Origin: Pseudarthrobacter sp. fls2-241-R2A-127
GTDB taxonomy: Bacteria; Actinomycetota; Actinomycetes; Actinomycetales; Micrococcaceae
DNA: 64,000 bases
Assembly: GCF_030209355.1 (NCBI RefSeq)
Contig: NZ_JARVSF010000041.1
Coordinates: 62,001-126,000 of the forward strand
Direction: 5' to 3'
The notes below the pieces were generated by a model. It was not told the DNA's origin, did not search any database, and saw only the letters and a program-made list of their open reading frames with translations. The translations under genes were made by a program, and so were the position numbers. Every line of letters begins with the position of its first letter. Within the stretch, counting starts at the first letter, position 1. This document shows, one piece after another, positions 1 to 64,000 of the stretch.

Positions 1-963
1 ATTCCCGATCAGGTCGCCGCCGACGCCGTTGGAGACGCAGGCGATGGTGATGTGGCGCTCGGTCAGCGGCTTTGCCAGGAGTTCCGCGTAGGACAGCTGG
101 ATTTCCCGGTCCACCATGCCGGTGACTTTGAGGACCCAGTTGTCCGGGTTCACTGCCGGAACGGACAGCGCGGTGTCGATCCGGTAGAACTCCCGGTTTG
201 GCGTGACCAACGGCGTCGCTCCCGCCACGCCCAGGTCGGCGGCGGCCGGAACCAGCGGGGCGGGTAACGCCGGGGCGGGCAAGGTGATGCGTGCCCTGGC
301 GTCGCTGACGGCGCTGGTTGCCCCGCGCCACGCGCCCGCCAGGACTCCAGCCACCGCAGACACCGCCGCGGTACCGGCAACGGCCTGGAGGAAGCTCCGC
401 CGGGAACTGCCGGCCCCAGCTGTCCCGGGGCTGCCTGCGTCCCATTCCCGCAGCTTGCCGGCCAGGAAGCGCAGCAGGACCACGGCCACCACCGCGGCCA
501 CGACCGGCAGCGCAACGGCGATCGGCGTCATTTGGGCGCGGGTGAGGACAGCGGCGGCCCCCACGGCTCCGAAGACGCCCACCACGGCCGCGCCCCGGAA
601 CCGGTGGCGGAACTCCAGGACCCCCGCCAGTGCGGCCAGGACGGCGATGACCAGGGCCATGCCCGTCAGGAGGGCAGCCTTGTCCGCCGTACCGAAGACC
701 GACACTGCCCAGTCTTTGACGCCCGGCGGGACAGCGTCGATGACCGCCCCGCCAACGGCCGTCAGCGGCGACACCGAAGGACTGGCAAATCCTGCCAGCA
801 ACTCCCCCACGGCCACGCCGCCGCCCACTGCTGCTATGCCTGCGGCCGCCGCCCACCTGCCCAGTGCGCGCGGGACTGCCTGGTGCGGCACGGGACGTTC
901 CTGCTGCTCCCCAAGGCCCGGGCCGTCGTCGTCCGCTGCCATCCGGTGCCGGGAACTCTCCAT
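1..963 (-). CDS. Membrane-anchored molybdopterin-dependent oxidoreductase, N-terminal part (cut by window edge)
   Basis: The frame is open from ATG at 963 to the window edge, giving 321 N-terminal residues. Seen: several hydrophobic helices in roughly the first 170 residues, an SRRSFLQA segment before another hydrophobic stretch, then the start of a sulfite-oxidase-type fold (FYRIDTALSVPAV..NPDNW). Near the edge, TIACVSNGVGGDLIGN holds the cysteine that ligates molybdenum in this family (PF00174). Such proteins oxidise or reduce small substrates outside the membrane; the substrate cannot be told. It is divergent from moaA-moaD, which make its cofactor. A TATGCT box lies 6 nt before ATG 963, so the transcript may be leaderless. 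An in-frame ATG at 942 is the alternative start. Confidence 0.85.
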   Translation of the reverse strand, partial: MESSRHRMAADDDGPGLGEQQERPVPHQAVPRALGRWAAAAGIAAVGGGVAVGELLAGFASPSVSPLTAVGGAVIDAVPPGVKDWAVSVFGTADKAALLTGMALVIAVLAALAGVLEFRHRFRGAAVVGVFGAVGAAAVLTRAQMTPIAVALPVVAAVVAVVLLRFLAGKLREWDAGSPGTAGAGSSRRSFLQAVAGTAAVSAVAGVLAGAWRGATSAVSDARARITLPAPALPAPLVPAAADLGVAGATPLVTPNREFYRIDTALSVPAVNPDNWVLKVTGMVDREIQLSYAELLAKPLTERHITIACVSNGVGGDLIGN

Positions 964-1073
964 ACCTCCAGCATAGGTTTGCCACCGCCCGCCGGCACCG
1001 CTTCGGCGGGACCGGCCCGCACGCGGGCAGTCACGGGTGTGATGGGCGGCTCAACGTGGCGTAGCCTGAATCC
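964..1073. promoter_or_regulatory. Divergent leaderless-type promoters of the molybdoenzyme and moaA
   Basis: On the minus strand a TATGCT box (970-975) lies 6 nt before the ATG at 963. On the plus strand a TAGCCT box (1062-1067) lies 6 nt before the moaA ATG at 1074. This spacing puts transcription starts at or next to the start codons, the known actinobacterial leaderless layout. I see no convincing -35 box on either side. Confidence 0.5.
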
Positions 1074-2201
1074 ATGAGTGTCCAGCTAGGCATGCCGCAG
1101 CCGCGGGAGGAAGCAGCATCGGCGCTGCCGAACGTCCCCACACCCCGCCCGGCGGACGCACCGGCCGGCCTGGTGGACCGGTACGGCCGCCGCGCCACGG
1201 ACATGAGGCTGTCCTTGACGGACAAATGCAACCTCCGCTGCACGTACTGCATGCCGGCGGAGGGCCTGGAATGGCTCGCGAAGCAGGCAGTCATGTCTGC
1301 CGCCGAAATCGTCCGGATTGTCCGCGTGGGCGTGGAGCAACTGGGAGTCCGTGAACTTCGGCTGACCGGCGGCGAGCCGCTGGTCCGGCACGACCTTGTG
1401 GAGATCATCGCCGCACTGCGAACCAACCACCCCGACCTGCCGATCTCGATGACCACCAATGCTGTGGGCCTGGCGAAGAAAGCCGCGGCGCTCAAGGCGG
1501 CCGGGCTGACCCGCATCAACGTCTCACTGGATTCCCTGCACGAGGAAACCTTCGCCAAGCTCACCCGGCGGCCCTTCCTGGACCAGGTCCTGGCCGGTGT
1601 GGACGCGGCCTGGGCGGCCGGCTTGGGCCCGGTGAAACTGAACGCTGTGCTCATGCGCGGCATCAATGACACCGAGTCGCCGCAGCTGCTGGCCTGGGCC
1701 CTGGAGCGGGGATACGAACTGCGGTTCATCGAGCAAATGCCCCTCGACGCCGACCATGGCTGGACCCGGCGCAACATGATCACGGCCGCCGAGATCCGCG
1801 GGCTGCTGTCCCGGGACTTTGTCCTCAGCCCGGATTCACGGGCCCGTGACGGCGCTCCGGCCGAGCGCTTTGACGTACGACGCCGGGCGGCCGGTTCGTT
1901 GGACGCCGACGGCCCGGTGCTGGGAACCGTGGGGATCATCGCCTCCGTCACCGAGCCGTTCTGCGCCGACTGCCGGCGTACCCGGATCACCGCCGAAGGG
2001 AAGATCATGAGCTGCCTGTTCTCGCGCGAAGAATTTGACCTGCTGGGCCTGCTGCGCTCGGGGGCGACTGACGATGAGCTGGCACAGCGGTGGCAGGATG
2101 CCATGTGGCTCAAGCCAAAAGCCCACGGCATGGACCACGTGGGACTGGATGCTCCGGACTTCGTCCAGCCGGACCGCAGCATGAGCGCCATCGGGGGCTG
2201 A
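1074..2201 (+). CDS. moaA: GTP 3',8-cyclase MoaA (molybdenum cofactor synthesis, step 1)
   Basis: Radical-SAM enzyme of 375 residues that turns GTP into 3',8-cyclo-7,8-dihydro-GTP. Seen: the CxxxCxxC radical-SAM motif (C52, C56, C59 in DKCNLRCTYCM), a TGGEPL segment, the second cluster ligands C297, C300 and C314, and the conserved C-terminal Gly-Gly that helps activate the enzyme. Length is slightly above the usual 330-360 because of an N-terminal extension of about 35 residues. It is followed 4 nt later by moaD, so the two are probably co-transcribed. The start is ATG with no ribosome binding site but a TAGCCT box 6 nt upstream (leaderless type). Confidence 0.96.
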   Translation: MSVQLGMPQPREEAASALPNVPTPRPADAPAGLVDRYGRRATDMRLSLTDKCNLRCTYCMPAEGLEWLAKQAVMSAAEIVRIVRVGVEQLGVRELRLTGGEPLVRHDLVEIIAALRTNHPDLPISMTTNAVGLAKKAAALKAAGLTRINVSLDSLHEETFAKLTRRPFLDQVLAGVDAAWAAGLGPVKLNAVLMRGINDTESPQLLAWALERGYELRFIEQMPLDADHGWTRRNMITAAEIRGLLSRDFVLSPDSRARDGAPAERFDVRRRAAGSLDADGPVLGTVGIIASVTEPFCADCRRTRITAEGKIMSCLFSREEFDLLGLLRSGATDDELAQRWQDAMWLKPKAHGMDHVGLDAPDFVQPDRSMSAIGG

Positions 2202-2205
2202 CAGG

Positions 2206-2472
2206 ATGCTTGTACGATACTTCGCTGCCGCACGCGCTGCTGCCGGCCAGGAGGAAGAAAAGTTCCAGCTGCCGGAGGGGGCCACTGTGGCAGACCTCTT
2301 GGAGGCGGTTATGGCCGTGCCCCGTGCCGAGCCCCCGGCGGGGACCCCGCCGCTTCCACGGCTCCTGTCCCGCAGCAGCTTCCTGCTCAACGAAGTTGCC
2401 GTCCGGGACCAGGCAACGGTTCTTGGCCCCGACGACGTGGTGGACGTGTTGCCCCCGTTCGCCGGCGGCTAA
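2206..2472 (+). CDS. moaD: MoaD-type molybdopterin synthase sulfur carrier
   Basis: An 88-residue beta-grasp (MoaD/ThiS family) protein ending in PFAGG. The terminal Gly-Gly is where MoeB/MoeZ forms the thiocarboxylate that donates sulfur to precursor Z. It starts just after moaA, so the pair supports the divergent molybdoenzyme. The large subunit MoaE is not in the window. A ThiS-like protein for thiamine would look similar, but the moaA context favours MoaD. Confidence 0.88.
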   Translation: MLVRYFAAARAAAGQEEEKFQLPEGATVADLLEAVMAVPRAEPPAGTPPLPRLLSRSSFLLNEVAVRDQATVLGPDDVVDVLPPFAGG

Positions 2473-2546
2473 GGCAGCCGGGCGGCATTTCGGGAGCTCC
2501 ACGGCTTGCGGCGTTGAATGTCGGACCCTCGCAGGATGATGTCTTT

Positions 2547-4286
2547 ATGGAAATCGGAGCGGATGGTGCAGCGAATTTGGGAGGACTTGAGTCCTCCCTG
2601 GCTGCCCTCCGCCGGCTGGCTATGGAAGATGCCGCCTTGGCGACCGGTGCCGGTGTCGCTGCTGAGGTTGATGTGCTGCAGCGCCGGTATGAGTTGTGCC
2701 TGGAGCGGTTGGAGGTTGTTGCCCGGCTGGAGGCGCAGCTGGCGGCAGTGAAGGCGCGGGATGTGGCTGAGTGCATGGGGTTGCAGCAGGCCATGCTTCC
2801 GCCGGATGGGCCGGTGCATGAGCGTACGTTTGCGGAGATGTCGGTGGTGGAGGAGATCGCCGGGGTCCTGACCGTCAGTTCCGCGGCCGTGGGGGCGTTG
2901 GTGGACGTTTCCCGGCGCGTTTGTTCCCTGCCCTTGGTGTTTGGGGCGCTGTCCGCTGGGGACATGTCGTGGCAGCACGCCCGCATCGTCGCCGACGAAA
3001 CCGAAGGCCTTGATCCGGTGGGGGCGGCCGGGCTGGTGGCGCATTTCTTCGACCCCGACGCGCCCAACCCTGCCCGGGGTACCGCCCCGGGTGAGCTCGT
3101 GCCGTCCCGGTTCCGGGCGAAGGTCCGTGCCTGGCGGGAACGCCACCATCCCGAATCGATCGAGAAGCGGCATGTAAAAGGTTTGGATGACCGGCGGATG
3201 GACTACGCGCCGGACCGGGATGGCATGGCCTGGCTGTCGCTCTACCTGCCCGGGGACACTGCCTGCGCCATTTGGAACCGGACCACCGCCACCGCCCGGG
3301 GTTTGCAGGGCGCTGCGGAAGAGCGGACGCTCACCCAGCTGCGCCCCGACGTCGCCGCCTCCCTGCTCCTCGGCGCCGGGAGCACGACCGGCACAGGAAC
3401 TGCCACCTCTACCGGTGAAGATCCACACGCGGCTTCGGAAACCAACACCAAACTCGGCAAAGTCCCCACCCCTCGGGCCGATGTCCTGGTCACGGTCCCG
3501 GTCTTCTCGCTGCTTGGCCTCACAGATGAGCCAGCAGTGCTGGACGGGTTCGGCCCGATCCCGGCCTCCATGGCCCGCAAACTCGTCGCCGACGGCGCCG
3601 AATCCTTCTACCGGGTCCTGGTCGACCCCCGCGACGGGGCACCCCTTCAGATCGGCCGCACACGTTACCGACTCACCGAGACCATCAAGAAATGGATCAG
3701 GATGCGGGATGCCAAATGCACCTTCCCCGGCTGCACCAACCACACCCCCGACAACGACACCGACCACCTCACCGCCTGGCAACACGGCGGCACCACCGGC
3801 GTGCCCAACCTGGCCCAACTATGCCCCAAACACCACCGACTCAAACACCACAGCCAATGGACACCACATCCAGCCACCACGAACGAACCACCCGGCTGGA
3901 CCTCACCCACCGGCCGCCACTACAAACCCGAACAACCCGACCCCGAACCAACCCACTGGCCACCAGACACCCCGCCGGCCGGCACCGCCGCAATGCCCGT
4001 GAACGTTAACCCGCGGCGACATGTTGAGTCGGCCGCCCCGCCGACTTCGTCTACCCTGCAGGAACTGACCCACGGACTGGCAGGAAAGCAGCTGGAGGCA
4101 TGGCAGTTCCAGCAAATCATCGACGGAATGCCCTCGTGGCCGGACCCGCCACCCGAAGAACCGCCCGGTGATGACATGCTTGATCCAGATGAGCTTTCGC
4201 CGGACGACCCCCTGTGGGACCACCTCCTTGCCGGGCTGTTCGACTTGCCCCCGGACCCCCACAAGGACGCGGCTTTATTGACATGA
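2547..4286 (+). CDS. DUF222 / HNH endonuclease domain protein
   Basis: A 579-residue protein with a DUF222 region (about residues 30-370) and a C-terminal HNH nuclease motif: CTFPGCTNH, then DTDHL, then LCPKHHRLKHH. The Cys pairs and DH/HH residues of the zinc-beta-alpha-metal fold are intact. The family (mycobacterial 13E12-type) is multi-copy in actinobacteria and its role is not settled. ATG 2547 is preferred for its AGGATG box about 9 nt upstream; TTG at 2514 is in frame. Base use is odd: the first third is rich in G and T at third positions, while 3690-4000 is almost purely A/C on this strand, as if the HNH part had a different history. The tail after 4000 is acidic and Pro-rich. Confidence 0.9.
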   Translation: MEIGADGAANLGGLESSLAALRRLAMEDAALATGAGVAAEVDVLQRRYELCLERLEVVARLEAQLAAVKARDVAECMGLQQAMLPPDGPVHERTFAEMSVVEEIAGVLTVSSAAVGALVDVSRRVCSLPLVFGALSAGDMSWQHARIVADETEGLDPVGAAGLVAHFFDPDAPNPARGTAPGELVPSRFRAKVRAWRERHHPESIEKRHVKGLDDRRMDYAPDRDGMAWLSLYLPGDTACAIWNRTTATARGLQGAAEERTLTQLRPDVAASLLLGAGSTTGTGTATSTGEDPHAASETNTKLGKVPTPRADVLVTVPVFSLLGLTDEPAVLDGFGPIPASMARKLVADGAESFYRVLVDPRDGAPLQIGRTRYRLTETIKKWIRMRDAKCTFPGCTNHTPDNDTDHLTAWQHGGTTGVPNLAQLCPKHHRLKHHSQWTPHPATTNEPPGWTSPTGRHYKPEQPDPEPTHWPPDTPPAGTAAMPVNVNPRRHVESAAPPTSSTLQELTHGLAGKQLEAWQFQQIIDGMPSWPDPPPEEPPGDDMLDPDELSPDDPLWDHLLAGLFDLPPDPHKDAALLT

Positions 4287-4385
4287 GCCGGGCGCGTTGA
4301 GCCCCAGCCGTGCGAGGCCCCGTGACCGAGGAAGCACGCGGGGTGGGGCCTTGACCGAGACCGGCGAAGCCTTGCAGGACGAACG

Positions 4386-5000
4386 CTAGGCCTTGTGAAA
4401 GACCGAGCGCATGAACGGCTTGTAGGCCGAACGCCTTCCGTCCGTGCCTGCTTCGGGAACGTCGTCTGCTTCCGCGGCGTCGCCTGATTCCGGGGAATCG
4501 CCTGATTTCGGGGTGTTGCCTGCTTCCGCGGCGTCGCCCGATTCCGGGGCATCGCCTGTTTCCGGGGCGTTGTGGCCGTCCTTGGCTGCTGACCTCAGCT
4601 CGGTGACGTGGGTAAGGACGCCCCCTTCCACCCAAATGGAGTGCCTCGTCCAACGTCCCGCGCCACGGCGTTCAACGCGGAGGACGTGGTCGTGCCAGGT
4701 GCAGCGGGCCGCGGTACCCGGTGGGGCGCCATGGTTGTCGATGTAGTACCAGAGCACGTCGTTATGGACGGGGTCGACGGTAAAGATGCCGTGCCCTTCA
4801 AAATGGCTGCCATCCGGTTCAGCGTGGCGGTAGCTCTGCACGACGCCCAGTCCCCCGGCCACCTGGCTGTAGGTCACTTCGGCATCCAAGCTGTGCTCAG
4901 GACCCCAGGGACCCGCAGCCACCAGGGTTTTGCCGCGCCAGTGGCCCAGCATGGCCAACAACGCCGGATGTCCGCGTTCGGGTGTTGGACTCAGCATCAC
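4386..5000 (-). CDS. DUF1579/lipocalin-like protein with a hexapeptide repeat tail
   Basis: A 204-residue protein. Residues 15-135 look like a small beta-barrel: LGHWRGKTLV at the start, then short strands with GHGIFTVD and DVLWYYIDNHG. I relate it to DUF1579 or fatty-acid-binding-like barrels with moderate confidence; no enzyme activity is implied. After LRSAAKDG comes a low-complexity acidic tail of seven hexapeptides of type D-x-P-E-x-G, encoded by an 18-bp tandem repeat, then a short basic end (GRRSAYKPFMRSVFHKA). GTG 5000 is chosen because AGGAGG lies 7-8 nt upstream; ATG 4997 is next. It converges on the HNH gene. Confidence 0.7.
   Translation of the reverse strand: MMLSPTPERGHPALLAMLGHWRGKTLVAAGPWGPEHSLDAEVTYSQVAGGLGVVQSYRHAEPDGSHFEGHGIFTVDPVHNDVLWYYIDNHGAPPGTAARCTWHDHVLRVERRGAGRWTRHSIWVEGGVLTHVTELRSAAKDGHNAPETGDAPESGDAAEAGNTPKSGDSPESGDAAEADDVPEAGTDGRRSAYKPFMRSVFHKA
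4447..4572 (-). repeat. Seven tandem 18-bp coding repeats
   Basis: Seven back-to-back 18-bp units begin at 4447, 4465, 4483, 4501, 4519, 4537 and 4555 (plus-strand form like CCTGATTCCGGGGCATCG). Each encodes one hexapeptide, read on the minus strand as D/N-x-P/A-E/K-x-G/D. Divergence between copies is modest. The unit is a multiple of three, so copy number can change without a frameshift. Confidence 0.9.
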
Positions 5001-5078
5001 CGCCCCACCTCCTGCCCGGGGACAAGCTGCTCACGGCCATTTGCCACGGGCATGCTGTAACTCAGGATGGACCTTTCA

Positions 5079-5104
5079 GCGCCAAGCCACCAGTGGCTTG
5101 GCGC
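5079..5104 (-). terminator. Hairpin downstream of the M16 peptidase gene
   Basis: Perfect 12-bp inverted repeat GCGCCAAGCCAC (5079-5090) with GTGGCTTGGCGC (5093-5104) and a 2-nt spacer, just past the stop codon at 5112. There is no U-run, so it is either a weak intrinsic terminator or an RNA 3'-end stabiliser. Confidence 0.6.
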
Positions 5105-5111
5105 CAGCGGG

Positions 5112-6455
5112 TTACAGCCCGAACGTCTCGGTCTCGTCGAACGGGCCCACCACGGTGACCGTGCGCGGGGCCGCAGCAAGTTCGGCAGCCAGTTCCTGGA
5201 CCTGTTCCACGGTGACGGCCTTGATGAGGCGCAGCGTCTCGTCGATGTCCTGGTATTCGCCGGACACCAGTTCGGCGCGGCCCAGCCGGGACATCCGCGA
5301 ACCGGTGTCCTCCAGTGCCAGGACGATCCCGCCGCCGAGCTGGCCCACGGCCTTGCGGAGTTCGTCTTCGGAGATGCCGTGCTCAGCGAGCTTGTCCAGC
5401 TCCACGCCCAGCAGGTCGACCACCTGCCGCACCTTGGACGGCGTGCAGCCCGCATACATGCCGAAGTAGCCGGCGTCGGCGTAAGACGAGGCAAAGGAGT
5501 ACGTGGAGTACACCAGGCCGCGCTTCTCTCGGACTTCCTGGAACAGCCTGGAGGACATCCCGCCGCCCAGGACCGCATTCAGGACACTCATGACGTAGCG
5601 GCGTTCGTCCGTGGCAACGATCGTGGGGCATCCCATGATGATGTTCGCCTGCTCCACGGCCCGCTTGACCACGTGCAGGCCGGCGGTTCCGGTGATTAGT
5701 GCGCGTTCGGTGGAACGGCGCTGCACCGGCGCCGCGTCGGGCGTCAGGGACCAGCCCGCCGTCTGGAGTGCGTCAACTACGAGCCCGCAGACGACGTCGT
5801 GGTCCAGGCCGCCCGCAGCGGTGATGACCAGTTCCTCGGGCTTGTAGTACTTGCGGTAGTGCTCCCAGACGGAGTCGCGGGCCACTGCCTTGATCGCGGC
5901 GGGGGTGCCGCCGATGGGGCGGCCCAGCGGGTGGCTGCCCAGGACAGCGGCAACAAAATGCTCGTGTGCAACGTCGGTGGGGTCATCGCTGTCCATGGCG
6001 ATTTCCTCCAGGATGACGTCGCGTTCCTGCTCCATCTCATCCGGGTCCAGGACCGCGCTGGTGATCATGTCCGCGATGACGTCGATCGCCATGGGCAGGT
6101 CCGAGTCCAGGACCCTGGCAAAGTAGCAGGTGCTTTCCTTCGCGGTAGCCGCGTTCGATTCGCCGCCCACCTCATCAAAGGCGGAGGCGATCTCCAGGGC
6201 CGTGCGGCGCTTGGTGCCCTTGAACAGCAGGTGCTCAAGGAAGTGTGTGGACCCATGCTGGCCGGGGGCTTCGTCCCGTGACCCGACGCCCACCCAGAAC
6301 CCGATCGTGGCCGACCGTTGGCCCGGCATCGCTTCCGTCAGTACCCGCACTCCCCCTGGCAGCACGGAACGGCGGACCTCGGACCCGCCGTCGGAGCCAT
6401 GGACCAGGGTGTCGCCGGCGTGGTTCTGCTCAAGCGGCAGGGGTACAACAGTCAT
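5112..6455 (-). CDS. M16 family zinc metallopeptidase (PepR/pitrilysin-like)
   Basis: A 447-residue single-chain M16 peptidase. The inverted zinc motif HFLEH is at 71-75, and the downstream ESTCYF region supplies the further conserved acidic residue. A second M16C-type domain follows, with the R/Y-type stretch GGGMSSRLFQEVREKRGLVYS near residue 300. Members cleave small peptides or processed fragments and act as dimers. The place after pnp is typical for actinobacteria and Bacillus. The start ATG has AAGG 5 nt upstream. A perfect hairpin at 6503-6537 separates it from pnp, so it is probably expressed partly by read-through. Confidence 0.9.
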   Translation of the reverse strand: MTVVPLPLEQNHAGDTLVHGSDGGSEVRRSVLPGGVRVLTEAMPGQRSATIGFWVGVGSRDEAPGQHGSTHFLEHLLFKGTKRRTALEIASAFDEVGGESNAATAKESTCYFARVLDSDLPMAIDVIADMITSAVLDPDEMEQERDVILEEIAMDSDDPTDVAHEHFVAAVLGSHPLGRPIGGTPAAIKAVARDSVWEHYRKYYKPEELVITAAGGLDHDVVCGLVVDALQTAGWSLTPDAAPVQRRSTERALITGTAGLHVVKRAVEQANIIMGCPTIVATDERRYVMSVLNAVLGGGMSSRLFQEVREKRGLVYSTYSFASSYADAGYFGMYAGCTPSKVRQVVDLLGVELDKLAEHGISEDELRKAVGQLGGGIVLALEDTGSRMSRLGRAELVSGEYQDIDETLRLIKAVTVEQVQELAAELAAAPRTVTVVGPFDETETFGL

Positions 6456-6502
6456 TGAAGCCTTTCAGGACGGGCAGCCGGATCTGGCTGCCATCGTAAC
6501 AG

Positions 6503-6537
6503 CGGCGGGACCGGTGGATCATCCACCGGTCCCGCCG
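6503..6537 (-). terminator. Strong hairpin downstream of pnp
   Basis: Perfect 35-bp palindrome with two 17-bp arms (6503-6519 and 6521-6537; core GGGACCGGTGGAT) around one central base. It lies between pnp and the M16 gene. It is very stable but lacks a long U-tract on the minus strand. It could end pnp transcripts or protect their 3' end. Confidence 0.75.
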
Positions 6538-6567
6538 ATTCATGCTTATACCGGGAATCCCGGGCTG

Positions 6568-8826
6568 TTAGACGTCAGCGCCTTCAGCCGGCTCCGTGGC
6601 GTGGACGCGCTCGGTGTCGGCCGGAGCCTCTTCCTCAGCGACCACCGGTGCGAGCGAGAGCTTGCCGCGGTCATCGATCTTGGTGATTTCCACCTGGACC
6701 TTCTGGCCCACGGAGACGACGTCCTCAACGTTGTCCACGCGCTTGCCGTTGGCCAGCTTGCGGAGCTCGGAGATGTGCAGGAGGCCGTCCTTGCCCGGGG
6801 TCAGCGACACGAAGGCACCGAAGGTGGTGGTCTTGACGACCGTACCGAGGTAACGCTCGCCGATTTCCGGGACCTGCGGGTTGGCGATGGCGTTGATGGC
6901 GGAGCGTGCTGCGTCGGCAGACGGGCCGTTGGTGGCGCCAATGTAGACCGTGCCGTCGTCCTCGATGGAGATGTCGGCGCCGGTGTCTTCCTGGATCTGG
7001 TTGATCATCTTGCCCTTGGGGCCGATGACCTCGCCGATCTTATCCACGGGGATCTTCACGGCGATGACGCGCGGAGCGAACTCGGAAAGCTCGTCCGGGG
7101 TGTCGATTGCCGAGTTGATGACCTCGAGGATGTGCAGGCGTGCTTCGCGGGCCTGCTTCAGTGCTGCAGCCAGCACCGAGGCGGGGATGCCGTCGAGCTT
7201 GGTGTCCAGCTGGATGGCCGTGACGAACTCGGCGGTACCGGCCACCTTGAAGTCCATGTCACCGAAGGCGTCTTCGGCGCCGAGAATGTCGGTCAGGGCT
7301 GCGTAGCGGGTCTGGCCGTCAACCTGGTCGGAGACCAGGCCCATGGCGATGCCGGCGACGGCGGCCTTCAGGGGCACACCGGCGTTCAGCAGGGACAGGG
7401 TGGAGGCGCAGACGGAACCCATCGACGTCGAACCGTTGGATCCGAGGGCCTCGGACACCTGGCGGATGGCGTACGGGAATTCCTCGCGGGACGGCAGGAC
7501 GGGCACGATGGCGCGCTCGGCCAGGGCGCCGTGGCCGATTTCGCGGCGCTTGGGCGAGCCCACGCGGCCGGTTTCACCGGTGGAGTACGGCGGGAAGTTG
7601 TAGTTGTGCATGTAGCGCTTGCGCGTCACCGGAGACAGCGAGTCGATCTGCTGTTCCATCTTGAGCATGTTCAGCGTGGTGACACCCATGATCTGGGTCT
7701 CGCCGCGCTCGAAGATAGCGGAGCCGTGCACGCGGGGCAGGACCTCGACCTCAGCGGTGAGCTGGCGGATGTCCGTCAGGCCACGGCCGTCGATGCGGAC
7801 CTGGTCCTTGAGGATGCGCTGGCGCACAACGTGCTTGGTGACGGAGCGGAAGGCTGCGGACAGTTCCTTCTCGCGGCCTTCGAACTGGCCGGCGAGGCCC
7901 GAGAGGACCTCATCCTTGAGGGCGTCGGAAGCGTTGTCGCGTTCCTGCTTGTCGGCAATCTGGAAGACAGCGGCAAGCTTGTCGGCTGCAGCGGACTCGA
8001 CGGCGGCGTATGCGTCGTCCTCGTAGTCCAGGAACACCGGGAACTCGACCGTGGGCTTGGCGGCGCGCGCGGCAAGATCAGCCTGGGCGTCGCAGAGTGC
8101 CTTGATGAACGGCTTGGCAGCCTCAAGGCCCTCGGAGACAACCTCTTCGGTGGGTGCGGTAGCGCCCTGTTCCTTGATCAGGTTCCAGGCGTTGTCCGTG
8201 GCTTCTGCCTCGACCATCATGATGGCGACGTCGTCACCGGCGACGCGGCCGGCCACAACCATGTTGAACACGGAGTTCTCAAGCTGGGAGTGCTTGGGGA
8301 AAGCAACCCACTGGGTACCGTTCTCGTCAGCGACCAGGGCAACGCGGACGCCGCCGATGGGGCCGGAGAACGGCAGGCCGGAGAGCTGGGTGGACATCGA
8401 GGAGGCGTTGATGGCCACCACGTCGTAGAGCTCGTCAGGGTTGATGGCCAGGACGGTCACCACGATCTGGACCTCGTTGCGCAGGCCCTTGATGAAGGCG
8501 GGGCGCAGCGGGCGGTCCATCAGGCGGCAGGCCAGGATGGCTTCGGTGGACGGGCGGCCTTCGCGGCGGAAGAACGAGCCCGGGATGCGGCCGGCAGCGT
8601 ACATGCGCTCTTCGACGTCGACCGTCAGCGGGAAGAAGTCGAAGCCTTCACGCGGGTGCTTGCCGGCGGTGGTGGCGGACAGCAGCGCGGTGTCATCGTC
8701 GATGTACACCATGGCTGCGCCGGCTGCCTGCTTGGCAAGGCGGCCGGTTTCGAACCGGATTACGCGCTTGCCGAAACGGCCATTGTCAATGACTGCTTCC
8801 GAGAACTGGATTTCGGGACCCTCCAA
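6568..8826 (-). CDS. pnp: Polyribonucleotide nucleotidyltransferase (PNPase)
   Basis: Phosphorolytic 3'-5' exoribonuclease of about 752 residues and a degradosome core protein. Seen: two RNase PH-like domains ([22 protein letters not shown] and, in the second, [13 protein letters not shown] and GETQIMGV), then a KH domain ([23 protein letters not shown]) and an S1 domain ([28 protein letters not shown]), with a short acidic tail. I place the start at TTG 8826 (MEGPEIQF) because CGGAGGTG lies 8 nt upstream; the frame stays open further up to 8910 without a comparable site. It sits downstream of rpsO, as in many bacteria. Confidence 0.97.
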
Positions 8827-8931
8827 GAGAGTCACCTCCGTTTCTGTTTTACGGAGATCCAGCCGCATCAACCCAGCCAGCATCTGTCTACTGGCCCTGC
8901 ACCCGGTCATCGATCGAGACCCACGGGCCGC

Positions 8932-8952
8932 CGGCTTCAGTCAACGAAGCCG
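8932..8952 (-). promoter_or_regulatory. Hairpin in the pnp leader
   Basis: CGGCTTC (8932-8938) pairs with GAAGCCG (8946-8952) across a 7-nt loop, about 105 nt before the pnp start codon. In E. coli a pnp leader hairpin is the RNase III target for PNPase autoregulation. The same role here is only an inference from position. Confidence 0.4.
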
Positions 8953-9027
8953 TTCCCGGGGATCACTACCGAGGACCGCGAATGCGTGATGCGGTTGATC
9001 CTCCTGTTTAATTTTTCATTTGAAGAA

Positions 9028-9057
9028 GGCGGCCCGTTCCAGATGGATTGGGCCGCC
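9028..9057 (-). terminator. rpsO terminator-like hairpin
   Basis: GGCGGCCC (9028-9035) pairs with GGGCCGCC (9050-9057), 11 nt after the rpsO stop. On the minus strand it is followed by an A/T-rich stretch (TTCTTCAAATGAAAAATT). It is probably a partial terminator or processing site between rpsO and pnp. Confidence 0.65.
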
Positions 9058-9068
9058 CTAAAGCCAGA

Positions 9069-9338
9069 CTAGCGGCGCAGGCCGAGGCGCTCGATGAGCG
9101 AACGGTAGCGGGCGATGTCAGTCTTCTTGAGGTAGCCAAGCATGCGCTTGCGGCGACCAACCATGCCCAGCAGACCGCGCTGGGTGTGGTAATCGTGCTT
9201 GTGCTCCTTCATGTGCTCAGTCAGATCCTTGATCCGCTGGGTAAGGACGGCAACCTGGACCTCGGGTGAACCGGTGTCGCCTTCGGCGGTTGCGTATTCC
9301 TTGATGATGGACTGCTTTACAGCGGCGTCAAGTGCCAC
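9069..9338 (-). CDS. rpsO: 30S ribosomal protein S15
   Basis: S15 binds 16S rRNA early and nucleates the platform of the small subunit. The 89-residue length is exactly typical. Landmarks include [14 protein letters not shown], the [18 protein letters not shown] loop and [10 protein letters not shown], all in 16S-contacting helices. GTG 9338 is chosen because AAGGAG lies about 5 nt upstream and the product then begins MALDAAVKQ; a longer in-frame extension to 9476 is not family-like. The rpsO-pnp order is conserved. Confidence 0.97.
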
Positions 9339-9481
9339 AATAACTCCTTGGGAATGTGCCGTGAGGGCCCAAGTCAGTAACTCACTGCCGGGTCTGCCGT
9401 GGTGGTCCCGCCCCGGTAAACCGAAAGGGGCCGCCAACAACAGGAACCAGCCGCCACGGACTGCAGCCGGATCCATCGTCC

Positions 9482-9511
9482 AGTTTACCGGCCCGGGCCT
9501 AACGTTGTCGA
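9482..9511 (-). promoter_or_regulatory. Probable vegetative promoter of rpsO
   Basis: On the minus strand TCGACA (9511-9506) and TAAACT (9487-9482) are 18 nt apart, about 145 nt upstream of the rpsO start. Both boxes are close to the actinobacterial housekeeping consensus. The region 9339-9539 holds no gene. Confidence 0.55.
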
Positions 9512-9539
9512 AACACGCGCGGCCGGCCGGGCGCCGGGG

Positions 9540-10799
9540 TCAGCCCTGCAGCCTGTCCCGGATGGCAGCCATGCCGTCAAGCACCTCGGCAAAGCTGGTG
9601 CTCAGGGGCGAAAGTCCCACCCGGATGCCGTGCGGGGAGCGGAAGTCCGGAATGACATCGCCGTCCCACAGCGCCTCCACCGTGGCCTTGGTGAAGCCGG
9701 CGTGGTCCACCGTGATGTGCCCGCCCCGCTCCCCCGGACTCCGTGGCGTGGCCAGTTCGGCGCCCAGGGGCGCCAGCCACGCGTCGAAGATTTCCACAGC
9801 GAAGGCGGTGAGGTCTTTGGACTTCGAACGGATGGCGGCCATGCCGGCTTCTTCGATGAGGTCCAGGGTTCCCTGCATGGCAATCATGCCGAAGATCGCG
9901 GGAGTGCCGCTGAGGAACCCGCGGATGCCGTCGGCCGGCTGGTAGCCGGCGGCCATTTCGAAAGCGTCCTTGCGTCCCATCCAGCCCCAGATCGGCTGGT
10001 TCAGCGAGGGCAGGTGGCGGGCATTGACGTAGGCGAACGCCGGCGAACCGGGGCCCCCGTTGAGGTACTTGTAGGTGCACCCCGCGGCGAAGTCCACGTC
10101 CGCGCCGTCCAGGTCGATCTCCACCGAGCCCGCGGAATGGCAAAGGTCCCACACCACCACGGCGCCGGCGTCGTGCACTGCTTTGGTAATGCCGGGCAGG
10201 TCAGCGAGGTGGCCTGAGCGGTAGGCAATCTGGCTGATGAGCACGACGGCGGTGCGCGGCCCAACAGCCTCACGCACCTGGTCAAGGGTCACCCCCGCGG
10301 CGGGGTCCGGCTCGATCCAGCGGAGTGTCAGGCCCTCCTCGAGGGCGATGCCCTCCACCAGGTAGCGGTCGGTGGGAAAGTTTTCGGTATCGAGCACCAG
10401 CTCGTTCCGGTCCGGGTCCTGCACGGCGGCGAGGGCAGCACGGATCAGCTTGTACAGCACCACGGTGGTGGAGTCGGCGACGATGGTCTGGCCCGCCGCT
10501 GCACCGATGACGGCCCGTCCCAGCTGGTCCCCGATGGTTTGCGGGAGGGCGAGCCATTTTTCGTCCCAGCCGCGGATCAGCCGGCCGCCCCACTCGTCCC
10601 GGACGAAGGCAGCGACGTCGTCGGCGGTGCGCTTCAGTGGCCTGCCCAGCGAGTTGCCGTCCAGGTAGGACAGCGGAGTGTCCGTGCCGATGAAATGGTC
10701 CCGGTAGTGCGCCAGGGCGTCTTTACGGTCCAGCTCTTCGGCGCGCTGCCGGAGCTCATCCGGGGCCACGCTTGCGGGGTTTTCCTGGTGGATGCTCAT
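9540..10799 (-). CDS. kynU: Kynureninase
   Basis: PLP enzyme of 419 residues that cleaves L-kynurenine to anthranilate and alanine (and 3-hydroxykynurenine to 3-hydroxyanthranilate). Seen: YLDGNSLGRPL near the start, SQIAYRSGHLAD, the WDLCHSAGS cofactor-binding aspartate segment, and the Schiff-base lysine motif CTYKYLNGGPG. It overlaps kynA by 4 nt (ATGA), so translation is probably coupled. No kynurenine formamidase lies in this cluster. Confidence 0.96.
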   Translation of the reverse strand: MSIHQENPASVAPDELRQRAEELDRKDALAHYRDHFIGTDTPLSYLDGNSLGRPLKRTADDVAAFVRDEWGGRLIRGWDEKWLALPQTIGDQLGRAVIGAAAGQTIVADSTTVVLYKLIRAALAAVQDPDRNELVLDTENFPTDRYLVEGIALEEGLTLRWIEPDPAAGVTLDQVREAVGPRTAVVLISQIAYRSGHLADLPGITKAVHDAGAVVVWDLCHSAGSVEIDLDGADVDFAAGCTYKYLNGGPGSPAFAYVNARHLPSLNQPIWGWMGRKDAFEMAAGYQPADGIRGFLSGTPAIFGMIAMQGTLDLIEEAGMAAIRSKSKDLTAFAVEIFDAWLAPLGAELATPRSPGERGGHITVDHAGFTKATVEALWDGDVIPDFRSPHGIRVGLSPLSTSFAEVLDGMAAIRDRLQG

Positions 10800-11650
10800 T
10801 GTCCGATCTCCGTCCTGACAGCGAATAGTTCCGGGAAGAACGTCAGTTCAAGGGCCTTCTGCAGGAAGGTCACACCGCTGGACCCGCCCGTGCCCGTCTT
10901 CATGCCGATGGTCCGCTGGACGGTGCGCAGGTGCCTGAACCGCCAGAGCTGGAAGTTGTCCTCCAGGTCCACCAGTTCCTCGCACGCCTCGTAGGCGGCC
11001 CAGTTGTCCGCCGCATTCTCGTAAATGTGCTTGAAGAGGGGGACCAGGTCCGGAGTGAACTCATGGGCCCGGGTCACGTCCCGGTCCAGGACCGCGGCGG
11101 GCACCTCGAATCCGTGCCGGGACAGGTACGCCAGGAACTCGTCGTAGATGCTGGGGGCGGCGAGCAGTTCCGCCAGCATGGCGTGTGCCTCGGGATCGGA
11201 TTCAAAAACCGGCAGCATCTTGCGGTTCTTGTTTCCCAGGACGAACTCGACCGCCCGGTACTGGGCGGACTGGAAGCCCGAGGAATTGCCCAGGAAACCG
11301 CGGAACTGCGAGTACTCGGTGGGAGTGAGGGTGGCCAGCACGGACCATTGTTCGGTGAGCGTCTTCTGGATGTGCTTGACCCGGGCAATGCCCTTCAGCG
11401 CCGAGCCGAGGTCGTCCGCGCGGAGCCAGGCGGCGGCGCTGCGCAACTCGTGCAGGACCAGCTTCAGCCACAGCTCCGTGGTCTGGTGCTGGATGATGAA
11501 CAGCATCTCGTCGTGGTGTTCGGGCTCGCTGACAGGCTTCTGAGCGCTGAGCAGCGTGGGCAACTGCAGGTAGGAGGCGTAGCTCATCCGCGAGCTGAAG
11601 TCGCGGACGATCCCTTGATCGAGCTTGCGGGTGTTCTTTTCGACTGACAC
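10796..11650 (-). CDS. kynA: Tryptophan 2,3-dioxygenase
   Basis: Haem enzyme of 284 residues that opens the indole ring of L-tryptophan to N-formylkynurenine. Family landmarks: MSYASYLQLPTLLSAQKP, HHDEMLFIIQHQTTELWLKL (substrate-binding and conserved His), SGFQSAQYR and, near the end, GMKTGTGGSSGVTFL. The start is GTG 11650 with AAAGG about 6 nt upstream. First gene of a two-gene kyn operon between ribF and rpsO. Confidence 0.96.
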   Translation of the reverse strand: MSVEKNTRKLDQGIVRDFSSRMSYASYLQLPTLLSAQKPVSEPEHHDEMLFIIQHQTTELWLKLVLHELRSAAAWLRADDLGSALKGIARVKHIQKTLTEQWSVLATLTPTEYSQFRGFLGNSSGFQSAQYRAVEFVLGNKNRKMLPVFESDPEAHAMLAELLAAPSIYDEFLAYLSRHGFEVPAAVLDRDVTRAHEFTPDLVPLFKHIYENAADNWAAYEACEELVDLEDNFQLWRFRHLRTVQRTIGMKTGTGGSSGVTFLQKALELTFFPELFAVRTEIGQ

Positions 11651-11686
11651 GCACTGCCTTTCGTTGTTATGGCCCCGGCAAAGCTG

Positions 11687-12670
11687 TCAGCGGGCACCCA
11701 GAAGCTGATGGGCCTGCGCCACATCCAGCCGCATCTGTTCAACCAGAGCCTCAGGGCCACGATAGGCCACCATGCCTCGCAGCCGCTCCACGAATTCCAC
11801 GATCACTGTCTGGCCGTACAGATCGAAGTCCTCCACGGCTTCCTTGGGCCTGTCGATAACGTGCGCCTCGACTTGCCGGCTGACGCCGTCGAACGTGGGG
11901 TTGGAGCCCACCGAGATCGCCGCCGGCCTGCGCGTTCCGGACTGGTCCACCAGCCAGCCTGCGTAGATGCCGTCGGCCGGGATCAGTCCCGTGGCGTTGG
12001 GAGCGAGGTTTGCGGTGGGGAAACCGAGCGCCCTGCCCCGTGCCGCACCGTGGACCACTTCGCCGCGCATGCGGTGGGCCCGGCCCAGCACGGCAGCGGC
12101 GGTGGCGACGTCGCCCGCCTGCAAGGCTTCACGCACCCAGGTGGACGAGCAGCGCCGGTCGGTGGCGTCGTCGTCATGCAGCGGGTAGCCCTCGGAGCCG
12201 AACTCGCTGATTACCTGGACCTCGAAGCCGAACTTTTCGCCAAGCGACTTCATGGTGTCCAGGTCACCTGAGTTGCCCCGGCCGAAGCGGGCGTCGTGGC
12301 CGATGACCACGCGGCTGGCATGCAGGCAGTCCACCAGGTATTGCTCCACGAATTCTTCGGCGGTCAGGCTGGCAAGGTCCAGTGAGTACTTGACCACCAG
12401 GACGGCGTCCAGGCCAAGCTCGCCCAGGGCCTCCAGTTTGTCCTCCAGGCCCATGATCAGTTCCGGCGCGGCCTCCGGGCGGTGGATCAGCGCCGGGTGC
12501 GGATCGAAGGTGATGGCCACGGCTTTGGCCTGCGCGAGGCGGGCTGAGCGGATCAGCTGGGACAGCACCTGCTGGTGGCCGCGGTGAACGCCATCGAAGT
12601 TGCCGAAAGTGACAACGGATGGGCCGAAGTCCGCCGGGACATCGGACGGATCGTTCCAGATGTAGACCAT
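11687..12670 (-). CDS. ribF: Bifunctional riboflavin kinase / FAD synthetase
   Basis: Makes FMN from riboflavin and then FAD. About 327 residues. N-terminal nucleotidyltransferase: VTFGNFDGVHRGHQ near residue 25, then RFGRGNSGD and SSTWVREAL. C-terminal flavokinase: GRALGFPTANL, then the GIYAGW and SVGSNPTFDG motifs. ATG 12670 has AAGG 8 nt upstream; GTG at 12673 is in frame. It is the last gene of the truB-membrane-membrane-ribF series. I saw no FMN riboswitch in front of it. Confidence 0.95.
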   Translation of the reverse strand: MVYIWNDPSDVPADFGPSVVTFGNFDGVHRGHQQVLSQLIRSARLAQAKAVAITFDPHPALIHRPEAAPELIMGLEDKLEALGELGLDAVLVVKYSLDLASLTAEEFVEQYLVDCLHASRVVIGHDARFGRGNSGDLDTMKSLGEKFGFEVQVISEFGSEGYPLHDDDATDRRCSSTWVREALQAGDVATAAAVLGRAHRMRGEVVHGAARGRALGFPTANLAPNATGLIPADGIYAGWLVDQSGTRRPAAISVGSNPTFDGVSRQVEAHVIDRPKEAVEDFDLYGQTVIVEFVERLRGMVAYRGPEALVEQMRLDVAQAHQLLGAR

Positions 12671-12749
12671 CACCCTCGCCTTAAGCTGCCTGCAAAAATC
12701 GGTGTTCCGGAGCCACGCCGGCCGCGGAACTCTTCAAGGTTACCCGGAT

Positions 12750-13199
12750 TCACTGCGCCGCTTTGGCCTGCGACGGGCGGCGGCGGTAGAGCCACACCAG
12801 CCCGAGGACGGGCAGCAGCAGCGGGATGAAGCCGTAGCCGCGGCCGAACAGGGACCAGACGGTCTCGTGCGGGAACTGCACCGAGTCCAGGACGCTCAGT
12901 GTCCCCACCACCAGGACACCCGCCAGTTCCACCAGTACCGCCGCCACGGAAACCTTGAACCAGGTGGTCCCTGCTTTGGCAAGGGAGACTGTGGCCACCA
13001 CGTATACCAGCGCCGCGAAGGCCGACAGGAGGTAGGCCAGCGGGGCCTCGGAGAATTTGGTGAGGATCTGGTATCCGGCGCGTGCCGTGGCGGAGATCGC
13101 GAAAACGCCGTAAACCGCGATCAACAACCTTCCTGGCCCGGTGTTCCGGGTGTTGCGGGCGGGTGCGTCTGCGGCCGGGCCGGCCTGCTGGTCTTTCAT
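12750..13199 (-). CDS. Small membrane protein, four predicted helices
   Basis: A 149-residue protein with a Pro/Ala-rich N-terminus and four hydrophobic segments (LLIAVYGVFAISATARAG, PLAYLLSAFAALVYVVATV, VSVAAVLVELAGVLVVG and GFIPLLLPVLGLVWLYRR). I do not recognise the family. The GYGFIPLLLPVLGL(V/A)WLYRR end resembles small actinobacterial membrane proteins found near truB/ribF. It starts 15 nt after its membrane neighbour, so co-expression is likely. Confidence 0.75.
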   Translation of the reverse strand: MKDQQAGPAADAPARNTRNTGPGRLLIAVYGVFAISATARAGYQILTKFSEAPLAYLLSAFAALVYVVATVSLAKAGTTWFKVSVAAVLVELAGVLVVGTLSVLDSVQFPHETVWSLFGRGYGFIPLLLPVLGLVWLYRRRPSQAKAAQ

Positions 13200-13214
13200 T
13201 GTGCTGCCTCCACT

Positions 13215-13568
13215 TCAGTACCAGATCTGGTTCATCCGCGCGGCCATCACCAATGCGGTGACGCCGACGGCGGCCAGGACAAAGTTGCTCCACCGGGTCC
13301 GTTCCAGGATGGACCAGTACGCCGCTGCCGGGGGCAGGAGCATGGCGGTGGCCATGTAGCCCCAGAATTCCCAGGTTTCACCCGCGATATGTTCGCCGGC
13401 GATAACCCGCACGATGGATCCCACCAGGTAGACCACGAGGGCCAGTTCCACGGCGGCGACGGAGAGGATGGTGACGTCGTTCGGCGCCTTCTTGAGGATT
13501 CCCGCGCCCAGGCAAAGCACCGTGGACACCAGGCCGACCACAAGGATGATCCAAAAATAGGCATCCAC
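13215..13568 (-). CDS. Small membrane protein (MrpF/MnhF-like layout)
   Basis: A 117-residue protein with three to four hydrophobic helices, starting YFWIILVVGLVSTVLCLGAGI with APNDVTILSVAAVELALVVYLV following. The A-P-x-D-x-V pattern after the first helix resembles the MrpF/PhaF subunit of Na+/H+ antiporters, but no other Mrp subunit is near, so the likeness may be superficial. Its ATG lies 2 nt after the truB stop, so translational coupling with truB is likely. Confidence 0.7.
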   Translation of the reverse strand: MDAYFWIILVVGLVSTVLCLGAGILKKAPNDVTILSVAAVELALVVYLVGSIVRVIAGEHIAGETWEFWGYMATAMLLPPAAAYWSILERTRWSNFVLAAVGVTALVMAARMNQIWY

Positions 13569-13570
13569 GT

Positions 13571-14512
13571 CTATGCCTCCGCGGGGGCGGTCGCGGCCGG
13601 GCCTGTGCCACTGCCGGGGGCAAAGACCAGCACCGGTTTGGCGTAGCTGCCCGCGTCGGCGAGCAGGGCCACCAGGGTGCCGTCAGGGGCGAAAGCTGCG
13701 GCCGGGTGTTCCGCCGTGGCCGCGCCGGGTGTGCCGGCGGCGGTTCCGGCCGCGATCCGCCGGCCGAAGGAGATTTCCGTCGTTTCCTCCGCACTCAGCT
13801 CCCGGTTGGGCATCAGGGCCCGGGCTGCCTGCGACATTTCCAGGACGGTAAGTTCCTCGGCGAGTTCCTCGAGGGTTCGCGCCTCGTCCAGCGAATAGGG
13901 GCCCACCTGGGTCCTGCGGAGCGCAGTGAGGTGGCCGCCGGTGCCAAGGGCGTTGCCGAGATCCCGGGCGAGGGCCCGGATGTAGGTGCCGGAGGAGCAC
14001 TCGACGGTGACATCGAGGTCGATGACGTCCGCGTCCGGATCCCGCCTGACGGCATGGACCTCGAACCGGTGGATGGTGACTGGCCGCGCGGCGAGCTTAA
14101 CGTCTTCGCCGGAGCGCACCCGTGCGTAGGCGCGTTCGCCGTTGACCTTGATCGCGCTGACGCTGCTGGGCACCTGCTCGATCGCGCCGGTGAGGGCTGA
14201 GACGCCGTCGTAAATTGCCTGCTCGTCCACGCCGGATGTGCCGGCCGTGGCGGTAACCTCGCCCTCGGCGTCGTCCGTCACGGTGGACTGGCCCAGCCGG
14301 ATGGTGGCCGTGTAGGTCTTGGTGGTGCCCACGATGTAGGTCAGCAGGCGCGTGGCCTTGTTGATGCCGAGGACCAGCACGCCGGTGGCCATGGGATCCA
14401 GGGTTCCTGCGTGCCCCACTTTCCGGGTACCTGCGAGGCGCCGCATCCGGCCAACCACATCATGGCTGGTCCATCCCTGCGGCTTGTCCACTATTACCAG
14501 TCCAGAAAGCAC
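13571..14512 (-). CDS. truB: tRNA pseudouridine(55) synthase TruB
   Basis: Converts U55 of tRNA T-loops to pseudouridine. About 313 residues. Seen: LVIVDKPQGWTSHDVV, then KVGHAGTLDPMATGVL with catalytic Asp39, and SSGTYIRALARDLG. The C-terminal PUA-like tail is Ala-rich. The start is set at GTG 14512; GGGAGG lies only 1-2 nt before it, so the start is less certain than the identity. Usually it follows rbfA directly; here a 3.6-kb block of other genes lies between them. Confidence 0.95.
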   Translation of the reverse strand: MLSGLVIVDKPQGWTSHDVVGRMRRLAGTRKVGHAGTLDPMATGVLVLGINKATRLLTYIVGTTKTYTATIRLGQSTVTDDAEGEVTATAGTSGVDEQAIYDGVSALTGAIEQVPSSVSAIKVNGERAYARVRSGEDVKLAARPVTIHRFEVHAVRRDPDADVIDLDVTVECSSGTYIRALARDLGNALGTGGHLTALRRTQVGPYSLDEARTLEELAEELTVLEMSQAARALMPNRELSAEETTEISFGRRIAAGTAAGTPGAATAEHPAAAFAPDGTLVALLADAGSYAKPVLVFAPGSGTGPAATAPAEA

Positions 14513-14575
14513 GCCTCCCAGTATATCGGCGCTGGTTGGGACGCCCGCACGCCAGGCGGCAGCCGGCCGGGCAGC

Positions 14576-14581
14576 TAGGAT
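14576..14581 (+). promoter_or_regulatory. TAGGAT box of the aminotransferase gene (leaderless type)
   Basis: TAGGAT lies 7 nt before ATG 14589. That spacing fits a transcript starting at the start codon. It argues for ATG 14589 over the in-frame ATG at 14580, which overlaps the box. Confidence 0.5.
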
Positions 14582-14588
14582 GGCTGGC

Positions 14589-15746
14589 ATGCCCGAGCTT
14601 GCCGCCCATGTCCGCGACGTGCCCGTCAACCAGATCCGCGAGATCACCGAGGCCGCCTGGCGCACCCCGGGCGCCCTGGTACTGAGCATCGGAGAGCCGG
14701 GCTTCCCGCTCCCCCGCCACGTCCTGGACGCCGGCATCGCATGCCTGGACCGGGATGAAACCAACTACACGCCGAACGCGGGGATCCCGGCCCTGCGCGA
14801 GGCATTCGCGGCCAGGTTCAGCCAGGAACAGGGCGTCGACATCGGCGCCGACCGGGTCTACGTGGTGTCCGGCGCGCAGCAGGGCCTGCACTTCGCCATG
14901 AGCCTGCTGCTTTCCCCCGGCGACGAGGTCCTGATCCCCAACCCGGGCTATCCCACCTTTGCCATGACCGGCAGGCTGCTCAATGCCGTGCCTGTGGAGT
15001 ACCCGCTGCACCCGGACCACGACTTCCAGCCACGGGTGGCCGACGTAGAGGCCCTGATCACCAGCCGCACCCGGGTCCTGGTGCTGAACTCCCCATCGAA
15101 CCCGCTCGGCGCCGTCCTGGGCGAAGACCTGGTCCGGGACCTGATGGACCTGGCCCGCCGGCACGATCTCTGGGTCATCTCCGACGAGTGCTACGAGGCT
15201 TTCACGTACGACGTGCCGCACGTGAGCCCGGCACGGTTCGACTCCAGCAGCCCGGCAGAAGCCCGCGTGTTCACCTCCCTGACCCTCTCCAAGACATACG
15301 GCCTCACCGGGCTAAGGATTGGCGCGCTTATTTGCCCGCCTGGCCTCAAGCAGAAGATGGACAACGTCATGGAGTCGATCGTTTCCTGTGTGGCGTCGGC
15401 CCCGCAGTACGCGGCGCTCGCCGCCCTGACCGGGCCGCAGGATTACGTCCGGCACGCCCACCAGCATTACCGGGAGAACCGGGACGCGGCCTCGTCGGTC
15501 CTGGTGGCCAAGGGGATCCGTTTCCTTCCGGCACAGGGTGCGTTCTACCTGTGGGCTGACATGTCCCACGTGACCGGAGGCGACGTACGCACCTGGGTGC
15601 GGCGTTTCCTCGCAGACTCAGGGGTGGCGCTGGCGCCGGGGACAGCGTTCGGCTCCATCGGCGAAGGATGGGTGCGGATCGCGTTGTGCGGCCGGAAGCA
15701 GGAACTCATCGAGGGCGTGTCGCGGCTTCCTGCCGCCTCCCGCTAG
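14589..15746 (+). CDS. PLP-dependent class I/II aminotransferase
   Basis: A 385-residue fold-type I aminotransferase. Seen: SIGEPGFPLPRHVL near the N-terminus, TNYTPNAGIPALREAFA, the SGAQQGLHF cofactor region, NSPSNPLGAV with the conserved Asn, SDECYEAF with the PLP-pairing Asp/Tyr, and SLSKTYGLTGLRIG (here TLSKTYGLTGLRIG) with the Schiff-base Lys. The arginine near the C-terminus (VRIALCG) fits carboxylate binding. Substrate is probably an aspartate-, alanine- or aromatic-type amino acid; the sequence does not decide. It stands alone on the plus strand between truB and thioredoxin. Confidence 0.92.
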   Translation: MPELAAHVRDVPVNQIREITEAAWRTPGALVLSIGEPGFPLPRHVLDAGIACLDRDETNYTPNAGIPALREAFAARFSQEQGVDIGADRVYVVSGAQQGLHFAMSLLLSPGDEVLIPNPGYPTFAMTGRLLNAVPVEYPLHPDHDFQPRVADVEALITSRTRVLVLNSPSNPLGAVLGEDLVRDLMDLARRHDLWVISDECYEAFTYDVPHVSPARFDSSSPAEARVFTSLTLSKTYGLTGLRIGALICPPGLKQKMDNVMESIVSCVASAPQYAALAALTGPQDYVRHAHQHYRENRDAASSVLVAKGIRFLPAQGAFYLWADMSHVTGGDVRTWVRRFLADSGVALAPGTAFGSIGEGWVRIALCGRKQELIEGVSRLPAASR

Positions 15747-15831
15747 CTGCGCGCAGGACCAGCCGGCCGGCGACAGGTCCGGCACCGGCATGTGCGCAGT
15801 CCAGCGCTGGCGTCAGCCTTGGGCAGTAGCG

Positions 15832-16269
15832 TCAGCTTCGGGCACCGGCGAGTGCGCGGTCCAGCCAGGAGCGCAGGACGTCCGCCGGTGCCGCGCCGGC
15901 CTGGCGGGCCGCGACCTTGCCGTCGACAATCACCATGAGCGTGGGGATGGCCTGGATGTCGAACCGCCGGGACAAGCCGGGAGAGGTGTCCACATCCACC
16001 TTTACCAGTTTGATCTTCCCGGGCCGTTCCCGGGCCAGTTTGTCCAGGACAGGGCTGACCATCCGGCAGGGGCCGCACCATGCGGCCCAGAAGTCCACCA
16101 GGACCGGGACAGAGGATTGCTCGGCGACGGCGGCGAAATCCGCGTCACCGGCGGACACAATCCACGGAAGGTCCGCCTTGCAGTTGCCGCAGCGCGGATG
16201 CCCGGATGCCCGGGCGGGCACCCGGTTCGTCTTTCCGCAGGCGGGGCAGGCGATAAGTGCGGGGTCCAT
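15832..16269 (-). CDS. Thioredoxin with N-terminal zinc ribbon (Trx2/TrxC-like)
   Basis: A 145-residue disulfide reductase. The N-terminus carries two CxxC pairs (C8/C11 and C27/C30), as in E. coli Trx2, which binds zinc and answers to oxidative stress. The thioredoxin domain has the WCGPC active site (C65, C68) and the cis-Pro segment AIPTLMV. ATG 16269 is preferred over an upstream frame opening because GGAAGGAC lies just upstream. The stop of the deaminase gene at 16272 is 2 nt away, so the two are one operon. Confidence 0.92.
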   Translation of the reverse strand: MDPALIACPACGKTNRVPARASGHPRCGNCKADLPWIVSAGDADFAAVAEQSSVPVLVDFWAAWCGPCRMVSPVLDKLARERPGKIKLVKVDVDTSPGLSRRFDIQAIPTLMVIVDGKVAARQAGAAPADVLRSWLDRALAGARS

Positions 16270-16271
16270 GG

Positions 16272-16754
16272 CTAGTAGTCCTTCCTGCCGGCGAAGGCGC
16301 CCCACGCCTGGAAGGGGAGGTCCGACGTCGTGATCTCACCCCGGGTGACCGGCATCAGGTCCGGCCTGGCGCCGTTGAAGTAGTCGTAGAAGAGGGCGTC
16401 ATCGAAGCCGGCGGCCGCAGCCCCGTACCGGTCTGCGGCAAAGTACACGTGGCCGATCCTGGCCCACAAGGCCGAGGCCAGGCACATGGGGCACGGCTCG
16501 CAGCTTGCGTACAGCACGGATCCGGTGAGGTCGAAGTTTGCGGTGGCCGCTGCCGCTGCCCGGATGGCCACTACCTCCGCATGGGCGGTGGGATCGTTGT
16601 CGCGGGTGACGCGGTTGACACCGGTGTGGACCTGCCCGTCGGCGGTCACCACGACGGCGGCGAACGGTCCCCCGCCCAGGCCGACGTTCCGCGTGGCAAG
16701 GTCCACTGCCTGTTCGAGGTACGTCGAGGTGGTGCCGTGGTCTTCGGAGGTCAT
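16272..16754 (-). CDS. Nucleoside/guanine deaminase (CDA-fold)
   Basis: A 160-residue zinc-dependent deaminase. Zinc and proton-shuttle motif HAE at 58-60 and the PCxxC motif at 87-91 (CEPCPMC) are complete. Overall layout and the C-terminal FYDYFNGARPDLMPV segment resemble guanine deaminase GuaD more than the tRNA adenosine deaminase TadA. The role is probably purine salvage or nitrogen recovery. It precedes thioredoxin in a tight pair. Confidence 0.85.
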   Translation of the reverse strand: MTSEDHGTTSTYLEQAVDLATRNVGLGGGPFAAVVVTADGQVHTGVNRVTRDNDPTAHAEVVAIRAAAAATANFDLTGSVLYASCEPCPMCLASALWARIGHVYFAADRYGAAAAGFDDALFYDYFNGARPDLMPVTRGEITTSDLPFQAWGAFAGRKDY

Positions 16755-16927
16755 AGCACGATCCTAGCCACCGGGACTGCGAGGGGGATGAAAAGGGGGC
16801 AAAGAAGGGGAGATTCCCCCGGCGACAACCCGCGGGCACGAGCCTACGCTTGCCCGCGGGGGAAACATTTTGCCTCTACGGAGGCTTCCTATCCGGCCCG
16901 TCAAGGGCCTCGCACCCGGAGAACCCA

Positions 16928-18055
16928 ATGAAAAAAAGACTCGCACTCTTAGCCTGTATCGCGGCCACCGCCGCTGCCATGGCGTCCGCTGGCCCCGCCT
17001 CCGCCTCCACCCGCACACCTGGTTACGATGTCCTTGCGGATGGACTCATCTCACCCCTGCATGTCAGTGCGGGGACCGGAAGAACCGTCCTGGTGTCCCA
17101 GGACTTTGCCGGGAACCTCACCAGCATCAGGAAGGACGGCTCCACTGCCGACCTGGCGACGGGTACGCCCCAGGGCTGGGAGGTGGCCGGTTCCGACACC
17201 CGCGGCAGCACCACGTATTACCTTGAAAGTGTGGGCGCCGGACAGGGAGACCCCGCCGCGCTGCACGGATACCTCAAGTCGATCGACTCCAAGGGCGACG
17301 TGGATACCATCGCCAACATTGCCGACTACGAACGGCGGCACAACCCGGACGGCTCCCAGCACTACGGGTTTGGCAAGGACGTCAGCGAACAGTGCCTTGC
17401 CGGTTGGCCCGCGTTCCCGCCGGTGAGGTACAAGGGCATTGTGGATTCCCATCCCTACGCCCTGGCGGTCAAGGATGACACCGCCTATGTGGCCGACGCG
17501 GGCATGAACGCCGTCCTCAAGGTGAACCTGAAGAACGGCGACATCGATACGGTCGCTGTCCTGCCGCCACGGACGGCCACCATCCCGGCGGGTTTGAAGA
17601 TCCCGGTGGACATGCAGGGGAACACCATGACGGTGCCGGACTGCGTGGTGGGGCACAAGTACGCATTCGAGCCTGTACCTACCGATGTTGGAATCGGCCC
17701 GGACGGGATGCTGTACGTGACGTCGCTGCCAGGCGGACCGGAAGGTCCTGACCTGGGCGCCCGCGGCGCGATTTTCAAGATCAATCCGTGGAACGGTGAC
17801 ACCGACCTTTGGGCGGACCACATTCTCAGCCCCACGGGCCTGGCCGTGGCCGGCAACGGTGACGTGTATGTGGCGTCGCTGTTCGGCGGCGAGATCCTGA
17901 AGTTCACGTGTGAGGGCAGCCGTTCCCAATTCCTGGCGGTGAACATGCCGGCCGACGTCGACATCAGCGGCCATACGCTCTACGCCACGGCTGACGGGCT
18001 CGGGGATCCCGCGCAGCGGCCGTCCGGAAAAGTCATCAGGGCTGATCTGCATTAA
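16928..18055 (+). CDS. Secreted ScyD/ScyE-like beta-propeller protein
   Basis: A 375-residue protein with a clear signal peptide (MKKRLALLACIAATAAAM..ASAGPASA, cut near residue 27). The mature part has NHL/propeller-type repeats: GLISPLHVSAGTGRTVLVSQDFAGNLTSI, HPYALAVKDDTAYVADAGMNAVLKV, DVGIGPDGMLYVTSLPGG and ILSPTGLAVAGNGDVYVASLFGGEILKF. This matches the ScyD/ScyE family, named after cyanobacterial scytonemin clusters but widespread in actinobacteria with unknown role. ATG 16928 has GGAG 6 nt upstream. It converges on rbfA and shares a terminator hairpin with it. Confidence 0.85.
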   Translation: MKKRLALLACIAATAAAMASAGPASASTRTPGYDVLADGLISPLHVSAGTGRTVLVSQDFAGNLTSIRKDGSTADLATGTPQGWEVAGSDTRGSTTYYLESVGAGQGDPAALHGYLKSIDSKGDVDTIANIADYERRHNPDGSQHYGFGKDVSEQCLAGWPAFPPVRYKGIVDSHPYALAVKDDTAYVADAGMNAVLKVNLKNGDIDTVAVLPPRTATIPAGLKIPVDMQGNTMTVPDCVVGHKYAFEPVPTDVGIGPDGMLYVTSLPGGPEGPDLGARGAIFKINPWNGDTDLWADHILSPTGLAVAGNGDVYVASLFGGEILKFTCEGSRSQFLAVNMPADVDISGHTLYATADGLGDPAQRPSGKVIRADLH

Positions 18056-18083
18056 GGATCCAGCACTGCTGGGTTAAAAGCGG

Positions 18084-18112
18084 CAGGGCCCGGGATCAGC
18101 TCCCGGGCCCTG
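18084..18112. terminator. Shared terminator hairpin between the ScyD-like gene and rbfA
   Basis: Perfect 12-bp stem CAGGGCCCGGGA (18084-18095) with TCCCGGGCCCTG (18101-18112) and a 5-nt loop. It lies between two converging genes. A short U-run follows on the minus strand (CCGCTTTTAACC), so it fits rbfA termination best but can work both ways. Confidence 0.85.
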
Positions 18113-18120
18113 TGCGCGTT

Positions 18121-18630
18121 CTACTTGTTGCTGTCCTCTTCGACGTCGCCGTCGCTGGTGAGGTCGGTGTCCTCTTCGTCGAAGTCGTCTTCGTCGATGT
18201 CGACGTCGTCGGACACGTCGGCCTTGTAGGGGTCGGCGTCGCCGGCGTGCTGCGCGTTGGCAGCCAGCGCGGCCACTTCAGCGTCACGCTTGCGGGCTTC
18301 CCGCAGCAGTTCCTCGAGGTTGGAAGCGTTGACCGGGATCTGGTCAGCCACGAATTCGAGGGTAGGGGTCAGCCGGACGGTGATGTTCCGGCCCACTTCC
18401 TGCCGAAGCACCCCCTTGGCCTTTTCGAGCCCCTTGGCGGCATCGGCCTGGACGGTCTCGTCGCCAAAGACCGTGTAGTAAACAGTGGCGTGCTGCAGAT
18501 CATTGGTCACCCGGGCATCGGTGACAGTAATGCCCTCAAGCCGGGGATCCTTGGCCTTCCGGCCCAGAGCTTCAGCAACAACAACCTTAATCCGCTGCGC
18601 CAACTTGGCAGCACGTGCCGGATCAGCCAT
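18121..18630 (-). CDS. rbfA: Ribosome-binding factor A
   Basis: Assists late 30S maturation and cold adaptation by binding 16S helix 1. About 169 residues, with a KH-like core: MADPARAAKLAQRIKVVVAEAL, DPRLEGITVTDARVTNDLQHATVYYTVFGDE and FVADQIPVNASNLEELL. A C-terminal tail of about 45 residues is extremely acidic (VSDDVDIDEDDFDEEDTDL), common in high-GC actinobacteria. ATG 18630 has GGAG 6 nt upstream. The gene follows infB, separated by a long hairpin element. Confidence 0.96.
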   Translation of the reverse strand: MADPARAAKLAQRIKVVVAEALGRKAKDPRLEGITVTDARVTNDLQHATVYYTVFGDETVQADAAKGLEKAKGVLRQEVGRNITVRLTPTLEFVADQIPVNASNLEELLREARKRDAEVAALAANAQHAGDADPYKADVSDDVDIDEDDFDEEDTDLTSDGDVEEDSNK

Positions 18631-18738
18631 GAACAACTCCTATAAGAAGAAAAAAATTAGGGACGTACGACGGCGACGCCGCTACTTGGGCGATTACGTC
18701 GCCCCGCGTGGCGCGCGCCTTGGTGAGCCAGGGACGAT

Positions 18739-18905
18739 GCCGTCGGGATCTTCCGGCGGCGCTTTGGAGCCGTGAAGGGGGCCCGGGAGTGGCATCGGGC
18801 CTGCCGGAGACGGGTGGCTGACGATCGCAGATCGCCGGCCACCCGTCGTAGGGGCGGGGCCCCCTTTACGGCGGAAAAGCGGGGGCCGCCGGAAAATCCA
18901 ACGGC
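18739..18905. repeat. 167-bp long imperfect inverted repeat (MITE-like hairpin) between infB and rbfA
   Basis: The 318-bp gap 18631-18948 holds no gene but one long palindrome. Outer arms GCCGTCGGGATCTTCCGGCG (from 18739) and the complement ending at 18905 pair with few mismatches. Then come GAAGGGGGCCC near 18774 against GGGGCCCCCTTT near 18858, GACGGGTGGC (18809-18818) with GCCACCCGTC (18838-18847), and the tip CGATC-GCA-GATCG (18822-18834). Almost the whole element folds on itself. A second small inverted repeat, GGCGACG/CGTCGCC, lies at 18672-18703. It is transcribed in the infB-rbfA direction and could attenuate, process or stabilise the message, or be a remnant mobile palindrome. Confidence 0.8.
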
Positions 18906-18948
18906 CCCGCACCTTTGCACTGCTGAGTCGCCTGCAGGCAGATCCAGA

Positions 18949-21849
18949 CTAGACGCGCGGCTTCTCGCGCATCTCGAAGGTCTCGATGATGTCACCCTCG
19001 GTGATGTCGTTGTACGAGCCAAGACCGATACCACATTCGAAGTCCGTGCGGACCTCGGTGGCGTCGTCCTTGAAGCGCTTGAGCGTCTCGATGGTGAGGT
19101 TGTCGCCGATGATCTTGCCGTCGCGGCTGACCCGTGCCTTGGTGTTGCGGCGGATGATGCCGGAGCGGACGATCGAGCCGGCGATGTTTCCGAACTTGGA
19201 GGAGCGGAACACTTCGCGGACCTCGGCGGTGCCAAGCTGGAATTCTTCGTATTCCGGCTTGAGCATGCCCTTGAGCGCCGCTTCGATGTCATCGATTGCT
19301 GCGTAGATGACGGAGTAGAAGCGCATGTCCACTCCTTCGCGGTCTGCCAGTTCGGCAACCCGCTCGGCGGGCTTGACGTTGAAGCCGATGATGACGGCGG
19401 AGTCGACCGTTGCCAGGTTGACGTCGTTCTGCGTGATGGCACCCACACCGCGGTGGATGACGCGCAGCTGGACGCCTTCGCCGACGTCGATCTTGAGCAG
19501 TGCATCTTCGAGGGCTTCCACGGCACCGGAGACGTCACCCTTGAGGATGAGGTTGAGGGTGTCGATCTTGCCTTCGGCGACGGCCTGGTCGAAGTCTTCC
19601 AGGCTGATGCGCTTGCGGCGCTTGGCCAGGGCGGCGTTGCGGTCGGCTGCTTCACGCTTCTCGGCGATCTGGCGGGCGGTGCGCTCGTCAGCGGTCACGA
19701 AGAAGGTGTCGCCGGCGCGCGGCACGTTGGACAGACCCAGCACCTGGACGGGGCGGGACGGGCCAGCCTCGGTCAGGGCGCTGCCGTCGTCGTCGAACAT
19801 CGCACGGACACGGCCGTGGGCCGTGCCTGCCACGATGGTGTCGCCGACGCGCAGGGTGCCGGACTGGACCAGGACGGTGGCAACAGCACCGCGGCCCTTG
19901 TCCAGGTTGGCTTCGATCGCGATGCCGCGGGCGTCCTTGTTCGGGTTGGCGCGCATGTCCAGGGCGGCGTCCGCGGTGAGCAGGACGGCCTCGAGCAGCT
20001 CGTCGATGTTGAGGTTCTGGCGGGCAGAGACCTCAACGAACATGGTGTCGCCACCGTATTCTTCCGGAACCAGGCCGTACTCGGTCAGCTGGCCGCGGAC
20101 CTTGTCCGGGTTGGCGCCTTCCTTGTCGATCTTGTTCACGGCTACGACGATCGGCACGTTGGCCGCCTGGGCGTGGTTGAGCGCCTCAACGGTCTGCGGC
20201 ATCACGCCGTCGTCCGCCGCGACCACCAGGATGGCGATGTCGGTGACCTTCGCACCACGGGCACGCATGGCGGTGAACGCCTCGTGGCCCGGGGTATCGA
20301 TGAAGGTGATCTTCCGGTCGTTGCCCTCGTGGTTGTGGGTGACCTGGTAGGCACCGATGTGCTGGGTGATGCCGCCGTGCTCGCCCGCCATGACGTCGGA
20401 CTTGCGGATGGCATCGAGCAGCCGGGTCTTACCGTGGTCGACGTGGCCCATGACGGTGACAACCGGAGGACGTGCCTCGAGTTCGTCGTCGCCCTCGGCC
20501 TCAAGCTCGGCATCGAAGTCGATGTCGAAGCCGGAGAGCAGCTCGCGCTCCTCGTCTTCCGGCGAGACGACCTGCAGCTTGTAGCCCAGCTCCTCGCCCA
20601 GCAGTGCGAAGGTTTCCTCGTCCAGGGACTGCGTGGCCGTGGCCATTTCGCCCAGGTGGAAGAGGACCGTCACCAGTGCGGCGGGGTTTGCCTCGATCTT
20701 GTCGGCGAAGTCCGTGATGGACGAGCCGCGGCGGAGCCGGATCACAGTGTTGCCGTCGCCGCGGGGTACGCTCACGCCACCCAGCGACGGGGCACTCATC
20801 TGCTCAAGTTCCTGGCGCTTGGCGCGCTTGGACTTGCGCTGCTTGCCACGGCCTGCGCCGCCCTTACCGAAGGCACCCTGGGTACCACCGCGACCGCGGC
20901 CACCCTTGCCGAAGCCACCGCCGGCCGGAGCACCGCCGCCTGCGCCGGGACCACCGGTACCGGGAGCGCCGCCAGGGCGTCCGGGTCCGCGGCCGCCGCC
21001 GGGACGGCCTGCACCTGCGGGTGCGGGACGCTCGGTGCGGTTGGGCATCATGCCGGGCGTGGGACGGGGACCGCCGGGGCGCGGTGCGCCGGGGCGGGGG
21101 CCGCCGGCACCGGCTGCGGGACGGGGTCCACCGGCACCGGCTGCGGGACGCGGCCCACCGGGACGGGGGCCGCCGGCACCGGCTGCGGGACGGGGACCAC
21201 CGGGGCGGTCGCCGTCGCGGCCGCCGCCGGGACGGGGCATGCCCTGGGACGTGGCGAAGGGGTTGTTGCCCGGACGCGGAGCGCGTTCACCGTCTCCGCC
21301 GCGGCCACGGGGCATGCCCTGTGAGGTGGCGAAGGGGTTGTTGCCCGGACGGGGACCGCCGGGACGGGGACCGGAGGCACCCGGCGTGGAACCACCCGGA
21401 CGGGTGGCGGGAGCCGGGGTCTCTGCCTTGGGGGCAGGGCGGGCGCCGGGCTTGGCGCCCGTGGACGGAGCCGCCGGAGCGGCAGGCGCTGGGGTTGCAG
21501 CCGCGGGGGTTGCAGCTGCGGAAGCTGCCGGGGCAGCCTGGGCAGGTGCGGCCGGTGCCTGCGCCGCGGGGGCCGGAGCCTTGGGCGCAGCCGGGCCGGG
21601 GGCCGGTGCTGAAGGACGTGATCCTGCTGCGGGTGCGGGCGCCTTGGGGGCGGCCGCGGGCGTCGCGGCAGGGGCCGCTGACTTGGCAGCGGCGTCGGGG
21701 AAGGCGTTGCGCAGTTTCCGCACAACGGGGGCCTCAATGGTGGATGAGGCGGAGCGAACGAATTCGCCCAGTTCCTGCAGTTTCGTCACTGCATCTTTGG
21801 AAGTTATACCGAGCTCTTTGGCGAGCTCATGTACGCGGACCTTGGCCAC
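18949..21849 (-). CDS. infB: Translation initiation factor IF-2
   Basis: GTPase of 966 residues that places initiator tRNA on the ribosome. N-terminus [21 protein letters not shown] is the IF2-N domain. Residues 45-330 are a long Ala/Pro then Gly/Arg/Pro-rich linker. The GTPase has [14 protein letters not shown] (G1), IDTPGHEAF (G3) and [12 protein letters not shown] (G4), followed by domains II, III and the C-terminal fMet-tRNA binding domain with IIGFNVKP and [19 protein letters not shown]. Length matches long actinobacterial IF-2 forms. It follows ylxR in the nusA operon. Confidence 0.98.
21060..21390 (-). repeat. Repeats encoding the Gly/Arg/Pro-rich linker of IF-2
   Basis: Near-identical short units encode GGPRPAAGA at least three times between about 21095 and 21200. 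A longer unit encoding [12 protein letters not shown] occurs twice (about 21241-21274 and 21316-21350). These are in-frame tandem duplications inside the disordered linker. Confidence 0.8.
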
Positions 21850-22001
21850 ATTTCTCCTGTCTCGGTCCGCACCGAGCCAGGCACGAACCGTCTACTTCTT
21901 ACTGCGGACCCCAGCCGCTGATACTGCGGAAGGGCCCATTGCAGAGCGCAACAAAGTTGTCATCGTTACGCACTCATCGCTGGGAACTCATCGGGTTTCC
22001 A

Positions 22002-22349
22002 TCAGATTTCTGACCCGCTTTCAGGTTGGACGATTGGTGTTGCAGCCGCCGCGGCGACGTCAACGGCCGGGCCTGACGTGATCCGGTGTTCAACGGCGGC
22101 GGTCCCGGTCGCGCCCGGAAAGGCACGTCCGAATGCTCGCCGCTTGATCGCCAGAGCCAGGCACGTTTCGTTGGGGTGCAGCCAAGCACCCCGGCCAGCC
22201 ATCCGGCGTCGTTCATCCACCAGGACAGCGGATGACCCGCTGCCTTCGGCGACGAGCCGGAGCAACTGCGACCGCTGGCCTTTCTTCCGGCATCCGATGC
22301 AGGTACGTTCGGGCTGACTCCCGGTGGAAAGCACTTCTGCCACGGTCAT
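22002..22349 (-). CDS. YlxR family RNA-binding/nucleoid-associated protein (DUF448)
   Basis: About 115 residues with the family signature TCIGCRKKGQRSQLLRLV, a GRGAWLHP segment and CLALAIKRRAFGRAF. YlxR folds bind RNA, and family members have been linked to RNase P and to transcription regulation. Position between nusA and infB is conserved. ATG 22349 gives the family-like start; GTG further upstream and an even longer frame to 22424 are possible, since ribosome-site evidence is weak. Confidence 0.88.
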   Translation of the reverse strand: MTVAEVLSTGSQPERTCIGCRKKGQRSQLLRLVAEGSGSSAVLVDERRRMAGRGAWLHPNETCLALAIKRRAFGRAFPGATGTAAVEHRITSGPAVDVAAAAATPIVQPESGSEI

Positions 22350-22454
22350 CGTCCTGACGTTCACTCTGCTGGCCCGGAATACCTGCCTCCGGGATTCCGG
22401 AAAACTGGCATGCACAAGGCACACGGCTGCCGGCCGTTAGGCGCGGTCTTATCT

Positions 22455-22460
22455 ATTCTA
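22455..22460 (-). promoter_or_regulatory. Possible internal promoter before ylxR-infB
   Basis: Minus-strand TAGAAT box about 105 nt upstream of ylxR in the 179-nt gap after nusA. The -35 region is weak. It could let infB be made apart from nusA. Confidence 0.3.
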
Positions 22461-22489
22461 GCCCCTTTGGGCCATTCTGCCCGAAACCG

Positions 22490-22516
22490 GGTGGCTGCCG
22501 GAGTCCGCCAGCCACC
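22490..22516 (-). terminator. Attenuator-like hairpin after nusA
   Basis: GGTGGCTG (22490-22497) pairs with CAGCCACC (22509-22516), 12 nt after the nusA stop. There is no clear U-run. NusA is itself a termination factor, so a partial terminator here would be sensible, but this is inference. Confidence 0.4.
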
Positions 22517-22528
22517 GGCCCCGCCAGG

Positions 22529-23509
22529 TTATTTGTCGCGGGGCGCCGCGGCGTCGGAGACGATGTCGATCCGCCAGCCGGTCAGCTTGGCCGCCAGGCG
22601 TGCGTTCTGGCCTTCTTTGCCGATGGCCAGGGACAGCTGGTAGTCCGGGACCACCACCCGGGCGGACCGGGTTGCTTCGTCGGTGATGGTGACGGAATTC
22701 ACGCGCGACGGCGAGAGGGCGCTGGCGATGAAGGTTGCCGGGTTCTCGCTGAAATCGACGATGTCGATCTTTTCGTCGTTGAGTTCGGTCATGACGGCAC
22801 GGACCCGGGACCCCATTTCACCGATGCACGCTCCCTTGGCGTTGATCCCGGGAGTGTTGGCCTTCACGGCGATCTTAGTGCGGTGTCCGGCCTCGCGTGC
22901 CAGCGCAACGATTTCCACTGAGTGGTCGGCGATTTCGGGCACTTCGAGTTCGAAGAGCTTCCGGACCAGGCCCGGGTGGGAGCGGGACAGCGTAACCGAC
23001 GGGCCCTTGGTGCCGCGGTGGACGTCGATCACCAGGGCGCGCAGGCGGTTGCCGTGGACGTACTTTTCCCCGGGAACCTGCTCCGGCGGCGGCAGCAGCG
23101 CTTCCAGTGAACCGAGGTTGACTTGGATCATTTGCGGGTTGTTGCCCTGCTGGATGGTGCCGGACACCAGTTCACCTTCGCGGCCCTTGAATTCGCCCAG
23201 GACGTTGTCGTCCTCGACGTCGCGGAGCCGCTGCAGGATGATCTGGCGCGCGGTGCTGGCAGCGATCCGGCCGAACCCCTCGGGGGTGTGCTCGAATTCG
23301 CCGATCGGAGCGCCGTCGTCGTCAATCTCGACAGCCCAGATGGTCACGTGGCCGCTCTTGCGGTCAAGCTCGGCCCGCGCTTTTTCGAAGGCGCCGGGCG
23401 ACTTGTGGTAAGCCACCAGGAGCGCCTGCTCGATGGTGGGGATCAGGAGGTCCAGCGGGATTTCACGCTCACGCTCCAAAAGTCTCAGTGCGCTCATGTC
23501 AATATCCAT
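22529..23509 (-). CDS. nusA: Transcription termination/antitermination factor NusA
   Basis: A 326-residue RNA polymerase-associated factor that modulates pausing, termination and rRNA antitermination. Seen: N-terminal polymerase-binding domain ([32 protein letters not shown]), an S1 domain ([22 protein letters not shown]), and KH1/KH2 with [41 protein letters not shown] and [19 protein letters not shown]. It lacks the C-terminal acidic repeats of E. coli NusA, as usual in actinobacteria. Its ATG overlaps the rimP stop by one base, so translation is coupled. ATG 23497 is a second possible start. Confidence 0.97.
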
Positions 23510-24123
23510 CAGGCCTCCTCGGAAGGTCCATTGTGTTCAGGTTCCAGACCATCCTCGGAGAGGTGGCTGAATTCGATCTCGACTTTTCCGTTGCGGATCC
23601 TGTCGAAAGGAAGCTTTACGGGTTCGCCCTGCCGGGGCTTCATGCCCTTCTTGACGGCGACCTCGGGGACCAGGGTCACGCCGTCGTCGTCCACCGACTG
23701 GATGCGCCCGGTGACGTTCTCACCCTGGAGTACGTTGACCTTGACCATCCGGCCACGGGCGCGGTGCCAGTGCCGGGGTTCGGTCAGGGGACGCCCGACG
23801 CCGGGTGAGGACACCTCGAGGTCGTATGGGCGGGTGTCTGCGCCAGGGTCGCTGTCCAGGATGTCGGAGAGCACCTTGGAGATGTCGGCAATGATGTCCA
23901 GGCTGACGCCGCCGGTTTCCTCCTGCGGCAGGTCCACCACGACGTTGACCACCCGGTGTGAGCCGGCGATGTTGATGGCCACGTCCTCAAGATAGAGCCG
24001 GTTGGCCTGGACCGCGGGCTCCAGGAGAGTCCGGAGCCTGGCGGCTTCGGGGTTGTGGGCCGGTGCGGATCCGCTTCCCGTACCGGTGTGGTCTGGTGAA
24101 GCAGTGGCTTCTGCATTGCTCAC
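23509..24123 (-). CDS. rimP: Ribosome maturation factor RimP
   Basis: Helps assemble the 30S head. About 204 residues, with [34 protein letters not shown] in the N-terminal domain and [19 protein letters not shown] in the conserved centre. An N-terminal low-complexity leader of about 25 residues precedes the fold. GTG 24123 is the likely start; GGGAGGG lies about 12 nt upstream, farther than ideal. First gene of rimP-nusA-ylxR-infB. TACGCT (24169-24164) and TAAAAT (24178-24173) boxes upstream are candidate -10 elements. Confidence 0.94.
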
Positions 24124-24212
24124 GATGCCGGCCGCCCTCCCTATAGATGATGTGGTGTCTACTAGCGTAGCTATTTTACCGGCCCAGTGGTGCACCGGGG
24201 TGCCCCCGCAGC

Positions 24213-25322
24213 GTGACACCATGGTCTGTTGTGAACGACCGCCGCGACGACAACCACCTGCCCTTGCGCCCGCTCCGCTTTGCCGCGGCCGCCCTGGCGG
24301 CGCTGGTTGTCCTGAGCCTCGGTTTCGCCCTGGTTCCCGCGGAAAAAACCGCACCGGCCAAGCCCGGCTTTTCGGAGCAGGCCAGGGCGGCGGCGCTCAG
24401 CGACGCCCTGGAGTTGCGGGCTGCGGGACAGGGCCTGGCTGCCGGCGGGACAGTGGATTCCACCACCTTGGACGGCGTTGTGACGTTGCTGACCATCCAG
24501 GCCAGGGCACTCCAGTCCCCCTCGTCCGCACCTGTTGCGTCCCCGGCCCCGTCCCCATCGCCGGTCGCGGCCAACCCTGCCACGGGGGTGGCCGGATTGG
24601 TCCAGGCACTCGCTGCCAGCGGCGCCGCCCGTGTCAAGGACGCAGAAGGGGCCGACGGCGGGATGGCACGCCTCCTGGCCGGGACCGGCACCGCCCAGCT
24701 GCTCACTGCCGGGAGGCTCGCTGCGGCCGCGGGAGTGCCGGCCCCGCAGGTCACGTCCGCAATTCCGGACGCGGAAGTCTCCGGGGCTGCCTCCAGCGCG
24801 TCCCCTTGCGCGGCGCCGCCTGCAGCGGCAGAGTCCACCGGGCCCGGTGATCCTGCGGATGCGCGCCAGGCCTTGGCCGCCGTAACCGCCGTCGAGCAGC
24901 AGGCCATCTACGCCTACCAGGCGGCCCTCCCCCGCCTCGCGCCGGCGGACGCCGGGCCGGCGTCGGAATTCCTGGGCCAGCACAAGAGCCTCGCCGCGTC
25001 CGCGGAAGACCGCCTCCGGGGTGCCTGCGCTGCGTCCGTGCGGCAGCAGCCGGGTTACCTCCTCGATGCCGGCTTCCTCTCCGCACCGGTGGCGGGATTG
25101 GGCCGGATCGAAGCTTCCACCCTGACCGCTTACGGTGATGCCGTGGCACTGTCCCGCGGCCAGGACAGGGCTTGGGCGCTGGGAGCGATGCAGTCAGCGG
25201 CAGCCCGTGCCGCGCGGTGGGGTGTGGACCCGGGACCGGTGCCTGGACTCATCCTGGATGTGGGACAACTGCCTGCCCTGGATGCCGGCGGCCCCGCCGT
25301 GGCCTCACCCGCAGCATCCTGA
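24213..25322 (+). CDS. DUF4439 ferritin-like protein with N-terminal membrane anchor
   Basis: A 369-residue, Ala-rich protein with one N-terminal hydrophobic helix (FAAAALAALVVLSLGFALV). The C-terminal 150 residues look like a DUF4439 ferritin-like helical bundle: ALAAVTAVEQQAIYAYQAALPRL, SEFLGQHKSLAASAEDRLRGACA and the PGYLLDAGF segment. A Pro/Ser/Ala linker lies between. Function unknown. The start is uncertain: GTG 24213 and GTG 24231 both lack a clear ribosome site. It is divergent from rimP. Confidence 0.7.
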   Translation: MTPWSVVNDRRDDNHLPLRPLRFAAAALAALVVLSLGFALVPAEKTAPAKPGFSEQARAAALSDALELRAAGQGLAAGGTVDSTTLDGVVTLLTIQARALQSPSSAPVASPAPSPSPVAANPATGVAGLVQALAASGAARVKDAEGADGGMARLLAGTGTAQLLTAGRLAAAAGVPAPQVTSAIPDAEVSGAASSASPCAAPPAAAESTGPGDPADARQALAAVTAVEQQAIYAYQAALPRLAPADAGPASEFLGQHKSLAASAEDRLRGACAASVRQQPGYLLDAGFLSAPVAGLGRIEASTLTAYGDAVALSRGQDRAWALGAMQSAAARAARWGVDPGPVPGLILDVGQLPALDAGGPAVASPAAS

Positions 25323-25404
25323 ACACGGGCTGCCCCTCCCGCATTGATTTCAAGGCAAGCGCCCGGGGCTGGTACCCGCGCGTCCGGAATGGTTTGCTGA
25401 AGGC

Positions 25405-26172
25405 ATGAACGCGGACGAACCGGCCGATGCCCGGGGCACCAATCCCGGAACCCCTGAGTTGAACGGCCACAGTGCAACAGAACCCCACGGCGTCGATACA
25501 GCCCACCGGCTGAACTGGCTGCGTGCCGGCGTGCTGGGAGCCAATGACGGCATCGTCTCCGTGGCGGCGATCGTGGTGGGCGTGGCCGGGGCCACCGCGG
25601 GATCCGGGCCCATCCTGACAGCGGGCGTCGCCGGCGTGGTGGGCGGTGCGGTGTCGATGGCATTGGGCGAGTACGTTTCCGTCAGCAGCCAGAGCGACAG
25701 CCAGCGGGCCCTCATCGAAAAGGAGCGCCGGGAACTGGCTGAATCACCGGACGAGGAACTGGCCGAGTTGACCGCCCTCTACCAAGCCAAGGGCCTGCGC
25801 CCGGAGACGGCAGCCAAGATGGCCAAGGAACTCACGGCCCGTGATGTTGTGGCCGCGCACCTGTCCGCAGAGCTCAACATCGACGAAACGGATATTGTCA
25901 GTCCCTGGCATGCAGCGTTCGCCTCGGCGCTCGCCTTCACGATCGGTGCCATCCTGCCCATGCTGGCGATCCTGCTTCCGCCGCCGGACCTCCGGATCCC
26001 GCTGACCTTCGTATCGGTCCTAGTGGCCCTGGCGTTGACGGGAGCCCTGGGGGCATGGATTGGCGGCGGCTCCAGAACCAAGGCGGCTGTCCGGGTAGTC
26101 GTGGGCGGCGCCCTGGCACTGGCGGCAACGTTCCTCATCGGCAACCTGCTCGGAGCCTCGGGCGTTGTCTGA
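25405..26172 (+). CDS. VIT1/CCC1 family Fe/Mn transporter
   Basis: A 255-residue membrane protein. Family landmarks: LRAGVLGANDGIVSVAAIVVGVAGA in helix 1, GGAVSMALGEYVSVSSQSD, a cytosolic acidic/metal-binding region between helices 2 and 3 (EKERRELAESPDEELAELTALY..KGL), and three C-terminal helices. Relatives move ferrous iron or manganese out of the cytoplasm or into stores. Next to a ferritin-like DUF4439 gene, an iron role is plausible but not shown. The following kinase gene overlaps it by 8 nt. Confidence 0.9.
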   Translation: MNADEPADARGTNPGTPELNGHSATEPHGVDTAHRLNWLRAGVLGANDGIVSVAAIVVGVAGATAGSGPILTAGVAGVVGGAVSMALGEYVSVSSQSDSQRALIEKERRELAESPDEELAELTALYQAKGLRPETAAKMAKELTARDVVAAHLSAELNIDETDIVSPWHAAFASALAFTIGAILPMLAILLPPPDLRIPLTFVSVLVALALTGALGAWIGGGSRTKAAVRVVVGGALALAATFLIGNLLGASGVV

Positions 26173-27208
26173 CCCGGTCACCCGGGGGCACGCCGTATGC
26201 ATCCCTCCGGACTTGGAGGCCCGTTACGCACGCACCAGCGCGGGCCGGGCATGGATCTCCGCCCTGCCCGGGCTGCTGGCGGACCGCCTGGCGCAGTGGC
26301 GCCTTGAGGTCGACCTGGCACCGGGCAGCCTTTCCTGGAGCGGGCACGGCGGCATGGTGGTCCCGGTCAGGCAGGACGACGGATCCCCTGCGGCCCTCAA
26401 GGTCGCGTTTCCCCACGACGAGGCCCAGGTGGAGCGCCACGCGCTGGCGCTCTGGAACGGCCAGGGGGCGGTGGCCCTGCTGGCCTCGGACCCGCGTTCG
26501 TGTTCCATGCTCCTGGAACGCCTTGACGCCGGCCGGTCCTTGGCTGCCCTGGCCATGGACGACGCCGCGCCGGTGTGGGGCGGCCTGGTCCGGCAATTGG
26601 GGCTGGCCCCGGACCACCGCGCACAGTGGCAGGAGTTCGGCCACATCGCCGCGCGGGCGGAGCAGTGGAGCGACGACTTTCCCGCGGACTGGGAGGAGCT
26701 GGGACGGCCTTTTCCCCGCTGGCTGCTGGAGGCGGCCCTGGAGGTGTGCCAGACCCGCGGCGCGGTGGGGCGGAGGTCTTCCCGGGACCTTCTGGTGCAC
26801 ACGGACCTGCATTTCCTGAATGTCCTGGCCCGTCCGGGGACCTCAGCACCGAATGGACCACACCTGCGGGACGGCTATGCGGCCATCGACCCGCAACCAA
26901 TGATCGGCGAACCGGAATTCGCGGTCGCTCCCCTGCTGTGGAACCGCCTGGCGGACCTGCCGGTTCAGGATGCCGGCCGCGGCCTGCTGCGGCGGTGCGG
27001 CGACTTCAGCACGGCCGCCGGCCTGGACCCGGACGTGGCCCGGCAGTGGGGTATCGCCAGGGAGGTGGACAACGCGCTGTGGTACGCCGCGCACGGGCAC
27101 CACGGTGACCTGGCCAGGTCGCTGTGGGTGGCCAGCACCCTGGCCGGGAGCACGCTGGACGTCCTGCCGCATCCGCACGCACTGCCGGAGCCGGGCCAGG
27201 GCGGTTAA
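26165..27208 (+). CDS. Aminoglycoside/hydroxyurea-type antibiotic kinase-like protein (APH(6)/Hur family)
   Basis: A 347-residue kinase-fold protein. The catalytic loop LLVHTDLHFLNVL has the HxDxxxxN pattern, and AAIDPQPMIGEPEF is the following metal-binding Asp region. Layout fits PF04655, which includes streptomycin 6-kinase and hydroxyurea phosphotransferase. Resistance is not certain; many genomic members have no known substrate. The start is TTG 26165, overlapping the VIT gene by 8 nt, with CGGAG about 11 nt upstream, so it may depend on VIT translation. Confidence 0.8.
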   Translation: MSDPVTRGHAVCIPPDLEARYARTSAGRAWISALPGLLADRLAQWRLEVDLAPGSLSWSGHGGMVVPVRQDDGSPAALKVAFPHDEAQVERHALALWNGQGAVALLASDPRSCSMLLERLDAGRSLAALAMDDAAPVWGGLVRQLGLAPDHRAQWQEFGHIAARAEQWSDDFPADWEELGRPFPRWLLEAALEVCQTRGAVGRRSSRDLLVHTDLHFLNVLARPGTSAPNGPHLRDGYAAIDPQPMIGEPEFAVAPLLWNRLADLPVQDAGRGLLRRCGDFSTAAGLDPDVARQWGIAREVDNALWYAAHGHHGDLARSLWVASTLAGSTLDVLPHPHALPEPGQGG

Positions 27209-27226
27209 GAGCCGGCCGGGGAGGGA

Positions 27227-28021
27227 TCAGGCGAAGTTATCCAGCCAGACGTCGTAGCCGAGCTTGATGATCAGCGCGGCAACCACCACCAGGAAGACCA
27301 CCCGGACGAACTTGCTGCCTTGGCTAACGGCGGTACGCGCGCCAAGGTAGCCGCCGGCCATGTTGGCCGCCCCGAGCAGCAGGCCGATGCCCCACAGGAT
27401 GGACCCGTGCGGCAGGAAAAACAGCAGGGCACCCGCGTTGGTGGCCATGTTCACAATCTTGGCCTTGGCACTGGCTTCGAGGAACGCGTAGCCCATGGCG
27501 GACACCAAGGCGATCACCAGGAATGACCCTGTGCCGGGGCCGATGAGTCCGTCGTAGAAGCCGATCACGGCACCGATGAGGCAGGCGACGACGTAGTGCT
27601 TGTGGCCGTCGTGCCGCAGCGCCGTGAGGTCTCCCACGTTGGGTTTCAGCGCGGTAAAGAGCGCGACGGCGATCAGCGCCACCACGATGATCGGCTTGAA
27701 CACCCCGGCGGGCAGGGAAGCGGCCAGGCTGGCGCCGCCGAAACTGCCGCCCAGGGCGATGACGGCCATGGGAACAGCAGTCCGAAGGTCCGGTCCCACC
27801 CGCCGGTAGTACGTAGCGGCACTGGTGGCGGTTCCGAAGATGGAGCCCATCTTGTTGGTGGCCAGGGCCTGGACCGGCGCAATCCCGGGAACCAGGAGCA
27901 GCGCCGGAAGCTGGATGAGGCCTCCGCCGCCCACCACCGCATCAACCCAGCCGGCTGCGAAACCGGCCACCACGATCAGGATGATGGTGGTGAGCTGGAT
28001 CGATTCGAAGCCGGAGATCAC
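27227..28021 (-). CDS. TSUP (TauE/SafE) family anion transporter
   Basis: A 264-residue membrane protein with about eight helices. Family marks: [23 protein letters not shown] in the first repeat, [22 protein letters not shown], and [20 protein letters not shown] in the second. TSUP proteins move sulfite, sulfoacetate or related organic anions; the substrate here is open. Its GTG overlaps the proS stop (GTGA), so it is translationally coupled to proS. Confidence 0.9.
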
Positions 28022-29829
28022 TTGTTGCGGACGGCGTTGACCACGTAGTCGACTGCCTTGTCCACTGCAACGTTCTCGGCTTCGCCACTGCGGCGGTCCT
28101 TGATCTCCACCACGCCGTCCACGAGCCCGCGGCCCACGGCCAGGATGGTGGGGACGCCCAGCAGCTCGGCGTCACCGAACTTGACGCCGGGCGAGACCTT
28201 GGGTCGGTCATCGTAAATGACGGACAAGCCGGCCTCTTCGAGTTCCGCCGAGAGTTTTTCGGCTGCCTGGAAGATCTCATCCCCCCGGCCAACGGCCACG
28301 ACGTGGACGTCCGCCGGGGCCACCGTACGGGGCCAGACCAGGCCGCGGTCATCGTGGTTGGCTTCGGCCAGCGCGGCCACGGCACGGGTCACGCCGACGC
28401 CGTAGGAGCCCATGGTGACCACTACCTGCTTGCCGTTCTGGTCCAGCACCTTGAGGTCCAGGGCTTCGGCGTACTTGCGGCCGAGCTGGAAGATGTGGCC
28501 CATCTCAATGCCGCGGGCGGTCTCCAAGGGGCCGGAGCCGTCGGGTGAAGGGTCGCCGGCACGGACTTCCGTGCATTCAATGACGCCATCCCAGGTGAAG
28601 TCGCGTCCCGCCACCAGGCCGAAGACGTGCTTGCCTGCCTGGTTGGCGCCGGTGATCCATGCCGTTCCGCTGACCACCCTCGGGTCCACCAGGTAGAGCA
28701 GCTTGGTGGCGCTGTCCGAACCAAGAAGCGGCTGGTCCAAGGAAAGGCCGGGGCCCAGGTAGCCCTTGACGATCAGCGGCTGCTTCTTGAGGTCCTCCTC
28801 GCCGGCCTGCTCCAGTCCGATTTCGCCCGCGATCGGCAGGAAGGCGCCGATGTTGGCCTCCACGCGCTTGAGGTCCACCGCGCGGTCACCGGGAACGCCG
28901 ATGACCACCAGCTGCCGCTCACCGGTGGGCAGCGTGACGGCGAGGACCACGTTCTTGAGCGTATCCGCGGCAGTCCAGGCCCCGCCGTCGGCCTCTGCCC
29001 GCGGGGCAATTTGGTTCGACGCAGCCACCAGGGTCTCGATGGTGGGCGTATCCGGGGTGTCCAGGACGTCCGCGGCCGGGGCATTGCTGAAGTCGATCTC
29101 GGCTGGAACCACGGTGGTGACGGCCTCAACGTTCGCTGCGTAACCCCCGGCGGAGCGAACGAAGGTGTCCTCGCCGATCTCGGTGGGGAACAGGAATTCC
29201 TCGCTCCTGGACCCGCCCATGGCGCCGGCGGTGGCTGCCACCGGGACCACCTCCAGGCCCAGGCGTTCGAAGATCTTCAGGTAGGCGCCCCGGTGGGCCG
29301 CGTAGCTGGCATCCAGGCCGGCGTCGTCGACGTCGAACGAGTAGGAGTCCTTCATGATGAACTCGCGGCCGCGCAGGAGCCCTGCACGCGGGCGGGCCTC
29401 ATCGCGGTACTTGTTCTGGATCTGGTACAGGCTCAGCGGCAGGTCCTTGTAGGACGAATAGAGGTCCTTGACCAGGAGCGTGAACATTTCCTCGTGCGTG
29501 GGAGCCAGCAGGTAGTCGGCGCCTTTGCGGTCCTGGAGCCGGAACAGGCCCTCTCCGTATTCGGTCCACCGGTTCGTGGCCTCGTAGGGCTCGCGCGGGA
29601 GCAGGGCCGGGAAGTGCACTTCCTGCGCGCCGATGGCAGCCATTTCCTGGCGGATGATCTCCTCGACCTTGCGCAGGACACTCAGCCCCAGCGGAAGCCA
29701 CGTGTAGATTCCGGGGGCGGCGCGGCGGATGTAGCCGGCGCGGACCAACAGTTTGTGGCTGGCAACCTCGGCGTCGACGGGGTCTTCGCGCAGCGTGCGC
29801 AGGAAAAGCTGGGAGAGTCGTAGGACCAC
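28018..29829 (-). CDS. proS: Prolyl-tRNA synthetase
   Basis: Class II aminoacyl-tRNA synthetase of about 603 residues, bacterial type with an editing (INS) domain between motifs 2 and 3. Seen: [22 protein letters not shown], motif 1/2 region ([27 protein letters not shown]), the YbaK-like insert near residues 230-390, motif 3 ([15 protein letters not shown]) and the anticodon-binding domain. GTG 29829 ([17 protein letters not shown]) is chosen as the family-like start; the frame is open a little farther upstream. Confidence 0.96.
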
Positions 29830-29959
29830 GGGTGGTATCCGTTTCTGGGGAGGTGCTGGGTCAGCAGGGCCGGACAATTCGTCTGGGTACTAATCTACCG
29901 GCACACACCCTGCGGCACGGACGGGGCAGGCACCGCGGCCGGGCCGGGCAGGGCGCCGC

Positions 29960-30065
29960 GCCGGAAACAGTTGGGCCACGCCCGGAAACAGTAGGGCCAC
30001 GCCCGGAAAATACAAAGCCCCTGGCCCCCCAGTGAGGCTGGTCATCGCATCCGGGCGTGGCCCAA
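29960..30065. repeat. Short direct repeats with a facing 16-bp inverted copy
   Basis: The unit GGGCCACGCCCGGAAACAGT occurs at 29973-29992. A second copy from 29994 changes near its end, and a partial copy (CCGGAAACAGT) lies just before the first. TCCGGGCGTGGCCCAA (30050-30065) is a perfect 16-bp inverted match to 29971-29986. The 470-nt region 29830-30299 has no convincing gene, and this cluster is its main feature besides the ABC promoter. Confidence 0.75.
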
Positions 30066-30201
30066 CGCCGTTATCGCCTAAGTACTGGTGAGGACTGGTG
30101 AGACCGCCCACCCCACTTCCAGCGCAGCTAGATTGAACCTATGTGATGGTGCCCACGTTTGACAAGTGTTTTCAGGCTGCACGATTTCCTTGTCACTTTC
30201 C

Positions 30202-30251
30202 TTGTCACTGCAGCTGCCCGGGCCTACATTTAATTCACCAGGTGATGAATT
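30202..30251 (+). promoter_or_regulatory. Promoter and TetR-type operator of the ABC exporter operon
   Basis: TTGTCA (30202-30207) and TACATT (30225-30230) are 17 nt apart, a good vegetative promoter. A duplicate CCTTGTCACT lies just upstream. Overlapping the expected start point, AATTCACCAGGTGATGAATT (30232-30251) contains the perfect palindrome TCACCAGGTGA with AATT flanks, a typical TetR-family operator shape. The operon's third gene is a TetR regulator, so autorepression is likely. Confidence 0.6.
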
Positions 30252-30299
30252 CCTCGGGCTGATCCGCCCGGCCAGGCCTGATGCACCGACGGAGGCGGC

Positions 30300-31115
30300 A
30301 TGTCCCACCTTGCAGCACCCTTGGGAACGGCCCGCGGGCAGGACGCCGCGGCCGTGGCAGCGTCGGCACTGAGGGTGAACCTGGGCCGGCGTCCCGTCCT
30401 CCTGGGCGTCGACTTCAGTATCCCCGCCGGAGGCATCACCGGCCTCCTGGGACCCTCCGGAAGCGGCAAGACCACCCTGATGCGCACCATCGTGGGTGCG
30501 CAGCGCATTGCCGGCGGCACCGTCGAAGTCCTGGGCCTTCCTGCCGGCACCGCCGCGCTGCGGAGGCAGGTTGGCTACGTCACCCAGTCCCCCAGCGTCT
30601 ACCCGGACCTGACCGTCGAAGCGAATGTCCGCTATTTCGGCGCCATGCACCGGAAGGGCAAGACCGACGTGGCCGAGGCGATTGCCGCCGTCGGCCTCGA
30701 ACCACTGGCACGCCGCAAGACCGCCGACCTCTCCGGCGGCCAGGTCAACCGCGTCTCACTGGCGTGCGCCCTGGTGGCGCACCCCCGCCTGTTGGTGCTG
30801 GACGAGCCCACCGTCGGCTTGGACCCCGTGCTCCGGGCCGACCTGTGGGAACGGTTCCGGGCCATGGCACGGGCCGGCACCACCCTCCTGGTCTCCAGCC
30901 ACGTGATGGAGGAGGCCAGCCGCTGCGACACGCTTCTGTTGTTGCGCGAAGGCCGGCTCCTGGCGCAGCTCACACCCGCCGAGCTCAGCAGGAGGGGGCA
31001 CAGCAGCAACCTGGAACAAGCCTTCCTGGCTATGATTCAGGCCGCCGACCACGCCGGGACGGCTGTTGAGCCCGAAACCGCGGAATCAGCCCGCCGGGAC
31101 GGGAGGTTGCACTGA
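30300..31115 (+). CDS. ABC exporter ATP-binding subunit
   Basis: A 271-residue nucleotide-binding protein. Walker A is GPSGSGKTT, the Q-loop follows at VTQSPSVYPD, the signature is LSGGQVNR, and Walker B is LLVLDEPTVGLDP with a switch His in SSHVMEE. The DrrA/ABC-2 type with EEASRCD favours drug, lipid or polyketide export. It overlaps the permease start by one base (TGATG). Confidence 0.94.
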   Translation: MSHLAAPLGTARGQDAAAVAASALRVNLGRRPVLLGVDFSIPAGGITGLLGPSGSGKTTLMRTIVGAQRIAGGTVEVLGLPAGTAALRRQVGYVTQSPSVYPDLTVEANVRYFGAMHRKGKTDVAEAIAAVGLEPLARRKTADLSGGQVNRVSLACALVAHPRLLVLDEPTVGLDPVLRADLWERFRAMARAGTTLLVSSHVMEEASRCDTLLLLREGRLLAQLTPAELSRRGHSSNLEQAFLAMIQAADHAGTAVEPETAESARRDGRLH

Positions 31116-31870
31116 TGGACTTCCTGATGATGCTTGCCACCACCCGCCGGGTGCTCAGCCAGCTCCGCCACGACCACCGCAGCATCGCCCTGATCCTGGT
31201 GGTGCCGGCCATGCTGCTTACGGCGGTGTACTTCCTTTATGAGAATGAGTCGCTGCCGCCAGGCGTTCCCCGGACGTTCGACCGGGTTGGACTGATGATG
31301 CTGGCCATCTTTCCGTTCGTGGTGATGTTCCTGGTCACGTCCATCACCATGCTGCGGGAGCGCACGTCCGGGACACTGGAGCGGCTGCTCACCACGCCCG
31401 TGCACAAAGCCGACCTGCTGTTCGGCTACGGTGTGGCCTTCTCCCTGATGGCCGCACTCCAGTCGCTGGTGGCCACAGCGGTGGCCTACTGGATTTTTGG
31501 CCTGGACATCGTCGGCGCCCCCGCCTACGTGGTACTGATCGCGGTGATCAACGCCGTCCTGGGCGTGGCGCTGGGTTTGTTCTGTTCGGCTTTTGCCAGG
31601 ACCGAGTTCCAGGCCGTCCAGTTCATGCCGGTGGTGGTGGTGCCGCAAATCCTGCTCTGCGGCCTGTTCGTGGCCCGCGACCGGATGAATGACCTGCTGG
31701 AAGCCATCTCCAACGTGCTCCCCCTGACGTACTCCGTGGACGCCCTCCAGGAAGTCGCAGCGCATGCGGAAGCCACCAGCCGGCTGTGGCAGGACGTGGC
31801 GGCCATGGCCGGCATCTCACTGGGCATCCTGGTGCTTGCCGCCCTGACACTCCGCCGGCGGACGGCGTGA
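31115..31870 (+). CDS. ABC-2 type transporter permease
   Basis: A 251-residue membrane protein with six helices in ABC-2 layout: an N-terminal helix (IALILVVPAMLLTAVYFLY), FPFVVMFLVTSITMLRERTSGTLERLLTTPV (the family coupling segment), and a C-terminal SNVLPLTYSVDALQEV before the last helix. It partners the preceding ATPase. GGGAGG lies before its ATG. It overlaps the TetR gene by GTGA. Confidence 0.93.
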   Translation: MDFLMMLATTRRVLSQLRHDHRSIALILVVPAMLLTAVYFLYENESLPPGVPRTFDRVGLMMLAIFPFVVMFLVTSITMLRERTSGTLERLLTTPVHKADLLFGYGVAFSLMAALQSLVATAVAYWIFGLDIVGAPAYVVLIAVINAVLGVALGLFCSAFARTEFQAVQFMPVVVVPQILLCGLFVARDRMNDLLEAISNVLPLTYSVDALQEVAAHAEATSRLWQDVAAMAGISLGILVLAALTLRRRTA

Positions 31871-32502
31871 GCCTGCCCGGACCGGGGAATCCTGCCACCC
31901 ACGCGGCAGCATCCGCCGGCCGCCGCGGACGCCGCGGGGGTGCCACCGCGTCCAGGGACCACATCCTCAACGCCGCCCGTAAGCTTTTCGCCGAGCACGG
32001 CTTCGACGGGACCAGCCTGCGCCAGGTGGCCCGCGCAGCAGGCGTGGATCCGGCCATGATCCACCACTTCTTCAACGGCAAGGACGAACTGTTTGCCCTC
32101 AGCGTTGAACTGCCCGCCGACCCGGAAGAAGTCCTGGCAGGCATGGCCGAAACTTCCCCGGACCAGCGGGCGGAATTGATGGTCCGCACGGTCCTCCGGC
32201 TCTGGGAAAGCCCCGCCCAGGCCGGCCTCCTGGCCTTCCTCCGCGGAACCATCGGATCCACCGCCAAGACGGCACTGCTGCGGGAGGCAGTGGCACGCCG
32301 GGTGATCACCAGGATCACCGCCTCGGTTCCCGGGCCGCCGCAGGAGGTGGCGCTGCGCGGAACCCTCGTGGCAACCCAAATCGTGGGCCTGATGATGGTC
32401 CGCTACGTAGTGCGCCTGGAACCGCTCGCGTCAGCGCCCGCGGAGGACGTGGTGCGCCTGGTGGCGCCGGCCGTGCAACGCTACCTGACCGGCCCTATTT
32501 GA
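31867..32502 (+). CDS. TetR/AcrR family regulator of the ABC exporter
   Basis: A 211-residue regulator. The HTH lies at about residues 30-75: HILNAARKLFAEHGFDGTSL then RQVARAAGVDPAMIHHFF. The C-terminal part (TetR_C, LRLWESPAQAGLLAFLRGTIGS) resembles PsrA/AefR-type members. GTG 31867 overlaps the permease stop. It is the third gene of the operon and a natural repressor for the palindrome at 30232-30251. Its end overlaps the convergent lipoprotein gene by 8 bp. Confidence 0.92.
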   Translation: MSLPGPGNPATHAAASAGRRGRRGGATASRDHILNAARKLFAEHGFDGTSLRQVARAAGVDPAMIHHFFNGKDELFALSVELPADPEEVLAGMAETSPDQRAELMVRTVLRLWESPAQAGLLAFLRGTIGSTAKTALLREAVARRVITRITASVPGPPQEVALRGTLVATQIVGLMMVRYVVRLEPLASAPAEDVVRLVAPAVQRYLTGPI

Positions 32503-33253
32503 CCAGGGCGGCGGCAGAATCGAGGAGCGCACCCGCCCGCTGGACGGCGTCGGCCTCGCTCGCGCCCCCGGAGGCGACAGACGAAAGCACCACGCCCTGC
32601 TGCACCACCTGTGCCGTGACCGTGGACTGCGTGCGGCCGTCCGGCAACTTGCTGTCCGTACGGTACGCGACGGCGCCGGGAACCGAACTGACTCCCGACA
32701 GGGCCTTCACGGTGACCGCGATCTCCATTCCGGAGGCAGTCATGGTCATGGACGAACACTTCGCCAACTGCTCGGACGAGTCCGTGACCTTTGAAATGAA
32801 GCTCTGGTCGAGGCCCGCTATCAGCGATAGTGCCGTGACCGCCCCGGTGCCGGTATCGGTACTCATGCCGACCGCCATGGTGGCGCCGTCCACGGACGGA
32901 ACGGTGCTGGCGGCAGCGAGTTCCTTGCACTCGGCAGGCTTGACGTCGATGGAGGCGAGCATGGTCTTGGTTTGTTCCAGTGTCGTGGCGATGTCGCCGG
33001 TCGGCAGGACGTTCAGCCTCCGGTCGGCACCGTCCCTGACCTGTCCCACGATGGCCGCCAGCTGCTCGGACGTATAGGCCTTGGCCGTGGGTGTGGACGT
33101 TGCCGAGGGGCTCGGGGCTGACGCGGTCTGCGACGCTGCAGGCGCTGCCGTCGAGGAATCTGCTGCCTGCGGGGCTGCCGGACCCCCGCAGCCGGATACC
33201 GCCACGGCCAGGAGGGCAGAAGCCCCGAATGTTCCCAGCACGGTCTTCTTCAT
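32495..33253 (-). CDS. Putative secreted lipoprotein of unknown function
   Basis: A 252-residue protein with a lipoprotein signal: MKKTVLGTFGASALLAVAVSGC, lipobox AVSGC with Cys22. A Ser/Ala/Thr/Pro spacer of about 35 residues follows, then a compact domain with two cysteines (KPAECKEL and LAKCSSM), as in sensor-like actinobacterial lipoproteins. I do not recognise a specific family. It stands alone between the ABC module and the GNAT gene. Confidence 0.78.
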   Translation of the reverse strand: MKKTVLGTFGASALLAVAVSGCGGPAAPQAADSSTAAPAASQTASAPSPSATSTPTAKAYTSEQLAAIVGQVRDGADRRLNVLPTGDIATTLEQTKTMLASIDVKPAECKELAAASTVPSVDGATMAVGMSTDTGTGAVTALSLIAGLDQSFISKVTDSSEQLAKCSSMTMTASGMEIAVTVKALSGVSSVPGAVAYRTDSKLPDGRTQSTVTAQVVQQGVVLSSVASGGASEADAVQRAGALLDSAAALVK

Positions 33254-33292
33254 TTTTCCCCCAAATTTTCAGTTCTCCTGCGGCGGACGCCG

Positions 33293-34192
33293 CTAGAAAA
33301 GAACTGTAGCGAACGTCCCCACCTGCCGGAAGCCAACACGTTCGTAGGTGGACCGGGCCTTGGTGTTAAAGCCGTTGACGTACAGGCTGGTCACGGGCGC
33401 GATCTGCTGCGCCTTTTCCACCACTGCGGACATGTAGCTTGAGCTCAGGCCTTGTCCGCGATACCGGGGATTCATCCACACACCCTGGACCTGTGTGACG
33501 TCGGCGGTCACAGCCCCCAGTTCGGCCTTGAAAACCACTTCCTGCGCCTCATTGAGGTGGACCAGGGAATGGCCCTGCCGGATGAGGCCTTCCACGCGGC
33601 GGCTGTAGAACTCCCTGCCGCCCAGATAGGGCGAGTAACCCACCTCTTCCTCGAACATGGCGGCGCAGGCGGGAAGGATGCGGTCGAAGTCGGCGAGGTT
33701 GCCCTTGGCCAACCCGGGGTGGGGCTGGACACGGGGCGGCTCCTCGATGACCATCAGCGGCTGGTCCGCCCGGACTTCATGGGCGCGGTGGCCCAGTTGG
33801 GCGAGTTCGGCATTGAGGGCCAGGACGGCTTCAGCAGGGCCGAAAGCGGACGCATACCGGCGGCCGGAGCTGTTCGCTGCCTCGGCCACCAGGGGCGTCA
33901 ATGCGGGGTCCAGCTGGACCGGCACCAGGTTGGCACCGGCCCAACAGGCGCCGGCAAGGACTCCGTTGTCGAAGACGCCAATCACGCCGGCGCCCCCGGC
34001 GGTGGGTGCCGCGGTGCCGGTGGCGCGCAAATGCGCCAGGATGAATACGTTGGTGACGGGATCCTGCTGCGCCAGCATGCCCAGCGCCGCAGTGTCCTGG
34101 CCGTCCAGCGTACGGACGGAAATACCCGCAGGGTCTGGAACGTCCCTACGAGACGCTAACCACGGGGCTACCCTTGACAGCATCTTCGCCAT
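33293..34192 (-). CDS. GNAT family N-acetyltransferase with DUF4081 N-terminus
   Basis: A 299-residue protein. An N-terminal DUF4081-type domain ([17 protein letters not shown]) precedes a C-terminal GNAT fold with the acetyl-CoA loop in [21 protein letters not shown] and the ending [29 protein letters not shown]. The acceptor is unknown. Position after ispG is common in actinobacteria. Its ATG lies 47 nt inside ispG, with GGGGAGG just before it, so translation is coupled to ispG. Confidence 0.88.
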
Positions 34193-35312
34193 CGGCCTCC
34201 CCCATCTCTTCCGCGATACGCATGGCCTCTTCGATCAGTGTCTCAACAATTGCGCTCTCAGGCACAGTCTTGATGACCTCGCCCTTCACAAAGATCTGGC
34301 CCTTGCCGTTTCCGGAGGCAACGCCAAGGTCGGCTTCGCGAGCCTCGCCCGGACCGTTCACGACGCAACCCATGACGGCGACGCGCAGCGGGATCTCCAT
34401 CCCTTCCAGCCCGGCGGTGACCTGTTCGGCCAAGGTGTACACATCCACCTGGGCCCGTCCGCAGGAGGGGCAGGAGACGATTTCCAGCTTGCGGGGGCGA
34501 AGGTTCAGCGACTGGAGGATCTGGTTTCCTACCTTGATCTCCTCCACCGGCGGGGCGGACAGGGAGACGCGGATGGTGTCACCGATGCCCCTGGACAGAA
34601 GCGCTCCGAACGCGGTGGCGGACTTGATGGTGCCCTGGAACGCCGGGCCGGCCTCGGTGACGCCGAGGTGCAGTGGCCAGTCGCCCTTTTCGGCGAGCAT
34701 TTCGTAAGCGGCCACCATGACAACGGGGTCGTTGTGCTTGACCGAAATCTTAAAGTCGTGGAAGCCGTGCTCCTCGAAGAGGGACGCCTCCCAGACGGCG
34801 GACTCGACCAGCGCCTCGGGGGTGGCCTTGCCGTACTTTTTGAGGATGCCCGGTTCCAGGGAGCCGGCGTTGACGCCGATCCGGATCGAGGTGCCGTGGT
34901 CCTTCGCGGCGGCCGCGATTTCCTTGACCTGGTCGTCAAACTTCCGGATGTTGCCGGGGTTCACGCGCACAGCCGCGCATCCGGCCTCAATGGCGGCGAA
35001 GACGTACTTGGGCTGGAAGTGGATGTCCGCGATCACCGGGATCTGGGACTTGCGGGCGATGATGGGCAGCGCCTCGGCATCGTCCGCGGACGGGCACGCC
35101 ACGCGGACGATGTCGCATCCGGACGCCGTCAGCTCAGCGATTTGCTGGAGGGTGGCGTTGATGTCCGTCGTGGGCGTGGTGGTCATCGACTGCACGCTGA
35201 TGGGGAAATCAGATCCCACGCCTACCGAGCCGACTTTGATCTGGCGCGTCTTGCGGCGGGGCGCAAGGACGGGCGGCGGTGCTGACGGCATTCCCAGGCT
35301 GACCGAGGTCAC
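34146..35312 (-). CDS. ispG: 4-Hydroxy-3-methylbut-2-enyl diphosphate synthase (flavodoxin/ferredoxin)
   Basis: [4Fe-4S] enzyme of the MEP isoprenoid pathway, 388 residues. Seen: [21 protein letters not shown] near the start, [46 protein letters not shown], and the cluster region [10 protein letters not shown] with C in GCVVNGPGE. It acts after Dxr, which lies 3 kb upstream on the same strand. In many actinobacteria dxr, rseP and ispG are adjacent; here a SatD-like pair and a YciI gene separate them. Confidence 0.97.
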
Positions 35313-35346
35313 GTGGACTCCTTGAGTTGAAAGGGTAGGGATGCGG

Positions 35347-35640
35347 CTACGCGGCGAGCCCGGCGAGCATGCCGGTGACCGGTGACCATTCAGTGATGCG
35401 GGTTCCGGCGATGACGCCGGCCGCGGCGAACGGGTCCTGCTTGAGGATCGAGTTCAGGGCTGCTTCGTCCGCGGCCGTGAAGATCAGGAGGGCACCGGCG
35501 CCGTCGCCGTAGGGGCCGCTGGCCACGATGACGCCGTCCTGGGCCAGTCCGCCTGTCCATTCGCGGTGCGCGGGCCGGACCTCGTTGCGGGTTTCGGTGG
35601 ATTCGGCGGCGTAAACGTACTCAACGGCAAAAACTGTCAT
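35347..35640 (-). CDS. YciI family protein
   Basis: A 97-residue alpha-beta protein with the YciI fold: [36 protein letters not shown] and [17 protein letters not shown]. The conserved HxxWxxxL and DPF motifs are present. Relatives are suggested to be small dehydrochlorinase-like or accessory enzymes; the role is unknown. A TAGGGT box (35652-35647) lies 6 nt before the ATG, so the message may be leaderless. Confidence 0.88.
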
Positions 35641-35702
35641 ACGGCTACCCTATCTCTCTGCCCGCCTTCGCACCCATCCGGGCTGTCCGGACAATGCACG
35701 GC

Positions 35703-36185
35703 TTACTGCAGGAAGAGGACCTTGAAGGCAGCGGCGGTTCCGGCGGCCCAGAGCATGGAGGTGAGGGTTCCGATGATGAAGCGCTCTGCCGCCACAGGGG
35801 TTTCTTTGAGTTCGGCGAACCTGCCGAGGCCCTTGATGGCAACGATGTAGGCGATCGCCACCGGCTGGCCGGCCAGGATGGCAAGGCACACACCGAGCCG
35901 TTCCAGCACGCCGATAATTGCACCACCGCGCAGGATGCGCTGGGCGGGTGCGGACGCTGCACCGTCAGCACCCTCCGACGCCGGCGGCCCGGGTTGAGCC
36001 GTCAGCTCACCGTCCACGGTGACGTCGGCAGAGGGGTCTTGGGCAGCGGCGCCGGCTTCGCTTGCCGCGGTGGCGGCATCGGCTTTGTCGTCAATGGTCC
36101 TGGCGAGTTTGAACACCAAGGCCGTGACCGGCCACCCCACAAAGCCTGCCACCACCAAGGCCACGGCCACCCAGACTGCGGTCAC
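35703..36185 (-). CDS. Membrane partner of the SatD-like protein
   Basis: A 160-residue protein with one N-terminal helix (MTAVWVAVALVVAGFVGWPV), an Ala/Asp-rich cytosolic linker (residues 35-80) and two C-terminal hydrophobic segments (GVLERLGVCLAILAGQPVAIAYIVAIKG and FIIGTLTSMLWAAGTAAAF). The C-terminal GRFAELKE followed by A-AERFIIGTL resembles membrane proteins often paired with SatD. No enzyme motif is visible. Its ATG overlaps the SatD-like stop by 4 nt, so the pair is one unit. Confidence 0.75.
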   Translation of the reverse strand: MTAVWVAVALVVAGFVGWPVTALVFKLARTIDDKADAATAASEAGAAAQDPSADVTVDGELTAQPGPPASEGADGAASAPAQRILRGGAIIGVLERLGVCLAILAGQPVAIAYIVAIKGLGRFAELKETPVAAERFIIGTLTSMLWAAGTAAAFKVLFLQ

Positions 36186-36919
36186 TTGTCTCCTCCATCG
36201 CCGGCTCCGGCACCTTCCCCGTCCGGGACCAGCTGCACCCGGGCGAGATCAAGCAGCAAGGATGCTGCAGGCCGTGCCGCCCATTCTTCCTGCCAGCCGG
36301 AGCGAAGGACGGTACGGCTCACGGACTGCTCCGTAATTCCGAGTTCCTTAGCCACCTGCTTCTGGCTGCCATGCCGGGCCGGACCAGGCCGGCTTGCCCC
36401 GTGCGGCGCGGCATCCAGGTGCCGCAGGGCGTCAACCACGCGCCACTGGGCTTCCGTCCGCTCCTGGACCAGACGGCCCAGCAGCCTGAGCACGGCTTCC
36501 GCCTTGGCGCATGTCCGCTCCCCTTCCCCGGCCTGGGCACTCCCGCCTGCCTCCCCTGCCATAATGCCGGCCACCACTGACAAGGGCACCTGGGAAGCAG
36601 CGGCCTTCGCCCTCTCAACCGCCTTGCGGGCGGCCACAAACGCGGTTCCGGTCCCTTCCCGCGGGCTGGCAGCTCCCGGCAGCGCCACGGTTCCGACGCC
36701 GATGCCGACGTACCAGTACCCCTCGCGCAGCGCGTACAGGGCAATGTCCACCACGGCATCAGCGTCCCGCACCACCCCCTGGACTTCGTCGCCAACCGAC
36801 CGCTCGAAGACCGGCCCGCCGGGTCCCGCAGGGTGGAGGCGCACGATCTGCTCAATGAACCCCGGGACCCGGTCAAGGTCACCGGTGCTGCCGCGCTGGT
36901 CGATGGTCATCACGAACAT
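36182..36919 (-). CDS. SatD-like protein with C-terminal helix-turn-helix
   Basis: A 245-residue protein. The N-terminus (MFVMTIDQRGSTG) and VGDEVQGVV match the SatD family (PF16264), named from an acid-tolerance locus of Streptococcus mutans and of unknown function. The C-terminal part has a clear helix-turn-helix, SQKQVAKELGITEQSVSRTV, so it is probably a DNA-binding regulator. It is the first gene of a two-gene unit with a membrane partner. Upstream lies an AT-rich block of 28-bp repeats made of CTGATT and AATCAG half sites, the obvious candidate for its own binding sites. Confidence 0.82.
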   Translation of the reverse strand: MFVMTIDQRGSTGDLDRVPGFIEQIVRLHPAGPGGPVFERSVGDEVQGVVRDADAVVDIALYALREGYWYVGIGVGTVALPGAASPREGTGTAFVAARKAVERAKAAASQVPLSVVAGIMAGEAGGSAQAGEGERTCAKAEAVLRLLGRLVQERTEAQWRVVDALRHLDAAPHGASRPGPARHGSQKQVAKELGITEQSVSRTVLRSGWQEEWAARPAASLLLDLARVQLVPDGEGAGAGDGGDK

Positions 36920-36936
36920 AGCTCAACCATAGCTAG

Positions 36937-36998
36937 CTGATTCACAATAATCAATCAAATCTGACTGATTTATTTAAATCAGCCTAAATCGGCTGATT
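36937..36998. promoter_or_regulatory. Phased operator-like array upstream of the SatD-like gene (two 28-bp repeats plus a third half unit)
   Basis: Half sites alternate in orientation with regular spacing: CTGATT at 36937, AATCAA at 36949, CTGATT at 36965, AATCAG at 36977, CTGATT at 36993. Step sizes are 12, 16, 12, 16, so the unit is 28 bp. Units 1 and 2 start at 36937 and 36965. Perfect palindromes include CTGATTTATTTAAATCAG (36965-36982) and AATCAGCC with GGCTGATT (36977-36984 and 36991-36998). The block is AT-rich in a GC-rich genome. It lies directly before the start at 36919. Confidence 0.75.
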
Positions 36999-37016
36999 GT
37001 TAGAAGAGGCTGGTTG

Positions 37017-38345
37017 CTAGAAGAGATTGACGGGTTTGACGATGTCGGCGTAGATCAACAGGGCACTCATGCCCATCAACAAAGCGGCCACGACGTACGT
37101 CACGGGCAGCAGTTTGGCGATGTCGAACGCTCCCGGGTCCGGGCGTCCGCGCAGCCTGGCTACGGTGCGGCGCGCCCCTTCGTACAGGGCTCCGGCCACG
37201 TGGCCGCCGTCGAGAGGCAGCAGTGGGATGAGGTTGAACACCGCCAACGCGAAGTTCAGGCCCGCCAGCAGGCCCACAAGGGTGGCAAGCCGGGACTGCA
37301 GCGGCACCGCTTCCATGGCGGCGACTTCGCCGGCCACCCGGCCCACGCCCACCACGCTGATGGGGCCGTTCGGGTCCCTCGGTTCTTCGCTGAAGGCGGC
37401 CTTGGCCACGCCCACCACACGGGCGGGCAGGTTGAACACAACGCCGGCCACCTGCCGGATGTTTTCTCCCGCCATGGGCAGGACGGTCGACGCCGGCTGG
37501 GGCACCAACGCCGTTTGCGCGCCGATGCCCAGGAACCCGACGTCCTGGTACTGGAGGGTGCCGGCAGCGTCGGTGGCCTGCCGCCCGTCGGCTCCCATCA
37601 CCGGCCTGGACGAGAGTACCGGCGTGACCGTGGTGGACACCGGGCTGCCGTCCCGCTGCACAGTGATGGCTACTTCCTTGCCGGCAGAGGCGCGGATCCA
37701 TTCCGTCAGCTGGTCCCAGCTGGTGACCGACTTGCCGTCGAAGGAGGTGATGGTGTCATTGGGTTTCAGTCCCGCGGCTGCGGCCGGTGTCAGCTGGCAG
37801 GCGGCAGAGTCGGGATCGACGGTTTGCCCGGCAGCCACCTGGCATTTGGAGACGTCGGAGATGGTGGTGGTGGCGGTGGCAACGCCAAATCCCATCATCA
37901 GCACGGCTGTGAGCAGTACCCCCAGGATGATGTTCATGGCCGGCCCGCCCAGCATCACCACCACTTTCTTCCATACCGGGAGCCGGTAGAAGACGCGGTT
38001 GTGGTCGTCGGGCCCTACCTCTTCGTGGGCCATGGACCGGGCTTCCGTGGCCAGCGTCTGGAACATGCCGGTGCTGGAGGGCCGCACCGAGCCGTCCTCC
38101 TTGTTAGGCGGATACATGCCGATCATTGACACGTAGCCGCCCAGCGGAACTGCTTTCACGCCGTACTCGGTTTCACCCTTGCGGCGTGACCAGAGCGTGG
38201 GCCCGAAGCCGATCATGTACTTGGTGACACGCACTTTGAAGAGCTTGGCCGGTACCAAGTGGCCCACCTCGTGGAGGGCGATGGACACGGCAATGCCGAC
38301 GGCCACGAAGACGACGCCGAGGATGAAAAGTAGGACAGGGGTCAT
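37017..38345 (-). CDS. RseP-like site-2 protease (M50 family)
   Basis: A 442-residue intramembrane zinc protease. Active-site motif HEVGH at 25-29 in the first helix, then FKVRVTKYMIGFGPTLWSRRKGETEYG and PLGGYVSMIGM, a PDZ region with LKPNDTITSFDGKSV, and the second catalytic motif NLIPLLPLDGGHV near residue 376. Family members cleave anti-sigma factors and similar membrane substrates. Place after dxr is conserved in actinobacteria. I leave the symbol open, since rip1 and rseP are both in use. Confidence 0.94.
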   Translation of the reverse strand: MTPVLLFILGVVFVAVGIAVSIALHEVGHLVPAKLFKVRVTKYMIGFGPTLWSRRKGETEYGVKAVPLGGYVSMIGMYPPNKEDGSVRPSSTGMFQTLATEARSMAHEEVGPDDHNRVFYRLPVWKKVVVMLGGPAMNIILGVLLTAVLMMGFGVATATTTISDVSKCQVAAGQTVDPDSAACQLTPAAAAGLKPNDTITSFDGKSVTSWDQLTEWIRASAGKEVAITVQRDGSPVSTTVTPVLSSRPVMGADGRQATDAAGTLQYQDVGFLGIGAQTALVPQPASTVLPMAGENIRQVAGVVFNLPARVVGVAKAAFSEEPRDPNGPISVVGVGRVAGEVAAMEAVPLQSRLATLVGLLAGLNFALAVFNLIPLLPLDGGHVAGALYEGARRTVARLRGRPDPGAFDIAKLLPVTYVVAALLMGMSALLIYADIVKPVNLF

Positions 38346-38362
38346 GGAGGTGCTGCTGCTTC

Positions 38363-39547
38363 CTAGAGACTGCTGACTGCTAAACGTTCGTGGGCCCGGG
38401 CGCGTGCCCAGCTTTCAGCATCCAGCACCGACTCCACTGTCAGCCCGGAGGAACCTGAATGTTCACTGAGCACCCTGTCCACGGTATCGACGATGTCGGT
38501 GAACCGGATCCGGCCCGCGTGGAACGCCGCGACGGCTTCTTCGTTGGCTGCGTTGAATACGGCGGGGAAGGTGCTGCCCTGCTTGGCGGCGTCCTTGGCA
38601 AGGTCCACGGCCGGGAAGGCTGCCGCATCCAAAGGTTCGAAGGTCCAGGTGGCGGCCTGGGTCCAGTCGCAGGCGGGCGCGGCCTTGGGCACCCGGGCCG
38701 GCCAGCCAAGGCCCAGGGCAATGGGAAGCCGCATGTCCGGCGGGGAGGCCTGGGCGATGGTGGAGCCGTCAACGAACTGGACCATGGAGTGGACGATGGA
38801 CTGCGGGTGCACCACAACGTCGATCCGGTCCAGCGGGACGTCGAAGAGCAGGTGGGCCTCGATGACTTCCAGGCCCTTGTTAACCAGCGTGGCCGAATTA
38901 GTGGTGACCATGACCCCCATATCCCAGGTGGGGTGCGCCAGCGCCTCGCGGGGCGTGACGGAGTGCAGCTGCTCCCGGCTCTTTCCGCGGAACGGCCCCC
39001 CGGAGGCGGTCAGGATGAGCCGGTCCACCTCGGCGGCCGTACCTGATCGGAGGCACTGGGCGATCGCCGAGTGTTCCGAGTCCACCGGCACGATCTGGCC
39101 GTCCCTGGCTGCTGCCTTGACCAGGCTGCCGCCTACGATCAGCGATTCCTTGTTTGCCAGGGCCAGGGTGGCCCCGGAGCGGAGTGCCGCAAGCGTCGGC
39201 GCCAGGCCAATGGACCCGGTAATGCCGTTCAGCACCACGTCCGCGTCCACTGCGGCGATCCGTGCCGAGGCGTCGGGTCCGGCCACGATTTCCGGGCGGT
39301 ACCCGGGGCGGCCCGCGGCGGAGGCTGCTTCCCGGATGAGCGATTCGAGCCGACCGGGATCCCCGGCGGCGATGCCCACCGCGGCGGCGCCCGTGTGGAC
39401 CGCCTGGCGTGCCAGCAGTTCAAGGTTGCCGCCACCGGCGCTGAGCGCCACCACCTCGAACAGATGGGGGGCGCCGTCGACGACGTCGATCGCCTGGGTG
39501 CCGATGGAACCGGTGGATCCGAGGAGGACGATTCTGCGTGGCTGCAT
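38363..39547 (-). CDS. dxr: 1-Deoxy-D-xylulose 5-phosphate reductoisomerase
   Basis: Second enzyme of the MEP pathway, 394 residues, NADPH-dependent. Seen: [17 protein letters not shown] (nucleotide binding), [26 protein letters not shown] (metal and substrate), [12 protein letters not shown], and [31 protein letters not shown]. It precedes the site-2 protease by 17 nt. It is divergent from the lipase-maturation-factor-like gene, 73 nt apart. Confidence 0.97.
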
Positions 39548-39585
39548 CCGTTAAGTATCCCGCACGCGGCCGGGCCTGCTGTGCC

Positions 39586-39613
39586 TTGACCGTCCGGCGG
39601 CCGGGCGTAACGT
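39586..39613 (+). promoter_or_regulatory. Promoter of the lipase-maturation-factor-like gene (leaderless type)
   Basis: TTGACC (39586-39591) and TAACGT (39608-39613) are 16 nt apart. The -10 box lies 7 nt before GTG 39621. This is the best-defined of the leaderless-type promoters in the window, because it also has a good -35 box. Confidence 0.6.
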
Positions 39614-39620
39614 GGAATCC

Positions 39621-41087
39621 GTGGACTGGCTCACCTGGTTCGATGCGCCGGAGTATGAATTTGCCCGGCAGGTGCTGCAACGGGGCGTCGCAGCGTTGTA
39701 TTTCGTTGCGTTCCTGTCCACACTGAACCAGTTTCCGGCGTTGCTCGGCGAGCGCGGCCTCCTTCCGGTGCCGGATTTCCTTGCCGCGTTTTCCCGGTTG
39801 TCCCGGCCCACCCTGTTCCGTTGGCGGTACTCGGACCGGCTGCTGCGCGGTGTCTGCGCCGTGGGCCTGGCGGTCTCGGCACTGCTCGTGGCCGGGCTTC
39901 CCCAGGCCGGACCGCCCTGGGTTCCGTTGCTGGCATTCCTTGCCCTGTGGTTTTTGTACATGTCCATCGTGAACGTGGGGCAGACCTTCTACGGGTTCGG
40001 CTGGGAGATGCTGCTGCTGGAGGCGGGTTTCACCGTGGCCTTCCTGGGATCGGACCAGACGGAACCGCCGCGCACCATCCTCATCCTGGTGGTGTGGCTG
40101 GTGTTTCGGCTGGAATTCGGGGCCGGGATGATCAAGATCCGCGGCGGCCGGGAGTGGCGGGACCTGACGGCCCTGTACTACCACCATGAGACCCAGCCCA
40201 TGCCGGGGCCGCTGAGCCGGCAGGCGCACTTGTTGCCCAAGCCGCTGCACAGGATCGAAGTGGTGGGCAACCACATCGCCCAGCTGGTGGTGCCGTTCCT
40301 GCTGTTCGCGCCACAGCCGGTGGCGGGAGCGGCGGCGGCCGTCGTGGTCGCCACCCAGCTGTGGCTGGTGGCGAGCGGCAACTTTGCGTGGCTGAACTGG
40401 ATGGCGATCGTCCTGGCGTTTGCCGCGGTCAGCGACCCCGTAGCCCACGCCGTGGTCCCGGCCGTCCCGTCGGACTGGCACTCCGGCACCGCACCGTCCA
40501 CTCCCCCGTGGTGGCTGGCCATAACGCTGGCGGCGTCACTCCTGCTGCTGGTCCTGAGTTACTGGCCGCTGCGGAACCTCTTCTCCCGCCGGCAGCTGAT
40601 GAACGCCAGTTTCAACCGGTGGCAGCTGGTCAATGCCTATGGCGCATTCGGCACGGTGACCAAGCAGCGCATCGAGATCGTGGTGGAAGGGACCCTGGAC
40701 GGCAACCCCGGGGACGACTCGGACTGGCGCGAGTACGGTTTCAAGGGCAAACCCGGCGATGTCCGGCGCATTCCGCGGCAATGGGCTCCGTACCACCTGC
40801 GGCTGGACTGGCTGATGTGGTTCCTGCCGCTGCGGAGCGTGCACGAGGAATGGTTCTACGCCTTCCTGGGCAAGCTGCTCGCCGCGGACCGGCAGGTGCT
40901 GCGGCTGCTCCGGCGTGACCCGTTCGACGGCGCCGCGCCGCGCCTGGTGCGCGTGCGCAGCTTCCATTACCGTTTCGCCAGCCGGCTAGAGTTCCGCCAG
41001 ACAGGGAACCGTTGGGTGCGGACCTTGCTCTTCGAACCGATCCCGCCAACGTCCCTGCGCCGGCCGTCGGGGCGGAAAGGGAGCTAG
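39621..41087 (+). CDS. Lipase maturation factor family membrane protein
   Basis: A 488-residue membrane protein of the LMF1 family. The N-terminal half has several helices (LQRGVAALYFVAFLSTLNQF, ALWFLYMSIVNVGQTFYGFGWEMLLLEAGF and others). The family LMF signature region is present: RLEFGAGMIKIRGGREWRDLTALYYHHETQPMPGPLS, and later NAYGAFGTVTKQRIEIVVEGT and PRQWAPYHLRLDWLMWFLPL. In animals LMF1 helps lipases fold in the ER; the bacterial role is not known. GTG 39621 is supported by the promoter 7 nt upstream. Its stop codon overlaps the convergent CitE-like gene. Confidence 0.85.
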   Translation: MDWLTWFDAPEYEFARQVLQRGVAALYFVAFLSTLNQFPALLGERGLLPVPDFLAAFSRLSRPTLFRWRYSDRLLRGVCAVGLAVSALLVAGLPQAGPPWVPLLAFLALWFLYMSIVNVGQTFYGFGWEMLLLEAGFTVAFLGSDQTEPPRTILILVVWLVFRLEFGAGMIKIRGGREWRDLTALYYHHETQPMPGPLSRQAHLLPKPLHRIEVVGNHIAQLVVPFLLFAPQPVAGAAAAVVVATQLWLVASGNFAWLNWMAIVLAFAAVSDPVAHAVVPAVPSDWHSGTAPSTPPWWLAITLAASLLLLVLSYWPLRNLFSRRQLMNASFNRWQLVNAYGAFGTVTKQRIEIVVEGTLDGNPGDDSDWREYGFKGKPGDVRRIPRQWAPYHLRLDWLMWFLPLRSVHEEWFYAFLGKLLAADRQVLRLLRRDPFDGAAPRLVRVRSFHYRFASRLEFRQTGNRWVRTLLFEPIPPTSLRRPSGRKGS

Positions 41088-41923
41088 GCGTCCCTTCCGG
41101 CGCGGCGCAGGATGCCTTCGGCGTGCTTGAGGATTGGCCCGTCGATCATCTTTCCGTGGTACTGGAAAACGCCGCTGCCGGCCGCCGTGGCGGCGTCCAG
41201 CAGCTCACGGGCCGCGGCCACCTCCTCCGGGGAGGGTGCGTAGGCTTGGCGGACGACGGCGGCCTGGCCGGGGTGGATGCACGCCTTGGATCCGAATCCG
41301 GAGGCCACGGCGTCGGCGGTTTCATCCGCCAGCCCGTCGAGGTCGGGGATGTTGGTGTAGACGGCGTCGACGGCTTCCTTGCCGAAGGCCCTGGCGGCCA
41401 GCAGCACCGCGGAGCGGGCGTGCAGCGCCACGGCCCGGTAGCCGCCGTCGTCCTTCCTGCTGGACGTGCCGCCCAGCGTGGCCAGGAGGTCCTCGGCGCC
41501 CCACATCAGCGCCACCACGTTGGGGGCCGCGGCGATGGCAGGGGCGTTCAGCACGCCCAGGGCCGTTTCGCACAGGGCAATGACCTGGTAGCCCTCCAGC
41601 GACTTGAGCTGTTCAGCCGATTCCGCCTTGGCGAGCATCACGGTGCGGTAGGGCGTATGCGCCAGGCAGTGCAGGTCCTTCGCGAAGTCTTCGGTGCCGA
41701 CCGGGTTGACCCGGATGATGGTCCGGCTGGGGTCGAGTTCGGGGTCGTCGCCGGCTGCGCCCACCTGGGCAAGGATTGCACCGCGCGCCCGTTGCTTGTC
41801 CGGCGGCGCCACGGCGTCCTCAAGGTCCAGGATCACGGCATCTGCCCGCGCTGCTGCTTTCAGGTAACGCTCCGGGCGGTCGGCGGGGCAAAAGAGCAGG
41901 GAGGGGCCCATCGAAAATGTCAT
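41084..41923 (-). CDS. CitE-like beta-hydroxyacyl-CoA lyase (HpcH/HpaI family)
   Basis: A 279-residue TIM-barrel lyase. Seen: GPSLLFCPADRPERYLKAA, ADAVILDLEDAVAPPDK (Mg ligand region), RTIIRVNPVGTEDF, ALCETALGVLNA and FGSKACIHPGQ. Gene order with MaoC, acyl-CoA dehydrogenase and AccA1/AccD1 copies the M. tuberculosis Rv2498c-Rv2504c region, where I recall Rv2498c being described as a lyase for (R)-HMG-CoA in leucine breakdown. The same role is likely here. ATG 41923 has GGGGAG 9 nt upstream and overlaps the maoC stop. Confidence 0.88.
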   Translation of the reverse strand: MTFSMGPSLLFCPADRPERYLKAAARADAVILDLEDAVAPPDKQRARGAILAQVGAAGDDPELDPSRTIIRVNPVGTEDFAKDLHCLAHTPYRTVMLAKAESAEQLKSLEGYQVIALCETALGVLNAPAIAAAPNVVALMWGAEDLLATLGGTSSRKDDGGYRAVALHARSAVLLAARAFGKEAVDAVYTNIPDLDGLADETADAVASGFGSKACIHPGQAAVVRQAYAPSPEEVAAARELLDAATAAGSGVFQYHGKMIDGPILKHAEGILRRAGRDA

Positions 41924-42486
41924 ACGGGCATTCTCCCCTGTGCGCCGGGCTGGTCCTGGTGCGCGTCCCTGGTCCACATCAGGCAGCTCCTCGTGGCCCG
42001 TGCCACGACGGCTCCGTCCTGGTTGCGCCCGGTGTGCTCCATGGTCACGATGCCTTGGCCCGGACGGGAGGCCGAAAGCCGTTTGGCCGTGACCACTGTC
42101 TCGGTGTACAGCGTGTCCCCATGGTAGAGCGGGTGCGGGAAGGAGACGTCGGTCAGGCCAAGCTGGGCGATGATGGTGCCCTGGGTCAGCTGGGTAACGG
42201 ACTGCCCCACCATGGTGGCGAGGGTGAACATGGAGTTCATCAGCCGCTGGCCAAACGGCTGGCCCGCGCTCCAGGCCGCGTCCAAGTGCAGTGCCTGCGT
42301 GTTCATGGTGAGGGTGGTGAAGAGGACGTTGTCCGTTTCCGTCACGGTGCGTCCGGGCCGGTGGGCATACAGCACACCCTCTTCCAACTCGTCGAAGTAG
42401 AGCCCGCGCTGCTCAATGACGCGCCGGCCTCCCACTCCTGCCGCTGAGCCTGCCGGAACCGTGTCCGCGGGGTTGTCGCCGGTCAT
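41920..42486 (-). CDS. MaoC-like enoyl-CoA hydratase
   Basis: A 188-residue hot-dog-fold protein. Seen: [15 protein letters not shown] with the Asn/His catalytic region, [20 protein letters not shown] and [15 protein letters not shown]. MaoC hydratases add water to 2-enoyl-CoAs, usually giving (R)-3-hydroxyacyl-CoA. In this cluster the natural substrate is 3-methylglutaconyl-CoA, giving (R)-HMG-CoA for the CitE-like lyase. It overlaps both neighbours by about 4 nt. Confidence 0.88.
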
Positions 42487-43256
42487 ACGGTGAGTTCCTG
42501 GTCTTCCTCGTACAACTCCGCGCCGGTGGCGGCCACAACATCCTCGACCGAAACGTCGGGTGCCAGCTCACGCAGGACCAGCCGGGACGGACCGCCGTCC
42601 CGGACGACGTCGATCACGGCAAGGTCGGTGATGATCCGGTCCACGCAACCTTTGCCGGTCAACGGGAGCGAGCACTCCCGGACGATCTTGGGATTGCCGT
42701 TGCGGTCCACATGCTCCATCATCACGATCACGCGCTTGGCGCCGAACACGAGGTCCATGGCGCCGCCCATTCCCTTGACCATCTTTCCCGGGACCATCCA
42801 GTTGGCGAGGTCTCCGTTGGCGGCGACCTCCATGGCGCCCAGGACCGCGAGGTCCACGTGGCCGCCGCGGATCATGCCAAAGGACGTCGCCGAGTCGAAG
42901 AACGCCGCACCCCTGTTGACCGTCACGGTCTCCTTGCCGGCGTTGATCAGGTCCGGATCCACCGCGTCCTCTGCCGGGTAGGGGCCAACGCCCAGAATCC
43001 CGTTCTCCGAGTGCAGCACCACTTCCACCCCGGCCGGGATGTAGTTGGGAATCAGTGTGGGCATCCCGATGCCCAGGTTGACGTACTGGCCGTTGCGGAG
43101 CTCCCGGGCCACCCGGGCGGCCAGTTCGTTCCGCGTCCAGCCTTTGCTGCCTGCAGCGTCGGCCGCTCCGCCAGACCCGGGCTGATGCTGCCCGGCACGC
43201 CGGTATTCCGGACGGACGGCTTCCGGGCGGGGCGCCTCAGCGCTGTTGGGATCCAT
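42483..43256 (-). CDS. scoB: 3-Oxoacid CoA-transferase subunit B
   Basis: About 257 residues. Catalytic Glu84 lies in [12 protein letters not shown]. Other family marks are [13 protein letters not shown] and [23 protein letters not shown]. With subunit A it moves CoA from succinyl-CoA (or another donor) to acetoacetate, so it activates the acetoacetate released from HMG-CoA. ATG 43256 is preferred: GGAG lies 7 nt upstream, while ATG 43262 would be too close. Residues 1-40 are a nonconserved extension. Confidence 0.92.
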
Positions 43257-43258
43257 GG

Positions 43259-44023
43259 TCATGCTCCTGCCTGGTTGAGTGCGACCGTACGCTTTTCGAT
43301 CCGCTTCTCGCCGTTCTGCGCCAGCACCACCCGCTGCACGAAAATTCCGGGGGTATGGATGTGTTCGGGGTCCAGCTCGCCCGGTTCGACGAGTTCCTCC
43401 ACCTCGGCGATGGTGATGCGTCCGGCCATGGCGCACAACGGGTTGAAATTCATGGCCGTGGCATGGAAGACCAGGTTGCCGTGCCGGTCGCCCTTCCAGG
43501 CGTGCACCAGCCCGAAGTCAGGCGCCAAGGACTCCTCCAGGACGTAGTCCACGCCCCCAAAGGAGCGCACTTCCTTGGGTGCGGAGGCGATGGCGATGCC
43601 GCCGTCGGCGTCGTACTTCTGCGGCAGGCCGCCGTCGGACACCTGCGTCCCAACCCCCGCCTTGGTGTAGAACGCGGGGATGCCGGCGCCGCCGGCGCGC
43701 AGCTTCTCGGCCAGGGTGCCCTGCGGGGTCAACACCACCTCGAGCTCGCCGGCAAGGTACTGGCGGGCGAACTCCTTGTTTTCCCCTACGTAGGAGCTGA
43801 TGGTGCGGCGGATGCGGCCATCGCGGAGCAGGATGCCCAAGCCCCAGTCATCCACGCCGCAGTTATTGCTGACCGTTTCCAGGCCGGAGGTGCCGGCGCG
43901 GTGCAGGGCATCGATCAGGGCCACCGGGATTCCACAGAGCCCAAACCCGCCAACCGCCAGGGACGCCCCGTCCGGGATGTCTGCCACGGCGGCGTCGGCG
44001 CTGGCTACAACCTTGTCAATCAT
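43259..44023 (-). CDS. scoA: 3-Oxoacid CoA-transferase subunit A
   Basis: About 254 residues. Seen: [20 protein letters not shown] with the oxyanion Gly-rich loop, [34 protein letters not shown] and the conserved [18 protein letters not shown]. It forms the A2B2 or AB enzyme with the next gene. ATG 44023 has AAAGGAT about 7 nt upstream. Gene order after acyl-CoA dehydrogenase matches the mycobacterial leucine cluster with parts rearranged. Confidence 0.92.
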
Positions 44024-44071
44024 CAATGATCCTTTCAGGCCGGCTGCGGTCCGTGCTGCTGGCGCAGGCGC

Positions 44072-45235
44072 TTACAGTCCCAGTTCGCGGGCGATCAGCA
44101 TCAGCTGGACCTCCGTGGTGCCCTCCCCCACTTCAAGGATCTTGGAGTCGCGGTAGTGGCGTGCCACGGTGAACTCGTTGATGAAGCCATAGCCGCCGAA
44201 TACCTGGGTGGCATCCCGCGCGTTGTCCATGGCCGCCTCGCCTGCGACCATCTTAGCGATGGCCGCCTGCGTCTTGAACGGCTTCCCGGCGAGCATCCTG
44301 GCGGCTGCATCGTAGTAGGCCAGGCGGGCCGTGTGGGCCCGGGCCTCCATCCGGGCGATCTTGAAGGAGATGGCCTGGTACTTCCCGATTTCGCGGCCGA
44401 AAGCGCGGCGCTCGCGGGCGTATTTGACGGACTGGTCAACGCAGCCTTGCGCGGCACCGGTGGCCAGGGCGGCGATGGCAATCCGGCCCTCGTCCAGGAT
44501 GGACAGGAAATTCGCGTAGCCGCGCCCCTCGGTTCCCAACAGGTTTTCTTCCGGGACCCGGACATCCTTCAGGGTCAGCGGGTGGGTGTCGGAGGCATTC
44601 CAGCCCACCTTGTTGTAGGCCTTTTCCGCCTTGAAGCCCGGGGTGCCGGTGGGCACCAGGATGGTGGAGATGTCCTTCTTGATGCTGCCGTCGGGGCGTT
44701 CCTGCTGCCCGGTGACGGCGGTGACGGTGACCAGGCGGGTGATGTCGGTTCCCGAGTTGGTGATGAATTCCTTGTTGCCGTTGATCACCCAATGGCCGTC
44801 CTCCCGCCGGGCGTGGGTCTTGGTACCGCCGGCGTCAGAGCCGGCCTCGGGTTCGGTGAGGCCGAAGCCTGCGAGCGCCTGGCCGGACGCCAGCATGGGC
44901 AGCCATTCCTGCTTCTGGGCGTCCGTGCCGAACCGGTAGACGGGCATGGCGCCCAGTGAAACGCCGGCCTCCAGGGTGATGGCCACCGACTGGTCCACGC
45001 GGCCGAGTTGTTCCAGTGCGAGCGCCAGGGCGAAGTAGTCCCCGCCCATGCCGCCGAATTCCTCCGGGAACGGCAGGCCGAACAGGCCCATGTCGGCCAT
45101 CTGCTTCACCACTTCGTAAGGGAAGCTGTGTTCCTCATCGTGCTTGGCGGACACCGGGGCCACCACGTTGTCCGCGAAGTCGCGGACGGTGTCGCTGAGG
45201 TCCTGGTATTCCTCGCTGAGTTCGAATCCGGTCAT
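44072..45235 (-). CDS. Acyl-CoA dehydrogenase, probably isovaleryl-CoA dehydrogenase
   Basis: A 387-residue FAD enzyme. Seen: PFPEEFGGMGGDYFALALALEQLGR, the flavin-binding GFGLTEPEAGSDAGGTKT and KEFITNSGTDI, and the C-terminal FGGYGFINEFTVARHYRD with the catalytic-base region. Next to methylcrotonyl-CoA carboxylase the substrate is probably isovaleryl-CoA. It is only 2 nt after the carboxylase alpha gene, so one operon. Confidence 0.9.
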   Translation of the reverse strand: MTGFELSEEYQDLSDTVRDFADNVVAPVSAKHDEEHSFPYEVVKQMADMGLFGLPFPEEFGGMGGDYFALALALEQLGRVDQSVAITLEAGVSLGAMPVYRFGTDAQKQEWLPMLASGQALAGFGLTEPEAGSDAGGTKTHARREDGHWVINGNKEFITNSGTDITRLVTVTAVTGQQERPDGSIKKDISTILVPTGTPGFKAEKAYNKVGWNASDTHPLTLKDVRVPEENLLGTEGRGYANFLSILDEGRIAIAALATGAAQGCVDQSVKYARERRAFGREIGKYQAISFKIARMEARAHTARLAYYDAAARMLAGKPFKTQAAIAKMVAGEAAMDNARDATQVFGGYGFINEFTVARHYRDSKILEVGEGTTEVQLMLIARELGL

Positions 45236-45237
45236 GG

Positions 45238-47487
45238 TCAGGCTCCTTCGCCTTGGGTGGTGGCTGTGTCTGCGTCCGGGTCTGTGGACGGTGGTTCCGC
45301 GTCAGCGGGGTGGGGGTGCACGGTGGCCAGGACCTGGTCGGCCTTAACCAGGTCCCCGGTGCGGGCGCTGAGGTGCACGGTCCCGGCCAGCGGGGCAACG
45401 AGGTGGTGCTCCATCTTCATGGCCTCCACGGACAGCAGGACCTCTCCTGCCTGTACCGTGTCGCCGTCGCTGACCGGGACGGCCACTACGGTTCCTGGCA
45501 TTGGTGAGCGCACCTCGGGGTCGGCTGAGCCTTCTTCGCGCTGGACGGCGGCCAGCACCCGGTCCAGCCGTGCCTCCCGGGTGAGGACCTCCAGCCGGCA
45601 GGACCAGCCATCACTCCCCAGGAAAATCCGGGAGGGCCCGGCGGGCACGGGGTTGTCCCATGCCGGAGCGGCGGCCCCTGGATAGTCGGGCGCCAGCCGG
45701 TAGGCGTGGCGTTGGCCGTCAAGGTCAAGTTCGATGCTTTGCCGGCTGGACCACTGGAGGGACGCCGGCATCGGGGGGCCGTCGTTGACCGCGACCACGG
45801 CGGTGCCTCCCCCGTTGGGGGTACCGGTGACCGCCACCGTTGCCACGCCGCCGTCGGGTGTTCCCAGGCTGACGCGGCGTGGTGCGGGTTTGCCCAGGCG
45901 CCAGCCGTTGCGGGCCCGCCACGGACCGTTCCCCGGAGCAGGAGAGTTTTGGTCCTCCAGGGAGAGCGCGTACAGGGCGGCGGCCACGAGTTCCGCATCC
46001 CCGGCGGTCCGGAATTCCATGCCGGGCAGCTTCCGTTCGATCAGGCCCGTGTCCAGGCGGCCGGCCTGGACGTCGGGGTCGCTGAGCAGGAGCCTCAGGT
46101 ATTCCACGTTGGTGTCGATACCCAAGGCCGTGTAGCCGGCCAGGGCCCCGTCCAGGGCATTCAGGGCGGCCGTGCGGTCCTCACCCCAGGCGATCACCTT
46201 GGAAATCATGGGGTCGTAATGGGCCGAGAGCTCCAACCCTTCCACGAGGGAGGAATCGACTCGGACCCGAGCGCCGGCAGGGTCCGCTTCGACCGGGGCA
46301 GGAGCGCTGGGCCGCTGCTTCGGCCCAGGCAGTTCATCCAGCACCAGCACGGTCCCGGTGGAGGGGAGGAAGTTCTTCTCCGGCACCTCTGCGTAGACTC
46401 TCGCCTCCACAGCGTGGCCGGAAAGTCCGACGTCGGCCTGCCGGAGCGTCAGTTCCGCACCTGCTGCGATCCGCACCTGCCATTCCACCAGGTCGATGCC
46501 GGTGACCATTTCGGTGACCGGGTGCTCAACCTGCAAGCGGGTGTTCATCTCCATGAAGAAGAACTCGTCCGGCGCGTCATCTGACACCAGGAATTCCACG
46601 GTTCCTGCCCCCGTGTAGTTCACGCTGCGGGCAGCGTTGCAGGCGGCCTCGCCGATCCGGGCACGGACGTCGGCCCCGTTCGGGAGGCCCTCCAGCAGGG
46701 GCGACGGCGCTTCCTCGATGACTTTCTGGTGCCGGCGCTGGAGGGAGCACTCACGCTCTCCCAGGTGGACGACGTTGCCGTGGCTGTCCGCCAGCACCTG
46801 CACCTCGATGTGCCGTGGCGTGGTCACCAGGCGTTCCAGGAACAGGGTGTCGTCACCGAACGCTGCGGCGGCCACGCGCCGTGCCGTTGCCAGCGCCGCG
46901 GGCAGGGCCTCGGGCGTTTCCACGGCTTGCATCCCTTTGCCGCCACCGCCGGCGGAGGGCTTGATCAGGAGCGGAAAGCCGACCCCGCCGGCGGCCTCCA
47001 CCAGTTCGCTGTCCGTCATGCCGGGCTTGGCGATGCCCGGTACCACGGGCACGCCGTAGCCGGCCACGTGGTTCTTGGCCCGGATTTTGTCGCCCATGAC
47101 GTTCAGGGCCTCAACGCCGGGGCCGATGAAGGTGATGCCCGCTTTCTCCAAGGCACGGGCAAAGTCCACGTTCTCGCTGAGGAAGCCATACCCCGGATGG
47201 ACGGCGCCGGCGCCGGATTGCCGGCAGGCGTCGATGATCGCATCGGCGCTCAGGTAGCTCTCGACGGCGGCTGCCGGGCCGATGCGTACGGCCGCGTCAG
47301 CTTCGCGGACGTGGCGGGCGCCGGCGTCGGCATCGCTGTATACGGCCACCGACCGGATGCCCAGGCGGCGCAGGGTCCGGATGACCCGGCAGGCGATTTC
47401 ACCGCGATTTGCCACCAGGATCGTGCCGAACAGGCGTGGGTTGGACGTGCCGCCGGGGGCTGGATCTGTTCGGGTTTGCATGGTCAT
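45238..47487 (-). CDS. Methylcrotonyl-CoA carboxylase alpha subunit (biotin carboxylase + BCCP)
   Basis: A 749-residue biotin enzyme subunit. N-terminal biotin carboxylase: [27 protein letters not shown]-grasp loop [11 protein letters not shown], and [19 protein letters not shown]-terminal carrier domain: biotinylated Lys691 in VEAMKMEHH. With the beta subunit it carboxylates 3-methylcrotonyl-CoA; other acyl-CoA substrates cannot be excluded. The start is ATG 47487, with ATG 47481 in frame; neither has a good ribosome site, so it may rely on coupling with the beta gene 7 nt upstream. Confidence 0.92.
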
Positions 47488-47494
47488 TGCTGGC

Positions 47495-49102
47495 TCACAT
47501 CCGGAAGAGGCCGAAGGAGGTCTCCGGCAAGGGGGTGCGGGAGACGACGTCGAGCGCCAGTCCCAGGACGGTGCGGGTGTCCGCGGGGTCGATCACGGCG
47601 TCGTCCCAGAGCCTGGCCGTGGAGTAGTAGGGGCTGCCCTGGTCCTCGTACTGGCGGCGGATGGGCGCCTTGAAGGCTTCCTCGTCCCCGGCCGGCCAGT
47701 CCTCCCCCGCCGCTTCGAACTGGTCCCGCTTCACGGTGGCCAGGACGCTGGCGGCCTGGTTTCCGCCCATGACCGAGATCCGCGCGGCAGGCCACATCCA
47801 GAGGAACCGCGGCGAGTACGCGCGGCCGCACATCGAGTAGTTGCCGGCACCGAACGAGCCGCCGATCACCACGGTCAGCTTGGGCACCCGGGCGGTGGCC
47901 ACGGCGGTCACCATCTTGGCGCCGTTCTTGGCAATGCCGCCCTGTTCGGCGTCCTTGCCCACCATGAAGCCGGAGATGTTCTGCAGGAACAGCAGCGGGA
48001 TGCCGCGCTGGTCGCAGAGTTCGATGAAGTGGGCGCCCTTGAGCGATGACTCGCTGAACAGCACGCCGTTGTTGGCCACGATCCCCACGGGGTGCCCCTC
48101 GATCCAGGCGAATCCCGTGACGAGGGTGGTGCCATATTCCCTCTTGAATTCATGGAACCTGCTCCCGTCCACCAGCCGGGCGATCACCTCGTGGACGTCG
48201 TACTGGGCATTGACGTCCGTGGGAACGGCGCCGTAAAGCCCCCCCGGGTCCGCGGCCGGTTCGACGACGGGTTCCACCTGCCAGGCGGGGGCTGCGGGAG
48301 GCGGCAGCGTGGCAACGATGTCCCGAATAATCTGCAGGGCATGCTCATCGTTCTCGGCCAGATGGTCCGTTACCCCGGAAATCCGGGCGTGCACGTCTCC
48401 GCCGCCAAGTTCCTCCGCGGTCACGATCTCTCCGATGGCGGCCTTCACCAAAGGGGGGCCGCCCAGGAAAATGGTGCCCTGGTTCCGGACGATCACCGTC
48501 TCGTCGCTCATGGCGGGGACATAGGCGCCGCCGGCGGTGCAGGACCCCATGACCGCAGCGATCTGCGGAACCTTGGCTGCGGACAGCCGTGCCTGGTTGT
48601 AGAAGATCCGGCCGAAGTGGTCCTTGTCCGGGAAGACCTCATCCTGTTTGGGGAGGAACGCCCCGCCGGAATCCACCAGGTAGATACAGGGCAGCCGGTT
48701 TTCGAGCGCTATCTCCTGGGCACGCAGGTGCTTCTTCACGGTCATGGGATAGTAGGTGCCGCCCTTGACGGTGGCGTCGTTGGAGATGACCAACACCTGC
48801 CGCCCGTGCACCAGGCCAATCCCGGCGATGACGCCGGCGCCGGGAGCATCGTCGTTGTACATGCCGTTGGCGGCCAACGGCGCGATCTCCAGGAACGGGC
48901 TGCCGTCATCCAGCAACTGGTCGATCCGGTCCCGCGGTAGGAGCTTCCCCCGGGCCACGTGCCGGTCCCGCGATTTCTGTGGTCCGCCCAGCGCCGCGTC
49001 CGCGAGCCTTTTCCGGAGGTCTTCGGCGAGCGCCAGCTGCGCTTCCCGGTTGGCGCGGAAGGACTCGCTCGAGGGGTCGAGCCGGCTGGCCAGGGTCTCC
49101 AT
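47495..49102 (-). CDS. Methylcrotonyl-CoA carboxylase beta subunit (carboxyltransferase)
   Basis: A 535-residue carboxyltransferase. Seen: [72 protein letters not shown], and [25 protein letters not shown] with the oxyanion Gly loops. The pattern is closer to methylcrotonyl- and geranyl-CoA than to propionyl-CoA carboxylases. ATG 49102 is favoured over the upstream frame extension; GGA lies 6 nt before it. First gene of the leucine operon, divergent from a TetR gene. Confidence 0.93.
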
Positions 49103-49149
49103 TGACGATCCGTTCCTGTCTGGACCGGGCCGGCTCGACGCCAACTCGG

Positions 49150-49206
49150 TTAGTGACTAATAACTGAAATTCAGGTTAGTCTCGATTAACTGTGATGTCC
49201 AACACA
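49150..49206. promoter_or_regulatory. Divergent operator region between mcc and tetR, with a Crp-like site
   Basis: The AT-rich region holds TTAGTGACTAA (49150-49160, perfect palindrome), CTGAAATTCAG (49164-49174, perfect palindrome) and GTTAGTCTCGATTAAC (49175-49190, partly palindromic), all suited to the adjacent TetR regulator. Next to them TGTGATGTCCAACACA (49191-49206) matches TGTGA-N6-TCACA with one mismatch, a Crp/GlxR-like site. Confidence 0.5.
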
Positions 49207-49247
49207 TGGCGGTCTTGGTAGAATCTGCGTCGGTCCGAGGAGGAAAA

Positions 49248-49928
49248 GTGCCCAGCACGGGAACACAACCCAGCAATGCAGCGCAGCCAACCGTCACGCC
49301 GCAGCCTGCTCCCACCACGCAGCGCGGCAAGGCAAAGGAGAACCGGCGCCAGGCCCTGCTGACAGCGGCGGCTTCCCTGTTCGCGCTCAACGGGTTCAAC
49401 CGGGTTTCACTCGAAGACCTGGGCGCTGCAGCAGGCGTGAGCGGCCCCGCGGTGTACCGCCACTTTCCGGGGAAGCAGGCAGTCCTCGCCGACCTCCTGG
49501 TAACCGTGAGCCAGGAACTGCTCGACGGCGGGCGCCAAGTGGTGGAAAGCAGCACCGACCCGGCGGCTGCACTGCGCCGGCTCGTGGAGTTCCAGGTGGA
49601 CTTTGCGCTGGGCAAGCCCGATGTGATCCGGGTCCAGGACCGGGACCTCAGCAACCTCTCCGAACAGGGCCAGTCCGCTGTGCGCTCCCTGCAGCGAAGC
49701 TACGTCGAGTTATGGGTGGACGTCCTCGCCAAGGTCCACCCCGGCACGGACGCCGCCGAACTCCGGGTGCGGGCACACGCCACGTTCGGCCTCATCAACT
49801 CCACGCCGCACTCCGTCCGCAGCCACGGCCGGCGGATCGCGGCCGGCGCGGCCCGCCCCCTGCTTGAGCGCATGGCGCTGGCAGCCCTGATGGCGGACAG
49901 CGCAGGGGGCGCACCGCACCCCCTTTAG
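49248..49928 (+). CDS. TetR family regulator of the leucine operon
   Basis: A 226-residue repressor. HTH at about residues 38-80: ALLTAAASLFALNGFNRVSL then EDLGAAAGVSGPAVYRHF. The C-terminal domain has VIRVQDRDLSNLSEQGQSAVR. GTG 49248 has CGAGGAGG 4 nt upstream, clearly better than the in-frame ATG at 49206. It is divergent from mcc, so it probably represses the operon and answers to a leucine-breakdown acyl-CoA. Its stop overlaps the convergent E2 gene. Confidence 0.92.
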   Translation: MPSTGTQPSNAAQPTVTPQPAPTTQRGKAKENRRQALLTAAASLFALNGFNRVSLEDLGAAAGVSGPAVYRHFPGKQAVLADLLVTVSQELLDGGRQVVESSTDPAAALRRLVEFQVDFALGKPDVIRVQDRDLSNLSEQGQSAVRSLQRSYVELWVDVLAKVHPGTDAAELRVRAHATFGLINSTPHSVRSHGRRIAAGAARPLLERMALAALMADSAGGAPHPL

Positions 49929-51322
49929 ACCATGGTCAGCACCATTCCCGGCTCGGCCAGGATGGCGCCGACGTCGGCAAGGAACCGGGAGCCTTGCTCG
50001 CCGTCCACCAGGCGGTGGTCGAAGGACAGGCTCAGCGTGATCACCTGGCGCAGCGCCACCTCGCCCCGGTACTCCCATGGGAGGGTCCGGACGGCGCCCA
50101 GCCCCAGGATGGCGGCTTCGCCCGGGTTGAGGATGGGAGTACCGGCATCGATGCCGAAAACGCCGATGTTGGTAATGGAAATGGTGCCGCCAGACAGCTC
50201 GGCAGGAGTGGTTTTGCCTGCGCGGGCCGTTTCGGCGAGCGCCGTCAAGGCCTGGGCAAGTTGCGGTAGCTGCATGGTGTCCGCGTCCTTGATGTTGGGA
50301 ACGGTGAGGCCCCTTGGCGTGGCTGCTGCAATACCCAGGTTCACGTAGTTGTAAGTAACGATTTCCTGGCGTTCCTCATCCCAGTGGGAGTTCAGTGCCG
50401 GATTCCGGCGCAGGGCGACCAGGACTGCCTTGGCTGCGAGCGTCAGCGGGGTGAGCTTGAGGCCGGCGAAATCCCGGCCGCCCTTGAGCTTGGCCAGCAG
50501 GTCAAGGCTTGGCGTGACGTCCACGGTCAGGAATTCGGTGGCGTGTGGTGCGGTGAACGCACTCTTCACCATAGCGGCCGCGGTGTATTTGCGGACACCC
50601 TTGATGGGAGTCCTGGTTTCCCGCTCCCCCAGCCTCGTTCCTGAGACCACCGGCGCCCCGGGCCGCACGGCGTCCGGCTCGTCGTGATCCCGGGAAAAGC
50701 CGAGCACGTCCTCTCGAGTGATCAGCCCGCCGGGGCCGCTCCCCGGGACCTGGGTAAGGTCCAAGTGGAGATCCTTGGCCAATTTGCGGACCGGCGGCGT
50801 GGAGCGGGGCCGGTCCGCAGTTGCGGCGTGGACAGGCTTGGTTTCGGCAGGGTTGGTTTCGGCAGGCTCAACCAAAGGGATGCCCGTACCCGCAGATTCA
50901 ACCAACGGGGCGACGGAGAAGGTCCGGGGGCGGCGCGCCGGCCGGCCGGAACCTTCGACGACGGCGCCGTAGCCCACCAGGTTCGGTTCCCGTTTCTGCG
51001 TCTCCGCCCCGCGCTCCCCCAGCCCCGCCGGCATCCGGCCGGCCGGGCCCGAAGGAGGCGTCCCGGCGTCGTCCGGCACCTCAAACGAGACGAGGGGCTT
51101 GCCTACCTCCACCACGGAACCGGGCTGCTCGTGAAGTTCCTTGATGACCCCGGCGAACGGTGAGGGCAGCTCCACCACGGCTTTGGCAGTCTCCACCTCG
51201 GCAATGACCTGGTTCAGGCTGACGGTGTCCCCCACGTCCACCTTCCAGCTGAGGATTTCTGACTCTGTGAGCCCCTCACCCAGGTCCGGGAGACGGAATT
51301 CCTTGATCATTGTGGCGCTCAT
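49925..51322 (-). CDS. 2-Oxoacid dehydrogenase E2 component (dihydrolipoamide acyltransferase), probably BkdC
   Basis: A 465-residue protein. Lipoyl domain at 5-80 with Lys47 in EVETAKAVVELP, a long Pro/Glu/Thr linker with repeats of PAETK and LVEPAET, the E1/E3-binding domain (TPPVRKLAKDLHLDLTQV..GPGGLITREDV), and the acyltransferase domain ending in SFDHRLVDGEQGSRFL with the catalytic His. One lipoyl domain suggests the branched-chain type. It overlaps the E1beta gene by 4 nt. No E3 gene lies here. Confidence 0.93.
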   Translation of the reverse strand: MSATMIKEFRLPDLGEGLTESEILSWKVDVGDTVSLNQVIAEVETAKAVVELPSPFAGVIKELHEQPGSVVEVGKPLVSFEVPDDAGTPPSGPAGRMPAGLGERGAETQKREPNLVGYGAVVEGSGRPARRPRTFSVAPLVESAGTGIPLVEPAETNPAETKPVHAATADRPRSTPPVRKLAKDLHLDLTQVPGSGPGGLITREDVLGFSRDHDEPDAVRPGAPVVSGTRLGERETRTPIKGVRKYTAAAMVKSAFTAPHATEFLTVDVTPSLDLLAKLKGGRDFAGLKLTPLTLAAKAVLVALRRNPALNSHWDEERQEIVTYNYVNLGIAAATPRGLTVPNIKDADTMQLPQLAQALTALAETARAGKTTPAELSGGTISITNIGVFGIDAGTPILNPGEAAILGLGAVRTLPWEYRGEVALRQVITLSLSFDHRLVDGEQGSRFLADVGAILAEPGMVLTMV

Positions 51323-52329
51323 CCTTCCAGCCCGCTCAGGGAATTGGGGCGGCCCAAGGCACGGTCCACGCCGTCGAGGATGCGGTCCAGGCCCGGCAGG
51401 TGGTGCATTTCCAACTTGGAGTACGGGTACGGAATGTCGAACCCGGTCACCCGGACCGGAGCAGCCTCAAGGTGGTAGAAACACCGTTCGGTGATGCTGG
51501 CAGCCACCTCGGCTCCCAGGCCGCCCGACTGGCCGGCCTCGTGCGTAACCACCAGGCGCCCGGTCTTCCGCACGGAAGCCACCACGGCGTCGTAGTCCAC
51601 GGGGGCCAGCGAGCGCAGGTCGATGACTTCGAGGGAGATTCCCTCGTCCGCCGCGGCCGTTGCCGCATCCAATGCGGTCTTGACCAGGGGTCCGTAGGCC
51701 ACCAGGGTGGCATCGGTGCCCTGGGTGAGCACGCGTGCCTTGTCCATGGGCAGGGCGGAAGCAAGGGCGGCCGTTTCCTCCACCTCGCCTTTGTCGTGGT
51801 AGCGGCGCTTGGGTTCGAAATACAGGACGGGATCGTCGCAGGAAATTGCTTGCTGGATGACGGTGTAGGCGTCCTGGGGGTTGGAAACCGCCACCACGCG
51901 CAGCCCGGAGGTGTGCGTGAAGTACGCTTCCGGGGATTCGGAGTGGTGCTCGGGCGAGCCGATGCCGCCGCCGAAGGGGACCCTGATGGTGATGGGCATC
52001 TTCACGGCGCCGCGCGTGCGGTAGTGCAGCTTCGCCACCTGGCTGACGATCTGGTCGAACGCCGGATAGATGAAACCGTCGAACTGGATCTCCAGCACCG
52101 GGCGGTAGCCGCGGTAGGCAAGGCCGACGGCGGTCCCCACGATGGCGGATTCGGCCAGCGGCGTATCCACCACCCGGTGCGTGCCGAAGTCCTTTTGCAG
52201 GCCGTCGGTCACCCGGAACACGCCGCCGAGGGCGCCGATGTCCTCGCCGAGGAGGACCACCTTGGAGTCGTTTTCCAGCGACTTCCGCAGGCCGGCGTTG
52301 ATGGCGCGGGCAAACGTTAACTGGGTCAT
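51319..52329 (-). CDS. 2-Oxoacid dehydrogenase E1 component beta, probably BkdB
   Basis: A 336-residue transketolase-like protein. Seen: VVLLGEDIGALGGVFRVTDGL, HRVVDTPLAESAIVGTAVGLA and HYRTRGAVKMPITIRVPFGGGI. With E1alpha it decarboxylates a 2-oxoacid and acylates the E2 lipoyl group. The Lrp regulator and leucine operon nearby point to branched-chain keto acids over pyruvate. It overlaps E1alpha by one base. Confidence 0.93.
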   Translation of the reverse strand: MTQLTFARAINAGLRKSLENDSKVVLLGEDIGALGGVFRVTDGLQKDFGTHRVVDTPLAESAIVGTAVGLAYRGYRPVLEIQFDGFIYPAFDQIVSQVAKLHYRTRGAVKMPITIRVPFGGGIGSPEHHSESPEAYFTHTSGLRVVAVSNPQDAYTVIQQAISCDDPVLYFEPKRRYHDKGEVEETAALASALPMDKARVLTQGTDATLVAYGPLVKTALDAATAAADEGISLEVIDLRSLAPVDYDAVVASVRKTGRLVVTHEAGQSGGLGAEVAASITERCFYHLEAAPVRVTGFDIPYPYSKLEMHHLPGLDRILDGVDRALGRPNSLSGLEG

Positions 52330-53498
52330 CAGCGTGCACCTTCCTCTGAAACTGCTCCTGCGGGGTCGCCGAATGAAGCCAGGTAACGGGCGTAGTGGTC
52401 CTGCTGGCGTTCAAGCCAGGAGTTGGGGGTGCTGTAGACGTGCTTGAAGACGTCCATCGGCTGGGGGTCCGGCATGGTGGTGCAACCGCGGCGCATTTCC
52501 GCTGCGACGGAATCGGCCTTGCCCTGGACCTGCTGCTGCAGCTCAGCGGTCAGGAGTCCCTTCCGGTCCAGGAGTGATGCCAGCCTGGAGATGGGGTCCT
52601 TCGCGGCCCAGTCCTCCAGCTCGTTGGCGTCCCGGTAGCGGGTGGGATCATCGGCAGTGGTGTGCGGTCCCATCCGGTAGGTAACGGCCTCGATGAACGT
52701 GGGGCCGCCGCCACGCCGGGCCCGGTCCAGCGCAAGCCGGGTGGCGGCCATGACTGCCAGGACGTCGTTGCCGTCCACCCGCAGGCTGGGGATGCCGAAG
52801 CCTGTGGCCCGCTCCGCGAGGTGGATGTGCGACTGAAGCCGTACGGGCTCCGAGATGGCCCAGTGGTTGTTGGTGCAGAAGAACAGCACGGGGGCCTGGA
52901 AGCTGGCGGCGAACACCATGGCCTCATTGACATCGCCCTCGCTGGTGGCGCCGTCGCCGAAGTACGTCACAGCCACGGCATCGGCGCCGTCGTTCTGGAT
53001 GCCCATGGCATATCCGGTGGCGTGGAGGGTTTGGGCACCAATGATGATCTGCGGCGTGGCCATGTTGATGCTGTAGGGGTCCCAGCCGCCGGAGGCGTTG
53101 CCACGCCAGACCCGGAGCAGGTCCGTCAGGTCCACGCCCCGGCAGTATGCCACACCGTTCTCGCGGTAGCTGGAGAACACAAAGTCGTCCGCGCGCATGG
53201 CCCGCCCCGAACCGATCTGGGCCGCTTCCTGCCCCAGCAGCGGCGGCCAGAGCGCCAGCTCCCCCTGCCTTTGCAGGGCGGTGGCCTCCACGTCGATCCG
53301 CCGGATGACCGTCATGTCCTCAAACAGCGAACACAACTGCTCGTCGGTGATGTCCTTGACCCAAAAATCGAACTCCGGGTGGCTGATACGCTCGCCCGCC
53401 GGGGTGATCAACTGGAGAAGTTCCTGCCCGGCCGCGGTGAATTCCCCTGCGTTTTCGGGGGTCATTGCACCGCCATGGCCCGTTTCGTCTGTAGACAC
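52329..53498 (-). CDS. 2-Oxoacid dehydrogenase E1 component alpha, probably BkdA
   Basis: About 389 residues. Thiamine diphosphate motif GDGATSEGDVNEAM followed by FFCTNNHWAIS, and YRENGVAYCRGVDL upstream. The phosphorylation-loop-like YRMGPHTTADDPTRYR follows. The frame is open up to 53624, but family length and the Crp-like site at 53592 argue for GTG 53498 (MSTDETGH). ATG 53465 is also possible. First gene of the E1alpha-E1beta-E2 operon, divergent from lrp. Confidence 0.92.
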   Translation of the reverse strand: MSTDETGHGGAMTPENAGEFTAAGQELLQLITPAGERISHPEFDFWVKDITDEQLCSLFEDMTVIRRIDVEATALQRQGELALWPPLLGQEAAQIGSGRAMRADDFVFSSYRENGVAYCRGVDLTDLLRVWRGNASGGWDPYSINMATPQIIIGAQTLHATGYAMGIQNDGADAVAVTYFGDGATSEGDVNEAMVFAASFQAPVLFFCTNNHWAISEPVRLQSHIHLAERATGFGIPSLRVDGNDVLAVMAATRLALDRARRGGGPTFIEAVTYRMGPHTTADDPTRYRDANELEDWAAKDPISRLASLLDRKGLLTAELQQQVQGKADSVAAEMRRGCTTMPDPQPMDVFKHVYSTPNSWLERQQDHYARYLASFGDPAGAVSEEGAR

Positions 53499-53591
53499 GA
53501 TTGCCGCAACCTTCGTACGTCGTTGACCTGTGGTTTTAGGGCTTTTGGCACCAGCCACCACCGGCCTTCCGGGCGCCATTGCCCCAGATAC

Positions 53592-53607
53592 TGTGACCCT
53601 ACTCACA
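53592..53607. promoter_or_regulatory. Crp/GlxR-type site between bkd and lrp
   Basis: TGTGACCCTACTCACA is a perfect TGTGA-N6-TCACA palindrome in the 193-nt divergent region. That is the consensus of cAMP-Crp and of actinobacterial GlxR. It is about 95 nt from the E1alpha start and 85 nt from lrp. Confidence 0.65.
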
Positions 53608-53677
53608 ATGCTCAGGGGGTACAACCACTACGGCAGTTTCTGAGCAGAATGCCCTGTCCGGGCCGCCGGCACCGTGC

Positions 53678-53683
53678 TAGCGT
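53678..53683 (+). promoter_or_regulatory. TAGCGT box of lrp (leaderless type)
   Basis: TAGCGT lies 8 nt before ATG 53692, and no ribosome binding site is visible, so a leaderless start is probable. Confidence 0.45.
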
Positions 53684-53691
53684 TGCGCATT

Positions 53692-54165
53692 ATGCAAGCT
53701 TTGGATGGCACTGACACCCGCCTGCTGTCGGCGCTGTCGCAGGACCCGCGCCGGACCGTGGTGGCACTGGCGCAAAAGCTCGGTTTGTCCCGGAACACCG
53801 TCCAGGCGCGGATGGCCCAGCTCGAAAAGAAACACGTCTTCCTCTCCTTCGAGCGGCGCATCAATCCGGTGGCACTCGGGTATCCGCTGATGGCCTTCAT
53901 CTCCGTCCACGTCCAGCAGCAGAAACTCGGCCGCCTGGCGGAGGAGATCGCAGCGATCCCCGAGATCCTGGAGGGGTACGGGCTCACGGGCTCGGCGGAC
54001 CTGCTGCTGCGCGTGGTGGCCAAGGATGCCGAAGACCTGTTCCGGATCAACGGAAAGATCCTCGCCTGCGACGGCGTGGAGCGGGCGGACACGGCCCTGG
54101 CCATGGGCGAGCTGATCCCCTTCCGGGTGCAACCGCTGCTGGAACGGGGCTCGGAAGGCGGGTAG
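53692..54165 (+). CDS. Lrp/AsnC family regulator
   Basis: A 157-residue regulator. The N-terminal winged HTH is clear: LDGTDTRLLSALSQDPRRTVV then LAQKLGLSRNTVQARMAQLE. The C-terminal RAM domain follows (LMAFISVHVQQQKLGRLAEEIAAIPEI and GYGLTGSADLLLRVV). ATG 53692 gives a start at the HTH. Divergent from the bkd genes, it is the likely BkdR-type regulator answering to branched-chain amino acids. Confidence 0.93.
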   Translation: MQALDGTDTRLLSALSQDPRRTVVALAQKLGLSRNTVQARMAQLEKKHVFLSFERRINPVALGYPLMAFISVHVQQQKLGRLAEEIAAIPEILEGYGLTGSADLLLRVVAKDAEDLFRINGKILACDGVERADTALAMGELIPFRVQPLLERGSEGG

Positions 54166-54227
54166 CGGGCGCTGGGAGGCACGACGCCGCCGGGCCGGGC
54201 TATAGGCTGGTTCCAGTTACGCGCCGG

Positions 54228-54244
54228 GCCGGGATGGTCCCGGC
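54228..54244 (+). other. Small perfect hairpin after lrp
   Basis: GCCGGGA (54228-54234) and TCCCGGC (54238-54244) pair around 3 nt, 63 nt after the lrp stop and before TTG 54286. No U-run follows. It may end lrp or lie in the leader of the next gene. Confidence 0.4.
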
Positions 54245-54285
54245 AGTCCGCCGGTGCCACCGCACCTTCCCCGAAAGGCTCCCCC

Positions 54286-54831
54286 TTGAGCAGTCCCCAG
54301 GATTCGTACCGGCACGGCAACGCGGACCCGGGAGCGCAACAGGTGCCCCCGATGCCGGCGCAGCCGGCCCCGTTCGGGCTGCCCGGGGAACGTCCGCGGG
54401 AGCGGAGCCGGCGGAAGCTGTGGATCGTGCTTGGCAGCATCGGCGGCGTATTGCTGTTGGTGATCCTCGGCGTCGTGATCCTGGTGAACGTCGTGAACAG
54501 TGCCACCAACCAGGCCAGGGGCCTCGCCGACGACTTCACCAAGAAAGTGATCGCGGGCGAAGTAACCACCGCGTACGACACCTACCTCGACCCCGCCCTC
54601 CAGCAGCAGCTGTCAAAGGAAGCGTTTATCTCCGGGGTAAAAAGCCTGGAACTGGATGACTCATGCAAGCCCGCCTACACCGAGCTCAAGGTGGCCACGG
54701 AGAACGGGCTGAAATCAGCCGATGTGGCTGGCCAGATCAGCTGCGCCGGCAAGAAGGTGGACCTGGCCTACCGCTTCGAGGGCACCAACGACCTCAAGAT
54801 GACCAACATCAAGCTGCGGCCCGCGGCCTGA
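54286..54831 (+). CDS. Membrane-anchored protein with DUF4878-like extracytoplasmic domain
   Basis: A 181-residue protein. A Pro/Gln-rich N-terminus and RSRRK lead into one membrane helix (LWIVLGSIGGVLLLVILGVVILVNVV). The outer part, DDFTKKVIAGEVTTAYDTYLDPALQQQLSKEAFI and DDSCKPAYTEL..ISCAGKKVDLAYRF, resembles NTF2-like DUF4878 domains with a Cys pair. Function unknown. TTG 54286 is used because GAAAGG lies 7 nt upstream and no other start fits. Confidence 0.72.
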   Translation: MSSPQDSYRHGNADPGAQQVPPMPAQPAPFGLPGERPRERSRRKLWIVLGSIGGVLLLVILGVVILVNVVNSATNQARGLADDFTKKVIAGEVTTAYDTYLDPALQQQLSKEAFISGVKSLELDDSCKPAYTELKVATENGLKSADVAGQISCAGKKVDLAYRFEGTNDLKMTNIKLRPAA

Positions 54832-54900
54832 CCGCCGGGCCTCGAGCCCCGCTGCGGCCGGCGCGGCCCCGCGACGGCGGCACAACGAAACAGCGGCACA

Positions 54901-54925
54901 GTGAAAAGGGTACTGACCTTTTCAC
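54901..54925 (+). promoter_or_regulatory. Operator-like inverted repeat before the DUF4383 gene
   Basis: GTGAAAAGG (54901-54909) and CCTTTTCAC (54917-54925) are perfect 9-bp arms 7 nt apart. It is AT-rich compared with its surroundings and lies 100 nt before ATG 55025. It looks more like a protein-binding site than a terminator; the region 54832-55024 has no gene. Confidence 0.45.
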
Positions 54926-55024
54926 CCATCCTTCTCCTCCAATGATGCGAACTGCTTCCGAGGGTCCCGCCCGGGGACCCGGCATTCGGGGAACCGTCCC
55001 CGCTCGTCAGGAAGGATTCGTGCC

Positions 55025-55435
55025 ATGCGCAACTCACCCAACCGCCTCGTCGCCACCGTTTTCGGAGCCGTCTACCTGCTGGTGGGCCTCCTCGGCTTCG
55101 CCGTCACGTCCGGCGTCGGATTCGTAGCCACCGAAGGCGCAAACCTGATCATCTTCGAGGTCAACCCCCTCCACAACGTCATCCATCTGGCCATTGGCGC
55201 CGCCCTGCTGTTCGCCGGGCTCCGCGGGACGGACACTGCCCGCACCCTCAACGCCACAGTGGGCGCCGTCTACCTGCTGGTGGGCATTCTGGGCTTGTTC
55301 CTGCTGGAATCGCCCCTGAACATCATCGCCCTGAACGGTCCGGATAACGTCCTGCACCTCGCCAGCGCCGTCCTGCTCCTGGGCGTGGGCCTGTCCCTGG
55401 ACAAGTCCCACTCCCCGGCCGCTGCCCGGGCATAG
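55025..55435 (+). CDS. DUF4383 domain membrane protein
   Basis: A 136-residue protein with four helices in two similar halves: NRLVATVFGAVYLLVGLLGF..EVNPLHNVIHLAIGAALLFAG, and TLNATVGAVYLLVGILGLF..NGPDNVLHLASAVLLLGVGL. This internal repeat with N-x-x-H-L is the DUF4383 signature. Function unknown; often stress-linked in actinobacteria. GAAGGA lies 8 nt before ATG. The next gene begins 2 nt after its stop. Confidence 0.88.
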   Translation: MRNSPNRLVATVFGAVYLLVGLLGFAVTSGVGFVATEGANLIIFEVNPLHNVIHLAIGAALLFAGLRGTDTARTLNATVGAVYLLVGILGLFLLESPLNIIALNGPDNVLHLASAVLLLGVGLSLDKSHSPAAARA

Positions 55436-55437
55436 CC

Positions 55438-56076
55438 ATGGCGGCATCCGGCATGGCCGCTTCCGGCCCGGCCCTTCCGGCCGCTGCTGCCGAACCGGCC
55501 CGGGCGGCGTCCCCGGCTGTCCCGGCGGTCCGGCTTGTAGCTGGATTCGCAGGGTTCGGTGCGGGATCGGTCAACCTGGCTATCGCGTCCAGCATCTTCG
55601 CCGCACCGGCCCGGCCGGCTGATGGGATCTTCGCCGTGGCAGCGGCACTCTGGGGCACGGCCCTGCTGGCGGGAGCCATCGTGTTCCTGGCCAAGGACCG
55701 GCCGGCCGGCGGGCGGCGGCCACAGTTTGCCCTGGCGGGCGCGGCCGCAGTCCACCTGGCAGCGATCGCCTTCGCCGTTCCCCGGACGTCCAGCCTCAAC
55801 CTCACGCAGCTCTCGGCGCTGCTGCTCACGCTGATGATCATCGCATCGCTCGGCTGGCTCCGGCGGGCCGAAGCGTGCCGGGAAAGTGGGCGGCGGGGAG
55901 GCAGCCGCACGGTAGGACAGGCGCGGCCGGGACGGCTGTTGGCGGCAGCATTCGCCGGAGCCCTCCTGGTGGCGGGAATTGCGACTCCGGGACTCGCCGC
56001 CTCAACGGCCGGGCAGTACGCCGTCCCGCATGGTGAACACGGCAACTTGGCCCCGGCCGACCATCACCACCACTGA
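55438..56076 (+). CDS. Membrane protein with His-rich C-terminus
   Basis: A 212-residue protein with an Ala/Pro-rich start, four hydrophobic helices (LVAGFAGFGAGSVNLAIAS, WGTALLAGAIVFLA, FALAGAAAVHLAAIAFAV, LSALLLTLMIIASLGWL) and a fifth near the end (LLAAAFAGALLVAGIA). The tail HGEHGNLAPADHHHH is His-rich and may bind metal. It begins 2 nt after the DUF4383 gene, so the two are one operon. I do not recognise the family. Confidence 0.72.
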   Translation: MAASGMAASGPALPAAAAEPARAASPAVPAVRLVAGFAGFGAGSVNLAIASSIFAAPARPADGIFAVAAALWGTALLAGAIVFLAKDRPAGGRRPQFALAGAAAVHLAAIAFAVPRTSSLNLTQLSALLLTLMIIASLGWLRRAEACRESGRRGGSRTVGQARPGRLLAAAFAGALLVAGIATPGLAASTAGQYAVPHGEHGNLAPADHHHH

Positions 56077-56124
56077 AAGCTAATGGGACAGCCGGCCCCG
56101 TCCGCACCGGAACGCCCCGACAAA

Positions 56125-56160
56125 AGAGCCTCCACACCGCAGCAGCGGCATGGAGGCTCT
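56125..56160. terminator. Bidirectional terminator hairpin
   Basis: AGAGCCTCCA (56125-56134) pairs with TGGAGGCTCT (56151-56160), with an inner CCGC-AGCA-GCGG stem. On the minus strand it is followed by TTTTGTC, so it ends the symporter operon well; it can also end the plus-strand membrane gene. Confidence 0.8.
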
Positions 56161-56184
56161 TCCGGTTTACGGGATGCGCGGCGG

Positions 56185-57801
56185 CTAGTGGTCCACCGCC
56201 TTCTCGGCGCCGATGCCTGTCAGGGAGCGGACTTCCATTTCGGCCTGCTTGGCCGGATCCTCCCGCCGCTTGTCCAGCGTGGTGCCCAGCCAGCCCAGCA
56301 GGAACGCCAGCGGGATGGACACGATGCCCGGGTTGCTGAGCGGGAAAAGGGCGAAGTTGGCGCCCGGGATCATCGAGGTCTTGGCACCGGAAACCACCGG
56401 CGAGAAGACGATCAGCAGGATGGCCGAGGCCAGGCCGCCATACATGCTCCACACGGCGCCCTGGGTGGTGAATTTCCGCCAGAACAGCGAGTAGATGATG
56501 GTGGGCAGGTTGGCAGAGGCGGCGACGGCGAAGGCCAGCGCCACCAGGAAGGCCACATTCTGGCCGTTGGCGAAGATGCCGCCCAGGATGGCCAGGATGC
56601 CGATCACCACCACGGTGCGCCGGGCCACCCGGACTTCCGTGGCTGCGTCGGCATTGCCCTTGGCGATGACGTTGGCGTAGATGTCATGCGCAAAGGAAGC
56701 AGCGGCCGTGATGGTCAACCCGGCCACCACGGCGAGAATGGTGGCAAACGCGACCGCGGAGATGAAACCGAGCAGCAGCGGGCCGCCCAGGTGGAACGCC
56801 AGCAGCGGGGCGGCGGAGTTGACGCCGCCGGGGGCGCCCTTGATCGTGTCCGCTCCCACCAGTGCCGCAGCACCGTAGCCCAGCACCAGGGTGAACAGGT
56901 AGAAGATACCGATCAGCCAAATGGACCAGACAACCGATTTGCGGGCTTCCTTGGCGGTGGGGACCGTGTAGAAGCGCATCAGCACGTGTGGCAGGGCGGC
57001 CGTGCCCAGTACCAGCGCCAGGCCGAGGGACATGAAGTCCAGCTTGGAGGTATCCGACTTGCCGTACTGCAGGCCCGGGTTGAGGACGGCCGGGTTCTTG
57101 GCGGTCTCCACGGCGCCGCCCAGGAGTGCGGAGATGTTGAAGCCGTAGATGGCCATGACCCAGAAGGTCATTACGGCCGCACCGGCGATCAGCAGCATCG
57201 CCTTGATGATCTGCACCCAGGTGGTGCCCTTCATGCCGCCGATCAGGACGTACATGATCATGAGGGCGCCGACGACGATGATCACCAGCGCTTGTCCGCC
57301 CCAGTCGCTGATGCCCAGCAGCAGGGAGATCAGGCTTCCCGCACCCGCCATCTGGGCCAGGAGGTAGAAGAAGCAGACGGCGAGGGTGGAGATGGCCGCC
57401 GCGATCCGCACCGGGCGCTGCTTCAGCCGGAAGGACAGGACGTCCGCCATGGTGAACTTGCCGGTGTTGCGCAGCAGCTCGGCAACGAGCAGCAGCGCCA
57501 CCAGCCACGCCACCAGGAAGCCGATGGAGTACATGAAGCCGTCGTACCCGTTGATGGCGATGGCACCGGTGATGCCCAGGAAGGACGCCGCGGACAGGTA
57601 GTCACCGGCAATGGCCGTGCCGTTCTGCGAACCGGTGAAGGACCGGCCCGCTGCGTAGTAGTCCGCGGCGGTCTTGTTGTTGCGGCTGGCCCGGAACACG
57701 ATCACCATGGTCACGGCAACGAACAGGGCGAAGATGCCCATGTTCAAGAGCGTGGTGTCCTTGAGGGCGGAAACGTCCACCGCAGCTGGGATTGCGATCA
57801 T
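56185..57801 (-). CDS. Cation/acetate symporter, ActP-like (SSS family)
   Basis: A 538-residue Na+/solute symporter with about 13 helices. Family marks: DYYAAGRSFTGSQNGTAIAGDYLSAASFLGITGAIA near residue 50, QMAGAGSLISLLLG, MKGTTWVQIIKAMLL, GTAALPHVLMRFYTVPTAKEARKSVVW and AVAGLTITAAASFAHDIYANV. Close to acetate/monocarboxylate carriers ActP and MctC. Its ATG overlaps the DUF485 gene by 4 nt, the usual actP-yjcH partnership. A Crp-like site lies upstream of the pair. Confidence 0.93.
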   Translation of the reverse strand: MIAIPAAVDVSALKDTTLLNMGIFALFVAVTMVIVFRASRNNKTAADYYAAGRSFTGSQNGTAIAGDYLSAASFLGITGAIAINGYDGFMYSIGFLVAWLVALLLVAELLRNTGKFTMADVLSFRLKQRPVRIAAAISTLAVCFFYLLAQMAGAGSLISLLLGISDWGGQALVIIVVGALMIMYVLIGGMKGTTWVQIIKAMLLIAGAAVMTFWVMAIYGFNISALLGGAVETAKNPAVLNPGLQYGKSDTSKLDFMSLGLALVLGTAALPHVLMRFYTVPTAKEARKSVVWSIWLIGIFYLFTLVLGYGAAALVGADTIKGAPGGVNSAAPLLAFHLGGPLLLGFISAVAFATILAVVAGLTITAAASFAHDIYANVIAKGNADAATEVRVARRTVVVIGILAILGGIFANGQNVAFLVALAFAVAASANLPTIIYSLFWRKFTTQGAVWSMYGGLASAILLIVFSPVVSGAKTSMIPGANFALFPLSNPGIVSIPLAFLLGWLGTTLDKRREDPAKQAEMEVRSLTGIGAEKAVDH

Positions 57802-58178
57802 TTGTTGGCTCCGCCTACTCGGTGTCCGTTCTTGTCGAATTCATGCCCCTCGATCTCGTGCCTGATTTCGGTGGCGATCGGGTCCAGCTTTCGGTTGGAG
57901 TAATGCACGTACCAGCCGGTGATGGCGAACGTGGAGACGAACTGGAGCAGGCCCAGGACCAGGCCGACGTTGATGTTGCCCCAGACCTTGGTGGACATGA
58001 AGTCCACCGCGTAGTCCGCCAGCAGGACGTAAGCGAAGTACCACAGCAGGAAGGCCACTGCCATGGGGAAGACAAAGCTGCGGTGACGCCTGCGCAGTTC
58101 CTGGAACTGCCCGGTCGACTGGACTTGCTCAAAGTCCACGGACGCCGCTGCGTCCGGAGTATGGGCCTCGTTACCCAT
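57798..58178 (-). CDS. DUF485 membrane protein (YjcH-like symporter partner)
   Basis: A 126-residue protein. An N-terminal soluble part ends in FQELRRRHRSFVFPMAVAFLLWYFAYVLLADYAVDFM, the DUF485 signature, followed by a second helix (NVGLVLGLLQFVSTFAITGWYV). DUF485 proteins pair with acetate symporters. AGGAGG lies 4 nt before ATG. First gene of the minus-strand pair. Confidence 0.93.
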   Translation of the reverse strand: MGNEAHTPDAAASVDFEQVQSTGQFQELRRRHRSFVFPMAVAFLLWYFAYVLLADYAVDFMSTKVWGNINVGLVLGLLQFVSTFAITGWYVHYSNRKLDPIATEIRHEIEGHEFDKNGHRVGGANK

Positions 58179-58260
58179 CGTTCCTCCTCATTGAGTGATG
58201 CGGGTACACACCGGGCGGCAGGGCCTGCGGCAGGAGACTGCCGGAACACTGCCAGGGAAA

Positions 58261-58289
58261 CCGCAGATGTGACTGCAATCACTCTGCGG
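58261..58289. promoter_or_regulatory. Crp/GlxR-like site between the symporter pair and the two-component genes
   Basis: TGTGACTGCAATCACT (58268-58283) matches TGTGA-N6-TCACA with one mismatch. It is framed by CCGCAGA (58261-58267) and TCTGCGG (58283-58289), which extends the symmetry to 29 bp. It is about 95 nt from the DUF485 start and 108 nt from the expected histidine kinase transcription start. Confidence 0.6.
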
Positions 58290-58370
58290 CCTGTCAGGTG
58301 CGGTATTCCAGAACCACGCGGCGCGGGGTCGCTCAACGGCTGCGATGCTGCGGCAAACGGCACCCGCCGC

Positions 58371-58376
58371 TACGCT
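58371..58376 (+). promoter_or_regulatory. TACGCT box of the histidine kinase gene (leaderless type)
   Basis: TACGCT lies 7 nt before ATG 58384. No ribosome binding site precedes this ATG or the upstream in-frame ATG 58345, so ATG 58384 with a leaderless message is the best reading. Confidence 0.5.
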
Positions 58377-58383
58377 GGGCACC

Positions 58384-59565
58384 ATGCCGGACTCCCCCCT
58401 CCTGACCGCCGCCGCAGTGGCGGTGATCGCCATGGCCATTGCCGTCGTCGTCGGCGTTGGCCTGAAGGTGCTCCGCTCGTTCCGTGAGCTGGGCACCGAC
58501 GCGGAGCGCGCCACTTACCACACCCTGCACGCCGCCTCCCAGGCCGGCCAGCACCTGCGCCGCGGCCTGAACCCGGCAGGTGCCGCGAAGGCCGGGCGCC
58601 AGCTCCGCTCCCTGCTGGGCTGCGACGCCCTGGCCATTACGGACACGTCCGGCGTGCTGGCGTGGGACGGCGGAGCCGAGGAGATCAGGCCGCGGCTGAT
58701 GGAGCTCGCCGCCGGAGCCATCGAATCAGGCCGGGCGGCCGTGCTTCCGCCCGGCGCGGAGGGAACCGGCGGCCCCCTGGCCGGAGTCATCGCCCCGGTG
58801 CGGGCCGGCACCCGGGTGGTGGGCGCGGTCGCGGCGTTCGCTCCCACCGCCGGCGCAGGACTGGTCCGGGCCACGGGTGAAGTGGCTGACTGGGTGGCGG
58901 TGCAGGTGGAACTCGCGGAGCTGGATGCCTCCCGCACCCTGCTGATGGAGGCGGAGGTGCGGGCGCTGCGCGCGCAGATCAGCCCGCACTTCATCTACAA
59001 CTCGCTGAACGCCATCGCCTCGTTCATCAATACGGACCCGGAGCGGGCCAGGGAACTGGTGGTGGAGTTCGCCGACTTCACCCGGTACTCCTTCCGGCGG
59101 CACGGGGACTTCACCACCCTTGCCGAGGAGCTCCGCTGCATCGACCGCTACCTGCTGCTGGAGCGGGCCCGCTTCGGCGAACGCGTCCAGGTCAGCCTGC
59201 GCGTGGCCCCCGAGGTCCTCAGCACCGTCATCCCCTTCCTGAGCCTGCAGCCGCTGGTGGAGAATGCCGTCCGGCACGGTCTCGAGGCCAAGGAAGGGCC
59301 CGGACACATCAGCATCACCGCCGAGGACGCCGGCGCCTTCGCCGAAGTCACCATCGAGGACGACGGCGTGGGGATGGATCCCGAACAGCTCCGGTCCGTG
59401 CTGGCCGGCCATACCGACGGGGACCACGTGGGGCTGCGGAACGTCGACGCCCGGCTCCGGCAGGTGTACGGCAACGACCACGGGCTGGTGGTGGAAACGG
59501 CGCCGGGCGAGGGAACCCTGATCACCATGCGGGTGCCCAAATCCCAGCCCGGCCGTGACGCGTAA
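58384..59565 (+). CDS. LytS/YehU-type sensor histidine kinase
   Basis: A 393-residue membrane sensor. One N-terminal helix (LLTAAAVAVIAMAIAVVVGVGL), a GAF-like domain (about 65-175, LLGCDALAITDTSGVLAWDGG), the phosphoacceptor region ALRAQISPHFIYNSLNAI (His_kinase family PF06580), and the ATPase domain with PLVENAVRHGLEAK and GVGMDPEQL. E. coli relatives BtsS and YpdA sense pyruvate. With its regulator it sits between two acetate-type symporters, so a carboxylate signal is likely. Confidence 0.92.
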   Translation: MPDSPLLTAAAVAVIAMAIAVVVGVGLKVLRSFRELGTDAERATYHTLHAASQAGQHLRRGLNPAGAAKAGRQLRSLLGCDALAITDTSGVLAWDGGAEEIRPRLMELAAGAIESGRAAVLPPGAEGTGGPLAGVIAPVRAGTRVVGAVAAFAPTAGAGLVRATGEVADWVAVQVELAELDASRTLLMEAEVRALRAQISPHFIYNSLNAIASFINTDPERARELVVEFADFTRYSFRRHGDFTTLAEELRCIDRYLLLERARFGERVQVSLRVAPEVLSTVIPFLSLQPLVENAVRHGLEAKEGPGHISITAEDAGAFAEVTIEDDGVGMDPEQLRSVLAGHTDGDHVGLRNVDARLRQVYGNDHGLVVETAPGEGTLITMRVPKSQPGRDA

Positions 59566-59598
59566 GGCTGCTCCCGCCGCTGGAAGTACCCTAGGAGC

Positions 59599-60315
59599 AT
59601 GATTAACGTCCTCGTCGTTGATGATGAGCTGCCCGCCGTTGAGGAACTGGCCTTCCTCCTGGGCAGGGACGAGCGCATCGGCAAAGTGCTGCGGGCAACG
59701 TCCGGCGCGGAAGCCCTGGCAGCCCTGGCCGGCGGCGGCATCGATGCCGTCTTCCTGGACATCCACATGCCCGCCGTATCCGGCCTGGACATCGCCGCCT
59801 TCATTAACCGGAGCAGCAATCCCCCGGCCGTCGTCTTCGTCACCGCCGACGAAGACCACGCCCTTGCTGCGTTCGAACTGGCCGCCGTCGACTACCTGCT
59901 CAAGCCCGTCCGCACCGAACGCCTGGCCCGCTCCGTGGGGCGGATCAGCGAACTGCGCGACGGCGGCAGTGCACCGGAGATGATCACGGTGGACCAGGGT
60001 GGAACCACCAGGATGATCCGGCGCGACGACGTCACGTATGTCCAGGCGCAAGGCGACTACGCCCGCCTGCACACCGCCGACGCCAGCTACCTCATCCGGG
60101 TGCCCCTGGCCGACCTTGAACAGCAGTGGGCGGATGCCGGTTTCATCCGGACGCATCGCTCCTACCTGGTGGCGCTGAAGCACGTGTCCTCAATGAAGCT
60201 GGCCGCCGACGGGCCCCGCGTGACCGTGGCCGGGGCGGGGCTGCCCATCAGCCGCCGCCACCTGCCGATCGTGCGCGAGAAGCTCGAAGCCACCCGGATC
60301 AGGCCGCACGCATGA
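59599..60315 (+). CDS. LytTR family response regulator
   Basis: A 238-residue regulator. Receiver domain with Asp8/Asp9, phosphoacceptor Asp54 in VFLDIHMP, and the DYLLKPV lysine. The C-terminal LytTR DNA-binding domain has DVTYVQAQGDYARLHT and RTHRSYLVALKHV. ATG 59599 has AGGAG very near and a TACCCT box (59587-59592) 6 nt upstream. It is 33 nt after the kinase and overlaps the next gene by 4 nt, so it probably controls the downstream symporter. Confidence 0.94.
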   Translation: MINVLVVDDELPAVEELAFLLGRDERIGKVLRATSGAEALAALAGGGIDAVFLDIHMPAVSGLDIAAFINRSSNPPAVVFVTADEDHALAAFELAAVDYLLKPVRTERLARSVGRISELRDGGSAPEMITVDQGGTTRMIRRDDVTYVQAQGDYARLHTADASYLIRVPLADLEQQWADAGFIRTHRSYLVALKHVSSMKLAADGPRVTVAGAGLPISRRHLPIVREKLEATRIRPHA

Positions 60316-60683
60316 CCAGGGTCCGGGTCACCGCCCCGCACGCCTCGCCCGGCAACCCCGGGCGGGGCGGACCAGGCCCGCTGGAATCACGCGAAGCCGC
60401 CCAGGACTCCGAGGTAGGCCAGGTTTTCGTCCGGTCCCTGATCAGGTCGCAGCTGCGGCTGGCCCTGGTGGTTGCGGGCGGCTTCCTGTTGATCCTTGCA
60501 GCGTTCCCGCTGATCCTGGTTGCGGTTCCCGGCCTGGCCGACACCAGGATCGCCGGCATCCCTTTCGACTGGCTCCTGCTGGGCCTGGGCATCTACCCGG
60601 TGATCGGGTTGAGCGCGTGGCTGTACGTCAGGACAGCGGCCCGGAACGAGGCGCGCTACCGCGACCTGGCCGGCGAACAATGA
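60312..60683 (+). CDS. Small membrane protein, symporter partner (DUF485-like role)
   Basis: About 123 residues with a soluble, Pro-rich N-terminus and two helices: LALVVAGGFLLILAAFPLILV and FDWLLLGLGIYPVIGLSAWLYV, ending in charged ARNEARYRDLAGEQ. Layout and place before an acetate-type symporter match the DUF485/YjcH partner, though sequence likeness is weak. ATG 60312 overlaps the regulator stop (ATGA). Confidence 0.75.
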   Translation: MTRVRVTAPHASPGNPGRGGPGPLESREAAQDSEVGQVFVRSLIRSQLRLALVVAGGFLLILAAFPLILVAVPGLADTRIAGIPFDWLLLGLGIYPVIGLSAWLYVRTAARNEARYRDLAGEQ

Positions 60684-60717
60684 ACACTGCGGCACAGGAC
60701 GGCACGGTGGGGCGGCA

Positions 60718-62190
60718 ATGAACCCCGGCGTCGCCATCACGGCGGTCACGGTGGTGTCCCTTGCCACGGCCATCATCGGGTTCTACGGGCTGCGGATTTC
60801 GCGTACCACCGGGGATTTCTACGTCGCCTCCCGGACGGTTCGCCCCTGGTGGAACGCGTCCGCGATCGGCGGGGAATACCTGTCCGCTGCCAGTTTCCTG
60901 GGCGTGGCCGGCCTCATCCTGCTGTCCGGCACGGATGCCCTGTGGTTCCCGGTGGGGTACACGGCCGGCTACCTGATGCTGCTGCTTTTCGTCGCCGCCC
61001 CGCTGCGCCGCTCGGGGGCCTATACCATCCCGGACTTCACCGAGGCCAGGCTCGCGTCCCGGACCGTCAGAAGGGTCACCAGCCTGGTGGTGGTGATGGT
61101 TGGCTGGCTTTACATCGTGCCGCAGCTCCACGGGGCGGCACTGACCATCCGCATCTCCACAGGCCTGCCATCCTGGGCAGGGTCCGTGGCCGTCGTCGTG
61201 GTGGTGTGCCTCACCGTGGCGGCGGGCGGGATGCGGTCCATCACCTTCGTCCAGGCGTTCCAGTACTGGCTCAAGCTGACGGCTCTGGCCGTGCCCATCC
61301 TGTTCATCGTGTCCGTACTCGCCGGCAACGGCACGCAACCGCTGGGTGCGGCGGACGTCAACCCGGCCGGAACCGCCCCCGCGGGCCTCTACCAGAACAT
61401 TTCCCTCCTGGTGGCACTGCTGTTCGGCACGCTGGGGCTGCCACATGTGCTGGTGCGCTTCTACACCAACCCGGACGGACACACGGCCCGGCGCACCACG
61501 CTGATCGTCCTGGGTCTATTGTCGGTGTTCTACCTGTTCCCCACCGCGTACGGCCTGGTGGCCCGGATGTTCGCCCCGGACCTGGCCCGTTCTGGCCAGC
61601 CGGACGCCATGGTCCTGCGGCTTCCCGGCGAGTTCATTGGCGGCACGGCCGGCAGCCTGCTCTCCGCGCTGGTGGTGGCCGGCGCCTTCGCCGCGTTCCT
61701 CTCCACCACCTCGGGCCTGGTGGTCTCCCTGGCCGGCGTCATAAGCCAGGACGTCCTGGACGGAAGCGTGCGCGGGTTCCGGTGGGCCGCCGTCGTCTCC
61801 GCGGTGGTGCCGCTGGGCTTTGCCTTGATGACCGACTCCCTTGCCCTGGCTGGAAGCGTGGGATTGGTGTTCGCGTTCACCGCCTCCACGGTGTGCCCCG
61901 TGCTCCTGTTGGGCATCTGGTGGCGGGGCCTGACGGACGCCGGAGCCATCGCCGGCATGGTCACCGGCGGTGTGCTCTGCGGCGGGGCGATGACCGCCGG
62001 CTCACTGGCGCTGGCCGGTTCCGGGCAGACGCCGGCGTGGCTCGCCCAGCCTGCCGCCTGGAGCGTGCCCCTGGCTTTCGCCGTCATGGTCCTTGTTTCC
62101 CGGGCCACGGCCCACCGTGTTCCGGCAACGATGCCGCGGACCATGACGCGCCTGCACACCCCGGAAAGGCCACTGGCAACCGAACGGTGA
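60718..62190 (+). CDS. Second cation/acetate-type symporter (SSS family)
   Basis: A 490-residue Na+/solute symporter with about 13 helices. Family marks: DFYVASRTVRPWWNASAIGGEYLSAASFLGVAGLI, QLHGAALTIRISTGL, GMRSITFVQAFQYWLKLTAL, GTLGLPHVLVRFYTNPDGHTARRTT and AFAAFLSTTSGLVVSLAGVISQDVL. Overall likeness to the minus-strand symporter at 56185-57801 is moderate, so they are paralogues with perhaps different substrates. It ends the kinase-regulator-partner operon. Confidence 0.92.
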   Translation: MNPGVAITAVTVVSLATAIIGFYGLRISRTTGDFYVASRTVRPWWNASAIGGEYLSAASFLGVAGLILLSGTDALWFPVGYTAGYLMLLLFVAAPLRRSGAYTIPDFTEARLASRTVRRVTSLVVVMVGWLYIVPQLHGAALTIRISTGLPSWAGSVAVVVVVCLTVAAGGMRSITFVQAFQYWLKLTALAVPILFIVSVLAGNGTQPLGAADVNPAGTAPAGLYQNISLLVALLFGTLGLPHVLVRFYTNPDGHTARRTTLIVLGLLSVFYLFPTAYGLVARMFAPDLARSGQPDAMVLRLPGEFIGGTAGSLLSALVVAGAFAAFLSTTSGLVVSLAGVISQDVLDGSVRGFRWAAVVSAVVPLGFALMTDSLALAGSVGLVFAFTASTVCPVLLLGIWWRGLTDAGAIAGMVTGGVLCGGAMTAGSLALAGSGQTPAWLAQPAAWSVPLAFAVMVLVSRATAHRVPATMPRTMTRLHTPERPLATER

Positions 62191-62194
62191 TCGG

Positions 62195-62899
62195 GTGGAC
62201 AATAACGCCATGTCCATCGAGGACGGCGGCCCCTCCCGCCGGCAAGGCGCAGTTCCTTCCTCCGTCAGGGCTCAGCTGCTCGCCACGGAACACTGGGGCC
62301 TGCTGGCGTCCCGGAGCACCGCGCAAAGCGAGGTCCTGACGCGGATCAGCATGTTCCTGACGTTCACGTCCGCGAGCGTGGTCAGCGTCGCCCTGGTGGG
62401 ACAGGCAACGAAATTTTCCGATTCATTTGTGCTGCTCGCGGTGGTGGTTCTGTTCATCGACACCGCGATTGGCCTGCTGACCCAGCTCCGGGTCATGAAC
62501 GTGGCCCATGAGGACCTCATGTACGTCACGGCCATGAACCGCCTCCGGGCCGCGTACGTTGACCTCGACCCCGGCGTGGCGCCGTACCTGATGGCGTCCA
62601 CCCACGACGACGAGGCAGGCTCAGTGCAGACCTACTATTTCTTCGGCCACCGGGGCAGCTTCAGCCATGTGGCGGGGAGCAGCATGATTTTCATGACGAC
62701 GGCGAACGCTGCCTTGATTGCCATTTTTGCCGGCATGCTGGTGACGCTCGCGGGGGCGGGAACCGGGCCGGCTACGGTTGCCGGGGCCGTGTGCGGGGCT
62801 TTGTTCCTGGCGGTATCCGCCGTGCGCGGCTACCGCAGCTACCTGGACGTGTGGCGGCGGTACACCCCGCTCTTCCCCACCCCGCCGGCCGGGGACTGA
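62195..62899 (+). CDS. Membrane protein of unknown family
   Basis: A 234-residue protein with a soluble N-terminus and four helices in two pairs: ISMFLTFTSASVVSVALVGQA with FVLLAVVVLFIDTAIGLL, and SSMIFMTTANAALIAIFAGMLVTLAGAG with ATVAGAVCGALFLAVSAV. Between them is a soluble part with DLMYVTAMNRLRAAYVDLDPGV. I do not recognise it. GTG 62195 starts 4 nt after the symporter stop; ATG 62210 is an alternative. Probably the last gene of that operon. Confidence 0.72.
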   Translation: MDNNAMSIEDGGPSRRQGAVPSSVRAQLLATEHWGLLASRSTAQSEVLTRISMFLTFTSASVVSVALVGQATKFSDSFVLLAVVVLFIDTAIGLLTQLRVMNVAHEDLMYVTAMNRLRAAYVDLDPGVAPYLMASTHDDEAGSVQTYYFFGHRGSFSHVAGSSMIFMTTANAALIAIFAGMLVTLAGAGTGPATVAGAVCGALFLAVSAVRGYRSYLDVWRRYTPLFPTPPAGD

Positions 62900-62922
62900 C
62901 CGGCAGTCCCGGGGGCTGTTCG

Positions 62923-63507
62923 CTAGTCGATGGCCGCCATCAGCTCGACCACCCGGTCCAGGAAGGCGTCCACCTGAGATTCCTCGTAACCTTCGCGGCC
63001 AATGGCCGGGCGGAAGACCGCGCGCCGGACGCTGTCCACGCTCAGGGGCTTGTCATGCTCGAGGTAGGCGACGAGTTCGCCGCACAACCGGTCGACGTCG
63101 GCCGTGTTGTAGCTGCGGGCCTTCTTCTTGGCGGGCCGCCGGAACCGCTCGCCGTCCGGCCGGTGCAGCCGTCCGCGGAGGATGCCGGAAAGGCTGCCGA
63201 TTTCACGCAACCAGGCTTCCTCGCCGCCGGCAGCGATCAGCTCATCCCGCTCGCGGCGGGCGAAAGCGTCCTCCAGCCGGTCCAGCGCGGCGTCCACCAC
63301 GGCGGCGGAGTAGCCGCCCTTGACGGGGTCGAAGGATACGGCCCTGACGTCGGAGCTGTTGACGGGGTCCACGGCGGTCCCGGGGGTTTCCAGCGAGACC
63401 CGGGCCCGCTGGAGGAACTGGTCCACCTGCTTGGCGTTGTAGCCGTACTCACTGCGCTGTACGCGCTCAAAGGACGCAGGGATCTGCCGATGAATGTCCA
63501 ATGCCAC
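62923..63507 (-). CDS. DivIVA-domain protein
   Basis: A 194-residue protein with three DivIVA-type blocks. Each has a Y-x-x-x-x-V-D-x-x-L pattern: RSEYGYNAKQVDQFLQRA near residue 20, KGGYSAAVVDAALDRLEDAF near 65, and ARSYNTADVDRLCGELVAYL near 125, with a related GREGYEESQVDAFLDRVVEL at the end. DivIVA proteins mark cell poles and septa. The repeated short domain without a long coiled coil is unlike Wag31. A minus-strand TAAACT box (63555-63550) lies upstream. Confidence 0.85.
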   Translation of the reverse strand: MALDIHRQIPASFERVQRSEYGYNAKQVDQFLQRARVSLETPGTAVDPVNSSDVRAVSFDPVKGGYSAAVVDAALDRLEDAFARRERDELIAAGGEEAWLREIGSLSGILRGRLHRPDGERFRRPAKKKARSYNTADVDRLCGELVAYLEHDKPLSVDSVRRAVFRPAIGREGYEESQVDAFLDRVVELMAAID

Positions 63508-63655
63508 TTCGATTCCTTCAATGCTCTTCAGCCGTAGTGCTTCCGCACCAGTTTAAGGTGCCGGGGAGGGTGCAACCCGTCTGGCCCCGTTGTGTGTCAC
63601 GTTGGCCCGCGCGGGGCCGTTGTTTGTTCGCTGCCCCCGCGCCGGAGGGCGTGCC

Positions 63656-64000
63656 TCAGGCCCCCGCCACGAGTCCGTACAGGATGAACGCCACGGGTGA
63701 GGCGAAGACGATGGAGTCCAGCCGGTCCATCACGCCGCCGTGGCCGGGCAAGATGCTGCTCATGTCCTTGACCCCGAGTTCTCGCTTGACCATGGATTCG
63801 GCCAGATCCCCGGCAGTGGATGCGGCCACGGTTCCCACTGCGAGGACCACGCCTACCCACCACGGCTTGTCCAACACGAAGATGGCTGCCAGGACGCCGA
63901 TCAGCATGGCGCCGGCCGCCGATCCGGCGAACCCCTCCCAGGACTTCTTGGGGCTGATCTTGGGCGCCATGGGATGCTTCCCGATGGACGCACCCACCAG
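63656..64000 (-). CDS. cdsA: Phosphatidate cytidylyltransferase, C-terminal part (cut by window edge)
   Basis: 115 C-terminal residues of CdsA, which makes CDP-diacylglycerol for phospholipid synthesis. Seen: GKHPMAPKISPKKSWEGF and GDLAESMVKRELGVKD..PGHGGVMDRLDS, which together hold the family S-x(27)-D-x-x-x-S-x-x-K-R-x-x-x-K-D signature with the catalytic Asp residues, plus the last membrane helices. Its place upstream of dxr is conserved. The region 63508-63655 before the DivIVA gene holds no gene. Confidence 0.93.
   Translation of the reverse strand: MVGASIGKHPMAPKISPKKSWEGFAGSAAGAMLIGVLAAIFVLDKPWWVGVVLAVGTVAASTAGDLAESMVKRELGVKDMSSILPGHGGVMDRLDSIVFASPVAFILYGLVAGA

Follow-up and report, generated by a model that had tools for sequence, protein, structure and literature searches.

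The segment 36921–36998 is very probably the autoregulatory operator lattice of a satD-like gene and of the membrane-protein gene that overlaps it, a reading that rests on the comparison of related loci. The window in which it lies is the whole 64,000-nucleotide stretch analysed here, taken from contig NZ_JARVSF010000041.1 of Pseudarthrobacter sp. fls2-241-R2A-127, and all positions given below are counted from its first letter. The initial annotation had proposed that the two genes regulate themselves through the half sites in front of them, and had named conservation of the half sites upstream of orthologues as a check on the proposal; that comparison was run, the half sites are conserved, and self-regulation appears well supported by it.

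Gene layout and geometry of the lattice

The regulator gene (36182–36919, minus strand) starts with an ATG at 36919 and encodes a protein of 245 aa, with a predicted nucleotidyl-cyclase-fold domain at approximately residues 1–120 and a C-terminal helix-turn-helix (HTH) at approximately residues 183–207. The gene of the membrane partner (35703–36185, minus strand; 160 aa) begins with a GTG and overlaps the regulator gene by 4 nt (36182–36185), as the initial annotation had it, and the same 4-nt overlap occurs in 59 of 76 loci (counted without L036, L066, L092, and L101, where the search pattern missed the partner). On the other side lies rseP (37017–38345, minus strand; Peptidase_M50 with PDZ), whose stop borders the intergenic stretch 36920–37016, which is the gap between that stop and the ATG of the regulator. 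The pair does separate rseP from ispG, as had been described, and it shares this place with a YCII-domain gene (35347–35640) that lies between the partner and ispG.

The lattice consists of six 8-bp half sites of alternating orientation, with 6 bp between neighbours and a dyad every 14 bp. On the minus strand, operator 1 is made up of the right half site GGTTGAGC (36921–36928), which overlaps the −10 region, and the left half site AATCAGCT (36935–36942); operator 2 of the right half site GATTGATT (36949–36956), which contains the inferred −35, and the left half site AATCAGTC (36963–36970); and operator 3 of the right half site GGCTGATT (36977–36984) and the left half site AATCAGCC (36991–36998). 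The five half sites initially reported (CTGATT at 36937, AATCAA at 36949, CTGATT at 36965, AATCAG at 36977, and CTGATT at 36993) are all present at steps of 12, 16, 12, and 16 nt; these uneven steps arise because 6-mers were used, and the 8-bp half sites (GGCTGATT/AATCAGCC) give an even lattice. The array had accordingly been described as a repeated 28-bp unit, of which the regular repetition stands, while the 8-bp half sites are spaced evenly at one per 14 bp and the lattice extends down to 36921, covering the −10 region. Its low G+C content against GC-rich surroundings was also correctly described (31% G+C vs 67% for the window). The sequence CTGATTTATTTAAATCAG, taken for a perfect palindrome, is none because its middle, TATTTA, is not self-complementary, though its 6-bp arms are perfect. 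A 17-nt tandem near-duplication (88%) at 36991–37024 covers the outermost half site and the rseP stop codon.

The array is real and far above chance, as well as strongly conserved. Among the pairs of spacers tried (3–11 each), the pair 6/6 scores 33 on the gene's strand and every other pair 26 or less. A template of five half sites with 40 fixed positions scores 36 here and at best 23 elsewhere in the window, and the highest score among 2000 first-order Markov sequences simulated from the local AT-rich stretch was likewise 23. Across the 4.70-Mb genome, TGATT-N6-AATCA has two matches, both within the array. The relaxed pattern ATCAGCC-N6-GGCTGAT, with up to three mismatches, gave 418 matches per strand vs 92 for the reversed control; among the matches listed in this genome search for a wider regulon, those past the array were only single sites with at least one mismatch.

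Inferred promoter and conservation of the locus

The inferred −10 hexamer of the regulator gene, TATGGT (36926–36931, minus strand), overlaps operator 1, and the inferred −35 hexamer, TTGATT (36949–36954, minus strand), stands 17 nt before it, inside operator 2. Since the ATG follows the end of the −10 hexamer by 6 nt, the transcript of the regulator is probably leaderless. The distance is 6 nt in 94 and 7 nt in 6 of 100 loci anchored on the inferred −10, and in this alignment the anchor sets the hexamer's T, A, and T and, in part, its fourth-place G (77 of 78). A scan for the sigma-70 consensus found no promoter at the lattice at its threshold, because each hexamer matches the consensus at only 4 of 6 positions. 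With the −35 inside operator 2 and the −10 overlapping operator 1, occupancy of the operators should block polymerase. The sites overlap the gene's own inferred promoter and are conserved with the gene, as would be expected of a tandem-operator autorepressor.

Relatives of the regulator, paralogues included, occur in 237 of the family's 245 genomes, and the best 80 of 121 relatives are referred to here as the named loci. When anchored on the inferred −10, 78 close orthologue loci align gaplessly across the lattice (78 of the 100 anchored loci, leaving out L023 and L029 for a mis-set start codon). In the 83 loci with a QSVSR recognition helix, mean conservation reached 1.01 bits per column in the left (L) and 1.35 in the right (R) half site of operator 3 (O3), 1.56 in O2L, 1.67 in O2R, and 1.12 in O1L, vs 0.25–0.73 in the lattice spacers and 0.14 further upstream (−100 to −82). 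At least six of eight matches to GGYTGATT were found in 49 of these 83 loci at O3L, 78 at O3R, 82 at O2L, 81 at O2R, 62 at O1L, and 34 at O1R.

Dyad symmetry (8-bp arms, 6-bp gap) was also scored without alignment against distance from the start codon, leaving out L023 and L029 (mis-set start), four paralogue loci, and L255 and L274 (no start found); the background median was approximately 2.1 of 8, and the scores locate the dyad centres rather than the division into arms and gap because even gaps of 2–12 score nearly as well. The top four dyad positions were −23, −37, −51, and −65 in 47 unique sequences of other genera and again in 20 sequences of other families of the order. Within the genus (84 sequences), the order was −65, −79, −51, and −37, then −53, −93, −39, and −23, the last being weaker. 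Among 22 loci of other families, the lattice phase ranks first of 67 in 14 and second in L262; in L263 and L275 the lattice seems to be displaced by a single base, and no lattice is visible in five (L253, L254, L255, L257, and L264). L258, which comes from the window's own family, is left out of the other-family dyad test, the phase ranking, and the half-site and partner counts.

These data also bear on the direction of control. It is unlikely that the protein binds the lattice in order to activate, or to activate and repress, with the upstream operator 3 as the activating site: the conservation of operator 3 and of further upstream half sites in the genus and the weak match of the inferred −35 and −10 to the consensus would suit such an arrangement, but operators 1 and 2 lie over the inferred −35, the −10, and the start codon, and they are often the only operators that loci of other genera retain.

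The order dxr-rseP-satD-partner-YCII-ispG is found in 77 of the 80 named loci; one further named locus lacks dxr only, within the stretch, and two stop at the contig end after the partner. In 78 of the 80 (best 80 of 121 relatives), the pair is thereby flanked by rseP and by YCII-ispG, a constancy of position that does not support the inserted module initially proposed. Both genes are absent from three of the genus's 18 genomes (G063, G137, and G152), which read rseP-YCII-ispG, and this absence reads as loss in those genomes and not as insertion in the genome of the window: the pair comes and goes as a unit, and it is no recent insertion here. Two of the named loci, L108 and L109, have approximately 1.4–1.5 kb of extra DNA between rseP and satD, unlike the other named loci looked at.

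The regulator, its partner, and their relatives

The initial description of the regulator as SatD-like holds at the level of remote homology, since a profile–profile comparison (hhalign) with Pfam-recognised SatD proteins of the phylum gave a probability of 98.8% and an E-value of 7.5e-17 over 183 columns (8 of 11 loci used). It does not extend to a Pfam assignment: hmmscan of the protein returned no row for SatD (PF16264), and a search of its own genome for the SatD family gave 0 matches, as did the control genomes of that search. By profile comparison, then, the regulator is distantly related to SatD and goes undetected by the Pfam model.

An HTH is found both by profiles and in the predicted structure (AlphaFold2; mean pLDDT 89.2, pTM 0.87). 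The first Foldseek hit for this model was 1ybt_A, the cyclase domain of Rv1900c (E 7.5e-3, probability 1.00), with nothing at E ≤ 0.001; rows 2, 4, and 5 were rejected as unrelated regulators aligned at high rmsd. VIA-align, applied to Foldseek's list, gave Z scores of 8.6–10.1 over model residues from 1, and all 50 of the 50 entries listed were class III cyclases, GGDEF domains, or GTP cyclohydrolase III. The predicted fold of the N-terminal half is that of class III nucleotidyl cyclases and GGDEF domains. At the level of profiles, the group of the window matches cyclases weakly (probability 1.8%, E 0.027), and Pfam-type and wider SatD proteins match class III cyclases with a probability of 68.5% (E 4.6e-5). 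A sequence search of the PDB found no match for the protein and two chance-level rows for its profile, and PADLOC defence models gave 0 families up to E 1 for regulator and partner.

All 63 sequences compared share D7, D44, E88, F94, and R98 (the protein set being taken without the long L038 and L062 and then thinned from 78 to 62). The regulator shares with class III cyclases (such as Rv1900c, Rv1264, and Ma1120) the predicted fold of the catalytic domain, and the weak profile alignment (probability 1.8%), like inspection by eye, places D7 and GD44, as candidate metal-binding residues, opposite the metal-binding aspartates; by eye, past the point where that alignment stops, R98 would match the transition-state arginine. 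It differs from them in being short and HTH-bearing and in that F94, again by eye, apparently replaces the asparagine usual at its place; taken together, these residues would favour nucleotide binding over ordinary cyclase activity. The asparagine is likewise missing from DUF2652, uncharacterised bacterial proteins placed in the cyclase superfamily (PMC4886424), which share the cyclase-like assignment but form another family than the regulator; the available part of that paper has 0 occurrences of SatD and does not treat fusion of an HTH to the DUF2652 cyclase domain.

The membrane partner is present in 189 of the family's 245 genomes and, by profile, follows the regulator in all 22 loci of other families. 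It is homologous to the protein beside Pfam-type SatD genes (96.7%, E 4.3e-10, 78 columns, five loci), and no partner was seen by eye beside the SatD genes L126, L127, L128, and L135. Two genomes, G001 (a weak match) and G167 (71% complete), have a match to the partner and none to the regulator. The structural model of the partner is helical (pLDDT 79.8), and Foldseek found no significant fold match for it. Membership in DUF3307 was considered for the partner; a Pfam search of partner-like proteins gave no DUF3307 or other hit, and of the phylum's 149 genomes 4 contain DUF3307, the window's own not among them.

A second SatD-like copy is encoded elsewhere in the same genome (L111; G000:C33:40192-40797), approximately 40–48% identical to the regulator. 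L111 has N in place of D7 and E in place of G43, and it lacks the operator lattice; seven fetched paralogues of the genus resemble it, with the same substitutions and no lattice. A single copy of CAACC-N6-GGTTG occurs in 4 of 15 paralogue loci, all four carriers coming from other genera, and in 0 of 7 paralogue loci of the window's genus. This single site in paralogues of other genera suggests that the operator unit is of the AATCAGCC-N6-GGCTGATT kind.

Recognition, proposed mechanism, and known systems

The letters of the half sites vary with the recognition helix. QSVSR proteins pair with GGCTGATT half sites, QAVSK proteins with GGTTGATT or GGTTGTAA, QAVSN proteins with GGTTTCAA or GGTTGCAA, and the QAVSQ/QAVSD proteins of other families with CCTTGATT or GCTTGATG; L266 and L272 are nested among the QAVSQ/QAVSD loci, yet have QNVSK and GGTTGATC/GGTTGATG. 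Across 139 loci (a table without L023, L029, 18 rows lacking the helix motif, and 10 lacking a dyad), a C stands at half-site position 2 in 9 of 10 QxVS[Q/D] proteins vs 2 of the 129 others, and at position 3 in 66 of 83 QSVSR proteins vs 4 of the 56 others. That the letters track the helix across groups is suggestive only, because independent changes on the tree (thinned to 67 rows, L001 left out) are few, amounting to 1–2 and 2–3 pairs (sign test p = 1).

The lattice might instead be occupied by a different cellular regulator, with the SatD-like protein merely as its target; no particular observation speaks for this, and we regard it as highly improbable, given that the site is unique in the genome and that its half-site letters vary in step with the recognition helix encoded by the adjacent gene, between genera and between families alike. 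A role of the inverted repeats as RNA, whether as rseP terminator or as attenuator, is extremely unlikely: one weak terminator-like hairpin (minus strand, 36984–36963; shuffles mean 0.2) is present, but there is no Rfam match up to E 1, the dyads keep an even phase relative to the start codon and extend over the −10, and a single half-site word recurs in every dyad, which is more than folding alone requires.

Under autorepression by the SatD-like protein, the C-terminal HTH of each monomer would read one 8-bp half site, and the alternating half sites at their constant 14-bp step would let dimers line up cooperatively until they cover the inferred −35 (operator 2), the −10 (operator 1), and the start codon of the leaderless mRNA. 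RNA polymerase would then be shut out and the protein's own bicistron repressed, both the binding and the repression being putative. The assembly may be released or set by a nucleotide, or by a ligand of similar kind, in the predicted cyclase-fold domain. The lining-up and self-repression are well supported by comparison; the nucleotide ligand and its control of the assembly we infer from the predicted cyclase/GGDEF fold. Omega of pSM19035 is a repressor that lines up on operator arrays of 7-bp heptads, and it has in common with the present case the regular, close half sites that cover the promoter of the repressor itself or promoters nearby. The lattice of the window differs from that system in its 14-bp step, strictly alternating orientation, different protein fold, and chromosomal bicistron.

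A much broader reading, which we consider doubtful, is that SatD-type proteins constitute an undescribed class of one-component regulators in which a nucleotide-sensing cyclase-fold domain sets the polymerisation of dimers on a 14-bp dyad lattice, giving a protein–DNA filament that silences a membrane protein harmful in excess. The 14-bp step corresponds to 120 degrees around the helix at 10.5 bp per turn. If this reading were true, loss of the regulator alone would be lethal and loss of the pair would not, which would fit both the pairwise absence seen here and the satD of S. pyogenes, reported in PMC11323703 to be essential in all transposon-tested strains and present in only 178 of 249 genomes; being essential yet accessory would suit a regulator of, or an antidote to, a harmful gene linked to it. 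In the literature searched, which lay mostly outside subscription journals, SatD appears only as a name linked to acid tolerance and in connection with this essentiality, with no report of it as a DNA-binding, nucleotide-binding, or cyclase-fold protein.

SatD proteins occur in several bacterial groups, and their function is unsettled beyond the loose link to acid tolerance. The lattice offers a first concrete handle on them, comprising a candidate binding site, a target promoter, a co-transcribed membrane partner, and a predicted cyclase-like sensing domain; with its letters changing and its phase to the start codon kept, it also makes a good natural case of co-evolution between operator and recognition helix. 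The regulator of the window shares with SatD (PF16264) the two-part layout, the GDE motif, and the C-terminal HTH, and some Pfam SatD genes likewise precede a homologous membrane protein; the difference is that the regulator lies beyond the reach of the Pfam model. Upstream of one Pfam-type SatD gene (L131), TGGTTTACA and TGTAAACCA form a perfect inverted repeat with 12 nt between its arms, which hints at a different operator geometry there.
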